Positions 1-64,000 of a stretch of DNA of 64,000 bases are shown here, piece after piece; position 1 is the stretch's first letter, and each line of letters begins with the position of its first letter. The stretch covers positions 1,910,501 through 1,974,500 of the forward strand of contig NZ_CP016353.1 of NCBI RefSeq assembly GCF_002240355.1. Direction: 5' to 3'. A program made the position numbers and the translations under genes. Below the pieces are notes generated by a model. It had not been told where the DNA came from, made no database searches, and saw nothing but the letters and a program-made list of their open reading frames with translations. The DNA is from Prauserella marina (GTDB taxonomy: Bacteria > Actinomycetota > Actinomycetes > Mycobacteriales > Pseudonocardiaceae).

Positions 1-692
1 TGATCACCACGGCCAGCGTCTCGGCCCGCAACGCCATCAGGACTCCACAGTTCTGGTTGCTCTGGGTGATCCTGTGCTTCAACGTCACCGCGGGTATCGG
101 CATCCTTGAGAAGGCAAGCCCGATGATCACGGAGTTCTTCCGGGGCACCTCGGTTCCGGTCGGCGCGGCGGCAGCGGCGGGCTTCGTCGGCCTGCTCTCG
201 CTGACCAACATGCTCGGCAGGTTCGTCTGGTCGTCCACATCGGACATCGTCGGCCGCCGCAACATCTACCGGCTCTACCTCGGTGCCGGTGCGCTGATGT
301 ATCTCGTGATCGCGCTGACGACCAACAGTTCCAAGCTGGTGTTCGTGTTGTGCGCGATGCTGATCCTTTCCTTCTACGGTGGTGGTTTCGCGACGGTACC
401 CGCCTACCTCAAGGACCTGTTCGGTACCTATCAGGTCGGAGCGATCCACGGCAGGCTGCTCACCGCCTGGTCCGCGGCGGGGGTGCTGGGGCCGCTGATC
501 GTCAACGCGATCGCCGACAGCCAGGAGGCGGCGGGCAAGGAAGGTCCCGCGTTGTACACGACGTCACTGTTCATCATGATGGGTTTGCTGGTGGTCGGTT
601 TCGTGGCCAACGAGCTGGTGCGCCCAGTGGACCCGAAGTTCCACGAGCCCGTCGCCGACGCGGCGAGCCCGGCTCAGAAGGAGGCCAGGTGA
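1..692 (+). CDS. OFA-family MFS transporter, C-terminal part (5' end outside window)
   Basis: The reading frame is open from the first bases of the window (codons start at base 3) to a TGA at 690-692, so about 229 C-terminal residues are visible. The start of the visible part, with TPQFWLLW followed by NVTAGIGILEKASPM, resembles the second half of OFA (oxalate/formate antiporter-like, YhjX-like) major facilitator proteins. It has several hydrophobic membrane segments and a loop rich in Gly and Arg (SDIVGRRN). The stop overlaps the GTG of a 41-residue small membrane protein, an arrangement typical of actinobacterial OFA transporters. The substrate cannot be read from the sequence; organic anions such as formate or oxalate are inference from the family and from the formate-dehydrogenase-like gene nearby. 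Confidence 0.85.
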   Translation, partial: ITTASVSARNAIRTPQFWLLWVILCFNVTAGIGILEKASPMITEFFRGTSVPVGAAAAAGFVGLLSLTNMLGRFVWSSTSDIVGRRNIYRLYLGAGALMYLVIALTTNSSKLVFVLCAMLILSFYGGGFATVPAYLKDLFGTYQVGAIHGRLLTAWSAAGVLGPLIVNAIADSQEAAGKEGPALYTTSLFIMMGLLVVGFVANELVRPVDPKFHEPVADAASPAQKEAR

Positions 693-814
693 ACGACACC
701 CCGCACACGCGTCGGCTGCCGCTGCTGGTGCTGGTCTGGCTGTGGGTCGGCCTGCCCTTCGCCTATGGCTTCTACGAGCTCATCCTCAAGGTCGTGCAAC
801 TGTTCGGCGGCTGA
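689..814 (+). CDS. MFS transporter small subunit (41 aa membrane peptide)
   Basis: The GTG start at 689 overlaps the TGA of the transporter (GTGA), with an AAGGAGG ribosome site at 678-684 inside the preceding gene. The peptide has a short basic N-terminus (NDTPHTRR), then a single hydrophobic segment (LPLLVLVWLWVGLPFAYGFY) and ends LFGG. A one-helix protein of about 40 residues translationally coupled to an OFA-family MFS carrier is a known actinobacterial pairing, usually labelled MFS transporter small subunit. Its role, presumably stability or assembly of the carrier in the cytoplasmic membrane, is inference. Confidence 0.75.
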   Translation: MNDTPHTRRLPLLVLVWLWVGLPFAYGFYELILKVVQLFGG

Positions 815-1212
815 GGCCCTGGCGTTGTACCGATCAGTAACCAAGATCTCGTTGCGGAGCGGCCGTCGAGCCGAAAGACTTGTCGGCGTTGTCAGGGGGC
901 CACGGTTCGAGCGCGCGGCTTGCCGCCCGTCGTGTTTCGCGCGGGCGGGACGTCCGGCGCGCTCGCCGGTTTCCTGACGCGGCACCCCTCGGCGCCGGGG
1001 CTTTCCGAAACACCGGGACCCACGGCGCCGAGCGCATCAGGTCGCGGCAACAGGCGCGGCCACACGCGCGCTGGCCGCCGCCACCGGTGAGAACCGCCGG
1101 GACGGCGACCAGCAGGGGTACCCAATCGCGCGAGTCCCGCACTCAGGACGTCGAGATGCGCGCTCGGGCCCCGTGAGCCCCGCCGGAGGCCACAAAGGAC
1201 ACTCGTGGGACG
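815..1212 (+). other. 398-bp intergenic region between convergent genes
   Basis: No convincing gene lies between the transporter small subunit and the convergent oxidoreductase gene. Reading frames here lack ribosome sites and family resemblance. The only recognisable element is one copy of the 19-base repeat unit at 1128-1146, which is also present in the array at 17.5 kb. No clear intrinsic terminator with a U tract was seen. Confidence 0.6.
1128..1146 (+). repeat. Solitary copy of the 19-base repeat unit GCGCGAGTCCCGCACTCAG
   Basis: This stretch is identical over 19 bases to one unit of the array at 17500-17518. The unit contains the imperfect dyad GAGT-N5-ACTC. As with the array, it lies between two convergent genes, here 67 bases beyond the stop codon of the minus-strand oxidoreductase. 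The following 20 bases (GACGTCGAGATGCGCGCTCG) look like a degenerate second unit. Confidence 0.7.
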
Positions 1213-3558
1213 TCAGCCCGCGCTTCCCGAACCGGCACTCGCCGCTTCGAGCCTGATCACGATGGCCTTGGACGCGGGGGTATTCGAGGTGTCGGCGACG
1301 GCGTCGAGCGGAACGAGCGCGTTGGCCTCGGGGAAGTACGCTGCCGCGCAGCCACGGGCGGTCGGATAGGACACCAGCCGGAACCTCGGTGCCCTCCGTA
1401 CGCCCTCGCCCCATTCGGACACGAGATCGACGAGGTCACCGTCGGCGAAGCCCAGTTCGGCGATGTCGGCGGGATGCACGAGAACGACCCGTCGTCCTCC
1501 CTCGATGCCCCGGTAGCGGTCGGACAGCCCGTAGATGGTGGTGTTGTACTGGTCGTGACTGCGCATGGTCTGGAGCAGCAGCCTTCCCTCTGGCACGGCC
1601 GGATACTCCAGTTCGCTCGCGGCGAACCTCGCCTTGCCCGTCAGGGTCCCGGTGAATTCCCTGCTGTCCCTCGGCGGGTTGGGCAGCACGAATCCGTCCG
1701 GTTCGCGGACCCTGGCGTTGTAGTCCTCGCAGCCGGGCACGACCGCCGCGATGTGGTCGCGGATCGCGTCGTAGTCGCCTTCGAATCGCGCCCATGGCAC
1801 CGGATGGTCCTCGCCGAAGAGTGCCGTGCCCAGGCGCGACAGGATCGCGACCTCGGACAGCAGCTGCTCGCTCGCCGGTGCGAGCGCGCCGTGCGAGGCG
1901 TGGACCGCCGACATCGAGTCCTCGACGGTGACGAACCGTTCGGTCCCTTGCCACACGTCGCGTTCCGTGCGGCCCAGCGTCGGCAGGATCAATGCCCTCG
2001 TGCCGGTGACGACGTGTGAGCGGTTGAGTTTCGTCGACACGTGCACGGTCAGCGAGCAGTTGCGCAGCGCTTTTTCCGTGTGCTCGGTGTCCGGTGTCGC
2101 CGACGCGAAGTTGCCGCCGACGGCGAAGAACACCTTGCCTTTTCCGTCGCGCATCGCGCGGATGGCCTCGACGACGTCCCAGCCGTGCTCGCGAGGGACG
2201 GTGATGCCGAATTCCGCGTCGAGCGCGGCGAGGAAGCTTTCCGGCATTCGTTCCCAGATGCCCATGGTGCGGTCGCCCTGGACGTTCGAGTGCCCCCTGA
2301 CCGGGCACAGGCCAGCTCCCGGCTTGCCGATCATTCCCCGCATGAGCGCGAGATTGGCGACCTCCCTGATGGTCGGCACGGCGTGCTTGTGCTGGGTGAG
2401 CCCCATCGCCCAGCAGTACACGGTGCGCCGCGACCGCGCGATCATGCCCGCGACCCTCGCGATCTGTTCGCGGGCCAGCCCGGTGGCCTTGTCGACCTCG
2501 GCCCAGTCCAGAGCGCGCACCTGTTTCGCGTAGTCGGCGTAGCCGTCGGTGGATCCTTCGACGAAGTCGCGATCGAGCACCGTGCCGGGCGCGGAGTCCT
2601 CCCACGACACGAGCAGGTTGCCCACCGCCTGCAACAGCGCGAGATCCCCGCCGAGCCGGACCTGGCAGAACTCGTCGGCGAGCGGGCTTCCCTTGCCGAG
2701 TACTCCGCGTACTGTCTGCGGGTCCTTGAAGCGCAGCAGACCGGCTTCCGGCAACGGGTTGATCGCGACGACCTTCGCCCCGTTGTCCTTCGCCTTCGAC
2801 AGCGCCGAGAGCATCCTGGGGTGGTTCGTGCCGGGATTCTGTCCGATCACGACGATCAGGTCCGCTTCGTGGACGTCGGCCAGCGACACGGTGCCCTTGC
2901 CGATACCGGTCGACTCCGTCAGCGCCGCGCCGGAGGACTCGTGGCACATGTTGCTGCAATCGGGAAGGTTGTTGGTGCCGAAACCGCGCGCGAGAAGCTG
3001 GTAGACGAACGCGGCCTCGTTGCTCGTGCGGCCCGAGGTGTAGAAGATGGCCTCGCCGGGGTGCGCGAGTGAGCGAAGTTCACCCGCTACCAAGGAAAAC
3101 GCCTCGTCCCACGCGATCGGCGTGTAGTGGGTGGCGCCCTCGCGCAGCACCATCGGCTCGGTGAGCCTGCCCTGCTGACCGAGCCAGTAGTCGCTCTTGC
3201 CAGCTAGCTCCTCGACCGAGTGTGCCGCGAAGAAGTCCGCGCCTGCCTTGCGTTTCGTCGCTTCCTCGGCCACGGCCTTCGCGCCGTTCTCGCAGAACTC
3301 GGCGAGCTTGCGGTGTTCTCCGTCGGCTTCCCTCGGCTCCGGCCACGCGCAGCCGGGACAGTCGAAACCGGAGCGCTGGTTCAGCAGCCGGAGCGTGCGG
3401 ACGGTCCTGCCGGCTCCCATCTGTTCCCACGACCTGCGCAGGGACACCGTGACGCCGGGGATGCCCGCCGCCCACTGTTTGGGTTCGCCGATGCGGAGGG
3501 AGTTCTCGGAGTCGTCGTCGAAGTCCTCGCGCGGTGCGTTACGTGCCACGGCCGCCAT
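1213..3558 (-). CDS. FdhF/YdeP family molybdopterin oxidoreductase
   Basis: 781 residues, full length for the YdeP-like branch of formate dehydrogenase alpha subunits. The N-terminus carries a CPGC motif (Cys67, Cys70) followed by WPEP, as in YdeP. The central region has NNLPDCSNMCHESSG, NPGTNHPRM and GLTQHKHAV, typical of the bis-MGD cofactor-binding core, and the C-terminus has the molydopterin dinucleotide-binding domain (MRSHDQYNTTIYG). It is expected to be a cytoplasmic Mo/W enzyme. Formate oxidation is possible, but YdeP-like proteins have poorly defined substrates. The ATG at 3558 lies 20 bases inside the end of the upstream MFS gene on the same strand, so the two are probably co-translated under the MarR regulator. 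Neither an FdhD-like maturation gene nor an NAD-linked partner subunit is present in the window. Confidence 0.88.
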   Translation of the reverse strand: MAAVARNAPREDFDDDSENSLRIGEPKQWAAGIPGVTVSLRRSWEQMGAGRTVRTLRLLNQRSGFDCPGCAWPEPREADGEHRKLAEFCENGAKAVAEEATKRKAGADFFAAHSVEELAGKSDYWLGQQGRLTEPMVLREGATHYTPIAWDEAFSLVAGELRSLAHPGEAIFYTSGRTSNEAAFVYQLLARGFGTNNLPDCSNMCHESSGAALTESTGIGKGTVSLADVHEADLIVVIGQNPGTNHPRMLSALSKAKDNGAKVVAINPLPEAGLLRFKDPQTVRGVLGKGSPLADEFCQVRLGGDLALLQAVGNLLVSWEDSAPGTVLDRDFVEGSTDGYADYAKQVRALDWAEVDKATGLAREQIARVAGMIARSRRTVYCWAMGLTQHKHAVPTIREVANLALMRGMIGKPGAGLCPVRGHSNVQGDRTMGIWERMPESFLAALDAEFGITVPREHGWDVVEAIRAMRDGKGKVFFAVGGNFASATPDTEHTEKALRNCSLTVHVSTKLNRSHVVTGTRALILPTLGRTERDVWQGTERFVTVEDSMSAVHASHGALAPASEQLLSEVAILSRLGTALFGEDHPVPWARFEGDYDAIRDHIAAVVPGCEDYNARVREPDGFVLPNPPRDSREFTGTLTGKARFAASELEYPAVPEGRLLLQTMRSHDQYNTTIYGLSDRYRGIEGGRRVVLVHPADIAELGFADGDLVDLVSEWGEGVRRAPRFRLVSYPTARGCAAAYFPEANALVPLDAVADTSNTPASKAIVIRLEAASAGSGSAG

Positions 3559-4900
3559 TCTGAGCCGGAGTAGCCGAGCGCGCGAGCGTCGCCGGTCCGC
3601 GCAGGCGGCGATCGGCGATCGTCACCACAAGCAGGGCGAGCGCGACCACGCCGAGCGCGATGCCGAGCGCGTGCAGTCCGCGTGCGCTCGGTTCCGCGCC
3701 GAAACACGCCGCGATCAGGGCGGATGCCAGCATCGCGCCGATGTATTGCGCGGTGCGGAAGAAGCCGCTCGCCGTTCCCATCTGCGCCGAGGAAGCCTGC
3801 GCGTAGAGTGCTGTCTGATTTGTCACACTGGTCAGTCCCTGCGCGAGACCGAACAGCGCGGCGACGAGAATCAGCAACCCGATCCAAGTGCTGGTCTCGA
3901 CGAACAACAGCAGCACGGAGCCCGCGACGAGCGCCGCGACCGAGAGCACGAGCCGCAGCCGGATTCCGGTGATGCGCGCGGAAAACGCCGCGGCGGTGAC
4001 CGCGACGACCGACATCGGCAGCAGCAGGAATCCCGCTTCCGCCTCGCCGAGTCCCCTGTCGGTCTGTAGCCATTGCACGTAGCCGAAGAGAATCGCGTAG
4101 ATCGCGAGAAACGCGAGCGCTTGCCGGAGATAGGTGCGCAGGATGGCGCCGTCGGTCAGCACCCCCTTCACGTCGAGCCGGGGAGCGGGGCCCGTGCGGG
4201 GCCGGTCACGCGGCACCCAGATCCAGGCCAGCAGCATCGCCCCGGCGGCGAGCGGGACGTTCACGGCGAAGATGGCGGGCCAGCCGAACAGCGCGATGAG
4301 CGCGCCCCCGAAGGTCGGACCGATGACCATGATCGTCTGCGCGGACACCGAAAGCGCGGCGAGTGTTCCCGCCGGGATACCGCCTCCGTTGGCGTCGCCG
4401 TGCCTGCGCAGGACCGCCATCGCGGCGGGAAAACCGGCGCACGTGCCGATGCCGAGCAGCGCCCGCACCCCGATGAGCCAGTCGAGCGAGAGGGCGAGCA
4501 GGCCGCCGGTTCCGGCGAGCGCGACCGCGGCGGCACCGGCGAGCAGTACTTTGCGGGGACCCCAGCGGTCGACGAGCATTCCCGCGATGGGCTGGCCGAT
4601 GGCGGTGGCGAGGTAGAGGCTCGTGATGAGCAGTGCGGTTTGCGCGGGCCCTGAGCCGAACGTGTGCCCGATGGGCACGAGCGCCACCGCGATCATGGTG
4701 GAGTTGAGGGGATTGAGGATGGCGCTTGCCACGAGCGGGACGACCAGCTTGGGGCTGATCCTGACGGCTGGGTGTGTCGCGGTGGTGGTCGTGGTCGCCT
4801 TCCTCAGTGTTGGGCGAGGCGCTCCAGCAGCGGCATGGCCTCGGCGATGGTGGAGCGTTCCCGTGCGGTGAACCCGGCGGCGAGCGCGGCGGCGAGCCAT
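3539..4900 (-). CDS. MFS transporter (drug-efflux type)
   Basis: About 410 residues of clear major facilitator sequence. Motif A is visible as GMLVDRWGPRKVLLAG after the second membrane segment, and about twelve hydrophobic helices follow, starting near PKLVVPLVASAILNPLNS. The gene follows marR on the same strand and its stop (TAA at 3541-3539) lies inside the start of the oxidoreductase. The start is unclear. The only in-frame ATG (4900) is 97 bases inside marR and would add about 35 Arg/His-rich residues. Nearer the end of marR only a CTG at about 4808 is available. The likely job is export of a compound sensed by the MarR protein; the substrate is unknown. Confidence 0.8.
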   Translation of the reverse strand: MARRRARRRVHRTGTLHHRRGHAAAGAPRPTLRKATTTTTATHPAVRISPKLVVPLVASAILNPLNSTMIAVALVPIGHTFGSGPAQTALLITSLYLATAIGQPIAGMLVDRWGPRKVLLAGAAAVALAGTGGLLALSLDWLIGVRALLGIGTCAGFPAAMAVLRRHGDANGGGIPAGTLAALSVSAQTIMVIGPTFGGALIALFGWPAIFAVNVPLAAGAMLLAWIWVPRDRPRTGPAPRLDVKGVLTDGAILRTYLRQALAFLAIYAILFGYVQWLQTDRGLGEAEAGFLLLPMSVVAVTAAAFSARITGIRLRLVLSVAALVAGSVLLLFVETSTWIGLLILVAALFGLAQGLTSVTNQTALYAQASSAQMGTASGFFRTAQYIGAMLASALIAACFGAEPSARGLHALGIALGVVALALLVVTIADRRLRGPATLARSATPAQNGGRGT

Positions 4901-5241
4901 TCGTCCCTGTGCTGGTGCACTCCCTGAACGGTTTTCCTGCCCAGGTCCGACAGCGAGAGCACGACCCTGCGGCCGTCCTTCGGGTCACTGCCGCGTTCGA
5001 GGTAGCCCAGTTCGTCGAGCACCGCGATGGTCGCGGCCATGGATTGCTGCCGTACGTGTTCGGCCGAGGCCAGCTCACTCTGCGTGGCAGCGCCTTCCCT
5101 GTTGAGCCTGCCGAGTACCGCCGACTGCGTCGGGGTCAGTACTTCGGCGTTGTCGACCTGCCGCAGCCGCCGGTGCAGTTGGCCGACGACTCCGCGGAGC
5201 TGCCCTGCGAGCTGGGCGATCTGATGGGGAACGCGGGTCAT
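4804..5241 (-). CDS. MarR family transcriptional regulator
   Basis: 145 residues with a winged-helix domain: LTPTQSAVLGRLNREGAATQSELASAEHV (helix-turn-helix), QQSMAATIAVLDELGYLERGSDPKDGRRVVLSLSDLG (recognition helix and wing). The DPKDGR wing is a MarR hallmark. The ATG at 5241 is preferred over the GTG two codons upstream because a TAGACT -10 box ends 6 bases before it and there is no Shine-Dalgarno, which fits a leaderless transcript. The gene is divergent from valS and heads an apparent unit with the MFS exporter and the FdhF-like enzyme. Autorepression through the palindrome at 5243-5262 is likely. The inducing ligand is unknown. Confidence 0.88.
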   Translation of the reverse strand: MTRVPHQIAQLAGQLRGVVGQLHRRLRQVDNAEVLTPTQSAVLGRLNREGAATQSELASAEHVRQQSMAATIAVLDELGYLERGSDPKDGRRVVLSLSDLGRKTVQGVHQHRDEWLAAALAAGFTARERSTIAEAMPLLERLAQH

Positions 5242-5242
5242 G

Positions 5243-5262
5243 TGCACAGTCTAGCCTGTGCA
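5243..5262 (-). promoter_or_regulatory. MarR operator overlapping the marR promoter
   Basis: A perfect 7-base inverted repeat, TGCACAG-TCTAGC-CTGTGCA, spans 20 bases immediately upstream of the marR ATG. On the minus strand it contains the candidate -10 box TAGACT (5253-5248), so a bound MarR dimer would block transcription of its own operon. It is the only long palindrome between marR and valS. Binding itself is inferred. Confidence 0.7.
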
Positions 5263-5334
5263 GTCTGAACTGTGTATTGTCGCGCTCCGTGTCCGGCGGG
5301 CCGCGCCGGTGGTCACTCATGCTCCGGAGGTTCG

Positions 5335-5340
5335 TACACT
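5335..5340 (+). promoter_or_regulatory. Candidate -10 box (TACACT) of leaderless valS
   Basis: TACACT is followed by 8 bases and the GTG start of valS. No Shine-Dalgarno lies at a workable distance (a GGAGG is 19 bases upstream of the start), so the transcript probably begins at or next to the start codon. The -35 element is not recognisable. Confidence 0.5.
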
Positions 5341-5348
5341 GACCGGTT

Positions 5349-7982
5349 GTGACGGAGAACGCGCCCCAGCAACCCACCGAACTGCCCAACGCATGGAACC
5401 CGGCCGAGGAAGAAGCCGGCCTTTACGAGCGCTGGGTATCGGCTGGTTACTTCACGGCCGACGCGGAGTCGGACAAGCCGCCGTTCACGATCGTGCTTCC
5501 TCCGCCCAACGTCACCGGCAGCCTGCACATGGGACACGCGCTCAACCACACCCTGATGGACGCGCTGACCCGCAGGCGCAGGATGCAGGGCTACGAGGTG
5601 CTGTGGCTGCCTGGCATGGACCACGCGGGCATCGCCACCCAGAACGTCGTCGAGCGTGACCTCGCCGGTGAGGGACTTTCCCGGCACGACCTCGGCAGGG
5701 AACGGTTCGTCGAGCGGGTCTGGGACTGGAAGGCCACCTACGGCGGCAAGATCCTCGACCAGATGCGCAGGCTCGGTGACGGCGTCGACTGGTCGCGCGA
5801 GCGGTTCACGATGGACGAGAACCTGTCGCTGGCCGTGCGCGCGATGTTCAAGAAGCTCTACGACGACGGCCTTGTCTACCGCGCCGAGCGCATCATCAAC
5901 TGGTGCCCTCGCTGCCACACCGCGCTGTCGGACATCGAGGTCGAACACTCCGACGACGACGGCGAACTGGTGTCCATCCGCTATGGCGACGGCGACGCCT
6001 CGATCGTCGTGGCCACGACGCGGGCCGAGACGATGCTCGGTGACACTGCCGTCGCGGTGCATCCGGACGACGAGCGCTACGCCCACCTCGTCGGCACCGA
6101 GATCGAACTGCCGCTCACCGGGCGGCGCATTCCGGTCGTCGCCGACGAGCACGTCGACCCCGAATTCGGGACCGGCGCGGTGAAGGTGACTCCCGCGCAC
6201 GATCCCAACGACTTCGAGATCGGCCGCAGGCACGACCTGCCGATGCTGACGATCATGGACGAGCGGGCCGCGATCACGGTCCCAGGCCCATTCGAGGGCA
6301 TGGACCGGTTCGAGGCCAGGCCCGCCGTCGTCGCGGCGCTGCGCGAACAGGGCCGGATCGTGGCGGAGAAGCGGCCCTACGTGCACGCGGTCGGGCACTG
6401 CTCGCGGTGCGACACCGTCGTCGAGCCACGCCTGTCACTGCAATGGTGGGTCAAGGTCGAGCCGCTCGCCAGCGCCGCCGGCGAGGCCGTGCGGGACGGC
6501 CGTACGACCGTGCACCCGCAGGAGCTGGCCAAGCGCTACTTCGACTGGGTCGACAACATGCACGACTGGACCATCTCGCGTCAGTTGTGGTGGGGGCACC
6601 GCATTCCCGTCTGGTACGGCCCCGACGGCGAGATGGTGTGCGTCGGACCCGGCGAGCAGCCACCGGCGGGCGAGGGCTGGTACCAGGATCCCGACGTCCT
6701 CGACACGTGGTTCTCCTCGGGCCTGTGGCCCTTCTCGACGATGGGCTGGCCGGAGCAGACGGCCGATCTCGCGAAGTTCTATCCGACCAGTGTGCTGTCC
6801 ACCGGCTACGACATCCTGTTCTTCTGGGTCGCCAGGATGATGATGCTCGGTCTCCACGCGATGGACGGCGTGCAGCCCTTCGACCACATCTACCTGCACG
6901 GGCTCATTCGCGACGCGAGCGGCAAGAAGATGTCCAAGTCGCGGGGCAACGTCATCGACCCGCTCGACTGGATGGACCGCTTCGGCGCCGACGCCACGCG
7001 GTTCACGCTCGCTCGCGGAGCCAACCCCGGCGCGGACATGGCACTCGCCGAGGAGTGGGCGGCCGGGTCCCGCAACTTCTGCACGAAACTGTGGAACGCC
7101 ACCAGGTTCGCGATCGGCAACGGGGCGGTCGCTGGCAGGCGACTGCCGGACGCGGCCGAGCTGACGGAGGCGGACCGCTGGATACTCGGCAGGCTGCGTA
7201 CCGTGGTGTCCGAAGTGGACTCGCTGCTGGAGGAGTTCCAGTTCGCCAAGGCCACCAACGTGCTCTACCACTTCACCTGGGACGAGCTGTGTGACTGGTA
7301 CCTGGAGCTGGCGAAGGTCCAGCTCACCGAGGACAGCGCCGCCGCGGAGAACACGCGCGTCGTGCTCGGGCAGGCGCTGGACACGGTGCTGCGACTGCTG
7401 CACCCCTTCATTCCGTTCATCACCGAACGCCTGTGGACGACGCTGACCGGAGGTGAGTCGCTCGTCGTCGCCGCGTGGCCCGAGGGCGCGATCGCGCTGC
7501 CCGCCGTCGACGAGGTCGCCGACAGCCGGATCGCCGACGTGCAGAAGCTGGTCACCGAGATCCGCCGGTTCCGCTCCGATCAGGGCCTCAAGCCCGGTCA
7601 GCGGGTCGCGACCGCCCTTTCCGGTGAGGGGTTCGCCGCCATCGAGGGCCACGAGTCGGCGATCAGGGCGCTCGCCCGGCTGTCCGATCCTTCGGATTCG
7701 TTCTCCGCGACGGCGTCACTGGACGTGGCCCTTGGCGGGGGAGTGGCGACCGTCGAGGTCGACACCTCGGGCACGATCGACGTGGCGGCCGAGCGCAAGC
7801 GGTTGCACAAGGATCTCGCCGCCGCGGAGAAGGAACTGAAGCAGACCGAGGGCAAGCTCGGCAACCAGGCATTCCTCGACAAGGCACCGGCCGACGTCGT
7901 CGACAAGATCAGGATCCGCCGCGACACGGCCGCCGCCGACATCGAGCGCATCACCGGAAAGCTCGCGGCCCTTCCCTCATGA
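5349..7982 (+). CDS. valS: Valine--tRNA ligase
   Basis: 877 residues, the normal size for bacterial ValRS. The class I signature HMGH lies near residue 60 ([14 protein letters not shown]) and the KMSKS loop near residue 527 ([10 protein letters not shown]). Between them are the editing domain ([17 protein letters not shown]) and the catalytic [10 protein letters not shown] segment. The C-terminus has the helical anticodon-binding domain and a long coiled-coil arm rich in Lys, Glu and Ala that ends KLAALPS. It charges tRNA-Val in the cytoplasm. The GTG start has no ribosome site and follows a TACACT -10 box. The upstream gap is only about 100 bases and holds no T-box leader. The stop overlaps the end of the convergent esterase gene by 6 bases. 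In M. tuberculosis valS is directly followed by folC; here about 3.7 kb of accessory genes separate them. Confidence 0.98.
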
Positions 7983-8870
7983 GCGGGCCGAGCGGGCCAG
8001 GTCGCGCTTGATCTGGCCCGCGACGCCCTTCATGCCGGAGAGCCGGGGGTGGTAGGACGCGGCGACCTCGCTCGCGTCCTTGCCCTGGATCCAGGCTTTC
8101 TTTCCCGCGCACGCGTCGTGCCCGAGCGAGGCGGGGTACATGTCCACAAAGGACGCCCGGCCGTCGTCGGCGACGGCCTTGGCCAGCGCGTCGTTCAGGG
8201 CTTCCTCGACGCTGTCGACCCAGGTGTAGTCGCCGTCGGCGAAGGGAAGGATCGCCGGACAGGTTCCGGTGGGCGGCGCGATGCGGGGGTAGCCGACGAC
8301 GAGCACCGTGGCACGTGGTGAGCGCTGGTGAATGCCGTCGAGAACGTGCTCGACCCTGGTGCCGATGTCGATCGTGGCCTGCTTGAGGGTGTCGACGCCG
8401 TCGACGGTGAAGTGTTCCTTGCAGGGCGAGCCGGTGGGATCGCTCTCGCGCAGGGCGGGGCAGACCCCGACGATGCTGCCGAAGACGTTGTGGTCGTTGC
8501 CGCCGATGCCGACGGTGACGAGATTGGTGTCCCGGCGCAGCGCGTCGAACTGCGGCTCGTTCACCCCTCCGGCCACCTGCTGGGGACTGGTCATGTGCGG
8601 GGTCGCGGCACCGCCACAACTCACGTCCGTGAACGAGCGCACGTGCAGTCGCTTGGCAAGCAGCGAGGGGTAGTTGCTGGTCGAGCGCGCGCAGCCGGCC
8701 GGATCGGCGCGCTGAACGGGAATGAGCGGCCCCGAGGTGTAGGAGTCGCCGAGCGCGACGTAGCGCGTGAACTTCGCCGGTTTCGCCGCCGCTCCTCCCG
8801 CCGTGAGCAGCGAAGCCAGCAACAGGCCGGCGAGCGTGGCGATGACCAGGGTGGCGCGGGAGCGGGGCAT
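7977..8870 (-). CDS. Secreted SGNH/GDSL hydrolase (lipase/esterase)
   Basis: 297 residues beginning with a Sec-type signal peptide (basic PRSR, hydrophobic core, AAAKPAK cleavage region near residue 28-31). Block I is GDSYTSG with the nucleophile Ser, block III is [11 protein letters not shown], and the C-terminal catalytic His is probably in SYHPRLSG. The Cys residues (CARS, SCGG, CPAL, CKEH, CPAI, CAGK) suggest the disulfide-rich SEST-like branch typical of actinomycete secreted esterases. It should hydrolyse lipid or carbohydrate esters outside the cell. The gene is convergent with valS, overlapping it by 6 bases, and stands alone on its strand. Confidence 0.88.
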
Positions 8871-8920
8871 CTCTTGTTTCTAGTCGCTGCCGGTCCGCGC
8901 GAGTACTCCCTGAACGGATG

Positions 8921-9535
8921 CTAGGACTGCGCGAGTTGGTCCAATCCCCTGGTCACCAGGTCGATGCCGATCTGAGCCGAGCCGACGATGTCGGGCAGCG
9001 AGTCACCTCTGGCGATACCGGCACGGGCGGCGCCCTGCATCGCGCCGATGAGCGCGCCGACCGCGCTTCCCGCGGTGATCGGATCCAGCCACGGCGCTGC
9101 CTCGTGCAGCACGGAGGCGAGCCTGTTTTCGGCTTCGTACAGCAGTGCCTGCGATCTCCCGCGCAGTTCCGGCACCGACATGATCAGCTTCGCCTGCGCC
9201 AGGTTGACCTCGCCGCGTGGTTCCTCGCCAGAGGACAGCCAGTCCAGTAGATCCAGCGCGATCAGCCGCAGCGCCTGCGGCGGCGCGTCGTCGGCGAGCC
9301 GCGCTCGGAAGGCGTCTTCGAGGGTGTCGATGCGGCGCATCCGGTGCGCGAACAGTACGTCTTCCTTGCCGGAGAAGTAGTTGAACAGCGTCTTGGTCGA
9401 CACGCCTGCCTCGGCGGCGATCTCGGCGACGGTGGTGTTGGCGTAGCCCTTCTCCTGGAACAGCCGCATGGCCGCCTCGAAGAGCGCGGCCCGGGTCTGC
9501 TGTTTCTTCTGCTCCCGTAATCCCAGCTCTCGCAC
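8921..9535 (-). CDS. TetR family transcriptional regulator
   Basis: 204 residues with an N-terminal TetR DNA-binding domain: REQKKQQTRAALFEAAMRLFQEKGYANTTVAEIAAEAGVSTKTLFNYFSGKEDVLF, about residues 7-55. The remainder is helical and forms the ligand and dimer domain. The start is GTG at 9535. It is divergent from the P450 gene, and the 15-base palindrome TTACAAC-G-GTTGTAA lies between them, so control of the P450-ferredoxin pair and of itself is likely. The ligand is unknown. Confidence 0.9.
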   Translation of the reverse strand: MRELGLREQKKQQTRAALFEAAMRLFQEKGYANTTVAEIAAEAGVSTKTLFNYFSGKEDVLFAHRMRRIDTLEDAFRARLADDAPPQALRLIALDLLDWLSSGEEPRGEVNLAQAKLIMSVPELRGRSQALLYEAENRLASVLHEAAPWLDPITAGSAVGALIGAMQGAARAGIARGDSLPDIVGSAQIGIDLVTRGLDQLAQS

Positions 9536-9563
9536 CGGCTCACCCTACGCCGGCGCCATAAAT

Positions 9564-9578
9564 TTACAACGGTTGTAA
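9564..9578 (+). promoter_or_regulatory. Palindromic operator for the divergent TetR regulator
   Basis: TTACAAC-G-GTTGTAA is a perfect inverted repeat of 7 bases around one central base, the size and form of TetR-family operators. It lies 28 bases upstream of the tetR start and about 70 bases upstream of the preferred P450 start, where it could control both directions. The surrounding sequence is notably AT-rich for this genome. Confidence 0.7.
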
Positions 9579-9645
9579 CTTGGCATCGGATGGTGTTTGA
9601 TAGTTAATGTCAGTTTCCGAACCTGCCCGCCGCGAAGGGAACGTC

Positions 9646-10827
9646 ATGCCCGACCTTCTGCCAACGACGCGCGTCGACCCGTTCGATCCACCACCCGAAC
9701 TGTTCGGCACCGACCAGCCGCTGCGCCCGCTCGCCTATCCCGACGGGCACGAAGGCTGGCTCGTCACCAGCCACACGCTGGCCAAGGCGGTGCTCGCCGA
9801 CCAGCGCTTCAGCAGCAAGCTCGAACTGCGCCGAACCCCGGTGCGCAGGCCCGTCGTCGATGACTTCCGGGTCGGTGAGCCCGCCGCGCCCGGGTTCTTC
9901 ATCGCCATGGACCCGCCTGATCACACCCGGCTCAGGAGACAGCTCACCGGCCAGTTCACGGTGCGCAGAATGAACCAGCTCACCCCGCGCATCGAGCAGA
10001 TCGTCGCCGAGCACCTGGACGCGATGGAGCAGGCGGGACCGCCAGCGGACCTGGTCCAGGCGTTCGCGCTGCCCATCCCCTCACTCGTCATCTGCGAACT
10101 CCTGGGGGTGCCCTACGCCGACAGGGCGGAGTTCCAGCAAGCCAGTTCCGTGCTGCTCGGCCTGGACAGCACCGACGAGCAGGCGGCCGTCGCGATGAAG
10201 TCGATCACCGGCTATCTCGCCGGTCTCGTCGGCCGCAAGCGCGCGGAGCCGGAGGACGACCTGCTCAGCGGGCTCACCGAGGCGGGAGAGCTCAGCGACG
10301 ACGAACTCGTCGGCGTCGCGCTGTTGCTGCTCGTCGCGGGGCACGAGACCACTGCGAACATGCTCGGCCTCGGCACCTTCGCTCTGCTCCAGCACCCTGA
10401 GCAGGCCGAGGCCCTTCGTAGCGGCGCGGTGCCGGTCGACAACGCCGTCGAGGAGCTGATGCGGTACCTCTCGGTGATCCAGTTCGGCACCACCCGCACC
10501 GCGCTGGAGGACGTCGAACTGGCCGGAAGGCTGATCACGAAGGGGCAGGTGCTGACGCTCTCCTTGCCGGCGGCCAACCGAGACCCCGAGAAGTTCCCGA
10601 ACCCGGCCGAACTCGATCTCGGCGGTGACGCGCACGGCCACCTTGCTTTCGGTCACGGGGTGCACCAGTGTCTGGGACAGCAGTTGGCGCGCATCGAGAT
10701 GCGGATCGGGTACGCGGCGCTTTTCGAGCGCTTCCCCGGTCTTTCTCTCGCGGTGCCGCCCTCCGAGGTCCCGGTGCGCGACGACATGGCCATCTACGGA
10801 GTGCATCGGCTCCCGGTGTCGTGGTGA
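9646..10827 (+). CDS. Cytochrome P450
   Basis: 393 residues from the ATG at 9646, which follows an AAGGGA ribosome site; an ATG 39 bases upstream (9607) has none. The I-helix oxygen-activation motif AGHETT lies near residue 231, an ExxR-type helix follows (VEELMRYL), and the heme-ligand loop is FGHGVHQCLGQQLAR with Cys342. The soluble size without a membrane anchor is that of class I bacterial P450s, which need ferredoxin and a reductase. A [3Fe-4S] ferredoxin gene follows directly, so the two form a redox pair. The reductase is not in the window. The substrate is unknown; detoxification or modification of a compound sensed by the adjacent TetR protein is a reasonable guess. Confidence 0.95.
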   Translation: MPDLLPTTRVDPFDPPPELFGTDQPLRPLAYPDGHEGWLVTSHTLAKAVLADQRFSSKLELRRTPVRRPVVDDFRVGEPAAPGFFIAMDPPDHTRLRRQLTGQFTVRRMNQLTPRIEQIVAEHLDAMEQAGPPADLVQAFALPIPSLVICELLGVPYADRAEFQQASSVLLGLDSTDEQAAVAMKSITGYLAGLVGRKRAEPEDDLLSGLTEAGELSDDELVGVALLLLVAGHETTANMLGLGTFALLQHPEQAEALRSGAVPVDNAVEELMRYLSVIQFGTTRTALEDVELAGRLITKGQVLTLSLPAANRDPEKFPNPAELDLGGDAHGHLAFGHGVHQCLGQQLARIEMRIGYAALFERFPGLSLAVPPSEVPVRDDMAIYGVHRLPVSW

Positions 10828-10850
10828 GGGCCGAAGCGAAGGGAGCGAAG

Positions 10851-11045
10851 GTGATCGAGGCGGATCGCGACGTCTGTATCGGTGCCGGAATGTGCGCGCT
10901 CACCGCGCCGGCGGTGTTCGATCAGGACGATGAGGACGGCAGGGTGCTCGTGCTCGACGAACAGCCCCCGGCAAGCGAGGCCGGGGTGGTCCGCGAGGCC
11001 GTCGAGCTGTGCCCGTCGGGTGCGCTCACTCTGCGCGATACGTGA
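10851..11045 (+). CDS. [3Fe-4S] ferredoxin (P450 partner)
   Basis: 64 residues. The cluster ligands are CIGAGMC (two Cys five apart, with Ala in the middle where a 4Fe ferredoxin would have Cys) and a distal CPSGAL, the pattern of actinomycete P450-linked 3Fe-4S ferredoxins. Of the possible GTG starts (10821, 10824, 10851), the one at 10851 has an AAGGGA ribosome site 6 bases upstream and gives the usual short N-terminus before EADRDVCIG. It lies 23 bases after the P450 stop, in the same transcription unit. Its last 20 bases overlap the end of the convergent methyltransferase gene. Confidence 0.92.
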   Translation: MIEADRDVCIGAGMCALTAPAVFDQDDEDGRVLVLDEQPPASEAGVVREAVELCPSGALTLRDT

Positions 11046-11637
11046 GCAGGTAGCGCCAGAACAGCAGGGTGCGGACCGTGCTGCCCGGCAGCAGCCGGTC
11101 CGCTTCCCTTCTCACGCCGTTCATCGTCATCGACCAGTGCCTGACCGGGGCCTGCGGGTGCGGGTCAGAGCCGCCGTTGATCCGTTCACCAGCGTGGACC
11201 AGCAGCCTCGCAGCCATGTTGACCGGCGAGGCGCTCAGCCACTTCGCCCAGTCGCCGGGAGCGCTCGGCCTCGCTAGCCCGAGCACCACCAGCACCCCGC
11301 CTGGCGCGAGTGCCGCCCGCAGGGCGCTCACAGTGCTGAACGGAACGTGGTGCAGTGACGCGAGGCAGGAGATGAAGTCGTAGTGCCCTTCCGGCAGGTC
11401 CATCGCGGTGATGTCGGCTGTCCGGTATTCGATCGATCCGGTGCCCCGCGAACCCAGCGCTCGCGCGATGTCGATCATGCCGGTCGCGGGGTCGACGGCC
11501 GTCACGTCGAGACCCCGCGCCGCGAGCCCGCGCGCGAACCGGCCGCCACCACAACCCACGTCGAGCGCGGTGCGTGCTCCTTCGGGCAGGTGCCGCAGCA
11601 GCAGCGGGTGGTAGCAGTCGTTGTGGTTGAAGGGCAT
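11026..11637 (-). CDS. Class I SAM-dependent methyltransferase
   Basis: 203 residues. Motif I is LDVGCGGGRFARGLA (about residues 25-38), followed by VTAVDPATGMI for the SAM ribose-binding acidic residue, and FISCLASLHHVPF plus LRAALAPGGVLVVLG for motifs IV-VI. Nothing in the sequence shows the methyl acceptor. The gene runs against the P450-ferredoxin pair and overlaps the ferredoxin end by 20 bases. It starts at ATG 11637 and is divergent from folC. Confidence 0.88.
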   Translation of the reverse strand: MPFNHNDCYHPLLLRHLPEGARTALDVGCGGGRFARGLAARGLDVTAVDPATGMIDIARALGSRGTGSIEYRTADITAMDLPEGHYDFISCLASLHHVPFSTVSALRAALAPGGVLVVLGLARPSAPGDWAKWLSASPVNMAARLLVHAGERINGGSDPHPQAPVRHWSMTMNGVRREADRLLPGSTVRTLLFWRYLLTYRAE

Positions 11638-11722
11638 GGCGCAGAACCTAGCCGGGCGCGAGTGAGCACCGGCACCGGACGTAGACTCTCAAACGGTCAG
11701 TATCAGCGCGTTGGGAGTGTGT

Positions 11723-13204
11723 GTGTCGTCCGACGACCAGGAGTTTCCCCCGGAGCTGTCCGCAGGGGACAACTTCATCGCCGGCCCGTTGCCCGACGAT
11801 GAGGCGGAGGAGCGGCCGAGCTTCGACGAGGCCGCCATCGCCGAGCAGGCGCGGTACGAGCTGCGGGCCGTCGAAGCCGAACTCGACGAGCGCTGGCCGG
11901 AAACCAAGATCGCCCCCTCGCTGACCCGCATCACCACACTGGCGAATTTGCTCGGCGATCCACAGCGGACCTATCCCGTGCTGCACGTCGCGGGCACCAA
12001 CGGCAAGAGTTCGACCGCGCGCATGATCGAGGCGCTGCTCACCAGGATGGGCCTGCGCGTCGGCCGATACACCAGCCCGCACTTGCAGTTGGTCACCGAG
12101 CGCATCAGCATCGACGGCGCGCCCATCTCGCCGGAGAAGTACGTCGACACCTTCCGCGACATCGCGCCGTTCATCGGCATGGTCGACAGGGCGGCAGGTG
12201 AGACGGAACCGAAGATGAGCAAGTTCGAGGTGCTCACCGGCATGGCCTTCGCGGCCTTCGCCGACGCCCCCGTCGAGGCGGCTGTACTGGAAACCGGGCT
12301 CGGCGGCACGTGGGACGCGACCAACATCGTCGAAAGCCAGGTCGCCGTCATCACCCCCATCAGCATCGACCACGTCGAGTACCTCGGCGACGACCGCGCT
12401 GGCATCGCGGCCGAGAAGGCGGGAATCATCAAGCCCGGCTCCGTCGCCGTCATCGCGCGCCAGGAACCCGACGTCGAAGAGGTGCTGCTGCGCAGGGCCG
12501 TCGAGGTCGACGCCACCGTCGCCCGTGCGGGCAGCGAATTCGGTGTGCTGTCGAGAGACATCGCCGTCGGCGGGCAGATGCTGCGCCTGCAAGGGCTCGG
12601 CGGGATCTACGAGGAAGTGTTCCTTCCGCTGCACGGTGAACACCAGGCCGACAACGCCGCGCTCGCGCTCGCCGCCGTCGAGGCGTTCTTCGGAGCAGGC
12701 AAGGAAAGGCAGCTCGTACAGGACGCCGTGCGGGAGGCGTTCGCGGAGGTGCAAACCCCGGGAAGGCTGGAAAGGGTGCGGGCCGCGCCTGCCGTCCTGC
12801 TCGACGCAGCGCACAACCCGCACGGCGCCGCCGCGCTCGCCGCGACCATCGACTCGGAGTTCGCCTTCCGCAGGCTCGCCGCCGTGGTGGGGGTCATGCG
12901 CGACAAAGACGCGCGAGGCATCCTCGAAGCGCTGGAGCCGGTCGTGTCCGAGATCGTCGTCACCAGTAACACGTCGGAACGCGCCATGCCGGTCGACGAA
13001 CTCGCGTCGCTGGCCGTTCTGGTGTTCGGGGAGGAACGCGTCACCGCCGAACCTTCGCTGGAGAGCGCCATCGAGACCGCCATCGGCCTCGTCGAACAGA
13101 CCGACGACCCCGAGGAGCCCCTCGCGGGTGGCGGCGTGCTGGTCACCGGCTCGGTCGTCACGGTGGGGGAGGCCCGTACATTGTTCGGCAGGGAGCCGGT
13201 ATGA
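11723..13204 (+). CDS. folC: Bifunctional folylpolyglutamate synthase/dihydrofolate synthase
   Basis: 493 residues, in the Mur-ligase-like superfamily. The ATP loop GTNGKSS lies near residue 92, the folate and Mg-binding segment LETGLGGTWDATN follows, and the C-terminal domain has LLDAAHNPHGAAAL. It adds glutamate to dihydropteroate and to folates in the cytoplasm. The N-terminus carries about 50 extra acidic residues before the conserved core, as often seen in actinomycetes. The GTG at 11723 is preferred because GGGAG lies 5 bases upstream; TTG 11711 and GTG 11717 are alternatives. A TAGACT hexamer at 11682-11687 could be the -10 box. The stop overlaps the ATG of the next gene (ATGA), so the DUF4233 protein is co-translated. 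Confidence 0.96.
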   Translation: MSSDDQEFPPELSAGDNFIAGPLPDDEAEERPSFDEAAIAEQARYELRAVEAELDERWPETKIAPSLTRITTLANLLGDPQRTYPVLHVAGTNGKSSTARMIEALLTRMGLRVGRYTSPHLQLVTERISIDGAPISPEKYVDTFRDIAPFIGMVDRAAGETEPKMSKFEVLTGMAFAAFADAPVEAAVLETGLGGTWDATNIVESQVAVITPISIDHVEYLGDDRAGIAAEKAGIIKPGSVAVIARQEPDVEEVLLRRAVEVDATVARAGSEFGVLSRDIAVGGQMLRLQGLGGIYEEVFLPLHGEHQADNAALALAAVEAFFGAGKERQLVQDAVREAFAEVQTPGRLERVRAAPAVLLDAAHNPHGAAALAATIDSEFAFRRLAAVVGVMRDKDARGILEALEPVVSEIVVTSNTSERAMPVDELASLAVLVFGEERVTAEPSLESAIETAIGLVEQTDDPEEPLAGGGVLVTGSVVTVGEARTLFGREPV

Positions 13205-13599
13205 CAGAGGAAACGCAGCAGACACCCCCGCCGCCGGCGAAGGACCCGATGAAGTCCTTCCGGGGCGTGCAGGCCGGAACCCTGGTTCTTGAGGTGATCG
13301 TGCTCGGCCTCGCCCTGCCCGTCGTCGCTCACCTTGGCAACGGCATCACCAGCATTCAGGGCTGGAGCATCATCGCCATCGCGGCGGTGCTGCTGGCCTG
13401 CTGCGCCCTGCTGCGCAAGCTCTGGGTTCCCTGGCTGATCCTCGGCGTGCACGCGGGGCTGCTTGCCTTCGTCGTCGCGCTTCCCGCCGTCGCCATCATC
13501 GGCGGGTTGTTCGCGGCGATCTGGTTGTGGCTCATGTGGATGCGCCGCGACGTCGAAAGGCGCATGGAACAGGGAAGGCTGCCGAGCCAGCAGGCATAG
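13201..13599 (+). CDS. DUF4233 membrane protein
   Basis: 132 residues with about four hydrophobic segments (LVLEVIVLGLALPVVAHL, WSIIAIAAVLLACCALL, WLILGVHAGLLAFVVALP, AIIGGLFAAIWLWLMWM) and a basic C-terminus. A DUF4233 protein directly after folC and before ndk is the standard actinobacterial arrangement (Rv2446c in M. tuberculosis). The ATG overlaps the folC stop. Its function is unknown; the conserved coupling suggests a membrane role linked to folate or cell-wall metabolism, but that is only inference. Confidence 0.88.
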   Translation: MTEETQQTPPPPAKDPMKSFRGVQAGTLVLEVIVLGLALPVVAHLGNGITSIQGWSIIAIAAVLLACCALLRKLWVPWLILGVHAGLLAFVVALPAVAIIGGLFAAIWLWLMWMRRDVERRMEQGRLPSQQA

Positions 13600-13662
13600 C
13601 GTTCACCGCCGCGCAAGGCGGAGTTGGCCGCCCGGACCTCCGGACCGGATAGAAGTGGCGGC

Positions 13663-15219
13663 ATGACCGAACAGACTCCTCTCCCTCGGCGGGCCATGCT
13701 CAAGGCGGGGCTCGTCGGTACCGGGGTGCTCGCGGCAGGCGCGCTTGGTTCCGGCTCCGCCGCCGCGCTCGTGCGCGCGGACCGGCCCTCGCTGACCCAC
13801 GGCGTGCAGTCCGGTGACGTCAGTGCCGACTCGGCGATCGTGTGGACGAGGGCCGACCGGCCGTCCCGGATGATCGTCGAGGTCTCCGGCGACCCCGCGT
13901 TCCGGCGCACTCGCACCGTGCGCGGGCCGCTGCTGACTCCCGGCACCGGCGGGACGGGCAAGGTGCGCCTTCGCGGTCTTCGTCCGGGAAGTGAGGTGCA
14001 CTACCGCGTCACGGCGCAGTCGCTGGATGGCAGGGTTGTCAGCGCGCCGCTGACGGGACGGTTGCGCACCGCGCCGCGAGGCGACGAGGACGTCCGGCTG
14101 CTGTGGTCGGGCGACGTCGCGGGACAGGGCTTCGGGATCAACCCCGAGATCGGCGGCATGACCGTGTTCGCCGCGATGGCGGCCAGGCGGCCCGACCTGT
14201 TCCTGCACTGCGGGGACACCGTCTACGCCGACGGTCCGCTCACCGAGAAGGTGGAACTTCCCGACGGCCGGGTCTGGCGCAACATCGTCACGCCGGAGAA
14301 GGCCAAGGTCGCCGAAACCCTCGCCGAGTACCGGGGACAGCACGCCTACAACCTGCTCGACGACAACCTTCGCGCGTTCGCGGCCGAGGTGCCGAGCTAC
14401 GTTCAGTGGGACGACCACGAGGTCGTGAACAACTGGTATCCCGGCGAGATCCTGGATCTGCCCGAATACTCCGAGAAACGGGTGGACGTGCTGGCCCGCA
14501 GGGCCTTCCAGGCGTTTCACGAGTGGTATCCGATCGACCACAAGTCCGCGGTGGACGGACGGGTGTACCGCAACTTCCGGTACGGCGACAGGGTCGAGGT
14601 GTTCGTGCTCGACATGCGCAGCTACAAGGACCGCAACGACGCCGACCAGACGAAGCCCGGTTCCGTGCTGGGGCGAAGGCAGGCCGACTGGCTGGTGCGC
14701 GCGCTCGGCGCGAGCACGGCCACGTGGAAGATCGTTCAGGCCGATTTGCCGATCGGGCTCGTCGTGCCCGATGGCGACGACACCGGCGACATCGAGGGCG
14801 TCGCGAACGGGCTTCCCGGCGCGCCGGGTGGCAGGGAGGCCGAGCTGGCCATGGTGCTGAGGGAGATCGCGCGGCGAAGGGTGCGCAACGTGGTGTGGCT
14901 GACGGCCGACGTGCACTACACCGCCGCGCACCACTACTCGCCCGACCGTGCCGCGTTCACCGGCTTCGATCCGTTCTGGGAATTCGTGTCCGGCCCGCTC
15001 AACGCGGGAGCCTTCGGCCCGAACACACTGGATCCGACGTTCGGTCCCAAGGCCGTCTTCGTTCACGCGCCGCCGGTCGCGAACACGTCGCCGATGGGCG
15101 GTTTCCAGCATTTCGGCGAGCTCGACGTCGACGGCGCGAGCGGTGAGCTGACCGTCAGCCTCCGCGACGGTGCCGGTTCCTCCCTGTGGTCGACGACCCT
15201 GCGCCCGCAGGGCAGATGA
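13663..15219 (+). CDS. PhoD-type alkaline phosphatase/phosphodiesterase, Tat-exported
   Basis: 518 residues from ATG 13663. The N-terminus carries a twin-arginine signal (PRRAMLKAGLVGTGVLAAGAL) ending near AAALV. Next comes the small PhoD N-terminal beta domain (THGVQSGDVSADSAIVWTRADRPSRM), then the metallophosphatase domain with DLFLHCGDTVYADG, QWDDHEVVNNW and WLTADVHYTAAHHY, which hold the Asp, Asn and His metal ligands. PhoD enzymes bind Fe3+/Ca2+ and release phosphate from mono- and diesters outside the cell. The gene stands between DUF4233 and ndk, a position where M. tuberculosis has no such gene, so it is an insertion into the conserved order. No Pho box was recognised upstream. Confidence 0.92.
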   Translation: MTEQTPLPRRAMLKAGLVGTGVLAAGALGSGSAAALVRADRPSLTHGVQSGDVSADSAIVWTRADRPSRMIVEVSGDPAFRRTRTVRGPLLTPGTGGTGKVRLRGLRPGSEVHYRVTAQSLDGRVVSAPLTGRLRTAPRGDEDVRLLWSGDVAGQGFGINPEIGGMTVFAAMAARRPDLFLHCGDTVYADGPLTEKVELPDGRVWRNIVTPEKAKVAETLAEYRGQHAYNLLDDNLRAFAAEVPSYVQWDDHEVVNNWYPGEILDLPEYSEKRVDVLARRAFQAFHEWYPIDHKSAVDGRVYRNFRYGDRVEVFVLDMRSYKDRNDADQTKPGSVLGRRQADWLVRALGASTATWKIVQADLPIGLVVPDGDDTGDIEGVANGLPGAPGGREAELAMVLREIARRRVRNVVWLTADVHYTAAHHYSPDRAAFTGFDPFWEFVSGPLNAGAFGPNTLDPTFGPKAVFVHAPPVANTSPMGGFQHFGELDVDGASGELTVSLRDGAGSSLWSTTLRPQGR

Positions 15220-15272
15220 CCAGGCAGCTAGGCTGCGCACACCGTTGGTAGTGAATGAAGGAGTTACACCCC

Positions 15273-15683
15273 GTGAGTGAACGCACGCTGGTTCTGATCA
15301 AGCCCGATGGCGTCAAGCGGGGCCTCGTCGGTGAGGTGATTTCGCGCATCGAGCGCAAGGGTCTCACGATCGCCGCGATGGACCTGCGCAATGTCGAGCG
15401 TTCGGTGGCCGAAGAGCACTACGCCGAGCACAAGGAGAAGCCGTTCTTCGGCGAACTGCTGGAGTTCATCACCTCAGGCAAGGTCGTGGCGCTCGCGGTC
15501 GAGGGGCCGAGGGCGATCGCAGCCTTCCGCCAGCTCGCCGGTGGCACCGACCCTGTCGAGAAGGCGACGCCGGGCACCCTGCGCGGCGACTTCGCGCTGG
15601 AGACCCAGTTCAATCTCGTGCACGGCTCGGACGCGCCGGAGTCCGCGGAGCGCGAACTGAAACTCTGGTTCCCCGACCTCTGA
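15273..15683 (+). CDS. ndk: Nucleoside-diphosphate kinase
   Basis: 136 residues, full family length. The N-terminus is [15 protein letters not shown], and the active-site His lies in [15 protein letters not shown], whose SD/SAE residues are typical. It equilibrates NTP and NDP pools in the cytoplasm. The GTG at 15273 is chosen because an AAGGAG ribosome site ends 9 bases upstream and the protein then starts SERTLVL, as in relatives. An ATG at 15255 is in frame but has no ribosome site. A TAGGCT -10-like hexamer lies about 40 bases upstream. An intrinsic terminator follows. Confidence 0.98.
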
Positions 15684-15709
15684 GCGCATTCGACGCCGAG
15701 TTCCCTTGT

Positions 15710-15772
15710 CACCGCTGGGAAAGCTCCGTTCGCCACCTCTTGGCGAGGATGCCTTCCCGGCGGTGATTTTTT
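15710..15772 (+). terminator. Intrinsic terminator after ndk
   Basis: The arms CACCGCTGGGAA (15710-15721) and TTCCCGGCGGTG (15754-15765) pair over 12 bases with one G-U. A nested hairpin CGCCA-N5-TGGCG lies in the loop (15731-15745), and six T residues follow at 15767-15772. A classical U tract is uncommon in such a GC-rich genome, which makes this a confident call. Confidence 0.75.
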
Positions 15773-15820
15773 CCACTAGCGTCGATACGGCTAGTGGATC
15801 TCGGGGGAAAGGCTGGGGAC

Positions 15821-17422
15821 GTGGGCGGATTTCGCAGGCGCATGGCCGTGCTTGGTTCGGTGCTCGTTGCGGCGGGTGTGCTGAGCGCGCCGCAGGCGCA
15901 GGCCGAACCTTCCGGGGAGCAGCCGCTTGGCACCAACGGCGCTGCCGTTCCGGAGGTGAACTGGGCGGAGTGTGCCGAGGGCGCGCCGGAATCCTACGAG
16001 TGCGCCGAGGTCGAGGTTCCCCTTTCCTATCGTGACCCGCACGGCGAGACGATCACGCTCGCGGTCGGCAGATTGCCTGCCGCCGACCAGGACCACAAAC
16101 TCGGCACCATCTTCTACAACCCCGGTGGGCCAGGCGGTTCCGGCCGGTACGCCCCCGAACTGACCGACCGGTTGCACGAACGGTTCGACATCGTCGGATT
16201 CGATCCGCGTGGCATTCACGAGAGCACGCCGTTGCGGTGTTTCACCGACGACGAGGAGGCGGCCAAGCTCGCCGGAACCTTTCCCGTGACCATCCAGGAG
16301 AAGAAGCGGCGTATCGCCGAAACGGCGGAGGCGACCGCGTCGTGCGCCGAGAACGCGGGCCCGCTCGTCAACCACATGTCGACGGCCAACGTGGCGCGCG
16401 ACATGGATCTGCTTCGCCAGGCCATCGGCGAGCAACAGCTTTCGTACTACGGCATTTCCTACGGCAGCCATCTGGGAACGGTGTACGCCAACCTGTTCCC
16501 CGACAAGGTGGGTTCGGTGGTCATCGACGCGGTGCTCGACCCCGTCGAGTGGACCGAGGGCTACCGGCCGGTCGATCGCTTCGCGCCGTTCAGTTTCCGT
16601 CTCGGCAGTCATGGTGGCGCGCAGCGCGCGCTGGAGACCTTCCTCGGCGCGTGCGAAAACGACGAACGATGCGCGTTCAGGGAACCGGGGCAGGACTTGC
16701 TCGCGAAGTACGACACCGTGCTCGACCGGTTGCTCGAACAGCCAGCGGTCATCACGCCACCCGGCGGGGAACCGACCGAGGTGACCTACCAGACGGCGGT
16801 GCAGGCCACGCTCGGCCAGTTGTACGACGCGGCGAGTTCGGCTTCGCTCGGCGAATTCCTCCAGGCGCTGGCCGACGCGACCGACCCTGACGTCGCGACC
16901 AAGGGCAGCGTGGTCGCCGAAATCCCAGAGGGCCCGCCCGCGCCCGGTTTTCAGACTCCGGGATATATCGGGCCGGAGCAGGGCGTGGCCGTGATGTGCG
17001 CTGACTCGGCCAACCCCGGCACGCCGTGGGTGTGGGACGGCTTCGCGAGGAAAGCCGATCGTGAGGCGCGGGGTTTCGGTTCGCAGTGGGTCTGGATGTC
17101 GCTGCCGTGTGCGACCTGGCCGGTAGCCGACGAGGACAGCTACGCCGGACCGTGGGACCGGCAGACGGCCAACCCGGTGCTGGTCATCGGCAACAGCCTC
17201 GGCGACCCGGCGACCCCGTACGACGATGCGGTGAGCACCTCCCGCCTGCTTGGCGACGCGCGGTTGCTGACGCTGGAGTCGTTCGGGCATGGCGCGAACG
17301 GCAACAGCGAGTGCGTCGACTCGGCCATGGACCGCTATTTCATCGACGGTGAGCTTCCTGAGGAGGGCACCGTGTGCCAGCCGGACAGGGCGCCTTTCGA
17401 CCCGCCGTCCCAAGCCGAGTAG
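15821..17422 (+). CDS. Secreted alpha/beta hydrolase with TAP-like C-terminal domain
   Basis: 533 residues from GTG 15821; GTG 15794 and ATG 15842 are possible. A signal peptide (FRRRMAVLGSVLVAAGVLSAPQAQA) is followed by the tripeptidyl aminopeptidase-like alpha/beta fold: oxyanion segment NPGGPGGSG near residue 104, nucleophile elbow GISYGSHLGT near residue 211, acid residue in IGNSLGDPATPYDD and catalytic His in SFGHGANGNSECVD. The Cys pairs (CAEGAP/CAEVEV, CENDERC, CVD/CQPD) suggest an extracellular disulfide-bonded enzyme. Relatives are SlpD/E and Tap proteases of Streptomyces that trim N-terminal tripeptides. It stands alone upstream of the 21-bp repeat array. Confidence 0.88.
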   Translation: MGGFRRRMAVLGSVLVAAGVLSAPQAQAEPSGEQPLGTNGAAVPEVNWAECAEGAPESYECAEVEVPLSYRDPHGETITLAVGRLPAADQDHKLGTIFYNPGGPGGSGRYAPELTDRLHERFDIVGFDPRGIHESTPLRCFTDDEEAAKLAGTFPVTIQEKKRRIAETAEATASCAENAGPLVNHMSTANVARDMDLLRQAIGEQQLSYYGISYGSHLGTVYANLFPDKVGSVVIDAVLDPVEWTEGYRPVDRFAPFSFRLGSHGGAQRALETFLGACENDERCAFREPGQDLLAKYDTVLDRLLEQPAVITPPGGEPTEVTYQTAVQATLGQLYDAASSASLGEFLQALADATDPDVATKGSVVAEIPEGPPAPGFQTPGYIGPEQGVAVMCADSANPGTPWVWDGFARKADREARGFGSQWVWMSLPCATWPVADEDSYAGPWDRQTANPVLVIGNSLGDPATPYDDAVSTSRLLGDARLLTLESFGHGANGNSECVDSAMDRYFIDGELPEEGTVCQPDRAPFDPPSQAE

Positions 17423-17470
17423 CCCGCACCCCAGCACTCCCGCACCCCCCGGGGTGTCGGCTCGCCCGCC

Positions 17471-17623
17471 GCGCGAGTCCTGTGCTCAAGCCGCCCGCCG
17501 CGCGAGTCCCGCACTCAGGCGCGCGAGTTCTGCATCCAGGCCGCCGAGTTCCGCACTCAGGTGGCCGAGTTCCGCACTCAGGCGCGCGAGTTCTGCATCC
17601 AGTAGGCGAGATCTGCGAACCTG
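17471..17623 (+). repeat. Left half of the 21-bp repeat array (seven units)
   Basis: Seven units of the type GCGCGAGTYCCGCACTCAG, plus two linking bases, run head to tail. Units 3 to 7 begin at 17519, 17540, 17561, 17582 and 17603, exactly 21 bases apart. Units 1 (17471) and 2 (17500) are spaced 29 bases. Each unit holds the dyad GAGT-N5-ACTC, or its variant GAGT-N5-ATCC. The array starts 48 bases after the hydrolase stop and lies in the 496-bp gap between two convergent genes. The sequence between the two halves (17624-17749) is GC-rich, with no recognised gene. Confidence 0.85.
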
Positions 17624-17749
17624 GCTGGTGCGCGGGCGGAATGCGCGCCCGACAGGGGTCCCCGAGCGCTACGTCACCGCGTGGCACGGCAACCCGGCCG
17701 CCCGCAAGCGCTTGCGCCCGACCCGCGAAGTCCCCGGCGCGTCCCTAGA

Positions 17750-17913
17750 CCTGAGTGCGGATCTCGGCCGCCCGAACGCGGATCTCGCTTACCTGAATGC
17801 GGAAATCGCCCGCCCGAACGTAGATCTCGCTTACCCGAGTGCGGATCTCGCCTACCCGAACGCGGATCTCGCGCACCCGAGTGCGGGACTCGCGCACGGG
17901 CGCGGGACTCGCC
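17750..17913 (-). repeat. Right half of the 21-bp repeat array, inverted relative to the left half
   Basis: Seven to eight units of the type GAGTGCGGATCTCGC, with alternating GAGTG and GAACG cores, repeat exactly every 21 bases from about 17753 to 17899, with a shortened last unit. This is the reverse complement of the left-half unit, so the two halves could form one long imperfect hairpin with a loop of about 125 bases, or many small ones. Because 21 is a multiple of 3, this half is open in several frames and yields artificial seven-residue repeats. It ends six bases before the stop codon of the minus-strand lyase gene. The units abut without spacers, so it is not a CRISPR. Confidence 0.85.
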
Positions 17914-17918
17914 GAACG

Positions 17919-18860
17919 TCAGTCACCCGGCACGCCAACGGCACCGAGCCCCACGCTTTCCAGGATCTCACCAACGGCAAGGGTCTCCTCCGCCGTCAGG
18001 GCACCCAGCGGCCGGTTCGACAGCGGCGTGTCGATGATGCCCCGCAACGCCATCGCCGCCTTGAACGCACCCAGCGCCCCTGCCGTGAAACCGATCCTGC
18101 CGAGATCGGCGACCCCGATGATCGTGAACAGCTTCGCCAGTCTGTCCTGTTCGGACCGTGCTGTCTCGACGTCGCCCGCGAGCGCGGCGCGGTACAGCCG
18201 CACATAACCGTGCGGGTCCACATTGCCCAGTCCGGGAACGAGTCCGGCCGCCCCGAGGCCCATCGCCGTGTCGGCGAGCAGTTCCGAACCGGTCAGCGCG
18301 GGAAGCCCGGTCCGGCGAAGGATCTCCCGGAAACTCGTCAGATCACCGCTGGAGTCCTTGAGCGCCACCACGGTCTTGGATTCGGCCAGTTCGGTGACGA
18401 TGTCCGGAGTCAGTGCCGTCCCCACCGCACTGGGAATGTCGTAGGCGATCACCGGAACGTCGCTCGCGGCCTGCACGTACCGGAAGTGCGCGACGGTCTC
18501 GCCCGGATGTGGCCGCACATAGAACGGTGCCGTCACGACGACGGCGTCGGCGCCCGCCGCCGAAGCCTGCGCGACGTGCTCGGCGACCCTGCGGGTTCCG
18601 GTGTCGACGGCACCGGCCAGCACCGGCACGGCCCCCGCGACCGCGCCGGCCGTGACCTCGATGATCTCCTTGCGCTGCACGGTGTCCAGCAGCGCGACCT
18701 CTCCCGTCGAACCGCAGACGAACACTCCGTCCACACCGGCCGCGAGCTGGAATTCCACGAGCCGTTCGAGTGATCGCCTGTCCACGTCGCCGTGCTCGTC
18801 GAGCGGGGAGACGAGCGGCGGGATGACACCGCGCGGAGCGAGGTCCGTATCAGCGACCAC
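17919..18860 (-). CDS. NanA/DapA-family aldolase (putative N-acetylneuraminate lyase)
   Basis: 313 residues with the DapA/NAL (beta/alpha)8 fold. GSTGEVALL is the substrate-carboxylate loop, YDIPSAVG supplies the active Tyr, and ALKDSSGD the Schiff-base Lys. GLGNVDP and the general layout resemble corynebacterial NanA more than lysine-pathway DapA. Its GTG start lies 11 bases inside the end of the NanT-like permease gene, so the two are co-translated. With that partner, cleavage of sialic acid to N-acetylmannosamine and pyruvate is the best guess; another 2-keto-3-deoxy acid lyase activity remains possible. The gene ends next to the inverted repeat array. Confidence 0.75.
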   Translation of the reverse strand: MVADTDLAPRGVIPPLVSPLDEHGDVDRRSLERLVEFQLAAGVDGVFVCGSTGEVALLDTVQRKEIIEVTAGAVAGAVPVLAGAVDTGTRRVAEHVAQASAAGADAVVVTAPFYVRPHPGETVAHFRYVQAASDVPVIAYDIPSAVGTALTPDIVTELAESKTVVALKDSSGDLTSFREILRRTGLPALTGSELLADTAMGLGAAGLVPGLGNVDPHGYVRLYRAALAGDVETARSEQDRLAKLFTIIGVADLGRIGFTAGALGAFKAAMALRGIIDTPLSNRPLGALTAEETLAVGEILESVGLGAVGVPGD

Positions 18861-20295
18861 TGGTGGTTTTCCTTTCCTTCTGGACGAACGCGGGTGCGTC
18901 CGAGTCGATGTTGAGCGCGCGGCCGATCCGCGCGGGGAGGTCGAAGCCGATGATCAGGGCGACGACGACGGTGAGGGAACCGGCGAGCACCATGAGCGCG
19001 GTGCCGAGACTGCCGATGTCGTCGGCGATGGCCGCACCGGCCAACGGCGCGACCGCGCCGCCGAGCGCGCCGACGTTGTAGGAGAAGCCGAGCCCGGCGG
19101 CCCGTAGCCGGGTGGGGAAGTGGTCACCGATGTACTTGGGCAGCAGCCCCGAGATGCCTTGGCTCGTGGCCTGCATGGCGAACAGCAGCACCCACAGCAG
19201 TACGACGTTGCCCGCGGGAAGCAGGAAGGCGGGAAACACGAACGCCAGGGACACGAAGAGCCCGAGCACGTAGGTGCGGCGGGTGCCGAGCTTGTCGCCG
19301 ATGACCCCCGCGAGGCACGAGCCCGCAGCGTAGCCCAGCCCGGCCCAGGTGAGCGCCGTCGAGACTTGCCCGGCGTCGTAGCCGAGGTCGCTCTTGAGGT
19401 AGGTCGGCAGGAGCGACTGGATGGGCCACGAGTAGAGGAACGCGCAGAACACCGTGACCATGATCGCGATCATCACCGGCCACAACCGGCCGGCGAGTTG
19501 TACCGCGAAGGCGACGAAACACAGTACCGACAACGCGATCAGCCATGGCGTCGCGCCGCCGCCGGAGTTGGTGAAGATGAACACGAGTGCCGCGGACAGC
19601 AGGATCGCGAGCGCCGTGTTGGGCAGTCGTCGCCGTGCGGAGAACAGCATCGACGAGGTGGTGACGTCCTTGCGGCCCTCGACCTCTTCTTTCCACTCGG
19701 CGGCCTCCGGCAGCGCGCGGCGAAGGTAGAGGGCCAGCGCGATCGGCACGATTCCGATGTAGAACAGCCAGCGCCAGTTGGTGGCGGGAACGATGAGTTC
19801 GTAGGCGAGAGCGGCGAGCACGGTGCCGACCGGATAGGCGGAAAGCAGGAACCCGGTGGCCCTGTTGCGCATCGACTTCGGCCACGACTCCATGACGTAG
19901 GTCGCGCTCGACCCGTATTCGCCTGCCATGCCGAGCCCGACGACGGCACGGAAGATGAACAGCGACCAGTAGTCCCACGCGAAGCCGCACAGACCGCTGC
20001 CGACGGAGAAGGCGATGATCGCGATGATCATCGCGGGTTTGCGGCCGTAGCGGTCGGCGACGGCGCCGAGTACGAGACCGCCGAGCCAGCGGGAGACGAA
20101 CGCGGCGGAGACCAGCGTCGCCGCGGTGGTGAGATTGAGATCGAAGTCGTCGGCGATCTCGGTGAGGATGAGCGTGATGAGGATGAAGTCGAAGCCGTCG
20201 AGCAGGTAGCCCAGCCAGGCGGCGAAGAAGGCTTTGCGCTGCGCTCCGCTGAGTTGCCGGAACGACCCCGGTGTCTCCGGTGGCGACGATGCCAT
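18850..20295 (-). CDS. NanT-like sialate:H+ symporter (MFS, SHS family)
   Basis: 481 residues. The first half follows E. coli NanT closely by eye: AFFAAWLGYLLDGFDFILI, AADRYGRK-type motif A (GAVADRYGRKPAM), GMAGEYGSSATYVMESWPK and RNRATGFLLSAYPVG. Between the halves are two extra hydrophobic segments, giving about 14 helices, as in NanT. It should sit in the cytoplasmic membrane and import sialic acid or a related acid sugar with protons. It is the first gene of a two-gene unit with the lyase. The 20-base palindrome at 20322-20341 lies 27 bases upstream of its ATG, so it is probably repressed by the divergent GntR protein. Confidence 0.8.
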   Translation of the reverse strand: MASSPPETPGSFRQLSGAQRKAFFAAWLGYLLDGFDFILITLILTEIADDFDLNLTTAATLVSAAFVSRWLGGLVLGAVADRYGRKPAMIIAIIAFSVGSGLCGFAWDYWSLFIFRAVVGLGMAGEYGSSATYVMESWPKSMRNRATGFLLSAYPVGTVLAALAYELIVPATNWRWLFYIGIVPIALALYLRRALPEAAEWKEEVEGRKDVTTSSMLFSARRRLPNTALAILLSAALVFIFTNSGGGATPWLIALSVLCFVAFAVQLAGRLWPVMIAIMVTVFCAFLYSWPIQSLLPTYLKSDLGYDAGQVSTALTWAGLGYAAGSCLAGVIGDKLGTRRTYVLGLFVSLAFVFPAFLLPAGNVVLLWVLLFAMQATSQGISGLLPKYIGDHFPTRLRAAGLGFSYNVGALGGAVAPLAGAAIADDIGSLGTALMVLAGSLTVVVALIIGFDLPARIGRALNIDSDAPAFVQKERKTTSGR

Positions 20296-20321
20296 GTCTG
20301 AACCTCTCTCGCGGCTCTCAA

Positions 20322-20341
20322 GACATAGGATGTCCTATGTC
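20322..20341 (-). promoter_or_regulatory. GntR operator between nanT-like and gntR genes
   Basis: GACATAGGA-TG-TCCTATGTC is a perfect inverted repeat with 9-base arms. It is AT-rich against a GC-rich background. It lies between the divergent permease gene and the FadR-type regulator gene, 27 bases from the permease start and about 120 bases from the regulator start. Binding by that regulator is inferred. Confidence 0.75.
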
Positions 20342-20444
20342 AGCGGGTACCGTAGCCCTCCGCCGGGCGGGACGCAAGCATCGGTCGCGGGCCGTCGACC
20401 AAGCAGGTCGTTCGCCTTCACGGGGTCACCGGCGCCGCTGCATC

Positions 20445-20450
20445 TAGACT
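20445..20450 (+). promoter_or_regulatory. Candidate -10 box (TAGACT) of the leaderless gntR gene
   Basis: TAGACT is followed by 8 bases and then the GTG at 20459. No Shine-Dalgarno precedes the GTG. This supports 20459 as the true start, although the frame stays open far upstream. Confidence 0.45.
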
Positions 20451-20458
20451 TCCTCGGT

Positions 20459-21187
20459 GTGAGTACCTCGGCGAGTGGGCGGCAGGCAGGCGCGCGTGCC
20501 AACCAGCGCGCCCTCCAGGAGACGATCAAGCGGCTCATCGTCGAGAGGGGCCTGGTACCCGGATCGCCACTTCCCACCGAGTTCGAGCTCATGGACGAAC
20601 TCGCCGTGAGCAGGCATCCGCTGCGCGAGGCGATGAAGGCGCTCGAAGCGGTCGGCATCGTCGACATCCGGCATGGTTACGGAACCTACGTCGGCTCGGT
20701 TCCGTTGTCGGCGCTCGAGGCCGGTCTCGCTTTCCGCAGCGCGCTGTCCGTGCGCGGCGACCACGCCGACATCCGGCACCTGCTCGAAGTCAGGGAGGTG
20801 CTGGAAACCGGTCTCGTCGGCAAGGTGCTCGGTGTCTACGACCTGCTCGACTTCGCCGCGCTCGACGAGGCCGTCACCGAGATGGAGCGGGCGGCCTCGC
20901 GGGATCGTTACGCGCCGGAGCAGGACTGGCGCTTCCACGAGGCACTGTATCGCCCGCTCGGCAACGATCTGGTGCTCGATCTGCTTGAGGTCTTCTGGAA
21001 GGTGTTCCGCACGATCGACCCGCAGATCCCGCACGTCGCAGACACTCCCGCCGTGACGGCGCAGTGGCACAGGGCGATCCTGGAAGCGTTGCGTGCCAAG
21101 GACGAACCCGCGCTGCGAGCGGCGATGGACGAGCACTTCCGCGGTATCCGCGCCAGGGTGACGACCGGCGCCGAAGCGGCGGGCTGA
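20459..21187 (+). CDS. GntR/FadR-family transcriptional regulator
   Basis: 242 residues. The N-terminal winged helix has LIVERGLVPGSPLPTEFELMDELAVSRHPLREAMKALEAVGIVDIRHGYGTYVG, the GntR signature. The rest is an all-helical FadR/FCD-type ligand domain with candidate metal-site residues (D and H in DWRFHEALY, WHRAILEAL, DEHFRGIRARV). Such domains bind organic acids or sugar acids. It is divergent from the permease-lyase pair and is the obvious candidate to act at the 20322-20341 palindrome. The effector is unknown; a sialic-acid derivative would fit the context. Confidence 0.88.
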   Translation: MSTSASGRQAGARANQRALQETIKRLIVERGLVPGSPLPTEFELMDELAVSRHPLREAMKALEAVGIVDIRHGYGTYVGSVPLSALEAGLAFRSALSVRGDHADIRHLLEVREVLETGLVGKVLGVYDLLDFAALDEAVTEMERAASRDRYAPEQDWRFHEALYRPLGNDLVLDLLEVFWKVFRTIDPQIPHVADTPAVTAQWHRAILEALRAKDEPALRAAMDEHFRGIRARVTTGAEAAG

Positions 21188-21297
21188 GCGCGAGCGGAAT
21201 GTTTCCGCCGGTGCCGCGTTCCCCGCGGTAAACGGCTCGATTTTTGTCGGTGGGCCGTGGCAGTGTGCAAACCGTGGGCGGTGACGTGGACGACGTG

Positions 21298-22212
21298 ATG
21301 GTGGAGGCCAAGGCGCTGGTCAAGCGTTTCGGTGAATTCGAGGCCGTGCGCGGCGTCGACGTGCACGTACGGCGAGGTGAGGCGTTCGGGTTCCTCGGCC
21401 CCAACGGGGCCGGTAAATCCTCGACCATGCGCATGATCGCCGCCGTGTCACCGCGTTCAGACGGCGAGCTGAGGGTGCTCGGGATGGACCCCGATCGCGA
21501 CGGTCCGCGCATCAGGGCGCGGCTTGGTGTCGTGCCGCAACAGGACAACCTCGACACCGAGTTGACCGCGCGGCAGAACCTGCATGTCTACGGCCGCTAC
21601 TTCGGGCTGTCGCGAGCGCAGGTCAGGGCGCGGGCAGACGAACTGCTCGACTTCGCCCAGCTGAGCGAGCGCGCCGACGACGAGGTGGAACCCCTTTCCG
21701 GCGGGATGAAGCGGCGGCTCACCATCGCGAGGTCGCTGGTCAACGATCCCGAGCTGCTGTTGCTCGACGAACCGACGACGGGGCTCGACCCGCAGGCGCG
21801 GCACCTGTTGTGGGACCGGCTGTTCCGGCTCAAGACGACCGGGGTCACGCTCATCATCACGACTCATTACATGGACGAGGCAGAGCAGCTCTGCGACCGT
21901 CTGGTCGTCATGGACGACGGCAAAATCGTCGCGGAGGGCTCGCCGGCGGAGCTGATCGCGAGGTACTCCACGAGGGAGGTGCTGGAGCTGCGGTTCCCTC
22001 CCGGCGAGCAGGAGGCGGCGATACCGACCGTCGAAGACCTCGGCGAGCGGATCGAGGTGCTTCCCGACCGGCTGCTCGTCTACACCGGCGTGGGGGAGTC
22101 CGCGCTGGAGCAGGCGCACACGAGGGGAGTGCGCCCGCTGTCGAGCCTGGTCCGGCGCAGCACTCTCGAAGACGTCTTTCTGCGGCTGACCGGCCGGACG
22201 CTGGTGGAGTGA
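21298..22212 (+). CDS. ABC transporter ATP-binding protein (ABC-2 exporter)
   Basis: 304 residues from ATG 21298; in-frame GTGs at 21274 and 21295 are also possible and no start has a strong ribosome site. Walker A is GPNGAGKSS, the Q-loop VPQQDN, the signature LSGGMKRRL, Walker B LLLLDEPTTGLD and the H-loop TTHYMDEAEQL. About 80 extra C-terminal residues follow, as in DrrA/NodI-type exporters. It energises the two permeases encoded directly downstream (ATGA and GTGA overlaps). The exported substrate is unknown: drug, lipid or polysaccharide are all typical of the family. Confidence 0.92.
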   Translation: MVEAKALVKRFGEFEAVRGVDVHVRRGEAFGFLGPNGAGKSSTMRMIAAVSPRSDGELRVLGMDPDRDGPRIRARLGVVPQQDNLDTELTARQNLHVYGRYFGLSRAQVRARADELLDFAQLSERADDEVEPLSGGMKRRLTIARSLVNDPELLLLDEPTTGLDPQARHLLWDRLFRLKTTGVTLIITTHYMDEAEQLCDRLVVMDDGKIVAEGSPAELIARYSTREVLELRFPPGEQEAAIPTVEDLGERIEVLPDRLLVYTGVGESALEQAHTRGVRPLSSLVRRSTLEDVFLRLTGRTLVE

Positions 22213-23015
22213 TGACGGTCGTATCCACCGGCAAGGTCGTCGGCTCGTGGCGCGCGGCCTGGCTGAGAGTCGAAGGGCACTGGACCTGGTACCGCCGTTA
22301 CTGGAAGTCCAATCTGTACTCATCGGGCCTCCAGCCGCTGCTTTTCCTCGCCGCGATGGGCATCGGTTTCGGTTCGCAGGTCGAGCCGGGGCCCGCGACG
22401 GGAGGACTGTCCTATCTGCACTACGTCGCGCCCGCGCTGCTCGTCGCGGGAGCAGTGCAGAACGCCATCGGCGAGGCCAGTTTTCCCGTGCTGTCGGGAT
22501 TCAAGTGGCAGAAGGACTTCTTCGCGGTGACGGCCACCCCGGTCACCGCGGGACAGTTGCTCGGAGGGCAGCTCATCTGGGTCGCGCTCCGGCTGCTGAT
22601 CGCGAGTGTGGTCTACGCGCTCGTCGCCGGTCTTTTCGGGGCATGGCTGGGGTTGGGAGTACTCGTCGCGGTGCTCGTGGCCATCGCGACCGGCCTCGCC
22701 TGCGCCGTGCCGATGATGGCTATCGCGGCGACGACCTACGACGAGGGTACGCGATTCACGTCGATCTTCCGGTTCCTCGTGATGCCGATGATCCTGTTCG
22801 CGGGCACCTTCTTCCCCATCGCTCAGATACCGGCCGGGTTGCGCTGGCTGGCCTGGATTTCCCCGCTGTGGCACGGTAATGAGCTCGCTCGCGGGAGCGC
22901 GCTCGGTGGCCTCGGCTTCCCGCAGGCGCTCGGGCATCTGGCCTATCTCGCGGCGCTGTTCACGGTGAGCTGGGTATTGGCGAGGCATTACTTCTACAAG
23001 CGGCTGGTGGTGTGA
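22212..23015 (+). CDS. ABC-2 type permease, first subunit
   Basis: 267 residues with about six membrane segments (LQPLLFLAAMGIGFG, YVAPALLVAGAVQNA, ALRLLIASVVYALVAGLFGAWLGLGVLVAVLVAIATGLACAVPMMAIA, FLVMPMILFAGTFFPI, LGHLAYLAALFTVSWVLA). The ATG overlaps the stop of the ATPase gene. It resembles NodJ/DrrB exporter subunits. With the next gene, which encodes a second, different permease of the same class, it suggests a heterodimeric membrane channel. Confidence 0.88.
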   Translation: MTVVSTGKVVGSWRAAWLRVEGHWTWYRRYWKSNLYSSGLQPLLFLAAMGIGFGSQVEPGPATGGLSYLHYVAPALLVAGAVQNAIGEASFPVLSGFKWQKDFFAVTATPVTAGQLLGGQLIWVALRLLIASVVYALVAGLFGAWLGLGVLVAVLVAIATGLACAVPMMAIAATTYDEGTRFTSIFRFLVMPMILFAGTFFPIAQIPAGLRWLAWISPLWHGNELARGSALGGLGFPQALGHLAYLAALFTVSWVLARHYFYKRLVV

Positions 23016-23845
23016 CCGTGGTTGATCGCACCTCACCTCGGCGTGGTGGACTGCTGCTGCGCGTATTGCCGCCCGCGTTGTACGCGGGAAGGGCCAGCGC
23101 GCTCATCGAGCGCTCGGTGCTGGCCTACTCGCGTGCGTGGCTGGTCTTCCTGTCCGGTGTCTTCGAGCCGCTCTTCTACCTGGTTGCCTTCCAGATCGGG
23201 TTCGGAAAGCTGGTCGGCGATGTCGTCGGTCCCGGTGGCGAGACCATCAGCTATGTCGCGTTCGTGGCACCGGCTTTGCTGGCCGCCTCGGCCATGAACG
23301 GGGCGGTGTTCGACTCGACGTTCGGGGTCTTCTTCAAATACCGCTACCAGAAGACCTACGACGCGATGCTGGCGACGCCGGTCGGGCCGCTGGACATCGC
23401 GCTGGGCGAGATCGGCTGGGCAGTGCTCAGGGGTGGCCTTTACGCGCTGTCCTTCCTCGGCGTGATGGGTGCGATGGGGCTGGTGGTCACGCCGTGGGCG
23501 GTGCTGCTGGTACCGGCCGCGCTGCTGGTCTCGTTCGCCTTCGCCGCCGTCGGCATGGCTTGCGCGACGTTCTTGCGCTCCACGTCGCAATTCGACTTCA
23601 TCCAGCTCGCCGTCATGCCGATGTTCTTGTTCTCAACGACCTTCTTCCCGCTGTCGGTCTATCCCGACGCCCTGCAATACGTCGTGCAATGCGTCCCGCT
23701 GTACCACGGAGTCGAATTGATGCGCGGTCTTTCCACCGGTGTGCTCGATCCCAGCATGATCGGGCACGTCGCGTATCTGCTCGTCATGGCCTGCGTCGGT
23801 GTCTGGGCCGCTTCCCGCAGGCTGGCCGGGCTGCTGCTGACCTGA
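23012..23845 (+). CDS. ABC-2 type permease, second subunit
   Basis: 277 residues with six predicted membrane segments. Its layout is similar to that of the preceding permease (YVAFVAPALLAASAMNGAVFDSTFGVFFK, QLAVMPMFLFSTTFFPLSVYP, LYHGVELMRGLS). The GTG overlaps the previous stop. The last 213 bases (23633-23845) are also covered, antisense, by the open C-terminus of the convergent subtilase gene. The permease end (WAASRRLAGLLLT) looks normal for the family, so this frame is the trusted one in the overlap. Confidence 0.9.
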   Translation: MTVVDRTSPRRGGLLLRVLPPALYAGRASALIERSVLAYSRAWLVFLSGVFEPLFYLVAFQIGFGKLVGDVVGPGGETISYVAFVAPALLAASAMNGAVFDSTFGVFFKYRYQKTYDAMLATPVGPLDIALGEIGWAVLRGGLYALSFLGVMGAMGLVVTPWAVLLVPAALLVSFAFAAVGMACATFLRSTSQFDFIQLAVMPMFLFSTTFFPLSVYPDALQYVVQCVPLYHGVELMRGLSTGVLDPSMIGHVAYLLVMACVGVWAASRRLAGLLLT

Positions 23846-25261
23846 CACCGCGGCGAGCGCGTCGACCATGCCGCGACCGTAGAAGCCGTTGTAGCCCTCA
23901 TAACCGGAGCAATAGGCGTCCTGCGTGCCGTTGCCGGTGAGGTCGTAGTCGTCGGGGCAGGCAACTGGAGTCGCCGCCGCGGCCAGCGCGGTGCGCAACC
24001 GCTCGGGGGTCGCCTCCCCGTCGCGCGCCGCCAGCAGCGCGGCGATACCCGTCACGTGCGGCGCCGCCATCGAGGTCCCGCACAGCGACGCGTAGCCGCC
24101 GGGCACCGTGGACAGCACGCATCGCCCGCTGTCGCCACCCGGCGCGGTCAGATCGACGACGCCGAGCCCGTAGGAGCTGTATCCGGTCTTGAGCCCGTCC
24201 TTGTCGACGGCGGAGACGGTGACGCTGCCGCGCAGGCCGGCGGGCAGAGCCTCGCAGCCCCCCTGCTGCGCGGAGGAGGGCGGCGACGCGGGCGAGGGGG
24301 TGAGGTTTACGGCATCGTTGGTCGCCGCGGCGACGGTGAGCGTTCCCTCGGTCTCCGCGTAGTCGGCTGCTCTGGTGATGGCTTCCCTGACGACCCCGAA
24401 GCCCTCGGTCGGCGTGCACGACGGCGTGCCGGGGGTGACGAAGTAACTGTTGTTGGTCACGGTCATGCCGTGTCGCGCGGCCCACATGAGTCCGCAGACG
24501 GCGGCCTCGGGGTCGACGTAGCCGCGGTCGTCGACGACCTTGACCGAGGCCAGCCGGACGCCGGGAGCCACGCCGGTGATGCCCTTGCCGTTGTCGGCGG
24601 CGGCGACGATGCCCGCGACGTGTGTGCCGTGTGCCGATCCGGTGGGTTCCCATGCGGCGCGCCGGGTCTCCGGAGCGCCGGAGAGGCAACCAGCCGACAG
24701 GGTGGGGTCGACCGCGTTCGCGAGATCGGGATGGCTGGCGTCGATTCCCGAATCGAGTACCCCGACCACCACGTCGCGGTCGCCTCGCTCGACGGACCTG
24801 GCGAGGTCGGCGCTGATCGCGCGCATGTCCCACTGCTCGCCGGTCCTGTCGGGGGAGGGCGGATCGGTTGCCCCACCGCCATCCGAGGAGGGAAGAGGGT
24901 CGGTGATCACGGGATCCGCCGGACCCTCAGCTGTGCTCGCCTGCTGCTCGACCAGACGCTGTCCTTGCGCGCTGAACACCCGGTCCCGCCCGAACCGTTC
25001 GGCGAAGGCCGGGCTGCCAGCAGTGGCGACGGCGACGGCGATCTCCGGGTAGTACACGGTCGTGCGACCGCACGCGGTGGCGATCCGGTCGTTCGCCACG
25101 CCCGTGCTCGTACCGGTGTCGAAGAGCACGATGTAGCGGATCGCGGCCCCCGAATCAGCACATTCGGTAACCTCGGCCGCGGCGGTGCCGCCACCGGCGC
25201 CCACCAGGCCGGTGAGCACGAGCGCGGCGCAGGTGAGCAGCGCATTCCCACGCGTGAGCAC
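23633..25261 (-). CDS. Secreted S8 (subtilisin-like) serine peptidase with unusual C-terminal extension
   Basis: 542 residues from the GTG at 25261, which follows a GGAGG ribosome site. A signal peptide (LTRGNALLTCAALVLTGLVGAGGGTAAAE) precedes an inhibitor-like prodomain, then the subtilase domain with catalytic Asp in GVLDSGIDASHPDL, His in SAHGTHVAGI and Ser in CGTSMAAPHVTG. The domain ends at about GRGMVDALAAVSG. The frame then continues for about 70 residues rich in Gln, Asp and His, antisense to the end of the upstream permease gene, before meeting a stop at 23633. That tail resembles no family. Either it is real, with a 213-bp tail-to-tail overlap, or an original stop was lost. Confidence 0.85.
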   Translation of the reverse strand: MLTRGNALLTCAALVLTGLVGAGGGTAAAEVTECADSGAAIRYIVLFDTGTSTGVANDRIATACGRTTVYYPEIAVAVATAGSPAFAERFGRDRVFSAQGQRLVEQQASTAEGPADPVITDPLPSSDGGGATDPPSPDRTGEQWDMRAISADLARSVERGDRDVVVGVLDSGIDASHPDLANAVDPTLSAGCLSGAPETRRAAWEPTGSAHGTHVAGIVAAADNGKGITGVAPGVRLASVKVVDDRGYVDPEAAVCGLMWAARHGMTVTNNSYFVTPGTPSCTPTEGFGVVREAITRAADYAETEGTLTVAAATNDAVNLTPSPASPPSSAQQGGCEALPAGLRGSVTVSAVDKDGLKTGYSSYGLGVVDLTAPGGDSGRCVLSTVPGGYASLCGTSMAAPHVTGIAALLAARDGEATPERLRTALAAAATPVACPDDYDLTGNGTQDAYCSGYEGYNGFYGRGMVDALAAVSGQQQPGQPAGSGPDTDAGHDEQIRDVPDHAGIEHTGGKTAHQFDSVVQRDALHDVLQGVGIDRQREEGR

Positions 25262-25796
25262 ACGACCTCCGTCAGCCGTCGGCGCTGGTTCTTTCCCCCG
25301 ACTCCGAAGCGCACGGTAACGAGCCGGTGTTGGCCGGACAAGCGGTTGGCGAAAGTTCCCCCGGCTGGTGCTTTGACCACAAGGCGGCAGCGGCGGAGCC
25401 GTCATGTGGGATACTGGGTGACGGTTGTCGAGCGGGCGTCACCATCGAAAGGGTGGTGGCGGAAGTTCGGCAGCCCGGTGACGTGCTGAAAGGACTCCGG
25501 TCGTCGCCGCCGCACGAACCACGTGCCGGGCGGCTCGACGACGAGGGAGGCGCCAAGGCGCCCGAGTCAGGTCGGTATGTCGCCGCGGGACCCGCTACTG
25601 GTGGCTTGCCGGGTACACCCGGTTGCTCAGTGGCATGAGAGGCAAGGATTCCCGTCGTCGGTGACCCCATCTGCGGCGGTACAAAACAGGAAATGGTCCC
25701 TGTGCGGCCGCGTCCTGCCAACCACGGTTCCGGCTACGAGGCAAGTTTCTCGGCCGGGTCCGGAGGGGCAGACGCGCCCGGGGGCGGAGGAGACAT
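25262..25796 (+). other. 535-bp region between the subtilase and rne; probable long rne leader
   Basis: No gene was recognised. Several small self-complementary elements are present, such as GGCGCC-AA-GGCGCC and CCGGGT-AC-ACCCGG (around 25612), and ACAGG-N8-CCTGT shortly before the gene, but no known riboswitch. The rne ribosome site GGAGGA ends 6 bases before its ATG. Part of the region must carry the promoters of the divergent subtilase and of rne. A long 5' leader would match the autoregulated RNase E leader known in E. coli, but that is analogy only. Confidence 0.4.
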
Positions 25797-28700
25797 ATGT
25801 CGAACGCGGAGACACCCGCCGAGAACGAAGGCGGGACTACCGCCACACCCAAGGCTGACGCTGCCGGTGCGCTGGCCGACCTGCCGAACAGAGTCAGGGT
25901 TCACGTGCTGGCGAAGCTGCTGGGCACCAGCAGCCGTGAGGTGCTTGCCAAGCTGGGCGAACTCGGTGAGACGGCGCGCAGCGCGCAGTCGAGCGTGACC
26001 AGGGACGTCGCGGTCCGGGTCGGTGAAGCACTCGGAATCACCCAGCAGCCGGATGCGGATGCGGCGAGCGCCGCTGAGCAGCAACCACAACCCGAGGCGA
26101 ATCCGCCCGAGCGGTCCGAAGCACGGGAGGAGCCGAAGCCGGCGGCTGTCAAGACGACCGAACCAGGTGGGAAGGAAGCGGCCACACGGCAGCCCGAACC
26201 CGAGGTGACGGAGCCGGCTCGTACCCGCAGACCGGTGCACCAGCCGGTGTTCGCGGCCCCGTCGCCGGTGTTCCTCCCGCCCGAGTCCGCGGCAGGTGAG
26301 CAGGAGGCGAAGGGGGAGCGGCCCGAGAAGGGCGGTAAGACCGAGCGGCCTGACAAAACCGAAAAAGCCGACAAGACCGACAAGTCGCAGAAGCGGGACA
26401 AGGTTCGCGAGGACAGGACCCGCGACGACAAGTCGCGCGAGGACGAAGCCGAGGCCGACGAGCAGCGCGATCAGGACGGCGAGGGCGCCGATTCGGCCGA
26501 TGGCGACGCCGGCGGCAGGAGGCGGCGCAGGCGCGGTCGTCGCGGTCGTGGTCGCGGCAAGGGCGGCGACGAGGCGCACGGCGACGAGCAGCCCGATCAG
26601 GACGGCGCCGACCGCGTCGGCTCGGCTGAGGGCAAGCAGGAACAGCAGGAGCAGGGCTCCGGCGGTTCCGAAGGCGTCGACGAGCAGGACACCGACGACC
26701 AGGACACCGACTCGGCCAGCAAGCGCAGGCGCCGCCGCAGGCGCCGCAAGGGTGGCGACGACGACGGTGCCGACGGCTCCTCCGTCGACGATCCGCCCAA
26801 CACCGTCGTGCACGTGCGCGACGCCAAATCGGAAGGCAAACCGGACGGCAAGGGCAATGAGTCCCGCGACGGCGTTCGCAGCGTCAGGGGCTCGACCAGG
26901 CTGGAGGCCAAGCGGCAGCGCCGCAGGGACGGCAGGGAAGCGGGCCGCAGGCGCGCGCCGATCCTGTCCGAGGCCGAGTTCCTCGCCCGCAGGGAAGCCG
27001 TCGAGCGCACGATGGTCGTCGCCGAGCGCGGCGAGTCGACCCAGATCGGCGTGCTGGAGGACGGGGTGCTCGTCGAGCACTTCGTGACCACGTCGGGCAG
27101 CGGGTCGATCGTCGGCAACGTCTACCTCGGCAGGGTGCAGAACGTGCTGCCGTCGATGGAGGCCGCCTTCATCGACATCGGCAGGGGCCGTAACGCCGTG
27201 CTCTACGCGGGTGAGGTCGACTGGGATGCCGCGGGCCTCGAAGGCAAGGCCCGCAAGATCGAGCAGGCGCTGTCGACCGGCGACAACGTTCTCGTCCAGG
27301 TGACGAAGGATCCCGTCGGTCACAAGGGCGCCCGGCTCACCACCCAGATCTCGCTGCCAGGCCGGTTCCTCGTGTACGTGCCTGCCGGCGGGGCGACCGG
27401 TATTTCCCGCAAGCTGCCCGAGAACGAGCGGCGCAGGCTCAAGGACATCCTCAAGCGCATCGTTCCCGAGGACGCCGGTGTGATCATCCGCACTGCCTCG
27501 GAGGGGATCAGCGAGGACGAACTCGGCCGCGACGTGCGCAGGCTCAAGGCGCAGTGGGAGGTCATCAAGGAGAAGGCGGATTCCTCGACGGGAACCGGCA
27601 AGAAATCCAGCCAGCCCGTGCTGCTCTACGAGGAGCCCGACCTGCTCGTGAAGGTCGTGCGCGACCTGTTCACCGAGGACTTCGCCAAGCTGGAGGTCCA
27701 GGGCGGCACCGCGTGGGAGACCATCAACGCCTACGTGCAGCACGTCGCGCCCGACCTCACCGACCGGCTCAAACGCCACGTCGGCAATGGGGACGTGTTC
27801 ACCGAGCACCGCGTCGACGAGCAGCTCACCAAGGCTCTCGACCGCAAGGTGTGGTTGCCCTCCGGTGGCTACCTCGTCATCGACCGCACCGAGGCGATGA
27901 CCGTCATCGACGTCAACACGGGCAAGTTCACCGGCTCCGGCGGCAACCTGGAGGAGACCGTCACCAGGAACAACCTGGAGTCGGCCGAGGAGATCGTGCG
28001 CCAGCTCCGGTTGCGCGACATCGGCGGCATCATCGTGATCGACTTCATCGACATGGTGCTGGAGTCCAACAGGGAGCTGGTGTTGCGCAGGCTCACCGAA
28101 TGCCTCGGAAGGGACCGCACCCGGCATCAGGTCGCGGAGGTGACCTCGCTCGGACTGGTGCAGATGACCCGCAAGCGGGTCGGCACCGGCCTGCTGGAGG
28201 CGTTCTCGGCCACGTGTGAGCACTGCAAGGGCCGTGGGGTCATCGTCTCGACGGAACCGCAGCGCGGCAACGGCAACGGCCACCAGCACGGTGGCGGCGG
28301 TGGCAATCAGGGCGGCTCCCGGCGTTCCCGCAACAAGGGAAAGCCCGAGGAGCAGGAACAAGCGAAACAGCAGGACAGCACATCGGGGGGACCCACGCCC
28401 GAACAGCGTGAGTCGGTCGTCACGGCCGTTCAGGCCATGGCCAACGCCTCGAAGGCTGCCGCGACCAAGGGTGAGGACGGCGAGCAGGAGCCGGTGGCCC
28501 GCCCGCTCAACGGCCACGCCCACCAGGTGAGCGAGGTGGCCGAGGAACCGGTTCCGGTCAAGTCCGGCAGGATCCGGCCCCGCAAGGCGACCAGGGCCGA
28601 GAAGGCAGCCGAGCAAGCCGCCTCCCAGTCCGACAGCGCTGACGTCGAGCCCGAACCCGCCGTGGCTGAGTCCGCACCGGCCGTTTCGGAGGCGGAGCCG

Positions 28701-28880
28701 GTGAAGACGGCTCCGGTCGAGGAGCAGCCCTCTGCTGCCGTCACCCCGGCTGAGCCGGTAGCCGAGCAGCACGGTGAGCAGCAGGAACAGCAGCAACCCA
28801 AACGTCCTTCCGGCAGGCGGCCCCGGCGTGCGGCTTCGCGGCCCGCCGGTCCGCCCGTGCACCTCCAGGAGAACTCGTGA
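25797..28880 (+). CDS. rne: Ribonuclease E/G family endoribonuclease
   Basis: 1027 residues with the actinobacterial layout, in which the catalytic core sits in the middle. Residues 1 to about 400 are low-complexity, first Ala/Glu-rich, then Lys/Asp and an Arg-Gly run (RRGRGRGKGG). The S1 domain is near residue 435 (YLGRVQNVLPSMEAAFIDIGRGRNAVLYAGEVDW). The Mg-binding Asp residues lie in IDVNTGKFTG (about 703) and IVIDFIDM (about 747), and the zinc-link CEHCKGRG near 806. The C-terminal 200 residues are disordered, with Gly/His and Pro/Glu/Ala-rich stretches that in relatives bind degradosome partners. It cleaves mRNA and matures rRNA and tRNA. The ATG has a GGAGGA site. rplU and rpmA follow, as in mycobacteria. 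Confidence 0.96.
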   Translation: MSNAETPAENEGGTTATPKADAAGALADLPNRVRVHVLAKLLGTSSREVLAKLGELGETARSAQSSVTRDVAVRVGEALGITQQPDADAASAAEQQPQPEANPPERSEAREEPKPAAVKTTEPGGKEAATRQPEPEVTEPARTRRPVHQPVFAAPSPVFLPPESAAGEQEAKGERPEKGGKTERPDKTEKADKTDKSQKRDKVREDRTRDDKSREDEAEADEQRDQDGEGADSADGDAGGRRRRRRGRRGRGRGKGGDEAHGDEQPDQDGADRVGSAEGKQEQQEQGSGGSEGVDEQDTDDQDTDSASKRRRRRRRRKGGDDDGADGSSVDDPPNTVVHVRDAKSEGKPDGKGNESRDGVRSVRGSTRLEAKRQRRRDGREAGRRRAPILSEAEFLARREAVERTMVVAERGESTQIGVLEDGVLVEHFVTTSGSGSIVGNVYLGRVQNVLPSMEAAFIDIGRGRNAVLYAGEVDWDAAGLEGKARKIEQALSTGDNVLVQVTKDPVGHKGARLTTQISLPGRFLVYVPAGGATGISRKLPENERRRLKDILKRIVPEDAGVIIRTASEGISEDELGRDVRRLKAQWEVIKEKADSSTGTGKKSSQPVLLYEEPDLLVKVVRDLFTEDFAKLEVQGGTAWETINAYVQHVAPDLTDRLKRHVGNGDVFTEHRVDEQLTKALDRKVWLPSGGYLVIDRTEAMTVIDVNTGKFTGSGGNLEETVTRNNLESAEEIVRQLRLRDIGGIIVIDFIDMVLESNRELVLRRLTECLGRDRTRHQVAEVTSLGLVQMTRKRVGTGLLEAFSATCEHCKGRGVIVSTEPQRGNGNGHQHGGGGGNQGGSRRSRNKGKPEEQEQAKQQDSTSGGPTPEQRESVVTAVQAMANASKAAATKGEDGEQEPVARPLNGHAHQVSEVAEEPVPVKSGRIRPRKATRAEKAAEQAASQSDSADVEPEPAVAESAPAVSEAEPVKTAPVEEQPSAAVTPAEPVAEQHGEQQEQQQPKRPSGRRPRRAASRPAGPPVHLQENS

Positions 28881-28921
28881 CCCCTGACCGTCTGGGAAAA
28901 ACCAGGCACGGTAAGCTGTAC

Positions 28922-28948
28922 AGCGGCCCGCCATTGGAGCGGGTCGCT
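28922..28948 (+). promoter_or_regulatory. Hairpin in the rne-rplU intergenic leader
   Basis: AGCGGCCCGC and GCGGGTCGCT pair over 10 bases (one G-U) around a 7-base loop, 41 bases after the rne stop and 78 bases before the rplU start. No U tract follows, so it could be either a terminator-like end for rne or a leader element of rplU. Ribosomal protein leaders at L21 are known in other bacteria, but no specific match is claimed. Confidence 0.4.
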
Positions 28949-29025
28949 ATGCGCGATCGCTGGACCGCCGAGAGCGGGGCGGACGCGTGAGCCCCCACCC
29001 ACAGTCGAGCAAGCAGGAGACTTCC

Positions 29026-29340
29026 GTGTCGGCGTATGCAGTCGTCAAGACCGGCGGCAAGCAGTACAAGGTCGCCGTGGGCGACGTCGTCGAGGTCGAG
29101 AAGCTCGACGGCGAGCCGGGCACCGAGCACACCTTCCCCGCCGTGCTGTACGTCGACGGCGCCGAAGTCACCACAGACGCCGACGCGCTGGCGAAGGTCT
29201 CGGTCACCGGCAAGGTCGTCGAGCAGACCAAGGGCCCCAAGATTCGTATCCACAAGTTCAAGAACAAGACTGGTTACCACAAGAGGCAGGGGCACCGTCA
29301 GCGGCTGACCCGCGTCGAGGTCACCGGCATCAACAAGTAA
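29026..29340 (+). CDS. rplU: 50S ribosomal protein L21
   Basis: 104 residues, the normal length. The sequence begins [26 protein letters not shown] and ends with the L21 signature region [23 protein letters not shown]. The GTG start at 29026 has an AGGAG site 8-9 bases upstream. It binds 23S rRNA in the large subunit. It is followed after 15 bases by rpmA, the usual pair. Confidence 0.98.
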
Positions 29341-29355
29341 GGAACCTGACCAGCC

Positions 29356-29613
29356 ATGGCACACAAAAAGGGCGCGTCCAGCTCCCGCAACGGCCGTGAC
29401 TCCAACCCGCAGTACCTCGGTGTCAAGCGGTTCGGTGGTCAGGCCGTCAAGGCGGGCGAGATTCTGGTTCGTCAGCGCGGCACCAAGTTCCACCCCGGCG
29501 TGAACGTCGGACGTGGCGGCGACGACACGTTGTTCGCTCTCGCCGCCGGCTCCGTCGAGTTCGGCAGCAAGCGAGGCCGCAAGACGGTCAACATCGTGCC
29601 GGCCGAGGTCTGA
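29356..29613 (+). CDS. rpmA: 50S ribosomal protein L27
   Basis: 85 residues with [22 protein letters not shown] at the start and [23 protein letters not shown] in the body. The N-terminus starts directly with the mature AHKKG sequence that reaches the peptidyl transferase centre; it has no Firmicutes-type cleavable extension. It is co-transcribed with rplU and followed by an intrinsic terminator. Confidence 0.98.
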
Positions 29614-29642
29614 ACCGGCCCGGCAAGCACTCGCGAACCCCG

Positions 29643-29687
29643 AACGAGGGGCGGGTCCGGAACATTTCCGGCCCCGCCCCTCGTTTT
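29643..29687 (+). terminator. Intrinsic terminator after rpmA
   Basis: AACGAGGGGCGGGTCCGGA (29643-29661) faces TCCGGCCCCGCCCCTCGTT (29667-29685). The stem has 19 positions with one mismatch, a 5-base loop, and TTTT at its end. It separates the ribosomal protein genes from obgE. Confidence 0.8.
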
Positions 29688-29723
29688 GTCGTAAGAGGAC
29701 CCTTTTCCAGTGAGTGAGGCATC

Positions 29724-31259
29724 ATGACGTCCCGATTCGTCGACCGCGCGATCATCCATCTCGCGGCGGGCAACGGGGGCAACGGCTGTGCCTCGGTGCA
29801 CCGCGAGAAGTTCAAGCCGCTCGGCGGTCCTGACGGCGGCAACGGTGGCAGTGGGGGGGACGTGCGGCTCGTGGTGGACCACAGTGTCCACACGCTGCTG
29901 GACTTTCACTTCCGGCCGCATGCCAAGGGCGGAAACGGGAAACCCGGCCAGGGCGGCAACCGCAACGGTGCCGCTGGGGACAGCCTCGAACTCAAGGTGC
30001 CGGAGGGCACGGTGGTGCTGACGCCGGATGGCGAGGTACTGGCCGATCTCGTGGGCGCCGGAACCACGTTCGTGGCGGCGGAGGGCGGCAGGGGCGGGCT
30101 CGGCAACGCGGCGCTGGCCTCACGCGCTCGCAAGGCGCCGGGCTTCGCGTTACTCGGCGAGGAGGGCCAAGCCCGGGATCTCGTACTGGAACTGCGCTCC
30201 GTCGCCGATGTCGGGCTCGTCGGGTTCCCCTCCGCGGGAAAGTCGTCGCTGATCTCGGTGCTGTCCGCGGCCAAACCGAAGATCGCCGACTATCCGTTCA
30301 CGACACTCGTGCCCAACCTCGGTGTCATCACGGCGGGCGACACCGTGTTCACGATGGCCGATGTACCGGGGCTGATTCCCGGTGCCAGCCAAGGCAAGGG
30401 CCTTGGCCTCGACTTTCTCCGGCACATCGAACGGTGTGCCGTACTGGTGCACGTCGTCGACTGCGCCACGTTCGAACCGGACCGGGACCCGGTGTCCGAC
30501 GTGGACGCCCTTGAGGACGAACTCGCGCGCTACACGCCCGCGCTCGGTGACGATCTCGCGCAGCGGCCGCGAGTGGTGGTGCTGAACAAAATGGACGTGC
30601 CCGACGCGGCGGAACTCGCCGAGATGGTGCGCCCCGAGTTCGAAGCCAGAGGGCTGCGCGTGTTCGAGGTGTCGACCGCGACCAGGCAGGGGCTTCGTGA
30701 GCTGACCTTCGCGCTCGGCGAGATCGTCGAGAAATACCGATCCGAACAGCCTGCGCCGACCGCGACGAAGATCGTGCTGACCCCCCGCGCCGTCGACGAC
30801 GCCGGTTTCACCGTGGAACCCGACCCCGAGGAGCCGGGTGGGTTCATCGTGCGCGGTGCCAGGCCGGAACGCTGGATCAGGCAGACCGATTTCGGTAACG
30901 ACGAGGCCGTCGGCTACCTCGGGGACCGGCTCAACCGGCTCGGTGTGGAAGACGCGCTGGCCCGTCATGGCGCCGAGCCGGGCAGTACGGTCACCATCGG
31001 GGACTACACCTTCGACTGGGAGCCCTCCACTCCGGCCGGTGTCGCGATTCACCTTTCCGGACGCGGCACCGACAGCAGGCTCGAACGCGGCGACCGGGTC
31101 TCGGCGGCCGAACGGAAGGAAGCCCGCCGCGTGCGCCGTGACGGCCCGCAGGAATCCAGCGGTGCCGGGTCCGAGGTGGACGGTGGACCGTCGTCAGGAG
31201 TGGAGCCGCCCGAGTCCGGCGAGTTGTCAGAACCCGGGGCCGATGGTGCCCGTGAGTGA
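29724..31259 (+). CDS. obgE: GTPase ObgE/CgtA
   Basis: 511 residues. The glycine-rich Obg domain occupies residues 1-160 ([43 protein letters not shown]). The GTPase domain follows, with G1 GFPSAGKSS, switch region [10 protein letters not shown]3 [10 protein letters not shown] and G4 LNKMD. The C-terminal OCT domain (about 345-430) is followed by an acidic/Ser-rich tail. It acts in late 50S assembly and the stringent response. The ATG follows GAGGCATC. The last 17 bases overlap the start of proB, consistent with co-translation. Confidence 0.97.
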
Positions 31260-32364
31260 GACACGGGAGGCCATCGCCGGGGCCAAGCGGCTGGTGGTCA
31301 AGGTCGGCTCCTCCGCGCTGACCACGGCGGGCGACGGCCTCGACACCGCGAGGCTTGATGCTCTTGTCGATGCTCTGGCGGCAAGGGTCGCCGCCGGAAC
31401 CCAGCTCGTCCTGGTCTCCTCGGGTGCGATCGGCGCCGGGCTGGCGCCGCTGTCGCTCGGTAAACGCCCGAAGGAACTGGCAACGCAGCAGGCGGCGGCG
31501 AGTGTCGGCCAGCTCGCGCTCGCGCATGCCTATGTCGAGTCGTTCGGCCGCTACTCGCTCACCGTCGGCCAGGTGTTGCTGACCTCCGACGACGTGGTGC
31601 GCCGCGCGCACTACCGCAACGCCGAGCGGACCTTTTCCACCCTGCTGGAACTTGGTGCCGTGCCGGTAGTCAACGAGAACGACACCGTTGCCACCGAGGA
31701 AATCAGATTCGGCGACAACGATCGGCTCGCGACGCTTGTCGCGCATCTCATCGGCGCGGAAGGACTTGTCCTGCTGTCCGATGTGGACGCATTGTATGAC
31801 GGTGACCCCCGTTCCGGCGGAACCCGCAGAATCCACGAGGTTACGCACGGTTCGGAGCTGGATGGTCTGTCCGTCGGCATGTCCAGCTCGGGACTGGGAA
31901 CCGGCGGCATGATGTCCAAGGTCGCCGCTGCGACAACCGCGGCGGCGGCTGGAATCCCGGTACTCATCGCCGCCGCGGCGCAGGCGCCGACCGCGCTCGG
32001 CGACGCGGGTACCGGTACCGCGTTCAAACCGGCGGGCACGCGCCTTTCGGCCCGCCGGTTCTGGCTGGGTTACGCGGCGGGTGCGCGGGGAAGGCTCCAG
32101 CTCGACGACGGAGCGGTCACCGCGGTCGTCCGCAGGCGGCGCTCCCTGCTGCCCGCCGGAATCACCGGTGTCGACGGTGATTTCCAGGCAGGCGACGTCG
32201 TCGATCTCGTCGATCCGGGGCAACACGTGGTCGCGCGCGGCGTCGTCGCCTACGACGTGACCGAGCTGCCGGGCATGATCGGCCGCTCTACGCCGGATCT
32301 GCCGCCGGAGCAGCGGCGGGAAGTGGTCCACGCGGACGACCTCGTGCCGCTCGGGAAGCGCTGA
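31243..32364 (+). CDS. proB: Glutamate 5-kinase
   Basis: 373 residues. The kinase domain begins [13 protein letters not shown] and includes [25 protein letters not shown] and [12 protein letters not shown]-terminal PUA domain is present ([13 protein letters not shown] to the end). It makes glutamyl 5-phosphate for proline synthesis. ATG 31243 or GTG 31252 could start it; both overlap obgE. proA, which follows proB in many actinobacteria, is absent here; the next gene is a convergent TetR regulator 9 bases away. Confidence 0.97.
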
Positions 32365-32372
32365 GCCGGGCG

Positions 32373-33035
32373 TCAATTTCCTTCGGGGGAAAGGTGACGC
32401 ACGATCCGGCGAAGCTGTTCGGCGTAGGCAGCCGCGAACTCGGCGGAGGATGCCTCGGTTCCGAAGATCGCTCTGGCGATCCTGCTGAACGTGTGAGGCG
32501 CGCTCGCGGCGCTGATCAACATGAGCAGGAGGTGCGCGGGCTCGATGTCCTCGGCCAGTTCGCCTTCGCGTTGCCGCCCGCGCACGTAGGCGACTTGTTC
32601 TCGCATGAACTCACGCTGGGCTTCTCCCTCCGCGCTGTCCTGGCCGCTGTCGGTCAGGTTCTCCCACATCAGCAGTCGGCTCGCGGCGGGGTCGGCCGTG
32701 CTTCCGACGACGAATGCGGCGACGACCTCCTCCAGTGGCATGTCGTTGGCGGTCATCGAGGCGTTGGTGCGCAGGGTCGCCGCGATCACCTCGGTGTAGA
32801 GCCCTTCCTTTCCGCCGAAGTAGTACGAGATGAGCTGCTTGTTCACCTCGGCCTGTTCGGCGATGTCGCTGATACGGGTCGCGGCGAACCCGTGTGCGGC
32901 GAACTGCTCCTTTGCCGCGGCCATGATGCGGGCTCGGGTGCGCTCGGGGTCGCGAAGGCGCTCGCTCTGCCTGGGAGTGCGGCGGGGGGAGCGCGCAGCC
33001 GGTTCGGAGGTTGGCACGGCGTCACGGTAACTCAC
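32373..33035 (-). CDS. TetR family transcriptional regulator
   Basis: 220 residues with a TetR DNA-binding domain at about residues 29-75 (RDPERTRARIMAAAKEQFAAHGFAATRISDIAEQAEVNKQLISYYFGGKEGLY). An Arg/Ser/Pro-rich N-terminal tail precedes it. The start is GTG at 33035. It is divergent from an FAD monooxygenase gene, with a large inverted repeat between them. It probably represses that gene and itself until a small molecule, perhaps the monooxygenase substrate, binds. Confidence 0.9.
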   Translation of the reverse strand: MSYRDAVPTSEPAARSPRRTPRQSERLRDPERTRARIMAAAKEQFAAHGFAATRISDIAEQAEVNKQLISYYFGGKEGLYTEVIAATLRTNASMTANDMPLEEVVAAFVVGSTADPAASRLLMWENLTDSGQDSAEGEAQREFMREQVAYVRGRQREGELAEDIEPAHLLLMLISAASAPHTFSRIARAIFGTEASSAEFAAAYAEQLRRIVRHLSPEGN

Positions 33036-33059
33036 CGGCGACCCTGATGTGACCTCAGG

Positions 33060-33095
33060 GTTGAATCAATCAAACTCAGGGTTGATTGATTCAAC
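33060..33095 (+). promoter_or_regulatory. Double operator and promoter for the TetR/FAD-monooxygenase pair
   Basis: GTTGAATCAATCAA (33060-33073) and TTGATTGATTCAAC (33082-33095) form a perfect 14-base inverted repeat with an 8-base spacer. Each arm is itself an imperfect palindrome (TTGA-N5-TCAA), so two TetR dimers could bind. The right arm overlaps a likely -35 (TTGATT at 33086-33091), which lies 16 bases from a -10-like TATGGT (33108-33113) that would drive the monooxygenase gene. Confidence 0.7.
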
Positions 33096-33142
33096 TTTTG
33101 GGTTGATTATGGTTGTGTAGTCGAACCGAACAGGAGCGGATC

Positions 33143-34489
33143 ATGACGGACTCGATCTCGAACCCCGCAAGCTCCGCCGGACCTTCGCGAGGCAAGCCCT
33201 TGCGGGTGGCGGTCATCGGAGGGGGAACGGGCGGGCTGTGTCTCGCGCACGGTTTGCGCAAGGCGGGTGTCGGCGTCGCCGTGTACGAACGGTCGGCGCT
33301 GCGCACCGAGCGGCTCCAGGGTTATCGCGTGCACATCAATCCCCACGGCGCGAAAGCACTGCACGAATGTCTGTCGCCGTCGCTGTGGCAGAGCTTCCTC
33401 GGCACCTGTGGCCGCGACACCGGTGGATTCGGTTTCCTCACCGACCGCATGACCGAACTGATGCTTGTGGAGAACGATCTCGTGTCCGGCACTGCCCCCG
33501 TCGATGCGCACCACTCGGTCAGCCGAATCACCCTGCACCAGGTGTTGTCGGCCGAATTGGCGGGCTGTCTGTTCTACGGGAAGGAGTTCGTCCGTTATGA
33601 GCGCGGCGCCGACGGCCGCATAGTCTGTCACTTCGCCGACGGCAGCACGGCCGAAGCGGACGTACTCGTCGGAGCCGACGGCGGGAACTCTCGGGTCAGG
33701 AAGCAATACCTGCCGCACGCGAAGCGGGTGGATACGGGGATCACGACCATCGTCGGCAAATTCCCGCTGACGGACGAGAGCAGACGCCGTCTTCCCGCCC
33801 GGTTGTCGGCAGGCGCCAACAATGTCATCCCGCGCGGCGGCTGTGGCTTGTTCACCGCCCCGCACGAAAAAACCGGTGAGGTCGTCGAAGGTTTCGGGGG
33901 CAACGACGAAACCGCGGAACACGACGTGGTGCTGTTCGACAACACGAGCAGCTACATCATGTGGGCTTACGGCGCGACCGGCTCCGCCTTTCCCGCCGGC
34001 CTCGATCTGTCCACACTCGATGGCACGCGACTGCGTTCGGTGGTCGGCACCCAGATCCGGCGCTGGCATCCGGCGTTCCGGCGATTGGTCGGGGAGACGC
34101 CGTCCGCGACCGTGTCGTTGCTGCCGATTCGTACGTCAGTGCCCGTCGAGCCATGGAAACCGAGCAAGGTCACCCTACTCGGCGACGCGATCCACAGCAT
34201 GACGCCGTTCCGCGGAATCGGAGCGAACACCGCCTTGCGCGACGCCGCCCTGTTGTGCCGGGCGCTCGTCGCCGTGCACCGGGGCGAACGCGAGGTAGTC
34301 GCCGCCATCGGTGACTACGAGGCCGAGATGACCGAGTACGGTTTCGCGGCGGTCAGGGACTCGTTGCGCGCGGCCGAGCAGTTCGTGTCGACCAACATCG
34401 CGGGCAGAGTGCTGTTCAAGAACGTGCTGCGGCTGGCCGGAGCGGTCCCGTCGCTCAAGCGCAGGATGTTCAGCGACCAGGGTTCCTAG
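33143..34489 (+). CDS. FAD-dependent monooxygenase/oxidoreductase
   Basis: 448 residues. The N-terminal dinucleotide fold is VAVIGGGTGGLCLAHGLRKAG with the acidic ribose residue in VAVYERS. The middle motif is VLVGADGGNSRVRKQY, and the C-terminal FAD motif LLGDAIHSMTPFRGIGANTALRDA. This is the aromatic hydroxylase (PHBH/TetX-like) layout. ATG 33143 has an AGGAG site. The substrate is not deducible; the adjacent TetR gene and operator suggest an inducible catabolic or drug-inactivating enzyme. The gene is convergent with an MHS permease 17 bases away. Confidence 0.88.
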   Translation: MTDSISNPASSAGPSRGKPLRVAVIGGGTGGLCLAHGLRKAGVGVAVYERSALRTERLQGYRVHINPHGAKALHECLSPSLWQSFLGTCGRDTGGFGFLTDRMTELMLVENDLVSGTAPVDAHHSVSRITLHQVLSAELAGCLFYGKEFVRYERGADGRIVCHFADGSTAEADVLVGADGGNSRVRKQYLPHAKRVDTGITTIVGKFPLTDESRRRLPARLSAGANNVIPRGGCGLFTAPHEKTGEVVEGFGGNDETAEHDVVLFDNTSSYIMWAYGATGSAFPAGLDLSTLDGTRLRSVVGTQIRRWHPAFRRLVGETPSATVSLLPIRTSVPVEPWKPSKVTLLGDAIHSMTPFRGIGANTALRDAALLCRALVAVHRGEREVVAAIGDYEAEMTEYGFAAVRDSLRAAEQFVSTNIAGRVLFKNVLRLAGAVPSLKRRMFSDQGS

Positions 34490-34506
34490 CGGGTGGCTAG
34501 GGGTTT

Positions 34507-35787
34507 TCAGCGCAGTTCGCTGCCATTGGTCTCCGGCAGCCGCCAGATGACAAGGAACGCGATGAGCGCCGCACCCGCCACGTACCAGAAGAACACGATG
34601 TCGGCGCCCGCGTTGGACAGTGCCGCGATGAGCAGGGGAGCGGTGCCGCCGAACACCGCGACGGTGAGGTTGTACCAGGCGCCGATCCCGAGTCCGCGCA
34701 GCGAGGTGGGGAACAGTTCGCTCATGATCGCCGGTGCGATCGAGGTCATCGCGGTGTAGAGACCCAGCCCCACGCAGAACACCACCAGCAGGCCCCAGAA
34801 GTTGGGCTGTACAAGGGTCGACAGCGGCACGATGGTGATCGCGATGGCCGCCGACCACACCAGAAGCTGCGGTTTGCGGCCGAACCGGTCGGAGATGACC
34901 CCCATCGGATACTGGAGCACGACGAACAACGCGGTACCGATGGAGAGGGCGAGGAAGACGTCGACGGCATCCGCCTTGCGGGTGTCGACCGCGAACGGTG
35001 TCAACGCGCTGAAGAACGTGTAGTAGCACAGGGTCGACAGCATCGTGAAGCCGACGAGTTGCCCGACGGCCTTGGGGTGCTTGCGAAGGGTCGTCAACAG
35101 TGGCCGCTCAACCTTGCGGGCCGTCGCCTTGTTGTCCTTGAACTGCTCGGTTTCCTCAAGGCTCCTGCGTAGCCACAGGCCGATGAGCCCCAGTACGCCA
35201 CCGAGGAGGAAGGGCAGCCGCCAGCCCCAGGATTCGAGTTGGGCCTCACTCATCGTCCTGGCGAGCGTGAACCCCAGTATCGAGGCCAGTAGTACCGCTG
35301 TGCCTGTCGAGATGTAGAAGAACGACGAGTAGCGGCCTCGGCGGTGCGCGGGGGCGATTTCGCCGAGATAGGCAGAAGCGTTGGACACCTCACCGCCGAG
35401 TGAGAGTCCCTGAGCGATCCTGGCCAGCAACAGCAGTAGCGGAGCGAACCAGCCGACCTGCTCGAACGTCGGCAGCACTCCGATCAGGATGGAGCCCCCC
35501 GCCATCAGCAGGATCGTGAAGATCATCGCGGGCTTGCGGCCCCTGACATCGGCGAATCGACCGATCAGCATTCCGCCGAGCGGGCGGAAGAAGAAGGCAA
35601 GCGCGTAGGTGGCGAACGTGTTGATCTGGGCGAGATCACCGGGAAAGAAGGCACTGGCGAAGTAGATGCTGAAGGTCGCGTAAATGGTCCAGTCGAACCA
35701 TTCCAGGGCATTTCCGACGCTGGCGGCGAACAGTCTGCGGACGGGAAGACGGTCTTTGACCGGAACGCCCACGTTCGACTCGACCAT
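34507..35787 (-). CDS. MHS-family MFS transporter
   Basis: 426 residues and twelve membrane segments. The opening SVGNALEWFDWTIYATFSIYFASAFFP is characteristic of metabolite:H+ symporters (ShiA/ProP/KgtP group), followed by motif A GRFADVRGRKPAMI. It should import a small organic acid or osmolyte. The ATG at 35787 has a GGAGG site 6 bases upstream and an upstream region of about 370 bases. It is a single-gene unit; no neighbour indicates the substrate. Confidence 0.88.
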   Translation of the reverse strand: MVESNVGVPVKDRLPVRRLFAASVGNALEWFDWTIYATFSIYFASAFFPGDLAQINTFATYALAFFFRPLGGMLIGRFADVRGRKPAMIFTILLMAGGSILIGVLPTFEQVGWFAPLLLLLARIAQGLSLGGEVSNASAYLGEIAPAHRRGRYSSFFYISTGTAVLLASILGFTLARTMSEAQLESWGWRLPFLLGGVLGLIGLWLRRSLEETEQFKDNKATARKVERPLLTTLRKHPKAVGQLVGFTMLSTLCYYTFFSALTPFAVDTRKADAVDVFLALSIGTALFVVLQYPMGVISDRFGRKPQLLVWSAAIAITIVPLSTLVQPNFWGLLVVFCVGLGLYTAMTSIAPAIMSELFPTSLRGLGIGAWYNLTVAVFGGTAPLLIAALSNAGADIVFFWYVAGAALIAFLVIWRLPETNGSELR

Positions 35788-36156
35788 GTCGATCCTCCAC
35801 GTTCGCGTAATATGCGATGGCACTTTGCCACACGAGCTGTTGCCACGGAAGTCTTGATATCGCGGCTGTCTCGCCGGCGAGTTGCGCCGGCCGCATTGTC
35901 CGGCGGCGGTGGAACAACGCGAAAACCCGGCGACCAGCACGAGTCCGCGAGTGTCGTATCCGAAGACACCCGACGCCGCGCCTGTTTTGTCCAGGTTCAT
36001 GTGCGACGTCACGTGTGCACGTTCGTTCAGTACCGACGCGGCTGACACGACCGCCGCCGCAATGCGGCCGGACGGGATCCGGTCCCCGCTGCTTTCTCAT
36101 TCCTGATTACCGGCCTGCCGCATACCGGCCATCCGAAGGTGGCCGCCTCCTTCCGT
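35788..36156 (-). other. 369-bp intergenic region upstream of the MHS permease
   Basis: The region separates two minus-strand genes, the permease and the RecQ-type helicase. No gene was recognised. Near the permease end is the small palindrome TGGCA-CTT-TGCCA (about 35819) and two TTGCCAC direct copies about 15 bases apart, which could be regulator sites. The rest shows nothing clear. Confidence 0.4.
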
Positions 36157-38289
36157 TCACGAAGTAGAAGCCAAGGCGAACGGCAGTACGGCGGGGACCC
36201 CCGCGTTGCGCAGCATCCGGCTCGCCAGCGTCATTGTCCAGCCGGTGTCCACGAGATCGTCGACCAGCAGCACCGGCCCGGTCGGTGTTCGCGCCCGGGC
36301 GGCCAGATCGTCGGGAAGGCTCAGCCGTGCCCACAGGTCGGCGAGTCGCTGCGCACTGTTGGCTCTGCGCGGAGGTGGCCCGGTGGCGTCGAGCATCCCG
36401 GCGAAGTCGAGGCGGCCGACCGAGGCCAGTTTCTCCGCGAGTGACTGGACGAGCCGTGGTCGCGTGTGCGAGCCGATGCCCACCACGGCGACCGGTCGTT
36501 GCTCCCAGTCCCACGAGGCGAGTACGGCGACACAGGCTTGCAGCAGGGATTCGGGAACCACGTCGTCCGTTGCGTGTGGACCTACGAGTTCCCGCAGTCG
36601 TGTTCCCCAGCCCACGTCCGTCAACCTGCCTACCGTCCTGCCCGGTGCGGCCTGTTCGTCCTTGCCGATCCGGCCGGAAAGCGGGATGCCGAGTGTGGCC
36701 ATACCGGTGGGCCACTGGCGTCGCGCGGCCAGTTCGACTCCCGGTTTGCTCAATTGCCTGCTGGTCGCCTCGGTGGCCTCCGCGGATATCGTGGTTTCCC
36801 AGCGGTCTCCGGTGCAGTTGTCGCAGCGCCCGCACGCCGTTGCTTGCGGATCATCGAGTTGCCGCCGGAGAAACTCCATCCGGCAGCCGCCGGTCGCCTG
36901 GTAGTCGATCATTGCCTGTTGTTCCTCGGCCCGCGCCGTACGGACGCGCTCGTAGCGCTCCGCGTCGTAACTCCACGGCCTCCCCGTCGATTCCCAGCCG
37001 CCGCGCACGCGCCGGACCGCGCCGTCCACGTCGAGCACCTTGAGTACCATCTCAAGCCGGGATCGCGACAACTCGACCGTCGGCTCGATCGCGGCTGTCG
37101 ACAGTGGACGGTCGGCGCGCGCGAGACTGTCGAGTACCTGGCCGACGCGGTTCTCCTCCGGAAAAGCCAGCGAACCGAAGTAGTCCCAGATCTGCACGTC
37201 CTGCGAGCCGGGGAGCAAGATGACCTCGGCTCTCCGCACCCCACGGCCGGCGCGACCCACCTGCTGGTAGTAGGCGATCGGGGAAGAGGGCGCGCCGACA
37301 TGGACGACGAAACCGAGATCGGGTTTGTCGAACCCCATGCCGAGTGCCGATGTGGCGACGAGGGCCTTGACCCGGTTGGCGAGCAGGTCGTCCTCGGCGG
37401 CCTGGCGGTCGGCTGGGTCGGTTTTGCCGGTGTAGGCCGCCACCGGGTAGCCCCGCTCGTTCAGCAGCGTGGTGATGTCGTTGGCCGCCGCCACCGTCAG
37501 CGTGTAGATGATGCCGGAGCCGGGTAGCGAATCGAGGTTCTCCGTGAGCCAGGCCAGGCGTGCCGCCTCGTTGTCGAGTGACACACACGCAAGTCGCAGG
37601 CTTTCCCTGTCGAGCGGCCCTCGCAGCACGAGTGTGTCGGACCTGTTGCCGATGCCGAGTTGTTCGGCGACGTCGGTGACGACCCGATTGTTCGCCGTCG
37701 CGGTGGTGGCGAGTACCGGGACACCGTCGGGCAGTTCACCGAGCAGAGTGCGCAGTCGCCGGTAGTCGGGCCGGAAATCGTGCCCCCAATCCGAGATGCA
37801 GTGTGCCTCGTCGACGACGAGCAGCCCGGCCGACGCGGCGAGCTTCGGCAGAACGGTGTCGCGGAAATCCGGGTTGTTCAGTCGCTCGGGGCTCACCAGC
37901 AGGACGTCGACCCTGCCTCCCTCGATCGCGGCCTGCACCTCCTCCCATTCCTGCTGATTGGCCGAATTCATGGTGACCGCGTGGATACCCGCCTTCGCCG
38001 CCGCGGCGATCTGGTTGCGCATCAACGCGAGCAATGGCGAGATGATCACGGTCGGACCCGCCCCTCGCAGCCTCAGCAGCGCGGTCGAGAGGAAGTAGAC
38101 CGCCGATTTTCCCCACCCCGTGCGCTGTACGACGAGGGCTCGCCTGTGGTGTGCGACCAATGCCTCGATCGCGGTCCACTGATCCTCGCGCAGGGTCGCG
38201 CCGTCGCCGGCGAGCGCGCGCAGCAGTTCTTCCGCCTGCTGCCTCAGCGCGGTGGTGTCCACGGTGCTGATGGTGTCCTTGTTGTCCAC
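36157..38289 (-). CDS. RecQ-family DNA helicase fused to a phosphoribosyltransferase domain
   Basis: 710 residues from a GTG at 38289. The helicase half has Q-motif/Walker A (QRTGWGKSAVYFLST), DEAH box VVDEAHCISDWGHDF near residue 160, TATANNRV, and motifs V-VI (ATSALGMGFDKPDLGFVVH, QQVGRAGRG). A four-Cys RecQ zinc element follows (CRMEFLRRQ to ACGRCDNCTG, about 470-490). After a Ser/Thr-rich linker, about the last 150 residues are a type I PRTase-like domain: VAVVGIGSHTRP and the PRPP loop VLLVDDLVDTGWT near residue 675. The fusion suggests DNA unwinding linked to nucleotide chemistry or to PRPP sensing; the biochemical link is unknown. It stands alone between an MHS permease and nadD. Confidence 0.9.
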   Translation of the reverse strand: MDNKDTISTVDTTALRQQAEELLRALAGDGATLREDQWTAIEALVAHHRRALVVQRTGWGKSAVYFLSTALLRLRGAGPTVIISPLLALMRNQIAAAAKAGIHAVTMNSANQQEWEEVQAAIEGGRVDVLLVSPERLNNPDFRDTVLPKLAASAGLLVVDEAHCISDWGHDFRPDYRRLRTLLGELPDGVPVLATTATANNRVVTDVAEQLGIGNRSDTLVLRGPLDRESLRLACVSLDNEAARLAWLTENLDSLPGSGIIYTLTVAAANDITTLLNERGYPVAAYTGKTDPADRQAAEDDLLANRVKALVATSALGMGFDKPDLGFVVHVGAPSSPIAYYQQVGRAGRGVRRAEVILLPGSQDVQIWDYFGSLAFPEENRVGQVLDSLARADRPLSTAAIEPTVELSRSRLEMVLKVLDVDGAVRRVRGGWESTGRPWSYDAERYERVRTARAEEQQAMIDYQATGGCRMEFLRRQLDDPQATACGRCDNCTGDRWETTISAEATEATSRQLSKPGVELAARRQWPTGMATLGIPLSGRIGKDEQAAPGRTVGRLTDVGWGTRLRELVGPHATDDVVPESLLQACVAVLASWDWEQRPVAVVGIGSHTRPRLVQSLAEKLASVGRLDFAGMLDATGPPPRRANSAQRLADLWARLSLPDDLAARARTPTGPVLLVDDLVDTGWTMTLASRMLRNAGVPAVLPFALASTS

Positions 38290-38443
38290 GGGCCGTCTGC
38301 TTTCGGTTGGTGCCGGGGGCGGTGATCGGGCTGTTCGGGTGGCGTTGGCTGGGGCGCTGCTGATAGCTGTACCGGATGTGGCCGACGTTGTCGGCCGAGG
38401 GCGAGTGCGAACGGAACTCTCGTCAACGAAAACCGGGATCGTA

Positions 38444-38477
38444 TGTGACGCAGGTCACTCTCATGACTCGCGTCATG
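38444..38477 (+). promoter_or_regulatory. Crp/GlxR-like site and adjacent palindrome
   Basis: TGTGA-CGCAGG-TCACT (38444-38459) matches 9 of the 10 conserved positions of the Crp-type consensus TGTGA-N6-TCACA. Three bases further on lies CATGAC-TCGC-GTCATG (38462-38477), a perfect 6-base inverted repeat. Both are between the divergent recQ-like and nadD genes, about 155-170 bases from the recQ-like start and about 200 from nadD. Crp-type regulation is inferred only from the match. Confidence 0.45.
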
Positions 38478-38665
38478 AGGCTTCGAGTGCCACGTCTCTT
38501 CGCTGCGCCAGCACTCGCGGGGTGTCGTTGGCGCCCGGCGACGTCCCCCAGATCGCCGGTCGCGGAAGTGTCGCGGGAGCAGGTTCAGCACGGGGAGCGG
38601 GGGGCCTGCTCCCGCGACACGACCCTTCGGCACCGGTCCGTGCCGAGGTCGCTCACCTGGGTGTA

Positions 38666-38671
38666 TAGGGT
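38666..38671 (+). promoter_or_regulatory. Candidate -10 box (TAGGGT) of leaderless nadD
   Basis: TAGGGT (or the overlapping TATAGG at 38664) is followed by 8 bases and the nadD ATG, with no Shine-Dalgarno between. This is the same spacing as at valS, marR, gntR and degV. Confidence 0.45.
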
Positions 38672-38679
38672 GGGTTTTC

Positions 38680-39273
38680 ATGTCGTCACGTCGCATCGGT
38701 GTCATGGGGGGAACCTTCGACCCTGTGCACCACGGTCACCTCGTCGCCGCGAGCGAGGTGCAGAATCGTTTCGGCCTCGACGAGGTCATCTTCGTGCCGA
38801 CCGGCCAGCCGTGGCAGAAGGTCGACCGCGTCGTGTCCAAGGCGGAGGACCGCTACCTGATGACGGTCATCGCCACCGCGTCCAACCCGGTCTTCTCGGT
38901 CAGCAGGGTCGACGTCGACCGGGAAGGGCAGACCTTCACCGTCGACACCCTGCGCGACCTGCATACCGAGTACCCGGATGACGAACTGTTCTTCATCACC
39001 GGTGCCGATGCTCTTGAGCAGATCCTGACCTGGCGGGACGCCGACGAGTTGTTCAAGTACGCGCACTTCATCGGAGTGACACGACCCGGATATCAACTCG
39101 ACGACCACCATCTGCCGAAAGGCAAGGTCAGCCTGGTCGAGGTCACCGCGATGGCGATCTCCTCGACCGGGGTCAGGGAACGCGTCGGCAGCGGCGAGCC
39201 GGTCTGGTACCTGGTTCCCGACGGGGTCGTGCGATACATCGACAAACGGCGGCTGTACCGGCAGGAGACATGA
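38680..39273 (+). CDS. nadD: Nicotinate-nucleotide adenylyltransferase
   Basis: 197 residues. The nucleotidyl-transferase motif is [18 protein letters not shown], and the C-terminal [10 protein letters not shown] motif corresponds to ISSTx[15 protein letters not shown] is typical of NadD. It adenylates nicotinate mononucleotide in NAD synthesis. It heads the conserved series nadD-rsfS-phosphatase-SGNH-degV (Rv2421c to Rv2417c in M. tuberculosis). Confidence 0.96.
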
Positions 39274-39338
39274 CCGACAGAACCGTCGGTGCCGTTAGGT
39301 AGGCTTTTGCGGAGCCAGTTCGATCCAGAAGGAGCACC

Positions 39339-39737
39339 GTGACAGCGACGGCCGAAGCACGAGACATCGCGACTGCCGCCGCGCACGCAGCAGTGGACAA
39401 GAAGGCGACCGACGTGGTCGTGCTCGATGTCTCGGAGCAGCTCGTCATCACCGACGCGTTCGTGATCGCGTCGGCACCCAACGAGCGCCAAGTCGGCGCC
39501 ATCGTCGACAACGTCGAGGAAAAGCTCCGTATCGCGGGACACAAGCCGGTCCGCAGGGAAGGCGCGAGGGAGGGCCGCTGGGTCCTTCTCGACTACGTCG
39601 ATGTCGTCGTGCATGTCCAGCACGACGAGGAGCGTTCGTTCTACGGCCTTGAGCGGCTCTGGAAGGACTGCCCCCGCATCGAGGTCGAGGGCCTCGGCAA
39701 CGGGCAAGAGCCCGGCGCGGATCCGGACGCCCCGTGA
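39339..39737 (+). CDS. rsfS: Ribosome silencing factor RsfS
   Basis: 132 residues with the RsfS/YbeB/Iojap signatures DVVVLDVSEQLVITDAFVIASAPNERQVGAI and GRWVLLDYVDVVVHVQHDEERSFYGLERLWKDCP. It binds uL14 and blocks subunit joining when nutrients are short. The GTG has an AGAAGGAG site. A TAGGCT -10-like box at 39300-39305 may give a separate short-leader promoter. The stop overlaps the GTG of the next gene. Confidence 0.96.
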   Translation: MTATAEARDIATAAAHAAVDKKATDVVVLDVSEQLVITDAFVIASAPNERQVGAIVDNVEEKLRIAGHKPVRREGAREGRWVLLDYVDVVVHVQHDEERSFYGLERLWKDCPRIEVEGLGNGQEPGADPDAP

Positions 39738-40345
39738 GCCTGAGGCGGCTCGTGCTGTGGCGGCACGGCGAGACCGACTACAACGCGGCCGGCCGAATGC
39801 AAGGCCACCTCGATTCCGCGTTGACCGAGGTGGGCTGGAACCAAGCCAGGTTCGCCGCACTCGCGCTCGCGCGGTTCGAACCCGACGTCGTCATCGCATC
39901 CGATCTGCGCAGGGCAACCGACACGGCGACGGTGCTCACCGAGGCGATCGGGGTTCCGCTGCGCATCGACAAGCGGCTTCGCGAAACCCATCTCGGCGAG
40001 TGGCAGGGGCTGACCGGTGCCGAGGTGGACATCCGCTCGCCTGGCGACAGGCAACGCTGGCGCACTGACGCGACCTGGGCACCACCAGGCGGTGAAACCC
40101 GGATCGACGTGGCCGAGCGTGCTTCGGAAGTCGTGTCCGACCTGTCGCAGGAGACGCAGGAGTACGACACCGTCCTGCTCGCGGCACACGGCGGGCTGAT
40201 CGTCGCGCTGGTCGCGCACCTGATGACGCTCCCGGTCGAACTCTGGCCCTCGCTCGGCGGCATCGGCAACTGCCATTGGGTCGAGCTAGGTCTCAGGGAC
40301 GGCGGATGGCGGCTGCACGCCTACAACGCGGGCATGACCGGCTAG
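39734..40345 (+). CDS. Histidine phosphatase, probable glucosyl-3-phosphoglycerate phosphatase
   Basis: 203 residues of the phosphoglycerate-mutase-like family. The phosphorylated His lies in LWRHGETDYN, then RMQGHLDSALTEVG, SDLRRATDTA, RETHLGEWQGLTG and the second His in LLAAHGGLIVAL. The position directly after rsfS and before the SGNH gene is that of Rv2419c, described as GpgP in the methylglucose lipopolysaccharide pathway, so that role is likely by synteny. Generic phosphatase activity is certain from the motifs; the substrate is inference. Confidence 0.88.
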   Translation: MSLRRLVLWRHGETDYNAAGRMQGHLDSALTEVGWNQARFAALALARFEPDVVIASDLRRATDTATVLTEAIGVPLRIDKRLRETHLGEWQGLTGAEVDIRSPGDRQRWRTDATWAPPGGETRIDVAERASEVVSDLSQETQEYDTVLLAAHGGLIVALVAHLMTLPVELWPSLGGIGNCHWVELGLRDGGWRLHAYNAGMTG

Positions 40346-40347
40346 CG

Positions 40348-41109
40348 ATGGCCACCGGACCGAAGCTGCTCGTCTTCGGCGACTCGTTGAGCTTCCACGG
40401 CCCCGGTGGCGGCTGCGCGGCCGACGATCCGAGGCTGTGGCCCAACATCATGGCCGAGCGCCTGGGCGGCAGCGCCGAATTGGTCGCCGGAATCGGGTGG
40501 AACGCGCGGGACGTGTGGTGGGCACTGACCGGCGACCCGCGCGTGTGGGCCGACGTCCGCCGCGCCGACGCGGTCGTCTTCGCCGTCGGCAGTATGGACA
40601 CGCTGCCCTCGCCGTTGCCGACCTATCTGCGGGTCGGTCTGCGTTATCTGCGGCCCGACCGGCTCCGGCGGATGGTGCGCGGCGGTTACCTCGCGGCTCA
40701 GCCGCATCTGGCGGTCGCGATGAGGGGAAGGCCCGCCGTACTGCCTCCGAAGCTCACGGTGTGCTATCTGGACACCGCGGTCGGCGCGTTGCGGACATTG
40801 CGGCCCGATCTGCCGATCGCCGGATGGCTGCCTTCCGTGCACCGTGCGGCCTCCTATGGAAACGTGCACACGGCTCGCGCCGAGACGGCGGCGAGGCTGG
40901 CCGCGTGGTCGGCCCGGGCGGCCGTTCCGTTGCTCGACCTGCCCGAGGTCGTCGGCGAGCACGTGCTCGCGGGCCACGGCAACGCCGACGGGATGCACTG
41001 GGGCTGGGCCGGGCACGACGCGGTCGGAGCCGCCATGGCCGCGCTCGTGACGCCGCTGCTCGGCGAGGTCGGCGCGCCGACGACCGGCACGCGCGGCCAG
41101 GCGACGTAG
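40348..41109 (+). CDS. SGNH-fold protein, OctT-like (octanoyltransferase homologue)
   Basis: 253 residues, starting at ATG 40348 two bases after the phosphatase stop. The N-terminus has the block I GDSLSFHGPGGGC motif, but the protein has no signal peptide and is cytosolic. DGMHWGWAGH supplies the C-terminal Asp/His pair. The corresponding M. tuberculosis gene, Rv2418c, was described as OctT, which octanoylates an early methylglucose lipopolysaccharide precursor. With the preceding GpgP-like gene this suggests two steps of the same pathway. The assignment rests mainly on position. Confidence 0.75.
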   Translation: MATGPKLLVFGDSLSFHGPGGGCAADDPRLWPNIMAERLGGSAELVAGIGWNARDVWWALTGDPRVWADVRRADAVVFAVGSMDTLPSPLPTYLRVGLRYLRPDRLRRMVRGGYLAAQPHLAVAMRGRPAVLPPKLTVCYLDTAVGALRTLRPDLPIAGWLPSVHRAASYGNVHTARAETAARLAAWSARAAVPLLDLPEVVGEHVLAGHGNADGMHWGWAGHDAVGAAMAALVTPLLGEVGAPTTGTRGQAT

Positions 41110-41112
41110 GCT
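41107..41112 (+). promoter_or_regulatory. Candidate -10 box (TAGGCT) of leaderless degV
   Basis: TAGGCT begins with the TAG stop of the preceding gene and is followed by 7 bases and the degV GTG. There is no Shine-Dalgarno. Stop codon and promoter element thus share bases. Confidence 0.4.
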
Positions 41113-41119
41113 GGCATCC

Positions 41120-41983
41120 GTGCCGGTCGCCGTCGTAACGGACTCCACTGCTCACCTGCCGGAAGGGTTCGCCGAGAGACACGGGATCCGGGTCGTTCCA
41201 TGTCACGTGCTCATCGACGGGGTCGCGGCACTGGATGGCGTCGAAGTCGGTCCGGCGGCGCTCGCCGAGGCACTGAGGCAGCGGCACATCGTCACGACGT
41301 CACGGCCGGCGCCGTCGGCCTTCGCCTCCGCCTTCCGTGCCGCATTGGCTGACGGCGCCGACACGGTGGTGTCGGTCCACCTGTCGAAGCGACTGTCGGG
41401 AACCTGGGAATCGGCGGTACTCGCGGCTCAAGAGGTGGGGCCGGACCGGGTGCGGGTCGTCGACTCGAGGACGACCGCGATGGGTCTCGGCTTTGCGGCG
41501 CTGCATGCCGCGAACGTGGCGTCGGCGGGAGCGGGCGGTGAGCAAGTCGAGGCGGCGGCCGTCGCCGCGGCGGAACGGTCGGACACGTTCTTCGTGGTCG
41601 AGACATTGGAATACCTCCGGCGTGGGGGACGGATCGGTCCAGCGGCCGCGTTGCTGGGCACTGCGCTTGCGGTCAAGCCCGTCCTGCGGGTGGAGGAGGG
41701 TGAGATCCGGCCTTTGGAAAAGGTACGCACCATGCATCGCGCCGTCGCGCGGTTGCTGGACCTCGCCGCGCGGTCGGCCGGCGACGAGGCGATCGAGGTC
41801 GCTGTGCACCATCTCGCCTCGCCGGAGCGTGCCGCCGAACTCGCGACAAGGCTTGAGGAGATGTTGCCTCGTTCTCAGGGGTGTGTCGTGTCGGAATTGG
41901 GTGCGGTGGTCGGTGCGCACACCGGTCCCGGCGTGCTCGGCATTGTCGTGCAGCGGCCGGAATCGGTGCCTGTCCGACGTTAG
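41120..41983 (+). CDS. DegV family fatty-acid-binding protein
   Basis: 287 residues. The two-domain DegV fold begins VAVVTDSTAHLPEGFAERHGIRVVPCHVLIDG, with TSRPAPSAFASAF and VVDSRTTAMGLGF as fatty-acid-binding segments. In Gram-positive bacteria DegV proteins (FakB) hand fatty acids to the kinase FakA; no fakA is seen nearby. The position matches Rv2417c. The GTG start lies 7 bases after a TAGGCT box and lacks a ribosome site. Confidence 0.92.
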   Translation: MPVAVVTDSTAHLPEGFAERHGIRVVPCHVLIDGVAALDGVEVGPAALAEALRQRHIVTTSRPAPSAFASAFRAALADGADTVVSVHLSKRLSGTWESAVLAAQEVGPDRVRVVDSRTTAMGLGFAALHAANVASAGAGGEQVEAAAVAAAERSDTFFVVETLEYLRRGGRIGPAAALLGTALAVKPVLRVEEGEIRPLEKVRTMHRAVARLLDLAARSAGDEAIEVAVHHLASPERAAELATRLEEMLPRSQGCVVSELGAVVGAHTGPGVLGIVVQRPESVPVRR

Positions 41984-42020
41984 CGCACACCGCTGCCGAC
42001 AAGTGGCCGTCGACCCCGAG

Positions 42021-42047
42021 TTGTCCACAGGGGCCCGGTTGTCCACA
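42021..42047 (+). promoter_or_regulatory. Pair of DnaA boxes upstream of comEA
   Basis: TTGTCCACA occurs twice, at 42021-42029 and 42039-42047, in the same orientation and 18 bases apart. This equals the high-GC actinomycete DnaA-box consensus (TTGTCCACA in Streptomyces). The pair lies in the 117-bp degV-comEA gap, just upstream of the candidate comEA promoter. Binding is inferred. It is too small for an origin. Confidence 0.55.
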
Positions 42048-42087
42048 GATTGGCGAATTCACGCTTCCGGTGGCAAGGAGGGTTCTC

Positions 42088-42093
42088 TAGCGT
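42088..42093 (+). promoter_or_regulatory. Candidate -10 box (TAGCGT) of comEA
   Basis: TAGCGT is followed by 7 bases and the GTG at 42101. A good AAGGAGGG sequence lies further upstream (about 42075-42082), too far to serve that GTG, so a leaderless start is favoured. Confidence 0.4.
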
Positions 42094-42100
42094 CGATCGG

Positions 42101-42970
42101 GTGTTCGAGAAAGCCACGACCCGTTCCTCCACAGAGGACACATCAGACGACACCGCGGACGGCGGTGCTGGTTCTGTTCGCTCACAGGAAAAAGCCTCCG
42201 CTCCCTCACGTGCTCGCCTCGCGCAACTTGCCGATCAGGTCGAGCGGGACAACGCGCGAAACGACGAAGCGCCACCGGCCGACCGCGCCGGCCGGATGAT
42301 CGAACGCTGGCTTCCCGAGGGAGCGTTGTCCGGGCCCGGCCGCCGCCGCGGGGTGTTCCTCGCGACCGGTCTCGTCGTGGCCGCGGTGATCGTCACCGCG
42401 GTCGTCATGCTGACCGGTTCGGGCCCGGCATCCGAACGTCCGCCCCCGCTGCCGGTTGCTCAGCAGCAGGCGGCCGCCGTCACGGCGACAACGGGACCGT
42501 CCACGACGGACACCAGCGACGAGCCGATGGTGGTCAGCGTCGTGGGAAAGGTCGCCGAACCCGGCTTGATCACGGTGCCTGCCGGTGCGAGGGTCGCCGA
42601 CGCCATCCGGGCTGTCGGGGGAGCCGACAAGGACGCGGACCTGCTGTCGGTCAACCTCGCGCGTCGGCTGAGCGACGGCGAACAGGTGTACGTCGGAGTC
42701 CCCGTACCGCCCGAGGTGATGGCGGCGGAATCTGGCCCCGCGCCGCCCGGGACCGGCGCCGGCCAGCAGGACACCGCGAAGATCGATCTGAACACGGCGG
42801 GGCAGGAACAACTGGAGAGCCTCAACGGGGTGGGAGAGGTGACCGCGCAACGGATACTCGACTGGCGGGCGCGCAACGGCCGCTTCACCGCCGTGGAGCA
42901 ACTGCGAGAAGTCGACGGCATCGGCGAGAAACGGTTCGCGGAGCTTCGTGAGCAGGTGACTCTGGGATGA
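42101..42970 (+). CDS. comEA: ComEA-like helix-hairpin-helix DNA-binding protein
   Basis: 289 residues. A charged cytoplasmic N-terminus of about 85 residues leads to one membrane segment (GVFLATGLVVAAVIVTAVVMLTG), then a Pro/Thr linker, a SLBB domain (VVSVVGKVAEPGLITVPAGARVADAIRAVGG) and a C-terminal (HhH)2 unit (KIDLNTAGQEQLESLNGVGEVTAQRILDWR to EVDGIGEKRFAELREQV). It would hold incoming DNA outside the membrane and pass it to ComEC. The start GTG is supported only by the leaderless promoter spacing. The ATG of comEC overlaps its stop. Confidence 0.9.
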   Translation: MFEKATTRSSTEDTSDDTADGGAGSVRSQEKASAPSRARLAQLADQVERDNARNDEAPPADRAGRMIERWLPEGALSGPGRRRGVFLATGLVVAAVIVTAVVMLTGSGPASERPPPLPVAQQQAAAVTATTGPSTTDTSDEPMVVSVVGKVAEPGLITVPAGARVADAIRAVGGADKDADLLSVNLARRLSDGEQVYVGVPVPPEVMAAESGPAPPGTGAGQQDTAKIDLNTAGQEQLESLNGVGEVTAQRILDWRARNGRFTAVEQLREVDGIGEKRFAELREQVTLG

Positions 42971-45372
42971 CCCGGCTGACCGGAACGGAGCCGTGCGGCG
43001 AGCTGCGCCGTGCCAGCGGACACGATTTCCGTCTGGTTCCCGCGGCGATTCTCGTGTGGACGGCCACGCTGCTCGGCTTGTTGTGGCACTGGGTGGCGAC
43101 AGTCGTCTGCGGTGTACTCGGCCTCGTCGCCGCTTGTGCGTTGATCCGGCGACGAAGACGAAGGCCGTCCACACGCGACCCGGACTGGCGGTTGCCTGTT
43201 GCCGGAACTCTCATCGTGTGCGGGGTACTCGTGGCCTCGGCACTGGCGTTCCGGATCGCGCAGGCTCAGCAGCATCCGTTGCGGGAACACGCGCAACGCG
43301 GCGGTGAGGCGCTCGTCAGCGGGACCGTGGCCGAGCGGCCTCGCCTGGTACGCGCGGCCGGATACGCGGGAAGGCCCGGGGGCGCCCAGTCGGTCGTCGT
43401 CCCGGTGGATCTGACAGAGGCCGTCGTCGGCGGTATTCCAGTGCGATCGGCGGGCAGGATCCTGTTGATCGCGCCTTTCGAGGAGTGGTCACGACTGCTG
43501 CCGGGGCAAGACGTCACCGCGAGCGGGGGTCTCGCGCCCTCGCGCGGTGGTGAACTGACGGTCGCCGTGACCTACGTGCGTGGTCCCCCGGAGTCGAAGG
43601 GGCCCGCGCCGGGGTGGCAGCGGGTGGCCGAGTCGCTGAGGGCGGAGCTGCGGACCGTCTCCTCGGTGCTGCCGGCGGAACCGGCGGGCTTGCTGCCCGG
43701 GCTGATCGTCGGCGACACCAGTGGCTTGCCGGAGCGCGTCGAGGAGGAGTTTCTGGACGCGGGCATGTCCCATCTCGTCGCGGTGTCCGGTTCGAACCTC
43801 GCCATCGTGTGCGGTGCCGTCCTGCTTACCGCGCGTGCGTTGCGCTGCGGGCCCCGGACGGCCGCGGCCATCGCGGGCGTCGCGTTGATCGGTTTCGTCG
43901 TCCTCGTCGGCTACGAACCGAGCGTGCTGCGGGCCGGCGTCATGGGTGCGGTGGGCTTGCTGGCACTCATGCTCGGCAGGCGAGGATCGGCGTTACCTGC
44001 CCTGGGGGCGGCCGTGTGCGTGCTGGTGCTCTACGACCCGGCCATGGCGACGACCATGGGTTTCGCACTGTCGGTCGCGGCGACGGCCGGCCTCGTGTTG
44101 CTGGCACCGCCGTGGTCGGACGCGATGCACCGGCGCAAGGTGCCCATCGGCGTCGCGCAAGCGCTCGCGGTACCGGTGGCGGCGTTTCTGGCGACGGCGC
44201 CGCTCATCGCGGGCATGGCCGGAGAGGTCAGCCTGGTGTCGGCGGTGGCGAACCTGCTGGCGGCACCCGTGGTCGCGCCGGTCACCGTGCTGGGGGTGCT
44301 CGCCGTCGTGCTGGCTCCGCTCTGGCATGGCGGCGCCGAGCTGCTGGTACAGGTCGCCGGTCCCGGCGTTGGCTGGCTCATCCTCGTGGCGAGGGAGGCG
44401 GCGTCAGTCCCCGGTGCGGTGATGCCGTGGCCCGCCGGCTGGTGGGGAGGTCTGTTCGCGCTTGGAATCGCCGCGCTTCTCGTGCTGGCGATCCGTTTCA
44501 GGGCCGCTCGGATGGGGCTCGCGCTGACGCTCACCGGCGTGCTGATCGTGTTCGTGCCGGTTCAGGTGGTCACGCCAGGCTGGCCGCCGCCGGGATGGAC
44601 GGCCGTCGCATGCGACGTCGGTCAGGGCGACGGTGTCGTGCTGGCGACCAGCCAGCCGGGGCGCGCGGTCGTGGTCGACACCGGGCCTGATCCCGCTCCG
44701 CTTGGCGATTGCCTCGACCGGCTCGACATCGAACGCGTACCGATGGTGGTGTTGAGCCATCTTCACGCCGACCATGTCGGCGGGCTGTCCTCGGTTTTCG
44801 ACGCGCGGTCGGTGGGTGCGGTCGCGGTCGGACCTGGCCGGACACCGTCATGGGCCTGGCGTCGGGTGGCCGCCGAAGCGGCCAGGCACGGCGTCCCGCT
44901 GCTGGAACTCAAAGCCGGTGACCGGCTCACCTGGCCAGGCTTGCGACTGGACGTCCTCGGACCTCGATATTCACCCGCGAGCAGCGAGGACGACGACGGC
45001 TCGACCATCAACAATGCCTCGCTGGTGGTCAAAGCCCACACCGGGGCCGGCAGAGTTCTGCTCACTGGTGACGTGGAACTGCTGGCACAGGGCGACCTGC
45101 TGGACGCGGGCACCGATCTGCGTGCCGAGGTGCTGAAGGTGCCGCACCACGGGAGCCGGTACAGCCTGCCGCCGTTCCTCGGAGCGGTGCGAGCACGGAT
45201 CGCACTGATCAGCGTGGGAGCCGACAACAACTACGGGCATCCGAGCCCGGTCACGATGAGAACACTGACATCCGGAGGTGCACTGGTGACACGAACCGAC
45301 ACGGCGGGGGATGTCGCGGTGGTCAAGGACGGCCACGACATCGCGATTGTCCGAAGAGGACGGTCGCCATGA
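42967..45372 (+). CDS. comEC: ComEC/Rec2 DNA-uptake channel protein
   Basis: 801 residues. It has an N-terminal DUF4131 region with two or three membrane helices, then the competence transmembrane domain (GLLPGLIVGDTSGLPERVEEEFLDAGMSHLVAVSGSNLAIV and further helices). The C-terminal metallo-beta-lactamase domain has LSHLHADHVGG near residue 597, LLTGDVE and KVPHHGSRYS. This is the full ComEC architecture for taking single-stranded DNA across the membrane, with a nuclease-like domain. The gene overlaps comEA (ATGA). Natural competence has rarely been shown in actinomycetes, so activity is uncertain, but nothing looks broken. Confidence 0.93.
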   Translation: MTRLTGTEPCGELRRASGHDFRLVPAAILVWTATLLGLLWHWVATVVCGVLGLVAACALIRRRRRRPSTRDPDWRLPVAGTLIVCGVLVASALAFRIAQAQQHPLREHAQRGGEALVSGTVAERPRLVRAAGYAGRPGGAQSVVVPVDLTEAVVGGIPVRSAGRILLIAPFEEWSRLLPGQDVTASGGLAPSRGGELTVAVTYVRGPPESKGPAPGWQRVAESLRAELRTVSSVLPAEPAGLLPGLIVGDTSGLPERVEEEFLDAGMSHLVAVSGSNLAIVCGAVLLTARALRCGPRTAAAIAGVALIGFVVLVGYEPSVLRAGVMGAVGLLALMLGRRGSALPALGAAVCVLVLYDPAMATTMGFALSVAATAGLVLLAPPWSDAMHRRKVPIGVAQALAVPVAAFLATAPLIAGMAGEVSLVSAVANLLAAPVVAPVTVLGVLAVVLAPLWHGGAELLVQVAGPGVGWLILVAREAASVPGAVMPWPAGWWGGLFALGIAALLVLAIRFRAARMGLALTLTGVLIVFVPVQVVTPGWPPPGWTAVACDVGQGDGVVLATSQPGRAVVVDTGPDPAPLGDCLDRLDIERVPMVVLSHLHADHVGGLSSVFDARSVGAVAVGPGRTPSWAWRRVAAEAARHGVPLLELKAGDRLTWPGLRLDVLGPRYSPASSEDDDGSTINNASLVVKAHTGAGRVLLTGDVELLAQGDLLDAGTDLRAEVLKVPHHGSRYSLPPFLGAVRARIALISVGADNNYGHPSPVTMRTLTSGGALVTRTDTAGDVAVVKDGHDIAIVRRGRSP

Positions 45373-45414
45373 GGTGATCGTGGAGTTGCCCGTTCCGGTG
45401 ATGACGTGAGCTCA

Positions 45415-45446
45415 CCACGGCGCGACGTGGTGACGTCGCGCCGTGG
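45415..45446. terminator. Bidirectional hairpin between comEC and the thrC-like gene
   Basis: CCACGGCGCGAC (45415-45426) and GTCGCGCCGTGG (45435-45446) form a perfect 12-base stem with an 8-base loop. It lies in the 98-bp gap between convergent comEC and the thrC-like gene. There is no U tract. Confidence 0.65.
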
Positions 45447-45470
45447 GCCGGGTCGGCGGGAGTCGCGGGC

Positions 45471-46733
45471 TCAGCGGCCCAGTGCCTCGCGGACCGCGTC
45501 GGCGGCGGGGGGAACGGTGGCCTTGGGGCCGACCTTGGATTCGATGGCGTCGAGCGTCTTCAGGCCGTCGCCGGTGATGAGCAGCACGGTCTCGGCGTCC
45601 GGGTCGAGCTTGCCAGTTTCGATGAGCTTCTTGGCGGTGGCCACGGTGACGCCGCCCGCCGTCTCGGTGAAAATGCCTTCGGTGCGGGCGAGTAGCCGGA
45701 TGCCCTCGACGACCTCCTCGTCGGTGACGTCCTCGATGGAGCCACCGGTGCGGTTGACCGTGTCCAGCACGTACGGGCCGTCGGCCGGGTTGCCGATCGC
45801 GAGCGAGCGGGCGATGGTGTCCGGCTTCACCGGTTGCACCACGTCGTGGCCCGCCCTGAACGCCGCTGACACCGGCGAACAGCCAGTGGCCTGTGCGCCG
45901 AACACCTTGTACGGCGACCCGTCGACGAGGTCGAGCTGGCTGAGTTCCCGGAAACCCTTGTCCACCTTGGTGAGCTGGGAGCCGGACGCGATGGGAACCA
46001 CGATCTGTTCCGGCAGCCGCCAGCCGAGCTGTTCGGCCACCTCGTAGGCGAGTGTCTTGGAGCCCTCGGAGTAGTACGGCCGCACGTTGACGTTGACGAA
46101 CGCCCAGCTTTCGTTCTCGGCGGCGAGCTGGGTGGCGAGGCGGTTCACGTCGTCGTAGTTGCCGTCGACGGCGAGCAGCGCGCCGTCGTAAACGGCGGTC
46201 GTGAGGATCTTGGCCCGTTCGAGGCTGGAGGGTACGAGTACGACGGACTGCCAGCCCGCCCGTGCCGCCGCGGCGGCGACGGCGTTGGCCAGGTTGCCGG
46301 TCGATGGGCAGGCCAGGGTGTCGAAGCCGAATTCACGGGCCGCGGCGAGCGCGACCGCCACCACGCGGTCCTTGAAGGAGTGAGTGGGATTGCCGGTGTC
46401 GTCCTTGACCCAGACGCGCTTGACCCCGAGGGCCTTCGCCAGCCGGTCGGCACGCACCAGCCTGGTACAGCCCGGCTCGGTGTTGGGGATCTCCTCGACG
46501 TTCGAGGGCACCGGCAGCAGCTTCTTGTAACGCCAGATGTTGCGCGGACCGGACTCGATGTCCTCGCGGCGAACCCTGCCGAAGTCGTAGGCGACCTCAA
46601 GGGGGGAGAAGTCCTCAGCCGAAACGAACTCGGGTGCGAGTGGCTGGCGGTGACCCTCTTCTTTGGAAACCAGCTCAACTGCGGGGCCGAGGTCGACATT
46701 GTGCTTGGTGGTCGTACCGAGAGCTGCGGTCAT
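45471..46733 (-). CDS. Threonine-synthase-like PLP enzyme (possible O-phosphohomoserine-dependent homocysteine synthase)
   Basis: 420 residues of fold-type II PLP enzyme. The cofactor Lys lies in DDTGNPTHSFKDR (about residue 133), the phosphate loop region is ACPSTGNLANAVAAAAARAG, and IASGSQLTKVDKGFREL follows. By family it converts O-phosphohomoserine to threonine. However, a SAM riboswitch lies directly upstream. Such switches normally shut off methionine or SAM synthesis genes, not threonine synthesis. Some actinomycete ThrC homologues are reported, to my recollection, to make homocysteine from O-phosphohomoserine, which would explain the switch. The gene is inserted, reversed, between comEC and holA, which are otherwise neighbours. 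No hom or thrB gene is nearby. Family certain; reaction open. Confidence 0.85.
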   Translation of the reverse strand: MTAALGTTTKHNVDLGPAVELVSKEEGHRQPLAPEFVSAEDFSPLEVAYDFGRVRREDIESGPRNIWRYKKLLPVPSNVEEIPNTEPGCTRLVRADRLAKALGVKRVWVKDDTGNPTHSFKDRVVAVALAAAREFGFDTLACPSTGNLANAVAAAAARAGWQSVVLVPSSLERAKILTTAVYDGALLAVDGNYDDVNRLATQLAAENESWAFVNVNVRPYYSEGSKTLAYEVAEQLGWRLPEQIVVPIASGSQLTKVDKGFRELSQLDLVDGSPYKVFGAQATGCSPVSAAFRAGHDVVQPVKPDTIARSLAIGNPADGPYVLDTVNRTGGSIEDVTDEEVVEGIRLLARTEGIFTETAGGVTVATAKKLIETGKLDPDAETVLLITGDGLKTLDAIESKVGPKATVPPAADAVREALGR

Positions 46734-46747
46734 CGCGAGGTCCTTTC

Positions 46748-46875
46748 CTCATCTGCCCCGCTGTGCGGGCCGGAATTGGCACCGTGATCGACAGCTACCT
46801 CGCGGAATCGAGATGACAGGCTGTCGCCGGTTGCCGGGGCTTCATCGGGCCGTTCCCTCTGCCCCTCTGGATGAG
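46748..46875 (-). promoter_or_regulatory. SAM-I-type riboswitch upstream of the thrC-like gene
   Basis: Read on the minus strand, the leader starts CUCAUCCAGAGGGGC, continues AGAGGGAACGGCCCGAUGAA and GCCCCGGCAACC, and later has GGUGCCAAUUCC, the conserved SAM-I core blocks. P1 pairs CUCAUC (46875-46870) with GAUGAG (46753-46748). P2 uses GGGGC/GCCCC, P3 CGACAGC/GCUGUCG, and P4 GCCCGC-ACA-GCGGGGC. The P4 hairpin before the closing strand fits SAM-I better than SAM-IV. P1 closes 14 bases before the ATG, and GAUGAGG runs into AAAGGA, the likely ribosome site, so control by hiding the ribosome site is plausible. No terminator stem with a U tract is seen between P1 and the gene. Confidence 0.88.
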
Positions 46876-47035
46876 CGGTATTCGATTGTGGACCGGCCGG
46901 ACCGACATCACCGGAATGGTGGTCGCGACCGTCGTGGGCCGTATCGCCATTCACACTACGACATCGAGTTCGATTCCTGCCACGGCCATGCGGGCTATGT
47001 CACCGTTGTCGGTGGCTCGTGGCAGGATCGGGACC

Positions 47036-48016
47036 GTGACCGCGCCAGCCACCACGCCCCCGCCGCTGCACCTGGTGCTGGGCGACGAGGAGCTGCTTGT
47101 CGAACGCGCCGTGTACGCGGCGCTGGACGCCGCTCGGCTCGCCGACGCGACTGCCGATCTGACCAGGGTTCGGGTGTCCGATCTCACAGCGCCCGTGCTG
47201 GCCGAGCTGGTCAGTCCCTCGCTGTTCAGCGAGGGCAGGGTGATCGTCCTGGAATCGGCACACGACATCGGTCAGGACATCGCCGATGCCGTGCTCGCTT
47301 ACATCGCCCAGCCCGCCGACGGGATCGTGCTGGTGGTGGTGCACAGCGGTGGCGGGCGAAGCAAGGCGGCCAAGTCGCTGCCTTCGGCCTTGAAGAAGGC
47401 CGGCGCCGTGGTCACCGAATGCGCCAAGATCAGCAAGCCCGCCGAGCGCGAAGCGTTTGTGCGCAACGAGGTTCGCAAGGCCGGCGGCCGAATCGACGCC
47501 GCAGGCGTCGTCGCGTTGATCGACGCCGTCGGTTCGGATTTGCGTGAACTGGCCTCTGCCTCGGCGCAGCTCGTCGCCGATTCAGGGGGAAACGTCGACG
47601 AGGCCGCTGTGCGGACCTACCACACGGGGCGGGCGGACGTCACCGGGTTCATGGTCGCCGAGAAGGCCGTCGCGGGCGACAGGGCCGCCGCGCTGGAATC
47701 AGTGCGCTGGGCACAGCAGATCGGTGTTCCGCATGTGCTCGTGGCCGATGCGCTGGCCGACGCGGTACGCACGATCGCCAGGGTGTCGGCCGCCGGGCGG
47801 GGCAATCCCAATCAGATGGCGGGCGAGCTGGGGATGCCGCCGTGGAAGATCCGTAAGGCACAGGGCCAGTCCCGAGGGTGGAGCGCAGGGGGGCTCGCCG
47901 AGGCCATGCGGGTGGCGGCGCGGGTGAACGCGGAGGTCAAAGGTGCCGCCGCGAGTCCGGACTATGCCATCGAGCGTGCTGTCCTCGACATCGCCGCCGC
48001 GCGGGAGCGTCGCTAG
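47036..48016 (+). CDS. holA: DNA polymerase III subunit delta
   Basis: 326 residues from GTG 47036. The N-terminus PPLHLVLGDEELLVERAVYAAL and the body (FSEGRVIVLESAHDI, GSDLRELASASAQLV, GRADVTGFMVAEKAV) match actinobacterial HolA, the clamp-loader subunit that opens the beta clamp. The position before rpsT is conserved (Rv2413c). A weak -10-like CAGGAT lies 7 bases before the GTG. The gene is divergent from the riboswitch-controlled thrC-like gene, so the roughly 160 bases between the start codon and the riboswitch's 5' end must hold both promoters. Confidence 0.93.
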   Translation: MTAPATTPPPLHLVLGDEELLVERAVYAALDAARLADATADLTRVRVSDLTAPVLAELVSPSLFSEGRVIVLESAHDIGQDIADAVLAYIAQPADGIVLVVVHSGGGRSKAAKSLPSALKKAGAVVTECAKISKPAEREAFVRNEVRKAGGRIDAAGVVALIDAVGSDLRELASASAQLVADSGGNVDEAAVRTYHTGRADVTGFMVAEKAVAGDRAAALESVRWAQQIGVPHVLVADALADAVRTIARVSAAGRGNPNQMAGELGMPPWKIRKAQGQSRGWSAGGLAEAMRVAARVNAEVKGAAASPDYAIERAVLDIAAARERR

Positions 48017-48110
48017 CCGCGGTCGCACTCGGTCGCGCTGGCTCGGACGCCCGTCAGCGGGAGCCAGGACGTGAAGCCCCTCCGGGTGACCCTGACCTCG
48101 TTGGGTGTCC

Positions 48111-48146
48111 GCTTCGCCCCGGCGGTGATGACCGCCGGGGCGAAGC
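48111..48146 (+). terminator. Strong hairpin downstream of holA
   Basis: GCTTCGCCCCGGCGGT (48111-48126) and ACCGCCGGGGCGAAGC (48131-48146) pair perfectly over 16 bases with a GATG loop, 94 bases after the holA stop. There is no U tract. It probably ends holA transcription, and perhaps rpsT transcription from the other side. Confidence 0.65.
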
Positions 48147-48192
48147 CCGGGAGTTCCGGGCGACGCACCGGCCGCAGATGTGAGTGCCGCCG

Positions 48193-48260
48193 CACGCCGG
48201 ACCGGCGCCGAGCACGAAACGGTCCGGCGACGCCCCACGCCGGACCGGTGCCGGATACGA
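48193..48260. repeat. Two 25-base direct repeats between holA and rpsT
   Basis: 48193-48217 and 48236-48260 share 21 of 25 bases (shared core CACGCCGGACCGG). Between them CGGTCCGGCG is complementary to the CGCCGGACCG in each copy, so alternative hairpins are possible. The function is unknown. The stretch lies between two terminator-like hairpins in a noncoding gap. Confidence 0.55.
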
Positions 48261-48297
48261 GAAGGGCCCGGCGACGTCGGTCGCCGGGCCCTTCTCG
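48258..48297. terminator. Terminator hairpin after rpsT
   Basis: CGAGAAGGGCCCGGCGAC (48258-48275) and GTCGCCGGGCCCTTCTCG (48280-48297) form a perfect 18-base stem with a 4-base loop, nine bases beyond the rpsT stop. It can serve rpsT on the minus strand and also stop holA read-through. Confidence 0.8.
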
Positions 48298-48306
48298 GGA
48301 TCGTGC

Positions 48307-48567
48307 TCAGAGCTTGTTGGCGCGCCTGGCCATCGCGGACTTCTTGTTCGCGGCCTGGTTCTGGTGAATGACACCCTTGCCGGCTGCCTTGTCCAGCTTC
48401 TTGGCTGCCTCGCGCTGCAACTCGACGGCCTTGGCCTTGTCACCGGCGTCCGCGGCCTCGCGGAACTTGCGGATCGCGGTCTTCACCGCCGACTTGACCG
48501 ACTGGTTGCGCTGCCGAGCCTTCTCGTTGGTCTTGATGCGCTTCATCTGGGACTTGATGTTGGCCAC
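48307..48567 (-). CDS. rpsT: 30S ribosomal protein S20
   Basis: 86 residues, starting at GTG 48567 so that the product begins [21 protein letters not shown], the standard S20 start. A GAAGGAG site lies 6 bases upstream. It is Lys/Arg/Ala-rich and helical throughout, ending [14 protein letters not shown]. It binds 16S rRNA early in assembly. It lies opposite to and downstream of holA, as in mycobacteria. Confidence 0.97.
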
Positions 48568-49170
48568 GTGGCGCTCCTTCATCATTCGGCGGGAGTTGTC
48601 ACCGTGTCGTCGCGGCCCCTGCGATATCGCTGGGTTTCCTCCATGGCGGAATGCCACACGGCAACAGCGAGCAAGCATAACAACCCGGTCGGCTCACCCC
48701 CGCACCTGGGCGTATGGGTGCCGGGGCAGTGTCCAGGGTTGCCCGGCGTCACCGTCAGAATCGTGGCACCGGACGTGCCCGGTGCGCGGGACGGTCCGTG
48801 ACCGCCGATGTGACGACGGTCGTCAGGTCAGCCTCGCCCGCGTACTGCACCGTGCCTGCGGTGATCGTGGCTCCGTTCGTGATCGCGACGCTGCTGGCCG
48901 GGGCAACAGTCCACAATGGAGCTGGCCGGGATCGCCGGGGTGCGCCAGGTCGCCTACGGCCTCGCACTACGGCGCGGATACGCGGTCGATGATCTTTCCG
49001 TGGTGCTCCGGAGGGGGCTGTCGGCCGTGTTCGTGCTCGGTGGCCTAGCTGCTCGTGCTGTTCGCGATGCGCGTTTCCCGGTCGGTCTTGTCGCGCCCGC
49101 GAGGAGGACCGGCGTCGTGATCGTGCTCGCCGGAATCACGGCGACCGCGTTCGCGTGAGACCGTGGAACC
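48568..49170 (+). other. About 600-bp region with no confident gene; possible decayed membrane protein gene
   Basis: Two overlapping frames (from GTG 48798, and 48916-49158) encode pieces with hydrophobic stretches (VPAVIVAPFVIATLLAGATV and VVIVLAGITATAFA) that could have been one small membrane protein split by a frameshift near 48915. Neither piece has a ribosome site or a recognised family. The part next to rpsT (48568-48700) must hold the rpsT promoter. I cannot name a function. Confidence 0.3.
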
Positions 49171-49548
49171 ATGGATGTGCTGAGCAGCCGGGTACTGCTG
49201 CACCCCGCCGACAACGAGGTGACGACCGCGTTCTACCGGGACACGCTCGGCCTCGCCGTCTACCGGGAGTTTCCCGGAGGCACGGTGTTCTTCGCGGGCG
49301 GCGGCTTTGTCGAGGTCGTCGGCTCAGGTGGTGAGCGCGGCGGGAACGCGGCGCTGTGGTTGCAGGTCAGAGACCTCGCCGCCACCGTAGCCGAGTTGAG
49401 GGAGAAGGGTGTCGAACCGGAAAACGGCCCTCGTCGCGAACCGTGGGGCCTCGACGAGGCGTCGGTCTCCGACCCCGACGGCGTGCGCATCGTGCTGGTC
49501 GAGGTGCCCGAGGGGCATCCGCTGAGGGTGGACGTCCGCTCCGGCTAG
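49171..49548 (+). CDS. VOC-family (glyoxalase/bleomycin-resistance fold) protein
   Basis: 125 residues with one pair of beta-alpha-beta-beta-beta units: SRVLLHPADNEVTTAFYRDTLGLAVYREFPGGTVFFAGGGFVEVV and LWLQVRDLAATVAELREKGVEPENGP ending in VSDPDGVRIVLVEVPEG. Family members are metal-dependent isomerases, dioxygenases or drug-binding proteins; the substrate is unknown. Its stop overlaps the stop of the convergent methyltransferase by four bases. Confidence 0.82.
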   Translation: MDVLSSRVLLHPADNEVTTAFYRDTLGLAVYREFPGGTVFFAGGGFVEVVGSGGERGGNAALWLQVRDLAATVAELREKGVEPENGPRREPWGLDEASVSDPDGVRIVLVEVPEGHPLRVDVRSG

Positions 49549-50156
49549 CGCGGGTCGGCGCTCGGGCGCCACGCGCGCAGTTGCGCGGCACGCGGAGCGG
49601 CTGGTCCCGGGGGATCCCACACCCAGGTTTGCAGGTCGGCGAACCCGGCCTGTTCGAGTTCGTCGGCCAGTTCGTGCCTGGACACCGGGAGTGACTTCTC
49701 GTGCGCGGACAGCACGATTCTGCCGCCGGGCCGCAGTACCCGGAACAGTTCGCCGAACGCGGCCTTGCGGTCTTCCCAGAACTGGACGTTGTTGACGCTG
49801 ATGACGACGTCGACGGATTCCGGCTCCTGCCCGGTCGAGGCGGCCGTTCCCTGGTGTAGCCGGACCGTACCGTTGGAGATCCGGTCGGCGCACCGTTGCC
49901 CGCACAGGCCGAGCATGTCGGGGGAGGGGTCGACGCCGATGGTCACCGCCGCCTTCGTGGCGACCTCCGCGAGCCCGACTCCCGGTCCCGGCCCGACGAC
50001 CAGCGCCGTTTCGCCGTCTCCTGCCCTGGCGACGGTGCTGACGTGCCGTTCGGTGGCCGCGTTACTGGATGCCATGACGGCGCCGCCGAGCCGGCCGAGC
50101 CATCCTCGTGGATGCCCGAACACTCGATCGAGCGCCTGGCCAATTGATTCGGTCAT
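49545..50156 (-). CDS. Class I SAM-dependent methyltransferase
   Basis: 203 residues. The SAM motif I region is [16 protein letters not shown], where VGPGPG replaces the usual DxGxGxG, followed by [51 protein letters not shown]. The fold is clear and the substrate is not. It is divergent from lepA. Confidence 0.82.
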
Positions 50157-50267
50157 ACTTCGAGATCACCACGGACCCACGGCGCTCGCATCGGGGATGA
50201 CCCGGAATTGTCTTCGCGTGGCATGGGACCATGGACCTTGCCGCCCGCGAGTGACCTGAGGAAACGA

Positions 50268-52133
50268 GTGACACACACACGTCCGTCAGCCGACGACACC
50301 TTCACGCCGCCGAAGTTCATCCGCAACTTCTGCATCATCGCGCACATCGATCACGGCAAGTCGACCCTTGCCGACCGGATGTTGCAGCTCACGGGGGTCG
50401 TCGAGGCCCGGTCGATGCGTGCGCAGTATCTCGACCGGATGGACATCGAGCGCGAGCGCGGCATCACGATCAAAGCGCAGAACGTGCGCCTGCCGTGGCG
50501 GTCCGGTGACCAGGACCACGTGCTGCACCTGATCGACACACCGGGACACGTGGACTTCACCTACGAGGTTTCCCGGGCGCTTGAGGCGTGTGAGGGCGCG
50601 ATCCTCCTCGTGGACGCCGCGCAGGGCATCGAGGCACAGACGCTGGCGAACCTCTATCTGGCGCTGGACAAGGATCTGCACGTCATCCCGGTACTCAACA
50701 AGATCGACCTGCCTGCGGCGGATCCCGACAAGTACGCGGCCGAATTGGCCGGAATCATCGGCTGTGAGCCGAGCGACGTGCTGCGGGTCTCAGCCAAGAC
50801 CGGCGCCGGGGTGGAGGAGTTGCTCGACGAGGTCGTGCGCCAGGTCCCTCCGCCGGAGGGCGAGGCCGACGCTCCGGCGAGGGCGCTCATCTTCGACTCC
50901 GTCTACGACACCTACCGCGGCGTCGTCACCTACATCAGGGTCGTCGACGGCAAGATCACGCCACGCGAGCGCATCCGCATGATGTCCACCGGTGCCACAC
51001 ACGAGCTGCTAGAGGTCGGCATCATCTCGCCCGAACCCAAGGCGTCCAAGGGGCTGGGGGTCGGCGAGGTCGGTTACCTCATCACCGGGGTGAAGGACGT
51101 CAGGCAATCGAAGGTCGGTGACACCGTCACCTCCGAGCGCCGTGGCGCGGCCGAACCGCTCGCCGGGTACCGCGAACCGCAGCCCATGGTCTACTCCGGG
51201 CTGTATCCCCTCGATGGGTCGGACTACCCGGACCTCAGGGAAGCGCTCGACAAGCTCCAGCTCAACGACGCCGCACTCAGCTATGAACCGGAAACGTCGG
51301 TGGCGCTCGGATTCGGCTTCCGCTGCGGTTTTCTCGGTTTGCTGCACCTGGAGATCACCCGCGACCGGCTTGAGCGCGAGTTCGGGCTGGAGCTCATCTC
51401 CACCGCGCCCAACGTGGTGTACGACGTGTTCATGGAGGACGGCACCGAGCATGTGGTGACCAATCCCTCCGACTGGCCGGTCGGTGGCAAGATCGCCGAG
51501 GTGCGGGAGCCGGTCAGCAAGGTCACGATCATCGCCCCCTCCGAGTTCATCGGCGCGATCATGGAACTGTGCCAAGGAAAACGCGGCCAGTTGCTGGGAA
51601 TGGACTACCTGTCGGAGGAACGGGTCGAACTGCGTTACCAGCTCCCGCTCGCCGAGATCATCTTCGACTTCTTCGATTCGCTGAAGTCGCGCACTCGCGG
51701 TTATGCCTCGCTCGACTACGAGGAGGCGGGCGACCAGGTGTCCGACCTGGTCAAGGTGGACATCCTGTTGCAGGGTGAGGCGGTCGACGCGTTCTCGGCG
51801 ATCGTGCACAAGGACGCCGCTTACGCCTACGGCAACAGGATGGCGACCCGGCTCAGGGAACTTATTCCCCGGCAGCAGTTCGAGGTGCCGATCCAGGCAG
51901 CCATCGGGTCGCGGATCATCGCGAGGGAAACCATTCGCGCGATTCGCAAGGACGTCCTCGCCAAGTGCTACGGCGGTGACATCTCGCGGAAGCGCAAGCT
52001 GCTGGAAAAGCAGAAGGAAGGCAAGAAGCGGATGAAGACCGTCGGCAGGGTCGAGGTTCCGCAGGAGGCCTTCGTCGCTGCGCTGTCCACAGAGGACAGT
52101 GGGGGAGACGGTAAGGGCAAGGGAAAGAAGTAG
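50268..52133 (+). CDS. lepA: Elongation factor 4 (LepA)
   Basis: 621 residues from GTG 50268 (GAGGAAACGA upstream). The G domain has [31 protein letters not shown] and NKIDLP. EF-G-like domains follow, and the LepA-specific C-terminus [45 protein letters not shown] is intact. It is a translational GTPase acting on stalled or assembling ribosomes. The start is placed at the GTG because the residues upstream of it are not conserved in the family. A strong hairpin follows the stop. Confidence 0.97.
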
Positions 52134-52145
52134 GACTTCGCCCGG

Positions 52146-52184
52146 TTTCTGCCGTGGGCAGATGCGCTCCGCCCACGGCAGAAA
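52146..52184. terminator. Bidirectional terminator after lepA
   Basis: TTTCTGCCGTGGGC (52146-52159) and GCCCACGGCAGAAA (52171-52184) form a perfect 14-base stem with an 11-base loop. It lies between convergent lepA and the small secreted peptide gene and ends in A/T-rich arms useful in either direction. Confidence 0.75.
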
Positions 52185-52191
52185 TCGTCGG

Positions 52192-52410
52192 TCAGCCGAC
52201 GCCGAGCAGGATCGCCAGTGCCTCGACCAGCGAGGCCGAGGTGGCGGCGATCGTGCTGTCGAGGTATTCCGCGATGGGAGCCAGTTCGGCCGCGGATGCC
52301 TGCCCGCCCGCTACGGCGATCAAGGGCAGGGCCAGTGCGCTCACCGCGATACCCCGCAGGGTCCAGCGGCGGGCTGTGCTCTGGGAGGGGTGCTGCCGGT
52401 GCTCGGTCAT
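52192..52410 (-). CDS. Small secreted hypothetical protein (72 aa)
   Basis: The ATG at 52410 has an AAAGGAAG ribosome site. The N-terminus TEHRQHPSQSTARRW is polar and basic and leads to a hydrophobic core (GIAVSALALPLIAVAGG) and a signal-peptidase site after QASA. That would leave a mature peptide of about 30 residues rich in Ala, Leu and Ser (ELAPIAEYLDSTIAATSASLVEALAILLGVG), likely an amphipathic helix. No family was recognised. The gene is convergent with lepA and separated from it by the terminator. Its mature form is in the size range of secreted surface-active or signalling peptides, but that is speculation. Confidence 0.6.
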   Translation of the reverse strand: MTEHRQHPSQSTARRWTLRGIAVSALALPLIAVAGGQASAAELAPIAEYLDSTIAATSASLVEALAILLGVG

Positions 52411-52656
52411 GTCGGCTTCCTTTCGGTCGGCCCGCGTTGTTCGGGATCGCACGGTGCGAACGGGCTTCGCGTAGGGGAGCCTGCGGTGCGCCGGATGAGG
52501 GCTCAAGGGCTGTTACGGACGCTTATCGAGCTCGAAACAGCGCGTCACTCGGCCGAGTGACGATGGGTAATCTGGCCGTCACATCGCCCGGTTTTGTTCT
52601 GACATGGGATTTCGCGGCGGAATGTGGCCGCGTCATGGGGGCTCGGCGACGGTTCG

Positions 52657-52662
52657 TAGGCT
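52657..52662 (+). promoter_or_regulatory. Candidate -10 box (TAGGCT) of the leaderless nitronate monooxygenase gene
   Basis: TAGGCT is followed by 6 bases and the ATG at 52669, with no Shine-Dalgarno between. Confidence 0.4.
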
Positions 52663-52668
52663 TGGCTC

Positions 52669-53721
52669 ATGTTCGACAGCTTGCGGGTTCCGGTGATCGT
52701 CGCGCCGATGGCTGGTGGTCCATCCACACCAGAGCTCGTCGCCGCGGCGGCTACCGCCGGTGCGTTCGGTTTTCTGGCAGGTGGCTACCTCAGCGCGGCC
52801 GCCTTGACCGACCAGATTCGCCGCACGAGGGAGCTGGCAGGTGAGGGGTTCGGGGTCAATCTCTTCGTGCCCGGCGCCCGGTCCACCGTGGACGTACGGC
52901 CGTACGCGAGCAGCCTGCAGCGGGAGGCCGAGCGCTACGAGGTCCGCGCTGGAGCGCCGCAGTGGGATGACGACGTGTACTCGGCGAAGCTGGACCTGCT
53001 GGTGGCACAACGGGTTCCGGTGGTGTCCTTCACGTTCGGCACTCCGGCCGAGAACGACATCGACCGGCTGCACCACGCGGGCAGCAAGGTGGTGGTGACG
53101 GTGACCACGCCAGAGGAGGCGTCGCAAGCGGCCGAGGCAGGCGCGGACGCGCTCTGCGTGCAGGGTTTCGAGGCCGGTGGGCACAGGGCGGTCTTCGTCG
53201 ACGATCCCGGACAGGCCGCGGGCGGCGAACTGTTCGGTCTGCTTGCCGCGATGCGCCTGGTGTCGGCGGTGACGGACCTGCCGCTGGTCGCGGCGGGTGG
53301 GCTCGTGCACGGCGCCGACGTCGCCGCGGTCGTGGTCGCCGGGGCGCGGGCGGCACAGCTCGGTACGGCGTTCCTGCGTGCGGACGAGGCGGGCACGAAC
53401 GGCACGCAGCGTCGCGCACTCGCCTCGGCCGGACGGCAGACGGCGTTCACGCGCGCGTTCAGCGGCCGTCCCGCGCGAGGAATGGTGAACCGGTTCATGC
53501 GGGAGCACTCCGAGCAGGCGCCTGCGGCCTATCCGCAGTTGCACAATCTGAGCAGGCCCATCCGCGCGGCGGCGGGCAAAGCGGGTGACCCGGAGGCCAT
53601 GTCGTTGTGGGCGGGGCAGACCTATGGGCTCGCGGGCGAGGGCCCGGCGGCCGACATCATCGAGACGCTCAGGACTCAGGCACGCGACGCGATGCGCGGC
53701 GCCACAACCAGGTTCGCTTGA
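52669..53721 (+). CDS. Nitronate monooxygenase family flavoprotein
   Basis: 350 residues, a TIM-barrel FMN enzyme. VPVIVAPMAGGPSTPELVAAAATAGAFGFLAGGYLS is the start typical of the family, QGFEAGGHRAVF carries the presumed catalytic His, and PLVAAGGLVHGADVAAVVVAGARAAQLGTAFL forms the FMN phosphate site. It oxidises alkyl nitronates such as propionate 3-nitronate, a toxic natural product. The gene has its own leaderless-type promoter and a strong terminator. Confidence 0.9.
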   Translation: MFDSLRVPVIVAPMAGGPSTPELVAAAATAGAFGFLAGGYLSAAALTDQIRRTRELAGEGFGVNLFVPGARSTVDVRPYASSLQREAERYEVRAGAPQWDDDVYSAKLDLLVAQRVPVVSFTFGTPAENDIDRLHHAGSKVVVTVTTPEEASQAAEAGADALCVQGFEAGGHRAVFVDDPGQAAGGELFGLLAAMRLVSAVTDLPLVAAGGLVHGADVAAVVVAGARAAQLGTAFLRADEAGTNGTQRRALASAGRQTAFTRAFSGRPARGMVNRFMREHSEQAPAAYPQLHNLSRPIRAAAGKAGDPEAMSLWAGQTYGLAGEGPAADIIETLRTQARDAMRGATTRFA

Positions 53722-53759
53722 AGCAGACCGTGGCCGGAAAGTCAACTACTACACAGTGT

Positions 53760-53802
53760 CGGGGGAGCTTTGCTGTCGTTTTACGGCAGCAAAGCTCCCC
53801 CG
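53760..53802. terminator. Hairpin between the nitronate monooxygenase and kinase genes
   Basis: CGGGGGAGCTTTGCTG (53760-53775) and CAGCAAAGCTCCCCCG (53787-53802) form a perfect 16-base stem with an 11-base loop that contains TTTT. It follows the monooxygenase stop by 39 bases and precedes the kinase start by about 40, so it could end the first gene or sit in the leader of the second. Confidence 0.7.
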
Positions 53803-53839
53803 CTCACGGCAAAACGGAGGCGAATGGGGGAGTGGCGGC

Positions 53840-54757
53840 ATGAGCGGGGAGCGGCGAGCGGGGGATTCGCGGCGGCACGGTGCTTGCCCAGCTTCCTCAG
53901 CTTCCGCACCGTCGGCGTCATCGGCGAAAAGGGGTGCCGTCGTCGCGGGGCGGTTCGAACTGGCCAGCCGCATCGGATCGGGCGGCCACGGCGCGGTATG
54001 GCTGGCCACGGATCTCGCCACCGGTGAACAGTGCGCGGCGAAACTGGTTCACGGTGCCGCCAGCGCCGAGCTCATCAGAGCGGCGAGGGAACGCAGTGTG
54101 CGGCTCGACCACCCGCACGTCCTCAGCCCCTACGCCTGGGCGGAGGGGCGCGACCTCGTCGTCATCGCGAGCGAACTCGTGCGGGGAGGATCGCTCGCGA
54201 CCCTGCTCGCCGATCACGGCCCGTTGCCGTGGCGCTACGTCGCCGAAATCCTCGCCCAGCTCCTCGACGCGCTCGCTCACGTGCACGGCAGGGGGCTCGT
54301 GCACAGGGACGTCAAGCCGGCCAACGTGCTGCTGCACCCCACCGCGACGCGCGCGCCGCACTTGCGGCTCAGCGACTTCGGCCTCGTCCACGCGATGGGC
54401 AGCCAGCGCGTCACGCGCACCGGTTTCGTCGTCGGCACGCCCGGCTATCTCGCGCCGGAGGTGCTCGCCGGACAGCCGCCGCACGCAAGCCAGGACCTCT
54501 TCGCCGCGGGCGCGGTCGCCGCGCAACTGCTCAGCGGTTCGGAACGGCCGGGCCCCGAACGGGAGCCGGACTCCGGACCGCTGCGATCCGTCGTTGCGAC
54601 CCTGCGCTCAGCCGATCCCCGGCAGCGGCACTCGGCGGCCGGCAGGCTCGCCGAACTGAGGGCGGCGGCCCCACTTGAACTGCCGGCGCTCACCGCCGAC
54701 GGTGAACCTGTCGAGATTTTCGACGTTCTGTCCACGGACTATGATGCAAACAGCTAA
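53840..54757 (+). CDS. Soluble serine/threonine protein kinase
   Basis: 305 residues with a complete Hanks-type kinase domain: RIGSGGHGAVW (P-loop), CAAKLV (Lys), GRGLVHRDVKPANVLLH (catalytic loop), LSDFGLVH (Mg), GTPGYLAPEV (activation end). It has no membrane helix or PASTA repeats, unlike PknB. The N-terminal 35 residues are Ser/Ala/Arg-rich. The ATG at 53840 is the most reasonable start; the ribosome site is weak. It is followed 28 bases later by an HTH protein gene, so the two may form a kinase and regulator pair. The glycine loop lacks a bulky residue at its tip, which is tolerated in relatives. Confidence 0.88.
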   Translation: MSGERRAGDSRRHGACPASSASAPSASSAKRGAVVAGRFELASRIGSGGHGAVWLATDLATGEQCAAKLVHGAASAELIRAARERSVRLDHPHVLSPYAWAEGRDLVVIASELVRGGSLATLLADHGPLPWRYVAEILAQLLDALAHVHGRGLVHRDVKPANVLLHPTATRAPHLRLSDFGLVHAMGSQRVTRTGFVVGTPGYLAPEVLAGQPPHASQDLFAAGAVAAQLLSGSERPGPEREPDSGPLRSVVATLRSADPRQRHSAAGRLAELRAAAPLELPALTADGEPVEIFDVLSTDYDANS

Positions 54758-54785
54758 GTTCCACCCGTGAACAATGGGAGGCCGG

Positions 54786-55334
54786 GTGGCTGAGAGCGTC
54801 GTCGACCGCAACCGCAAACAGCAGATCGAATGGTATGGGGAGCCGCTGGGTGACCGTCTCGGTCGCCTCATCGACCGCCTCGACGTGTCCCAGGCTGGGC
54901 TCGCCGGCATCCTCGGCATCTCGGCGCCGATGTTGTCGCAGCTCATGTCCGGCAACCGCGCCAAGATCAGCAATCCGGCCGTGTTCTCCCGGCTGCTTTC
55001 CGTCGAGGCACTCGCGACCGACGCGGGATTCGACGACTTGCCCGCCCGCGAGATCAAGGAACGGCTCGCCGCGATCCAGGCCGAGCCGATGACGTCCACG
55101 ACGAGCATCAGGGTGCTCGCCCCCGAGACCGCCCACTCCGACCCTGTCGGGGGGATCCAGGCACTTCTGCGGGAAATCGCCAGCGCGGCCGAGATCGAGC
55201 ATGCCGCGTCCATACTGGACGCTGACTATCCCGAACTCGCCGAGCTGTTGCGGGTGTACGGCGCGGGAAGGGCGAGCGAGGCGCGCGAACACTTCGCGCG
55301 CACACTCGCTCCGAAGAACAACACCAGCCAGTGA
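54786..55334 (+). CDS. Helix-turn-helix DNA-binding protein (possible kinase partner)
   Basis: 182 residues from GTG 54786, which has GGGAGG upstream. An Xre-like helix-turn-helix lies at about residues 25-65 (RLGRLIDRLDVSQAGLAGILGISAPMLSQLMSGNRAKI). The rest is helical with a Thr/Ser-rich linker (PMTSTTSIRVLAPETAHSD) that would suit phosphorylation. The final segment (YPELAELLRVYGAGRASEAREHFARTLAPKNNT) is conserved-looking and helical. It is co-directional with and close to the Ser/Thr kinase gene, so regulation by phosphorylation is an attractive but unproven inference. It converges with a hydrolase gene 4 bases away. Confidence 0.75.
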   Translation: MAESVVDRNRKQQIEWYGEPLGDRLGRLIDRLDVSQAGLAGILGISAPMLSQLMSGNRAKISNPAVFSRLLSVEALATDAGFDDLPAREIKERLAAIQAEPMTSTTSIRVLAPETAHSDPVGGIQALLREIASAAEIEHAASILDADYPELAELLRVYGAGRASEAREHFARTLAPKNNTSQ

Positions 55335-55338
55335 TTTT

Positions 55339-56352
55339 TCAGCCCGCGACACCGGTGACCGGTTCAGGGCCAGGCGTTGCCGCTGCGCCGGACACCGCGC
55401 CGGTCGCCCGCACGAAATACGCCAGCAGCTCCGCGATCGCCGCCGGATCGTCCAATTGCGGGCAGTGCCCCCAATCCTCGCGGACGAGCAGCCTGCTGTG
55501 CGGCACGAGCGCGTGCAGTTGCCGTCCCGATGCCGCGCTGACCAGATGGTCGCGGCCGCACGCGACAACGAGCAACGGAACGGTGATGCTGTCGAGCCGG
55601 TAGGCGTCGGCGAGTTCGGCGACCAGTTCGCGTGCCTGGCCCAGCCGGGTCGTCGCGCTGCGATAGTCGGGGAACTGGTCGGTGAACCGGCGTACGTGCT
55701 CTGGGTCGACCATCGCGGCGCTGGCATACAGCAGGCGCGGAACGACTCGCTCGGCGACGGCCCTCACCACGAAACCGGGAACGGGCAGCGGAAGCGAGGC
55801 ACACGCGCGCAGCGCGAGCGGATAGCGCGCGACGGTCCTGATGAGCCAGGAATCGACGAAACCGGGCGCGGCGATCGAGACGACCCCCGCCACCGGAAGG
55901 CGCGGATCCTGCGCCGCCCTCAGCCCCATCGTGCCGCCGAGCGAGTTGCCGACGAGCACGACGCCGCCGAGCGCGGACTGTTCCTTGATCACCGCGGCGG
56001 TGAACGCGTCGAGCTGGGGGAGGATGGCGCCCTGCCGCAACGGCGCCGCCTCACCGAACCCTGGAAGATCCACCGCGATCACGGAGTGACCGAGCGCCGC
56101 GAGTTCGGTGATCACCTGCCGCCAGGTGTCGGCGCTGTCGCAATAGCCGTGGAGCAGCACGATGCGCGGCGCGCTGGGCCGGGCGGCGGTCCTGCGACCT
56201 CGGCGCCTGCCCCCCGCCTGGGTCGAGGGCCGCGGTCCTGCTTCGAGCACACGGGTGCGGAAACCGGCGAACCGTCGGTAGCCGGTCCTGATGTCGACGG
56301 GCGCCGACGGTTCCAGGGGATCCGCCGGCGCTTGTCGCTGCACCGCGATCAT
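55339..56352 (-). CDS. Alpha/beta hydrolase
   Basis: 337 residues. The oxyanion HG motif is IVLLHGYCDSADTW, the nucleophile elbow VGNSLGGTMGL, the acid residue probably Asp in ACGRDHLVSA and the His in EDWGHCPQLDDP. The N-terminal 60 residues include an Arg/Gly-rich insertion (AGGRRRGRRTAAR) not typical of the fold. There is no signal peptide. It is an esterase, lipase or C-C hydrolase of unknown substrate. A gap of about 110 bases separates it from the next minus-strand gene upstream. Confidence 0.85.
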   Translation of the reverse strand: MIAVQRQAPADPLEPSAPVDIRTGYRRFAGFRTRVLEAGPRPSTQAGGRRRGRRTAARPSAPRIVLLHGYCDSADTWRQVITELAALGHSVIAVDLPGFGEAAPLRQGAILPQLDAFTAAVIKEQSALGGVVLVGNSLGGTMGLRAAQDPRLPVAGVVSIAAPGFVDSWLIRTVARYPLALRACASLPLPVPGFVVRAVAERVVPRLLYASAAMVDPEHVRRFTDQFPDYRSATTRLGQARELVAELADAYRLDSITVPLLVVACGRDHLVSAASGRQLHALVPHSRLLVREDWGHCPQLDDPAAIAELLAYFVRATGAVSGAAATPGPEPVTGVAG

Positions 56353-56463
56353 GTGACCAGGTTAACCGAGAAACGGCCGTTTCATACCGCCGCTCGGGCG
56401 CACCGTCGCGTATCGGCGTGCTGTCAATGCGAAATCGTCGCTGGTCAGCGCGCCGGGTTCGGA

Positions 56464-57429
56464 TCAGTGAGCGAAGACGATCTTCCCGGCGGTGGCGCCT
56501 TTCAGCATGTTGGTAAAGCCCCGCCCGGCTTCGGTGAAAGGCAGCTCGTCCCCGATCCGGGGCCGGATGCCGGCCAGTTCGACGTAGGAAAGCAGGTTCG
56601 CGAGCTCGTCCCGCGTCCCCATCGTCGAGCCGATGACCCTGAGCTGCAAGAAAAACACGCGCTGTAGCTCCGCGCTCGCGTCGGGCCCGCTCGTCGAACC
56701 GGACACCACGATGACGCCGCCCGGCTTGAGCGATTTGACCGAGTGCGACCAGGTGGCCTTGCCGACGGTCTCGAACACGGCGTCGACGCGTTCCGGAAGC
56801 CGGGAGCCCGGCTCGAACGCTTCGTGGGCGCCCAATTCCACCGCGAGCGCACGCTTGTCCTCGCTGCGTCCCGTCACCCATACCCGCATGCCGGCCGCCC
56901 TGCCGAGCTGAACCAGCGCCGTCGCCACGCCACCGGACGCACCCTGCACGAGCATCGTCTGCCCAGGCCGCAGCCCTGACTTGACGAACAGCATCCGGTA
57001 GGCGGTCAGCCATGCCGTGCCCATCGTCGACGCTTCCGCGAACGAGAGACCGGCCGGTTTCGGCAGCACGTTGCGAGCCGGAACCACCACGTAGTCGGCG
57101 AAGGTGCCCTGATGCTTCTCGGTGAGCAGGGTCCGCTTGGGGTCGAGCGTGTCGTCCCCGTGCCAGGAGTCGTCGTTGATGACGGAGTGGATGACCACCT
57201 CCGTGCCGTCGTCCAGAACGCCCGCGCCGTCGCAGCCGAGGATCATCGGGAACTGCTCCTGCTTGATCCCGACCCCGCGCAACGTCCACAGGTCGTGCAT
57301 GTTCAAACTGGCTGCCTTGACCGAAACCCGCACCCAGCCTGCGGGAACCTCGGGCTCCGGCCGCTCGCCGACCACGAGTGAGGCCAGCGGATCGTCGGTA
57401 TTGGCTTCTTTGGCATAGACGGCGAACAT
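56464..57429 (-). CDS. Zinc-binding-dehydrogenase family oxidoreductase (quinone-reductase-like MDR)
   Basis: 321 residues of medium-chain dehydrogenase/reductase. The N-terminal domain has KAASLNMHDLWTLRG and LGCDGAGVLDDGTEV, and the NADPH-binding motif is LVQGASGGVATALVQLGRAAGMRVWVTGRS. The catalytic-zinc Cys/His set is absent, which suggests a zinc-free enoyl or quinone reductase. ATG at 57429. Its promoter region is shared with the divergent small membrane protein gene. Confidence 0.87.
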   Translation of the reverse strand: MFAVYAKEANTDDPLASLVVGERPEPEVPAGWVRVSVKAASLNMHDLWTLRGVGIKQEQFPMILGCDGAGVLDDGTEVVIHSVINDDSWHGDDTLDPKRTLLTEKHQGTFADYVVVPARNVLPKPAGLSFAEASTMGTAWLTAYRMLFVKSGLRPGQTMLVQGASGGVATALVQLGRAAGMRVWVTGRSEDKRALAVELGAHEAFEPGSRLPERVDAVFETVGKATWSHSVKSLKPGGVIVVSGSTSGPDASAELQRVFFLQLRVIGSTMGTRDELANLLSYVELAGIRPRIGDELPFTEAGRGFTNMLKGATAGKIVFAH

Positions 57430-57448
57430 GGCGTCAACCTACCTGGCG

Positions 57449-57454
57449 TAGGCT
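57449..57454 (+). promoter_or_regulatory. Candidate -10 box (TAGGCT) of the membrane protein-RNase-barstar unit
   Basis: TAGGCT is followed by 7 bases and GTG 57462, with no Shine-Dalgarno. It would drive the three-gene unit ending at 58465. Confidence 0.4.
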
Positions 57455-57461
57455 CTTGCAT

Positions 57462-57665
57462 GTGTTCGACGGAGTGGCCCGCTGGTGGGACGGGTTCGAG
57501 CTCTGGCTCGCGCAGCAGTGGTTCCCCGTGCAGTTCGTACTGGTCATGGCGGTACTGGTGCCGTTGTGCCTCGGGCTCGCCTGGATTGTGCATCGCGTTG
57601 TGAACGTCGTGGCCGACCGGGCCGCCCGCATCAGGGCGGCACGTCACCACGAAAAAGGGTCCTAG
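57462..57665 (+). CDS. Small single-helix membrane protein (67 aa) upstream of an RNase gene
   Basis: The N-terminus FDGVARWWDGFELWLAQQW is Trp-rich and amphipathic. A hydrophobic segment (FVLVMAVLVPLCLGLAWIV) follows at about residues 23-42, and the tail is strongly basic (RAARIRAARHHEKGS). No family was recognised. It ends 9 bases before the RNase gene and probably shares its transcript. It might help secretion, anchoring or control of the RNase, or be unrelated. The GTG start is supported by the upstream TAGGCT box; a TTG two codons earlier is an alternative. Confidence 0.6.
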   Translation: MFDGVARWWDGFELWLAQQWFPVQFVLVMAVLVPLCLGLAWIVHRVVNVVADRAARIRAARHHEKGS

Positions 57666-57674
57666 GGGTACGGA

Positions 57675-58097
57675 ATGCTTTCCCGGAGGCGCATCAGCGC
57701 CGCGCTGATCGGGCTCATCGTGCTGGTGCTCGGTGGCTGGCTGATCAAAGACGTCATCGCGGCAGGCGATTCCAGCGACGCGCCGGGTAGCGTGCCCGGC
57801 GCGGAATCGGGACTACAGGTCGAGCCACTTTCCAGCCTGCCCGAGCAAGCGGACGAGACCTACCGGCTCATCGAGCAGGACGGACCGTTCCCCTATCCGG
57901 AGAGGGACGGCACGGTTTTCGGCAATAGGGAGAGGTTGTTGCCAGAGCAGGAATCCGGTTACTACCGGGAGTACACCGTTCCGACGCCGGGAAGCGCGGA
58001 CCGGGGTGCCCGCAGGCTCGTCGAGGGTGAGGCCGACGAGTTGTACTACACGGCCGACCACTACGCGTCCTTCGTCGTCGTGGACCCATCGCGATGA
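57675..58097 (+). CDS. Exported guanyl-specific ribonuclease (RNase Sa/barnase superfamily)
   Basis: 140 residues. An N-terminal hydrophobic segment (about 10-29, after LSRRR) is a signal peptide or membrane anchor. The domain from about residue 48 aligns by eye with Streptomyces RNase Sa: LIEQDGPFPYPERDGTVFGNRE, YYREYTVPTPG, RGARRLV and YYTADHYASFVVVD. The catalytic residues of RNase Sa (Glu54, Arg65, Arg69, His85) correspond to Glu99, Arg110, Arg114 and His129, all present. The disulfide Cys pair of RNase Sa is absent. It cuts RNA after G. The next gene encodes its probable inhibitor and overlaps the stop (ATGA). Confidence 0.9.
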   Translation: MLSRRRISAALIGLIVLVLGGWLIKDVIAAGDSSDAPGSVPGAESGLQVEPLSSLPEQADETYRLIEQDGPFPYPERDGTVFGNRERLLPEQESGYYREYTVPTPGSADRGARRLVEGEADELYYTADHYASFVVVDPSR

Positions 58098-58465
58098 CGG
58101 GGCAGCCGAAACCGGCATGGCGGTCCGTCGCCGAGCAAGCCAAGGCCCGTGGCGCGTTCGCGCACGTCCTCGACGGGACGTCGCACCTCGACAAGCTGGG
58201 CACTCTCGACGCCATCGCCTCGGCGCTGTCGTTTCCCGAGTACTTCGGCCGCAACCTCGACGCGCTCTACGACTGCCTCACCGATCTGGCCTGGCTGCCG
58301 CCGGGGGAGCACGTGCTGATCTGGATCGCCTCCGACGCGCTGAAGCAAGCCGACCCCCGGGCCTACGTCGCCGTGCACGGCACGCTGTCGGACGCGCAGC
58401 GCGCGCTCGCCCCCGGCGGCGAACGCGCCGACAGCCGCACACTGACGGTCGTCTTGGCTGACTGA
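58094..58465 (+). CDS. Barstar-family ribonuclease inhibitor
   Basis: 123 residues. The recognition helix reads FPEYFGRNLDALYDCLTDL; the two Asp residues at 56 and 60 match the barnase-binding Asp35 and Asp39 of barstar. There is no signal peptide, so it acts in the cytoplasm and protects the cell from the co-encoded RNase before export. The ATG overlaps the RNase stop, ensuring coupled synthesis. About 25 N-terminal residues precede the conserved core. Confidence 0.9.
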   Translation: MTGQPKPAWRSVAEQAKARGAFAHVLDGTSHLDKLGTLDAIASALSFPEYFGRNLDALYDCLTDLAWLPPGEHVLIWIASDALKQADPRAYVAVHGTLSDAQRALAPGGERADSRTLTVVLAD

Positions 58466-58470
58466 CCGAC

Positions 58471-59244
58471 TCAGTCGGCCGGGACCCAGTTCGGTGTGCG
58501 TTTCTGCGCGAAAGCCGTGATCCCCTCCTGGCCTTCCTCGCTCGCGAAGAACCTGGCCGAGGTCGCCAGCATCGTGGCGAACGTCTCCGGCATCGCGGTG
58601 CCCGTTTCGCCCTGGAGTAGTTGCTTGGTCGCCGCGAGCGCGGAGGGTCCGCCGAGCGCGAGCGCCGCGACATAACGCTCGACCTCCGCCGCGAGGTCTT
58701 TCTCCGGAACGGCGGCGTTGATCAGGCCGATCTCCGCCGCCCGCTTCGCGTCGAACTTCTCGCCGGTGAGGAACAGTTCGTGCGCCGCGCGCGCGTTGAG
58801 CCTCGGCAGCACGGTGACCGAGATGATCGCCGGGATGACTCCGATGCGCACCTCGGTGAACGCGAACGTCGCCGTGTCGGCCGCCACCGCGATGTCGGCG
58901 GCGGCGACGAGCCCGACGCCGCCCGCCCTCGCCGGGCCGGACAGCGCGGCGACCACCGGTTTCGGGCTGGTCCAGATCCGCTCCAGGATCGAGGGAAACT
59001 CCTGCACGCCCTGGCTTTGCTCGCCGGCTCCCTGTGCTTCCTTGAGGTCCATTCCAGAACAGAACACCGGGCCGCGATGGCCGAGCACGATCACGCGGAC
59101 CGCCTCGTCGCCGATGGCCTTGTCAAGGCTGTCGCTCAGTTGCCCTCGCAACCGTGCGGACAGCGCGTTGCGGTTGTGCGGGGAGTCGAGCGTGATGGTC
59201 GCGGTTCCACCGGACACCGCATAGTGCACGAGTTCGTCAGCCAT
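58471..59244 (-). CDS. Enoyl-CoA hydratase/isomerase family protein
   Basis: 257 residues with the crotonase fold: ITLDSPHNRNALSARL at the start, GPVFCSGMDLKEAQG for the first oxyanion strand, and ALSGPARAGGVGLVAAADIAVAADTATFAFTEVRIGVIPA for the second. The position of the first catalytic Glu is occupied by Ala/Arg (PARAGGVGL), while the second region holds TEVRIG. It probably acts in fatty-acid or amino-acid catabolism, with the exact reaction unknown. ATG 59244. It converges with barstar 5 bases away. Confidence 0.85.
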   Translation of the reverse strand: MADELVHYAVSGGTATITLDSPHNRNALSARLRGQLSDSLDKAIGDEAVRVIVLGHRGPVFCSGMDLKEAQGAGEQSQGVQEFPSILERIWTSPKPVVAALSGPARAGGVGLVAAADIAVAADTATFAFTEVRIGVIPAIISVTVLPRLNARAAHELFLTGEKFDAKRAAEIGLINAAVPEKDLAAEVERYVAALALGGPSALAATKQLLQGETGTAMPETFATMLATSARFFASEEGQEGITAFAQKRTPNWVPAD

Positions 59245-59270
59245 GCCAACACCCTGGCACACCCCCTGGA

Positions 59271-60020
59271 TCAGGCCGAGCGACGCGCGCCGAGTTGCCT
59301 TGCCCCGGTGTAGTGCCGCAGCACCGCCTTGGCCACGCGCGGATCGGGGCACAGCGGATCCGCGAAGGGAACCGGACCCACCGCCTCGCTCGCCAGCGCG
59401 TGGATGCGGTCCGGAAGCAGCCCTGGGGCCAGGAACCAGGACGCGACGGCGAACCGGACCGCGCCTTTCGCGCGCAGTTTCGCCACGGCGGCGGGCAGGT
59501 CGGGGTGCGCGGTGCTGGCGAAGGCGGGACTCACCAGGCACGCCTGCCGCGACTGCCAGCGCCGGGCCATCCTGGCGACAGCGGCGTTGGCCGGTTCGTG
59601 CGAGGAGCCCACCGCCGACAGCACGACCCCGAGCCCAGGGTCCGCGAGGTCGGCACCGGCCTCGGCGAGCCGGTCGAGCGCGACCTCCTCCAGCGTCCCC
59701 GAGGTGCCGAGCACGTCGGAAACGGTGACCCGCAGGGCGGGAAACCGCCTTCCGGTGTCCTCCACGATGCGGGGCAGGTCGACTTTGGCGTGGTAGGCAC
59801 TCCCGAGCAGCAGTGGCACGACGACCACGTCACGATGGCCCTCGGCGTGCAATGCGGCGAGTACGTCCTCCACACCCGGCCGCGAGAGATCGAGAAACGC
59901 CTCCCGCACATCGACGCCGGGTGCTTCGGCACGGACGAGACCGGCCAGCGCGGCGATGGTGGCCGCGGACCTGCTGTCCCTGCTGCCGTGCGCCACGGCG
60001 ACGAGCGGTGGCGCGCTCAT
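59271..60020 (-). CDS. Sirohydrochlorin chelatase-like protein (CbiX/SirB type)
   Basis: 249 residues with two CbiX-like halves. The first begins PPLVAVAHGSRDSRSAATI, with the metal-site His in AHGSRD and further on LLLGSAYHAKVDLP. The second half (LGVVLSAVGSSHEPANAAV to the end) is more degenerate. It inserts Fe2+ (or Co2+) into sirohydrochlorin, giving the siroheme that the sulfite reductase of this operon needs. Its ATG overlaps the stop of cysN. In M. tuberculosis the equivalent, Rv2393, also follows cysH. Confidence 0.87.
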   Translation of the reverse strand: MSAPPLVAVAHGSRDSRSAATIAALAGLVRAEAPGVDVREAFLDLSRPGVEDVLAALHAEGHRDVVVVPLLLGSAYHAKVDLPRIVEDTGRRFPALRVTVSDVLGTSGTLEEVALDRLAEAGADLADPGLGVVLSAVGSSHEPANAAVARMARRWQSRQACLVSPAFASTAHPDLPAAVAKLRAKGAVRFAVASWFLAPGLLPDRIHALASEAVGPVPFADPLCPDPRVAKAVLRHYTGARQLGARRSA

Positions 60021-61291
60021 GCGCCCAGTGTGGAGAACCGCTCGCCGACCAGCCCTGCCGCGAGCGTGTCGCCGTCCTTGGGGTCGATGACGAGAAACGC
60101 TCCGGTGCGAGGACTCTTCGCGTAGTCGTCGACGGGGATCTCCTCCGACAGTCGCAACCGGACACTGCCGATGTCGTTGAGTTCCAGCGACTCCGGACTG
60201 TCTACAGTGGAGAGAGTCTGTTCGTCGAAGCGGGCGGTGATCTCTTCGACGAGTGCCTGCACGGTGCGGGTTCCGTGTTTGACGAGCACCTTGGCTCCCT
60301 GCCGCAACTCCTTGCCGGACAGCCAGCACAACGCCGCGGTGAGTTCGTCGGTCAATCGCGGCCGGGCGTGCGCCGTCGCGATGAGGTCGCCCCGGGAGAT
60401 GTCCAGTTCGTCGGCGAGCACCACGGTGACCGAACTGCCGGAACCGGCCTCGTCGAGCGGGCCGTCGTGGGTGTCGATCCGTTCGACGGTCGAGCGCGAA
60501 CCCTGTGGCAGCACCACGATCTCGTCGCCGGGGCGCACCGTGCCCGACGCGATCTGTCCCGCGTAGCCGCGGTAGTCGGGATGCTCAGGGGTGCGCGGCC
60601 TGATCACGTACTGGACGGGGAACCGGAAGGGAGCTTCGTGCGGGTCGGGCGCGACCGGGACGCTCTCCAGGTGTTCGAGCAGGGTCGGGCCCTGGTACCA
60701 CGGGGTGTTCTCCGAACGGGCCGCGACGTTGTCGCCGACGAGCGCGGAGACCGGGATGGCCAGTACCGAGCCCTCCGCGTAGCCCAGTGACGCCGCGTGA
60801 GCCGAGAATTCCTTAGCTATCACGGTGAAGGCTTCCTCGTCGTAGCCGATGAGGTCGACCTTGTTGACGGCGAGCACCAGCCGGGGCACCCCGAGCAGCG
60901 CCAGTACGGCCGCGTGCCTTCTGGTCTGCTCGACGACGCCCTTGCGCGCGTCGACCAGCAGTACGGCCAGTTGCGCCGTCGAAGCGCCGGTGACGGTGTT
61001 GCGGGTGTACTGGACGTGTCCCGGGGTGTCGGCGAGTACGAAGCTGCGCCGGGGAGTGGCGAAATACCGGTAGGCCACGTCGATGGTGATGCCCTGCTCA
61101 CGCTCGGAGCGCAGCCCGTCGACGAGCAGCGAAAGGTCTGGTGTGGACAGTCCGCGGTCCACGCTGGCGCGCTGGACGGCGTCGAGCTGATCGGCCAGCA
61201 CGGATTTGGTGTCGTAAAGCAACCGGCCGACCAATGTGGACTTACCGTCGTCGACACTGCCTGCCGTGGCAAGCCGTAGCAGCGAGCTCAT
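60017..61291 (-). CDS. cysN: Sulfate adenylyltransferase subunit 1
   Basis: 424 residues of EF-Tu-like GTPase: ATAGSVDDGKSTLVGRLLYD (G1), GITIDVAYRYF, LADTPGHVQYTRNT (G3), NKVDLIGY (G4), then the beta-barrel domains. It has no C-terminal APS-kinase (CysC) domain, unlike the fused CysNC of mycobacteria. With CysD it makes APS from ATP and sulfate, driven by GTP. It starts 2 bases after the cysD stop. Confidence 0.96.
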   Translation of the reverse strand: MSSLLRLATAGSVDDGKSTLVGRLLYDTKSVLADQLDAVQRASVDRGLSTPDLSLLVDGLRSEREQGITIDVAYRYFATPRRSFVLADTPGHVQYTRNTVTGASTAQLAVLLVDARKGVVEQTRRHAAVLALLGVPRLVLAVNKVDLIGYDEEAFTVIAKEFSAHAASLGYAEGSVLAIPVSALVGDNVAARSENTPWYQGPTLLEHLESVPVAPDPHEAPFRFPVQYVIRPRTPEHPDYRGYAGQIASGTVRPGDEIVVLPQGSRSTVERIDTHDGPLDEAGSGSSVTVVLADELDISRGDLIATAHARPRLTDELTAALCWLSGKELRQGAKVLVKHGTRTVQALVEEITARFDEQTLSTVDSPESLELNDIGSVRLRLSEEIPVDDYAKSPRTGAFLVIDPKDGDTLAAGLVGERFSTLGA

Positions 61292-61293
61292 CT

Positions 61294-62214
61294 CTAGAAG
61301 TACCCTTCTCGCTTGCGGTCCTCCATGGCGGCCTCCGACAACCGGTCGTCGGCTCTCGTGGCTCCGCGTTCGGTGAGCCTGCTCGCCTGCACCTCCGCGA
61401 TCACGTCCGCCACCGAGGCGGCCGTCGATTCGACGGCACCGGTGCACGAGCCGTCGCCGACGGTGCGGTAACGCACCGTCAGTTCTTTCACGACCTCGTC
61501 CTCGCGCGGCCCGCCCCACGGGCCCTCGGTGAGCCACATGCCGTCTCTGCGGTACACCTCGCGCCGGTGGGCGTAGTAGATGGAGGGCAGTTCGACACCT
61601 TCGCGGGCGATGTAGTTCCAGACATCGGCCTCGGTCCAGTTCGACAGCGGGAAGACCCGCACGTGCTCGCCCGGCCGGTGCCTTCCGTTGTACAGGTTCC
61701 ACAACTCGGGCCGCTGCCTGCGGGGTTCCCACTGGCCGAAAGCGTTGCGCAGGCTGAAAATCCGTTCCTTCGCGCGAGCGCGTTCCTCGTCCCGTCTTCC
61801 GCCGCCGAACACCGCGTCGAACTTGTGCTCGGTGATGGTGTCGAGCAGCGGCTGGGTCTGTAGTGGATTTCTGGTCCCGTCGGGTCGTTCGGTGAGCCGC
61901 CCGTCGTCGATCCAGTCCTGCACGTGAGCCACGATCAGCCGGAGCCCGTGCCGCTCGACGACCCGGTCGCGGAACTCGATGACCTCATCGAAGTTGTGTC
62001 CGGTGTCGACGTGCAGCAGCGGGAAGGGCACCGGGGCGGGCCAGAACGCCTTGATCGCGAGGTGCAGCAGCAGCGTGGAGTCCTTTCCGCCGGAGAACAG
62101 GATCACCGGCCGGTCGAACTCGCCCGCGACCTCGCGGAAGATGTGGATGGCCTCGGACTCCAGCGCGATCAGGTTGTCCCGTGCCGCGTCGGTGGCGGCC
62201 TCCAACGTGGTCAT
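61294..62214 (-). CDS. cysD: Sulfate adenylyltransferase subunit 2
   Basis: 306 residues. The PP-loop ATP motif is ILFSGGKDSTLLLHLA, followed by FPLLHVDTGHNFDEVIEFRD, GGRRDEERARAKERIFS and SNWTEADVWNYI, all CysD hallmarks. The C-terminus ends RKREGYF as in relatives. It transfers AMP to sulfate, with CysN as its GTPase partner. ATG 62214 lies 11 bases after cysH. Confidence 0.97.
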   Translation of the reverse strand: MTTLEAATDAARDNLIALESEAIHIFREVAGEFDRPVILFSGGKDSTLLLHLAIKAFWPAPVPFPLLHVDTGHNFDEVIEFRDRVVERHGLRLIVAHVQDWIDDGRLTERPDGTRNPLQTQPLLDTITEHKFDAVFGGGRRDEERARAKERIFSLRNAFGQWEPRRQRPELWNLYNGRHRPGEHVRVFPLSNWTEADVWNYIAREGVELPSIYYAHRREVYRRDGMWLTEGPWGGPREDEVVKELTVRYRTVGDGSCTGAVESTAASVADVIAEVQASRLTERGATRADDRLSEAAMEDRKREGYF

Positions 62215-62225
62215 GTCGTCCTTTC

Positions 62226-62942
62226 TCAGCCGTGCAGGCCGCACTCGGTCTTGGTCTGTCCAGCCCAGCGCCCGCTTCGCGGGTCGGCCCCCGGCGCGAC
62301 CTTCGCGGTGCACGGCGCGCAGCCGATCGAGAGGTATCCCTCTTCGACCAAGGGATTCCGCAGAATCCCGTGCTCGGTGATGTAGCCGTCGAACTCCTCG
62401 TCCGTCCACGCCGCGATGGGATTGATCTTCACGAGCCCGTTGCGCTCGTCCCACGTGACGATCGGCGTGTTCGCCCTTGTCGGCGCGTCGACCCTGCGTA
62501 CTCCGGTCACCCAGCAGGAATACCGCGCGAGCGTGGTGCGCAACGGGATCACCTTGCGGAGGTGACAGCACTGGTTGGGGTCGCGGTCGTGCAGCCGGGG
62601 CCCGTACCGCTCGTCCTGTTCGGCGACCGACTCTTCCGCTTGCGCGTTGACCACCGTGATGTCCGGGTACACCGTGGCGACCGCGTCGCGGGTGCCGATG
62701 GTTTCCGCGAAGTGGTAGCCCGTTTCGAGGAAAAGGACATCCACATCGGACTTGACTTTGGTCGCGAGGTCGATCAGGACGGCATCCTGCATGTTCGAAG
62801 CCACGATGAGATCGTCGCCGAATTTCTCGACGGCCCAGCGCAGCGCCTCCTCGGCGCTCGCGTCGGCCAGCTCGTCGGAAGCCCGTGCGGCCAACGCCTT
62901 CAGGTCTTCCCCGGCTTCGCTGGTCGATGTCGCAACTGTCAT
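62226..62942 (-). CDS. cysH: Adenylyl-sulfate (APS) reductase, CysH family
   Basis: 238 residues. The two Cys motifs that bind a [4Fe-4S] cluster in APS-type reductases are present: QCCHLRKVIPL and SIGCAPCTAKV. The C-terminal nucleophile is in KTECGLHG. PAPS-type CysH lacks the CC/CxxC pairs, so the substrate is APS, which fits the absence of APS kinase in this operon. It reduces APS to sulfite with thioredoxin. The ATG overlaps the stop of the zinc-ribbon gene. Confidence 0.95.
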   Translation of the reverse strand: MTVATSTSEAGEDLKALAARASDELADASAEEALRWAVEKFGDDLIVASNMQDAVLIDLATKVKSDVDVLFLETGYHFAETIGTRDAVATVYPDITVVNAQAEESVAEQDERYGPRLHDRDPNQCCHLRKVIPLRTTLARYSCWVTGVRRVDAPTRANTPIVTWDERNGLVKINPIAAWTDEEFDGYITEHGILRNPLVEEGYLSIGCAPCTAKVAPGADPRSGRWAGQTKTECGLHG

Positions 62943-63100
62943 CGGGTTACCTCCGGAATCTGTAGGCCGATGAAGGTCACCGAGAACACTCTCCTACACG
63001 ATCCGCACAGCCAGGCGCCATCCTTCTCTGGTCGGAGATCTTCGTCGCCACAGTACGGACAGTAGAACGCCGTGGCTCTGCTCGGCGTGAATTCGCTCAT
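62939..63100 (-). CDS. Small zinc-ribbon protein in the sulfate assimilation operon (53 aa)
   Basis: A short frame from ATG 63100 to a TGA at 62941-62939, between sir (7 bases upstream) and cysH (ATGA overlap). The product has two knuckles, YCPYCGDEDL and WLCGSCRRVF, so four Cys could bind one zinc or iron. The tail ends IPEVTR. Tight coupling on both sides shows that it is a real gene. Small proteins at this position occur in other actinobacterial cys operons, to my recollection. A role as an electron or metal partner for sulfite or APS reductase is inference. Confidence 0.8.
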   Translation of the reverse strand: MSEFTPSRATAFYCPYCGDEDLRPEKDGAWLCGSCRRVFSVTFIGLQIPEVTR

Positions 63101-63107
63101 CTCGCAC

Positions 63108-64000
63108 TCACTTCAGCGCTGCCTCGTCGGCGCGGGCCACCCACTGCGCGAAGCGTTCGCCCTGCACACGCTCGGCCAGGTAGGCCCGGACGAGACGTTC
63201 GACATAGTCGGTCAGTTCCGCACTGGTGACCTTGTGACCCCTGAGTTTGCGGCCGAATCCGGCGTCGAGTCCGAGTCCGCCACCGAGATGTACCTGGAAA
63301 CCCTCGACCTGGTTGCCCTCGTCGTCGGTGACGATCTGTCCCTTGAGTCCGATGTCGGCGACCTGGATGCGGGCACACGAGTTGGGGCAGCCGTTGAGGT
63401 GCACGCTGACCGGGTTCTCGACGCCGTCCTGGACGTCGGCGAGCCTGCTTTCGAGGTCGGCCACGAGTTGCTGGGCCCTCGCCTTGGTCTCCACGATGGC
63501 CAGCTTGCAGAACTCGATGCCGGTGCAGGCCATGACGCCGCGCCGCCACGGCGACGGCGTGGTCCGCAAGCCCGCTTCAGCCAGTTCGGTGGCGAGACCG
63601 TCGAGTTCGGCTTCCGGGACGTCGAGCACGACCAGTTTCTGTTGCGGTGTCAGCCGGACCCTGCCCGAACCCGCTCTCTCCGCGGCCTTGGCGACCGCGA
63701 TCAGCAGCGAGCCGGAGGTACGGCCCGCGACGGGCGCGCCGCCGACGTAGTAGTTGCCGTCGGTCTGCCGGTGCGCGCCGATATGGTCGATGGGCACCTC
63801 GGGCACCTCGGGCGCGGGCCCGTCGGCGAGGCTTCGCTTGAGGTACTGCGTTTCCAGCACCTCCCTGAATTTGGCGGCGCCCCAGTCCTTGACGAGGAAC
63901 TTGATGCGCGCCCTCGACCGCAGCCTGCGGTAGCCGTAGTCGCGGAAGATGCTGATGACGCCTTCCCACACGTCGGGTACGTCATCGAGGGGCACCCACA
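63108..64000 (-). CDS. sir: Assimilatory sulfite reductase, ferredoxin type (C-terminal part)
   Basis: About 297 residues are visible; the frame is open past the right edge, so the N-terminus is missing. The siroheme/[4Fe-4S] Cys residues are ACTGIEFCKLA and NGCPNSCARIQ. The substrate domain TPQQKLVVLDVP and the repeated ferredoxin-like half-domain are typical of nitrite/sulfite reductases. By operon context (cysH, cysD, cysN, chelatase) it is the sulfite reductase, like SirA/NirA Rv2391. It reduces sulfite to sulfide with ferredoxin in the cytoplasm. Confidence 0.92.
   Translation of the reverse strand, partial: WVPLDDVPDVWEGVISIFRDYGYRRLRSRARIKFLVKDWGAAKFREVLETQYLKRSLADGPAPEVPEVPIDHIGAHRQTDGNYYVGGAPVAGRTSGSLLIAVAKAAERAGSGRVRLTPQQKLVVLDVPEAELDGLATELAEAGLRTTPSPWRRGVMACTGIEFCKLAIVETKARAQQLVADLESRLADVQDGVENPVSVHLNGCPNSCARIQVADIGLKGQIVTDDEGNQVEGFQVHLGGGLGLDAGFGRKLRGHKVTSAELTDYVERLVRAYLAERVQGERFAQWVARADEAALK

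Follow-up and report, generated by a model that had tools for sequence, protein, structure and literature searches.

A SAM-I riboswitch ahead of a probable MetM-type homocysteine synthase gene in Prauserella marina and its family

The leader of a gene that family models name thrC, in a 64,000-nucleotide stretch of the Prauserella marina genome (the window), is a genuine SAM-I riboswitch aptamer as judged from its sequence and pairing. We interpret it as governing the translation of a MetM-type homocysteine synthase; it would bind SAM and repress the enzyme when SAM is plentiful, a reading to which we assign a probability of roughly 0.85. Riboswitches of the SAM-I kind are already known, and metM has recently been described. 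What is new is the MetM of the window's clade, which is poor in cysteines and lacks MetO, together with the presence of the gene in all 200 sampled genomes of the family and the distribution of metO-like genes, which accompany metM in 32 of 37 actinomycete loci outside the Pseudonocardiales and in 0 of 43 loci within it.

The RF00162 (SAM-I) covariance model, which the earlier note on this DNA had proposed as a check on its claim of a SAM-I-type riboswitch upstream of a threonine-synthase-like gene, gave a significant match at 46877..46746 of the minus strand. The match is complete (model positions 1-108) and scores 78.8 bits (E 7.3e-17) against a gathering cut-off of 44.4 bits; in a cmscan of the whole 64 kb it was the sole Rfam match at gathering level. 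The second model proposed, RF00634 (SAM-IV), had no gathering-level match in the window, in a scan that retained the best alone of overlapping matches from one clan. The limits given in that note, 46748-46875, are the exact outer bases of the 6-bp P1 (CUCAUC/GAUGAG), and P1 does close 14 bases ahead of the ATG at 46733. The core blocks and the P1-P4 pairings that had been drawn by eye are those of SAM-I (S-box) RNAs, as the full-length match to RF00162 and the covariation described below both show. The window's riboswitch differs from the RF00162 model in a long extension of P3. The P3 hairpin (46778-46835) is very variable in length among relatives, and the core of the riboswitch is near-constant.

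Covariation was assessed in an alignment of 47 leaders (46 distinct), the window's own plus 46 taken from among the 50 tested relative genomes. Pairing holds in 99.9% of cells across the 25 core pairs, and both-sided changes occur in 7 of these pairs. The covariation score of the aptamer was reached by none of 500 shuffles, and sliding the partner columns by 1-3 positions lowered pairing to 39-46%. This support comes from P2 and P4, P1 and P3 being near-invariant. The features of the leader and its surroundings are collected in Table 1.

Table 1. Positions in the window of the riboswitch, its putative expression platform and the adjacent genes.
Feature	Position	Strand	Basis
SAM-I riboswitch aptamer	46746..46877	-	RF00162, 78.8 bits, and covariation
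P1 5' strand CTCATC	46870..46875	-	RF00162 and leader alignment; near-invariant there
P1 3' strand GATGAG, adjoining the ribosome site	46748..46753	-	RF00162 and leader alignment; near-invariant there
P2 stem-loop	46836..46865	-	leader alignment; both-sided changes in 3/5 outer pairs
P3 with extended hairpin of variable length	46778..46835	-	RF00162 and leader alignment
P4 hairpin CCCGC/GCGGG	46757..46769	-	leader alignment; both-sided changes in 4/5 pairs
AAAGGA, probable Shine-Dalgarno, one base past P1 and 7 nt ahead of the ATG	46741..46746	-	sequence; putative assignment
CCTC before the start codon, pairable with GAGG 46750-46747 in competition with P1	46737..46740	-	leader alignment
Conserved block ACAATCGAATAC directly 5' of P1	46878..46889	-	ACAAY count across leaders
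TAGTGT, possible -10 element (TANNNT type)	46953..46958	-	picked by eye from relatives; weak
metM-type gene, 420 aa, named thrC by family models	45471..46733	-	TIGR00260 (279.9 bits), PF00291; MetM on comparative evidence
comEC-like gene, convergent downstream neighbour, no metO between	42967..45372	+	named by eye
holA-like gene, divergent upstream neighbour	47036..48016	+	named by eye

In many Bacillota, S-boxes control their genes by means of a terminator. In the window, on the other hand, the ribosome site abuts P1 and control is probably translational. Because the aptamer ends 12 bases ahead of the ATG, there is no room for a terminator, and a pattern scan of 45380-47080 found no terminator-like sites. 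This anatomy supports the proposal, made in the earlier note, that translational control is likelier than termination, and we regard the expression platform as probably translational; the available excerpt of PMC12452182 describes such a tendency for the riboswitches of Actinomycetota. In several other genera (loci L041, L042, L043, L046 and L051) the tail of the leader reads GAUGAGGAGAUACCUCGCGAUG, in which AGGAG, the probable ribosome site, shares bases with the 3' strand of P1. When the leaders were folded with P1 either forced or blocked, the ribosome site was less accessible with P1 in 35 of the 47, with means of 0.48 and 0.58, and in the window's leader the two values were just 0.60 and 0.63. 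In these predictions, then, P1 conceals the ribosome site weakly, and our view that SAM most likely represses expression therefore draws on the logic of the pathway.

One genome per species was scanned, and the best 80 loci were retained. They comprise 43 Pseudonocardiales (L021-L062 and L074, a set that takes in Actinopolyspora and one MAG, L034, placed by tree) and 37 others. For 50 of these 80 loci, all 43 Pseudonocardiales and 7 others, the whole genome was searched with RF00162. Every one of the 50 genomes holds a match above the cut-off, and in every one the top-scoring match is immediately 5' of the metM-type gene on the same strand, 10-63 nt ahead of the matched coding part. A plain pattern search recovered the SAM-I core motifs in 77 of the best 80 loci, the misses being L067, L070 and L091. 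The 7 other genomes have one SAM-I match each; among the 43 Pseudonocardiales there are two in 37 genomes, one in five and three in one. The second SAM-I in the window's genome (C1:5894024-5894135, which is L008 1501-1612 on the minus strand; 56.2 bits) is upstream of a gene that by eye encodes a MetN-like ABC ATPase. In the genome of L074 (G043, Pseudonocardia sp. CNS-139) two further SAM-I matches, of 47.6 and 45.4 bits, are found at C190:33254-33619; they lie on opposite strands about 175 bases apart and point away from each other.

A block directly 5' of P1 is conserved. Of 51 leaders, 47 have ACAAY no farther than 18 nt from P1, compared with 1 of 255 control windows farther upstream. TANNNT precedes the ACAAY block by 5-9 nt in 10 leaders, so the block may be a conserved mRNA start; a sigma-70-type scan found no promoter. 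The neighbouring genes set the Pseudonocardiales apart among the best 80 loci, as holA is near the gene in 43/43 of their loci and comEC in 41/43, against 0/37 of the other loci in both cases.

By score alone the gene product would be a threonine synthase, since it reaches 279.9 bits with the TIGR00260 equivalog model, whose curated cut-off is 167.1. It shares with ThrC proteins (TIGR00260; PDB 6cgq, 2zsj, 1uim and 2d1f) both the family and the PLP lysine motif SFKDR, but differs from them in having H for G in NPT(H)SFKDR (near-invariant) and A-S-G at residues 249-251 for G-N-A. The window's genome, which is assembled in two contigs of 6.99 Mb and is 99.96% complete, contains a separate hom-thrC-thrB cluster (locus L002; genes named by eye from their translations), and the window protein is 34% identical to the ThrC encoded there. 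The idea that this gene supplies the genome with its threonine synthase was therefore rejected. Among 81 MetM-type proteins 162 columns are invariant when one exception is allowed; the ThrC of this genome departs from 82 of these, with a gap at 11. The nearest relative among plasmid records, from Nonomuraea, is 65.6% identical. In view of this evidence we judge the name thrC given by TIGR00260 to be a misnaming, and the product is probably a MetM-type homocysteine synthase.

MetM is a novel homocysteine synthase of Streptomyces reported by Hasebe et al. in 2024; the S. albulus enzyme makes homocysteine from O-phosphohomoserine, and its gene has a SAM riboswitch upstream (PMC12172450, available part). 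The window gene resembles this system, by that partial description, in that it encodes a threonine-synthase-like PLP enzyme and is preceded by a SAM riboswitch (PMC12172450). Given the separate thrC and the resemblance to metM, SAM most likely shuts off methionine synthesis here, as it usually does. Of the earlier interpretation, then, the SAM-I identity and, on anatomical grounds, the translational control stand, and the view that a SAM switch sits oddly on a thrC gene is not supported.

The need for the gene was examined in 200 genomes of the window's family, at least 97% complete and representing 44 genera. A metM-type protein was found in 200/200 genomes and 44/44 genera (E 1e-100). MetX (TIGR01392) was matched at 1e-30 in 149 genomes, presence being judged by E-value; the curated cut-off of 500 bits was reached by 0/200 genomes and 0/14 controls. 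True-looking MetX matches are below 1e-90, and because four of the 149 are weaker (G062, G112, G116 and G175, 3e-65 to 6e-45), the 51 genomes with no match are a floor for the absence of MetX. Among these 51, in which the gene may be the main methionine route, are G053, G061, G072 and G099, each of them assembled in a single contig. Of the 50 tested genomes, MetX is missing from 7 of the 43 Pseudonocardiales and 5 of the 7 others. O-acetylhomoserine sulfhydrylase was above its cut-off in 0/17 MetX-lacking genomes (G062 counted among them) as against 5/5 MetX-bearing ones, with partial weak matches in 3 of the 17, and MetA was above its cut-off in 0/12 MetX-lacking genomes, G047 having a sub-threshold match. 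The searches covered MetX, MetY and MetA. As gene and switch are kept in genomes with no MetX and no MetA or MetY above these thresholds, another route to homocysteine would be needed there. MetX-MetY, another MetY and a MetB-like gene are also encoded in the window's own genome, where MetM may therefore be one of two routes and is not the sole possible one.

In Streptomyces, MetM reportedly receives its sulfur from MetO, a thiocarboxylated donor whose gene follows metM. Unlike in S. albulus, no metO-like gene follows the window gene or the gene in any of the 43 Pseudonocardiales loci. Within 1.5 kb downstream a metO-like gene was found in 32/37 of the other loci among the best 80; it was missed in L063, L091 and L097 and in two loci that end early, L083 and L092. 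Next to the metM homologue of the cyanobacterium Microcystis there is likewise a metO-like sulfur carrier gene, according to the available text of PMC12172450. The adjacent metO is a trait of the described system, and its absence here leaves the MetM-like reading standing.

MetO encoded elsewhere in Pseudonocardiales genomes was considered and is not supported. With carrier profile A1 the seven other genomes each gave two strong carriers, of which MetO, at 154-170 bits, is next to metM and CysO, at 117-125 bits, is at another site; three of the seven gave a third, weaker one. One strong carrier was detected in 42/43 Pseudonocardiales genomes (127-142 bits, and 144 in the window's genome); in the genome of L058 the match is in two pieces. 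This strong carrier lies in mec-cysO-cysM wherever its locus was read in the Pseudonocardiales, at 28 distinct loci from the window's genome and 27 more (all 7 that lack MetX included), and CysO is likewise accompanied by mec and cysM in 7/7 loci from the others. In the family survey, with a carrier profile that consists mostly of MetO rows and at 1e-28, exactly one carrier was present in 198/200 genomes, two in G164 and none in G085, an assembly of 730 contigs. A tree of 54 carriers, from which 4 wrongly cut rows of 58 were left out, separates MetO (21) from all CysO with branch support of 100/99 and divides the latter into Pseudonocardiales CysO (26) and other CysO (7). Those Pseudonocardiales carriers that are in the tree thus group with CysO, and at 11 diagnostic columns they are MetO-like in 4, CysO-like in 6 and neither in 1. 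Tree and operon context together indicate that MetO was lost or never gained in Pseudonocardiales. A second, weaker carrier (54-84 bits at 1e-6) was seen in 16/43 Pseudonocardiales genomes; these weaker carriers, none of which is in the tree, may yet be partners of MetM. In 4 of the 5 such loci that were read (L147, L148, L149 and L150) the divergent second carrier-like gene adjoins a gene for a repeat protein, which we take to be exo-sialidase-like.

The other departure from the S. albulus system is at the N-terminus of the protein. Among the best 80 loci a four-cysteine motif, CxxC...CxxC, was detected by script in 36 of the 37 other loci, and in the remaining one, L089, on reading the translation. 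We presume this part of MetM to be zinc-ribbon-like. The motif is kept in 19 of the 43 Pseudonocardiales loci and lost in 24, with no cysteine left in 22 and one in 2, and it is lost in the window's protein too. The cysteine-poor proteins form one branch of the MetM tree (support 100/99), so that a single loss suffices. Since the 19 Pseudonocardiales that keep the four cysteines also have no metO, loss of the motif did not accompany that of MetO. In the Amycolatopsis/Saccharopolyspora-type clade a well-conserved stretch such as VSKEEGHRQPLAPEFVSAEDF takes the place of the cysteines, at residues of about 16-55, a sign that the N-terminal module may be kept there without its metal.

From these observations we propose the following mechanism. 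MetM, as a threonine-synthase-related PLP enzyme, would combine O-phosphohomoserine with a sulfur donor to give the homocysteine from which methionine is made. With SAM plentiful, the aptamer would fold and P1 close on GAUGAG, burying or crowding the ribosome site that overlaps or follows P1 and so lowering the output of enzyme; a fall in SAM would open P1 and let translation proceed. In Pseudonocardiales MetM would work without a linked MetO and take its sulfur from one of two sources, free sulfide or the CysO encoded in mec-cysO-cysM.

In plants, SAM acts allosterically to divert O-phosphohomoserine to threonine. By analogy, the window gene could be a second true threonine synthase switched on by SAM, with surplus SAM sending O-phosphohomoserine to threonine. 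The TIGR00260 match above its equivalog cut-off would fit this, as would the pairing of GAGG with CCTC, which competes with P1 and, once P1 has opened, could cover some of the ribosome site. That hairpin pairs in 97.3% of cells (46 distinct leaders), but 180 of 500 shuffles score as high, leaving it no covariation beyond that of the shuffles. The Microcystis homologue, moreover, has threonine synthase as well as deaminase activity and in the cell is not fully a MetM (PMC12172450, as far as its available text goes). Against these points are the dedicated hom-thrC-thrB cluster, the departure of ThrC from half of the MetM-invariant columns listed above, and the persistence of gene and switch in genomes with no MetX and no MetA or MetY above threshold, and we consider a SAM-activated second threonine synthase improbable. 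Still less credible is a switch that has decayed or lost its function. The MetX-MetY pair makes MetM possibly redundant in the window's genome, yet the switch has intact, conserved core blocks and pairs, and a SAM-I aptamer precedes the gene in each of the 50 tested genomes.

Within the preferred reading of the gene as metM, the source of the sulfur allows two answers. MetM of this group may use free sulfide and need no sulfur carrier, to which we give even odds. This would agree with the missing metO-like gene in all 43 Pseudonocardiales loci among the best 80, with the loss of the four N-terminal cysteines in the window's clade, and with the use of Na2S to mimic MetM activity in the cyanobacterial study (available part of PMC12172450). 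On the other hand, a close sulfur carrier is kept in 199/200 family genomes, and in mec-cysO-cysM in 28/28 of the Pseudonocardiales loci read, so a protein donor is available. We advance, tentatively, a shared use of CysO. One carrier would feed both CysM, for cysteine, and MetM, for homocysteine; MetO would have been lost or never acquired, metM would sit in its own comEC-holA neighbourhood, and one clade would then have dropped the four N-terminal cysteines. CysM/CysO is a cysteine synthesis system of Mycobacterium tuberculosis, in which a PLP enzyme acts on a phosphorylated amino acid with a sulfur carrier protein (PMC12910592, available excerpt). The window's genome has the corresponding mec-cysO-cysM operon, and the chemistry of MetM would be alike. 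MetM differs in that it would take O-phosphohomoserine, which is one carbon longer, and its use of CysO is our proposal. Free sulfide is at least as likely as sharing of CysO. An account of MetM working without MetO in Pseudonocardiales was not found in the literature searched, which did not extend to the original MetM paper, and this is not proof that none exists.

With the gene read as metM, the apparent paradox of a SAM-controlled "threonine synthase" is removed, and what annotation models call thrC is marked out, throughout the 200 sampled genomes of the family, as probably a gene of methionine synthesis. The missing MetO raises a sharp biochemical question, whether MetM here uses CysO or free sulfide only. 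If CysO does serve both enzymes, the SAM riboswitch on metM would be a main control over how CysO-borne sulfur is shared between them.
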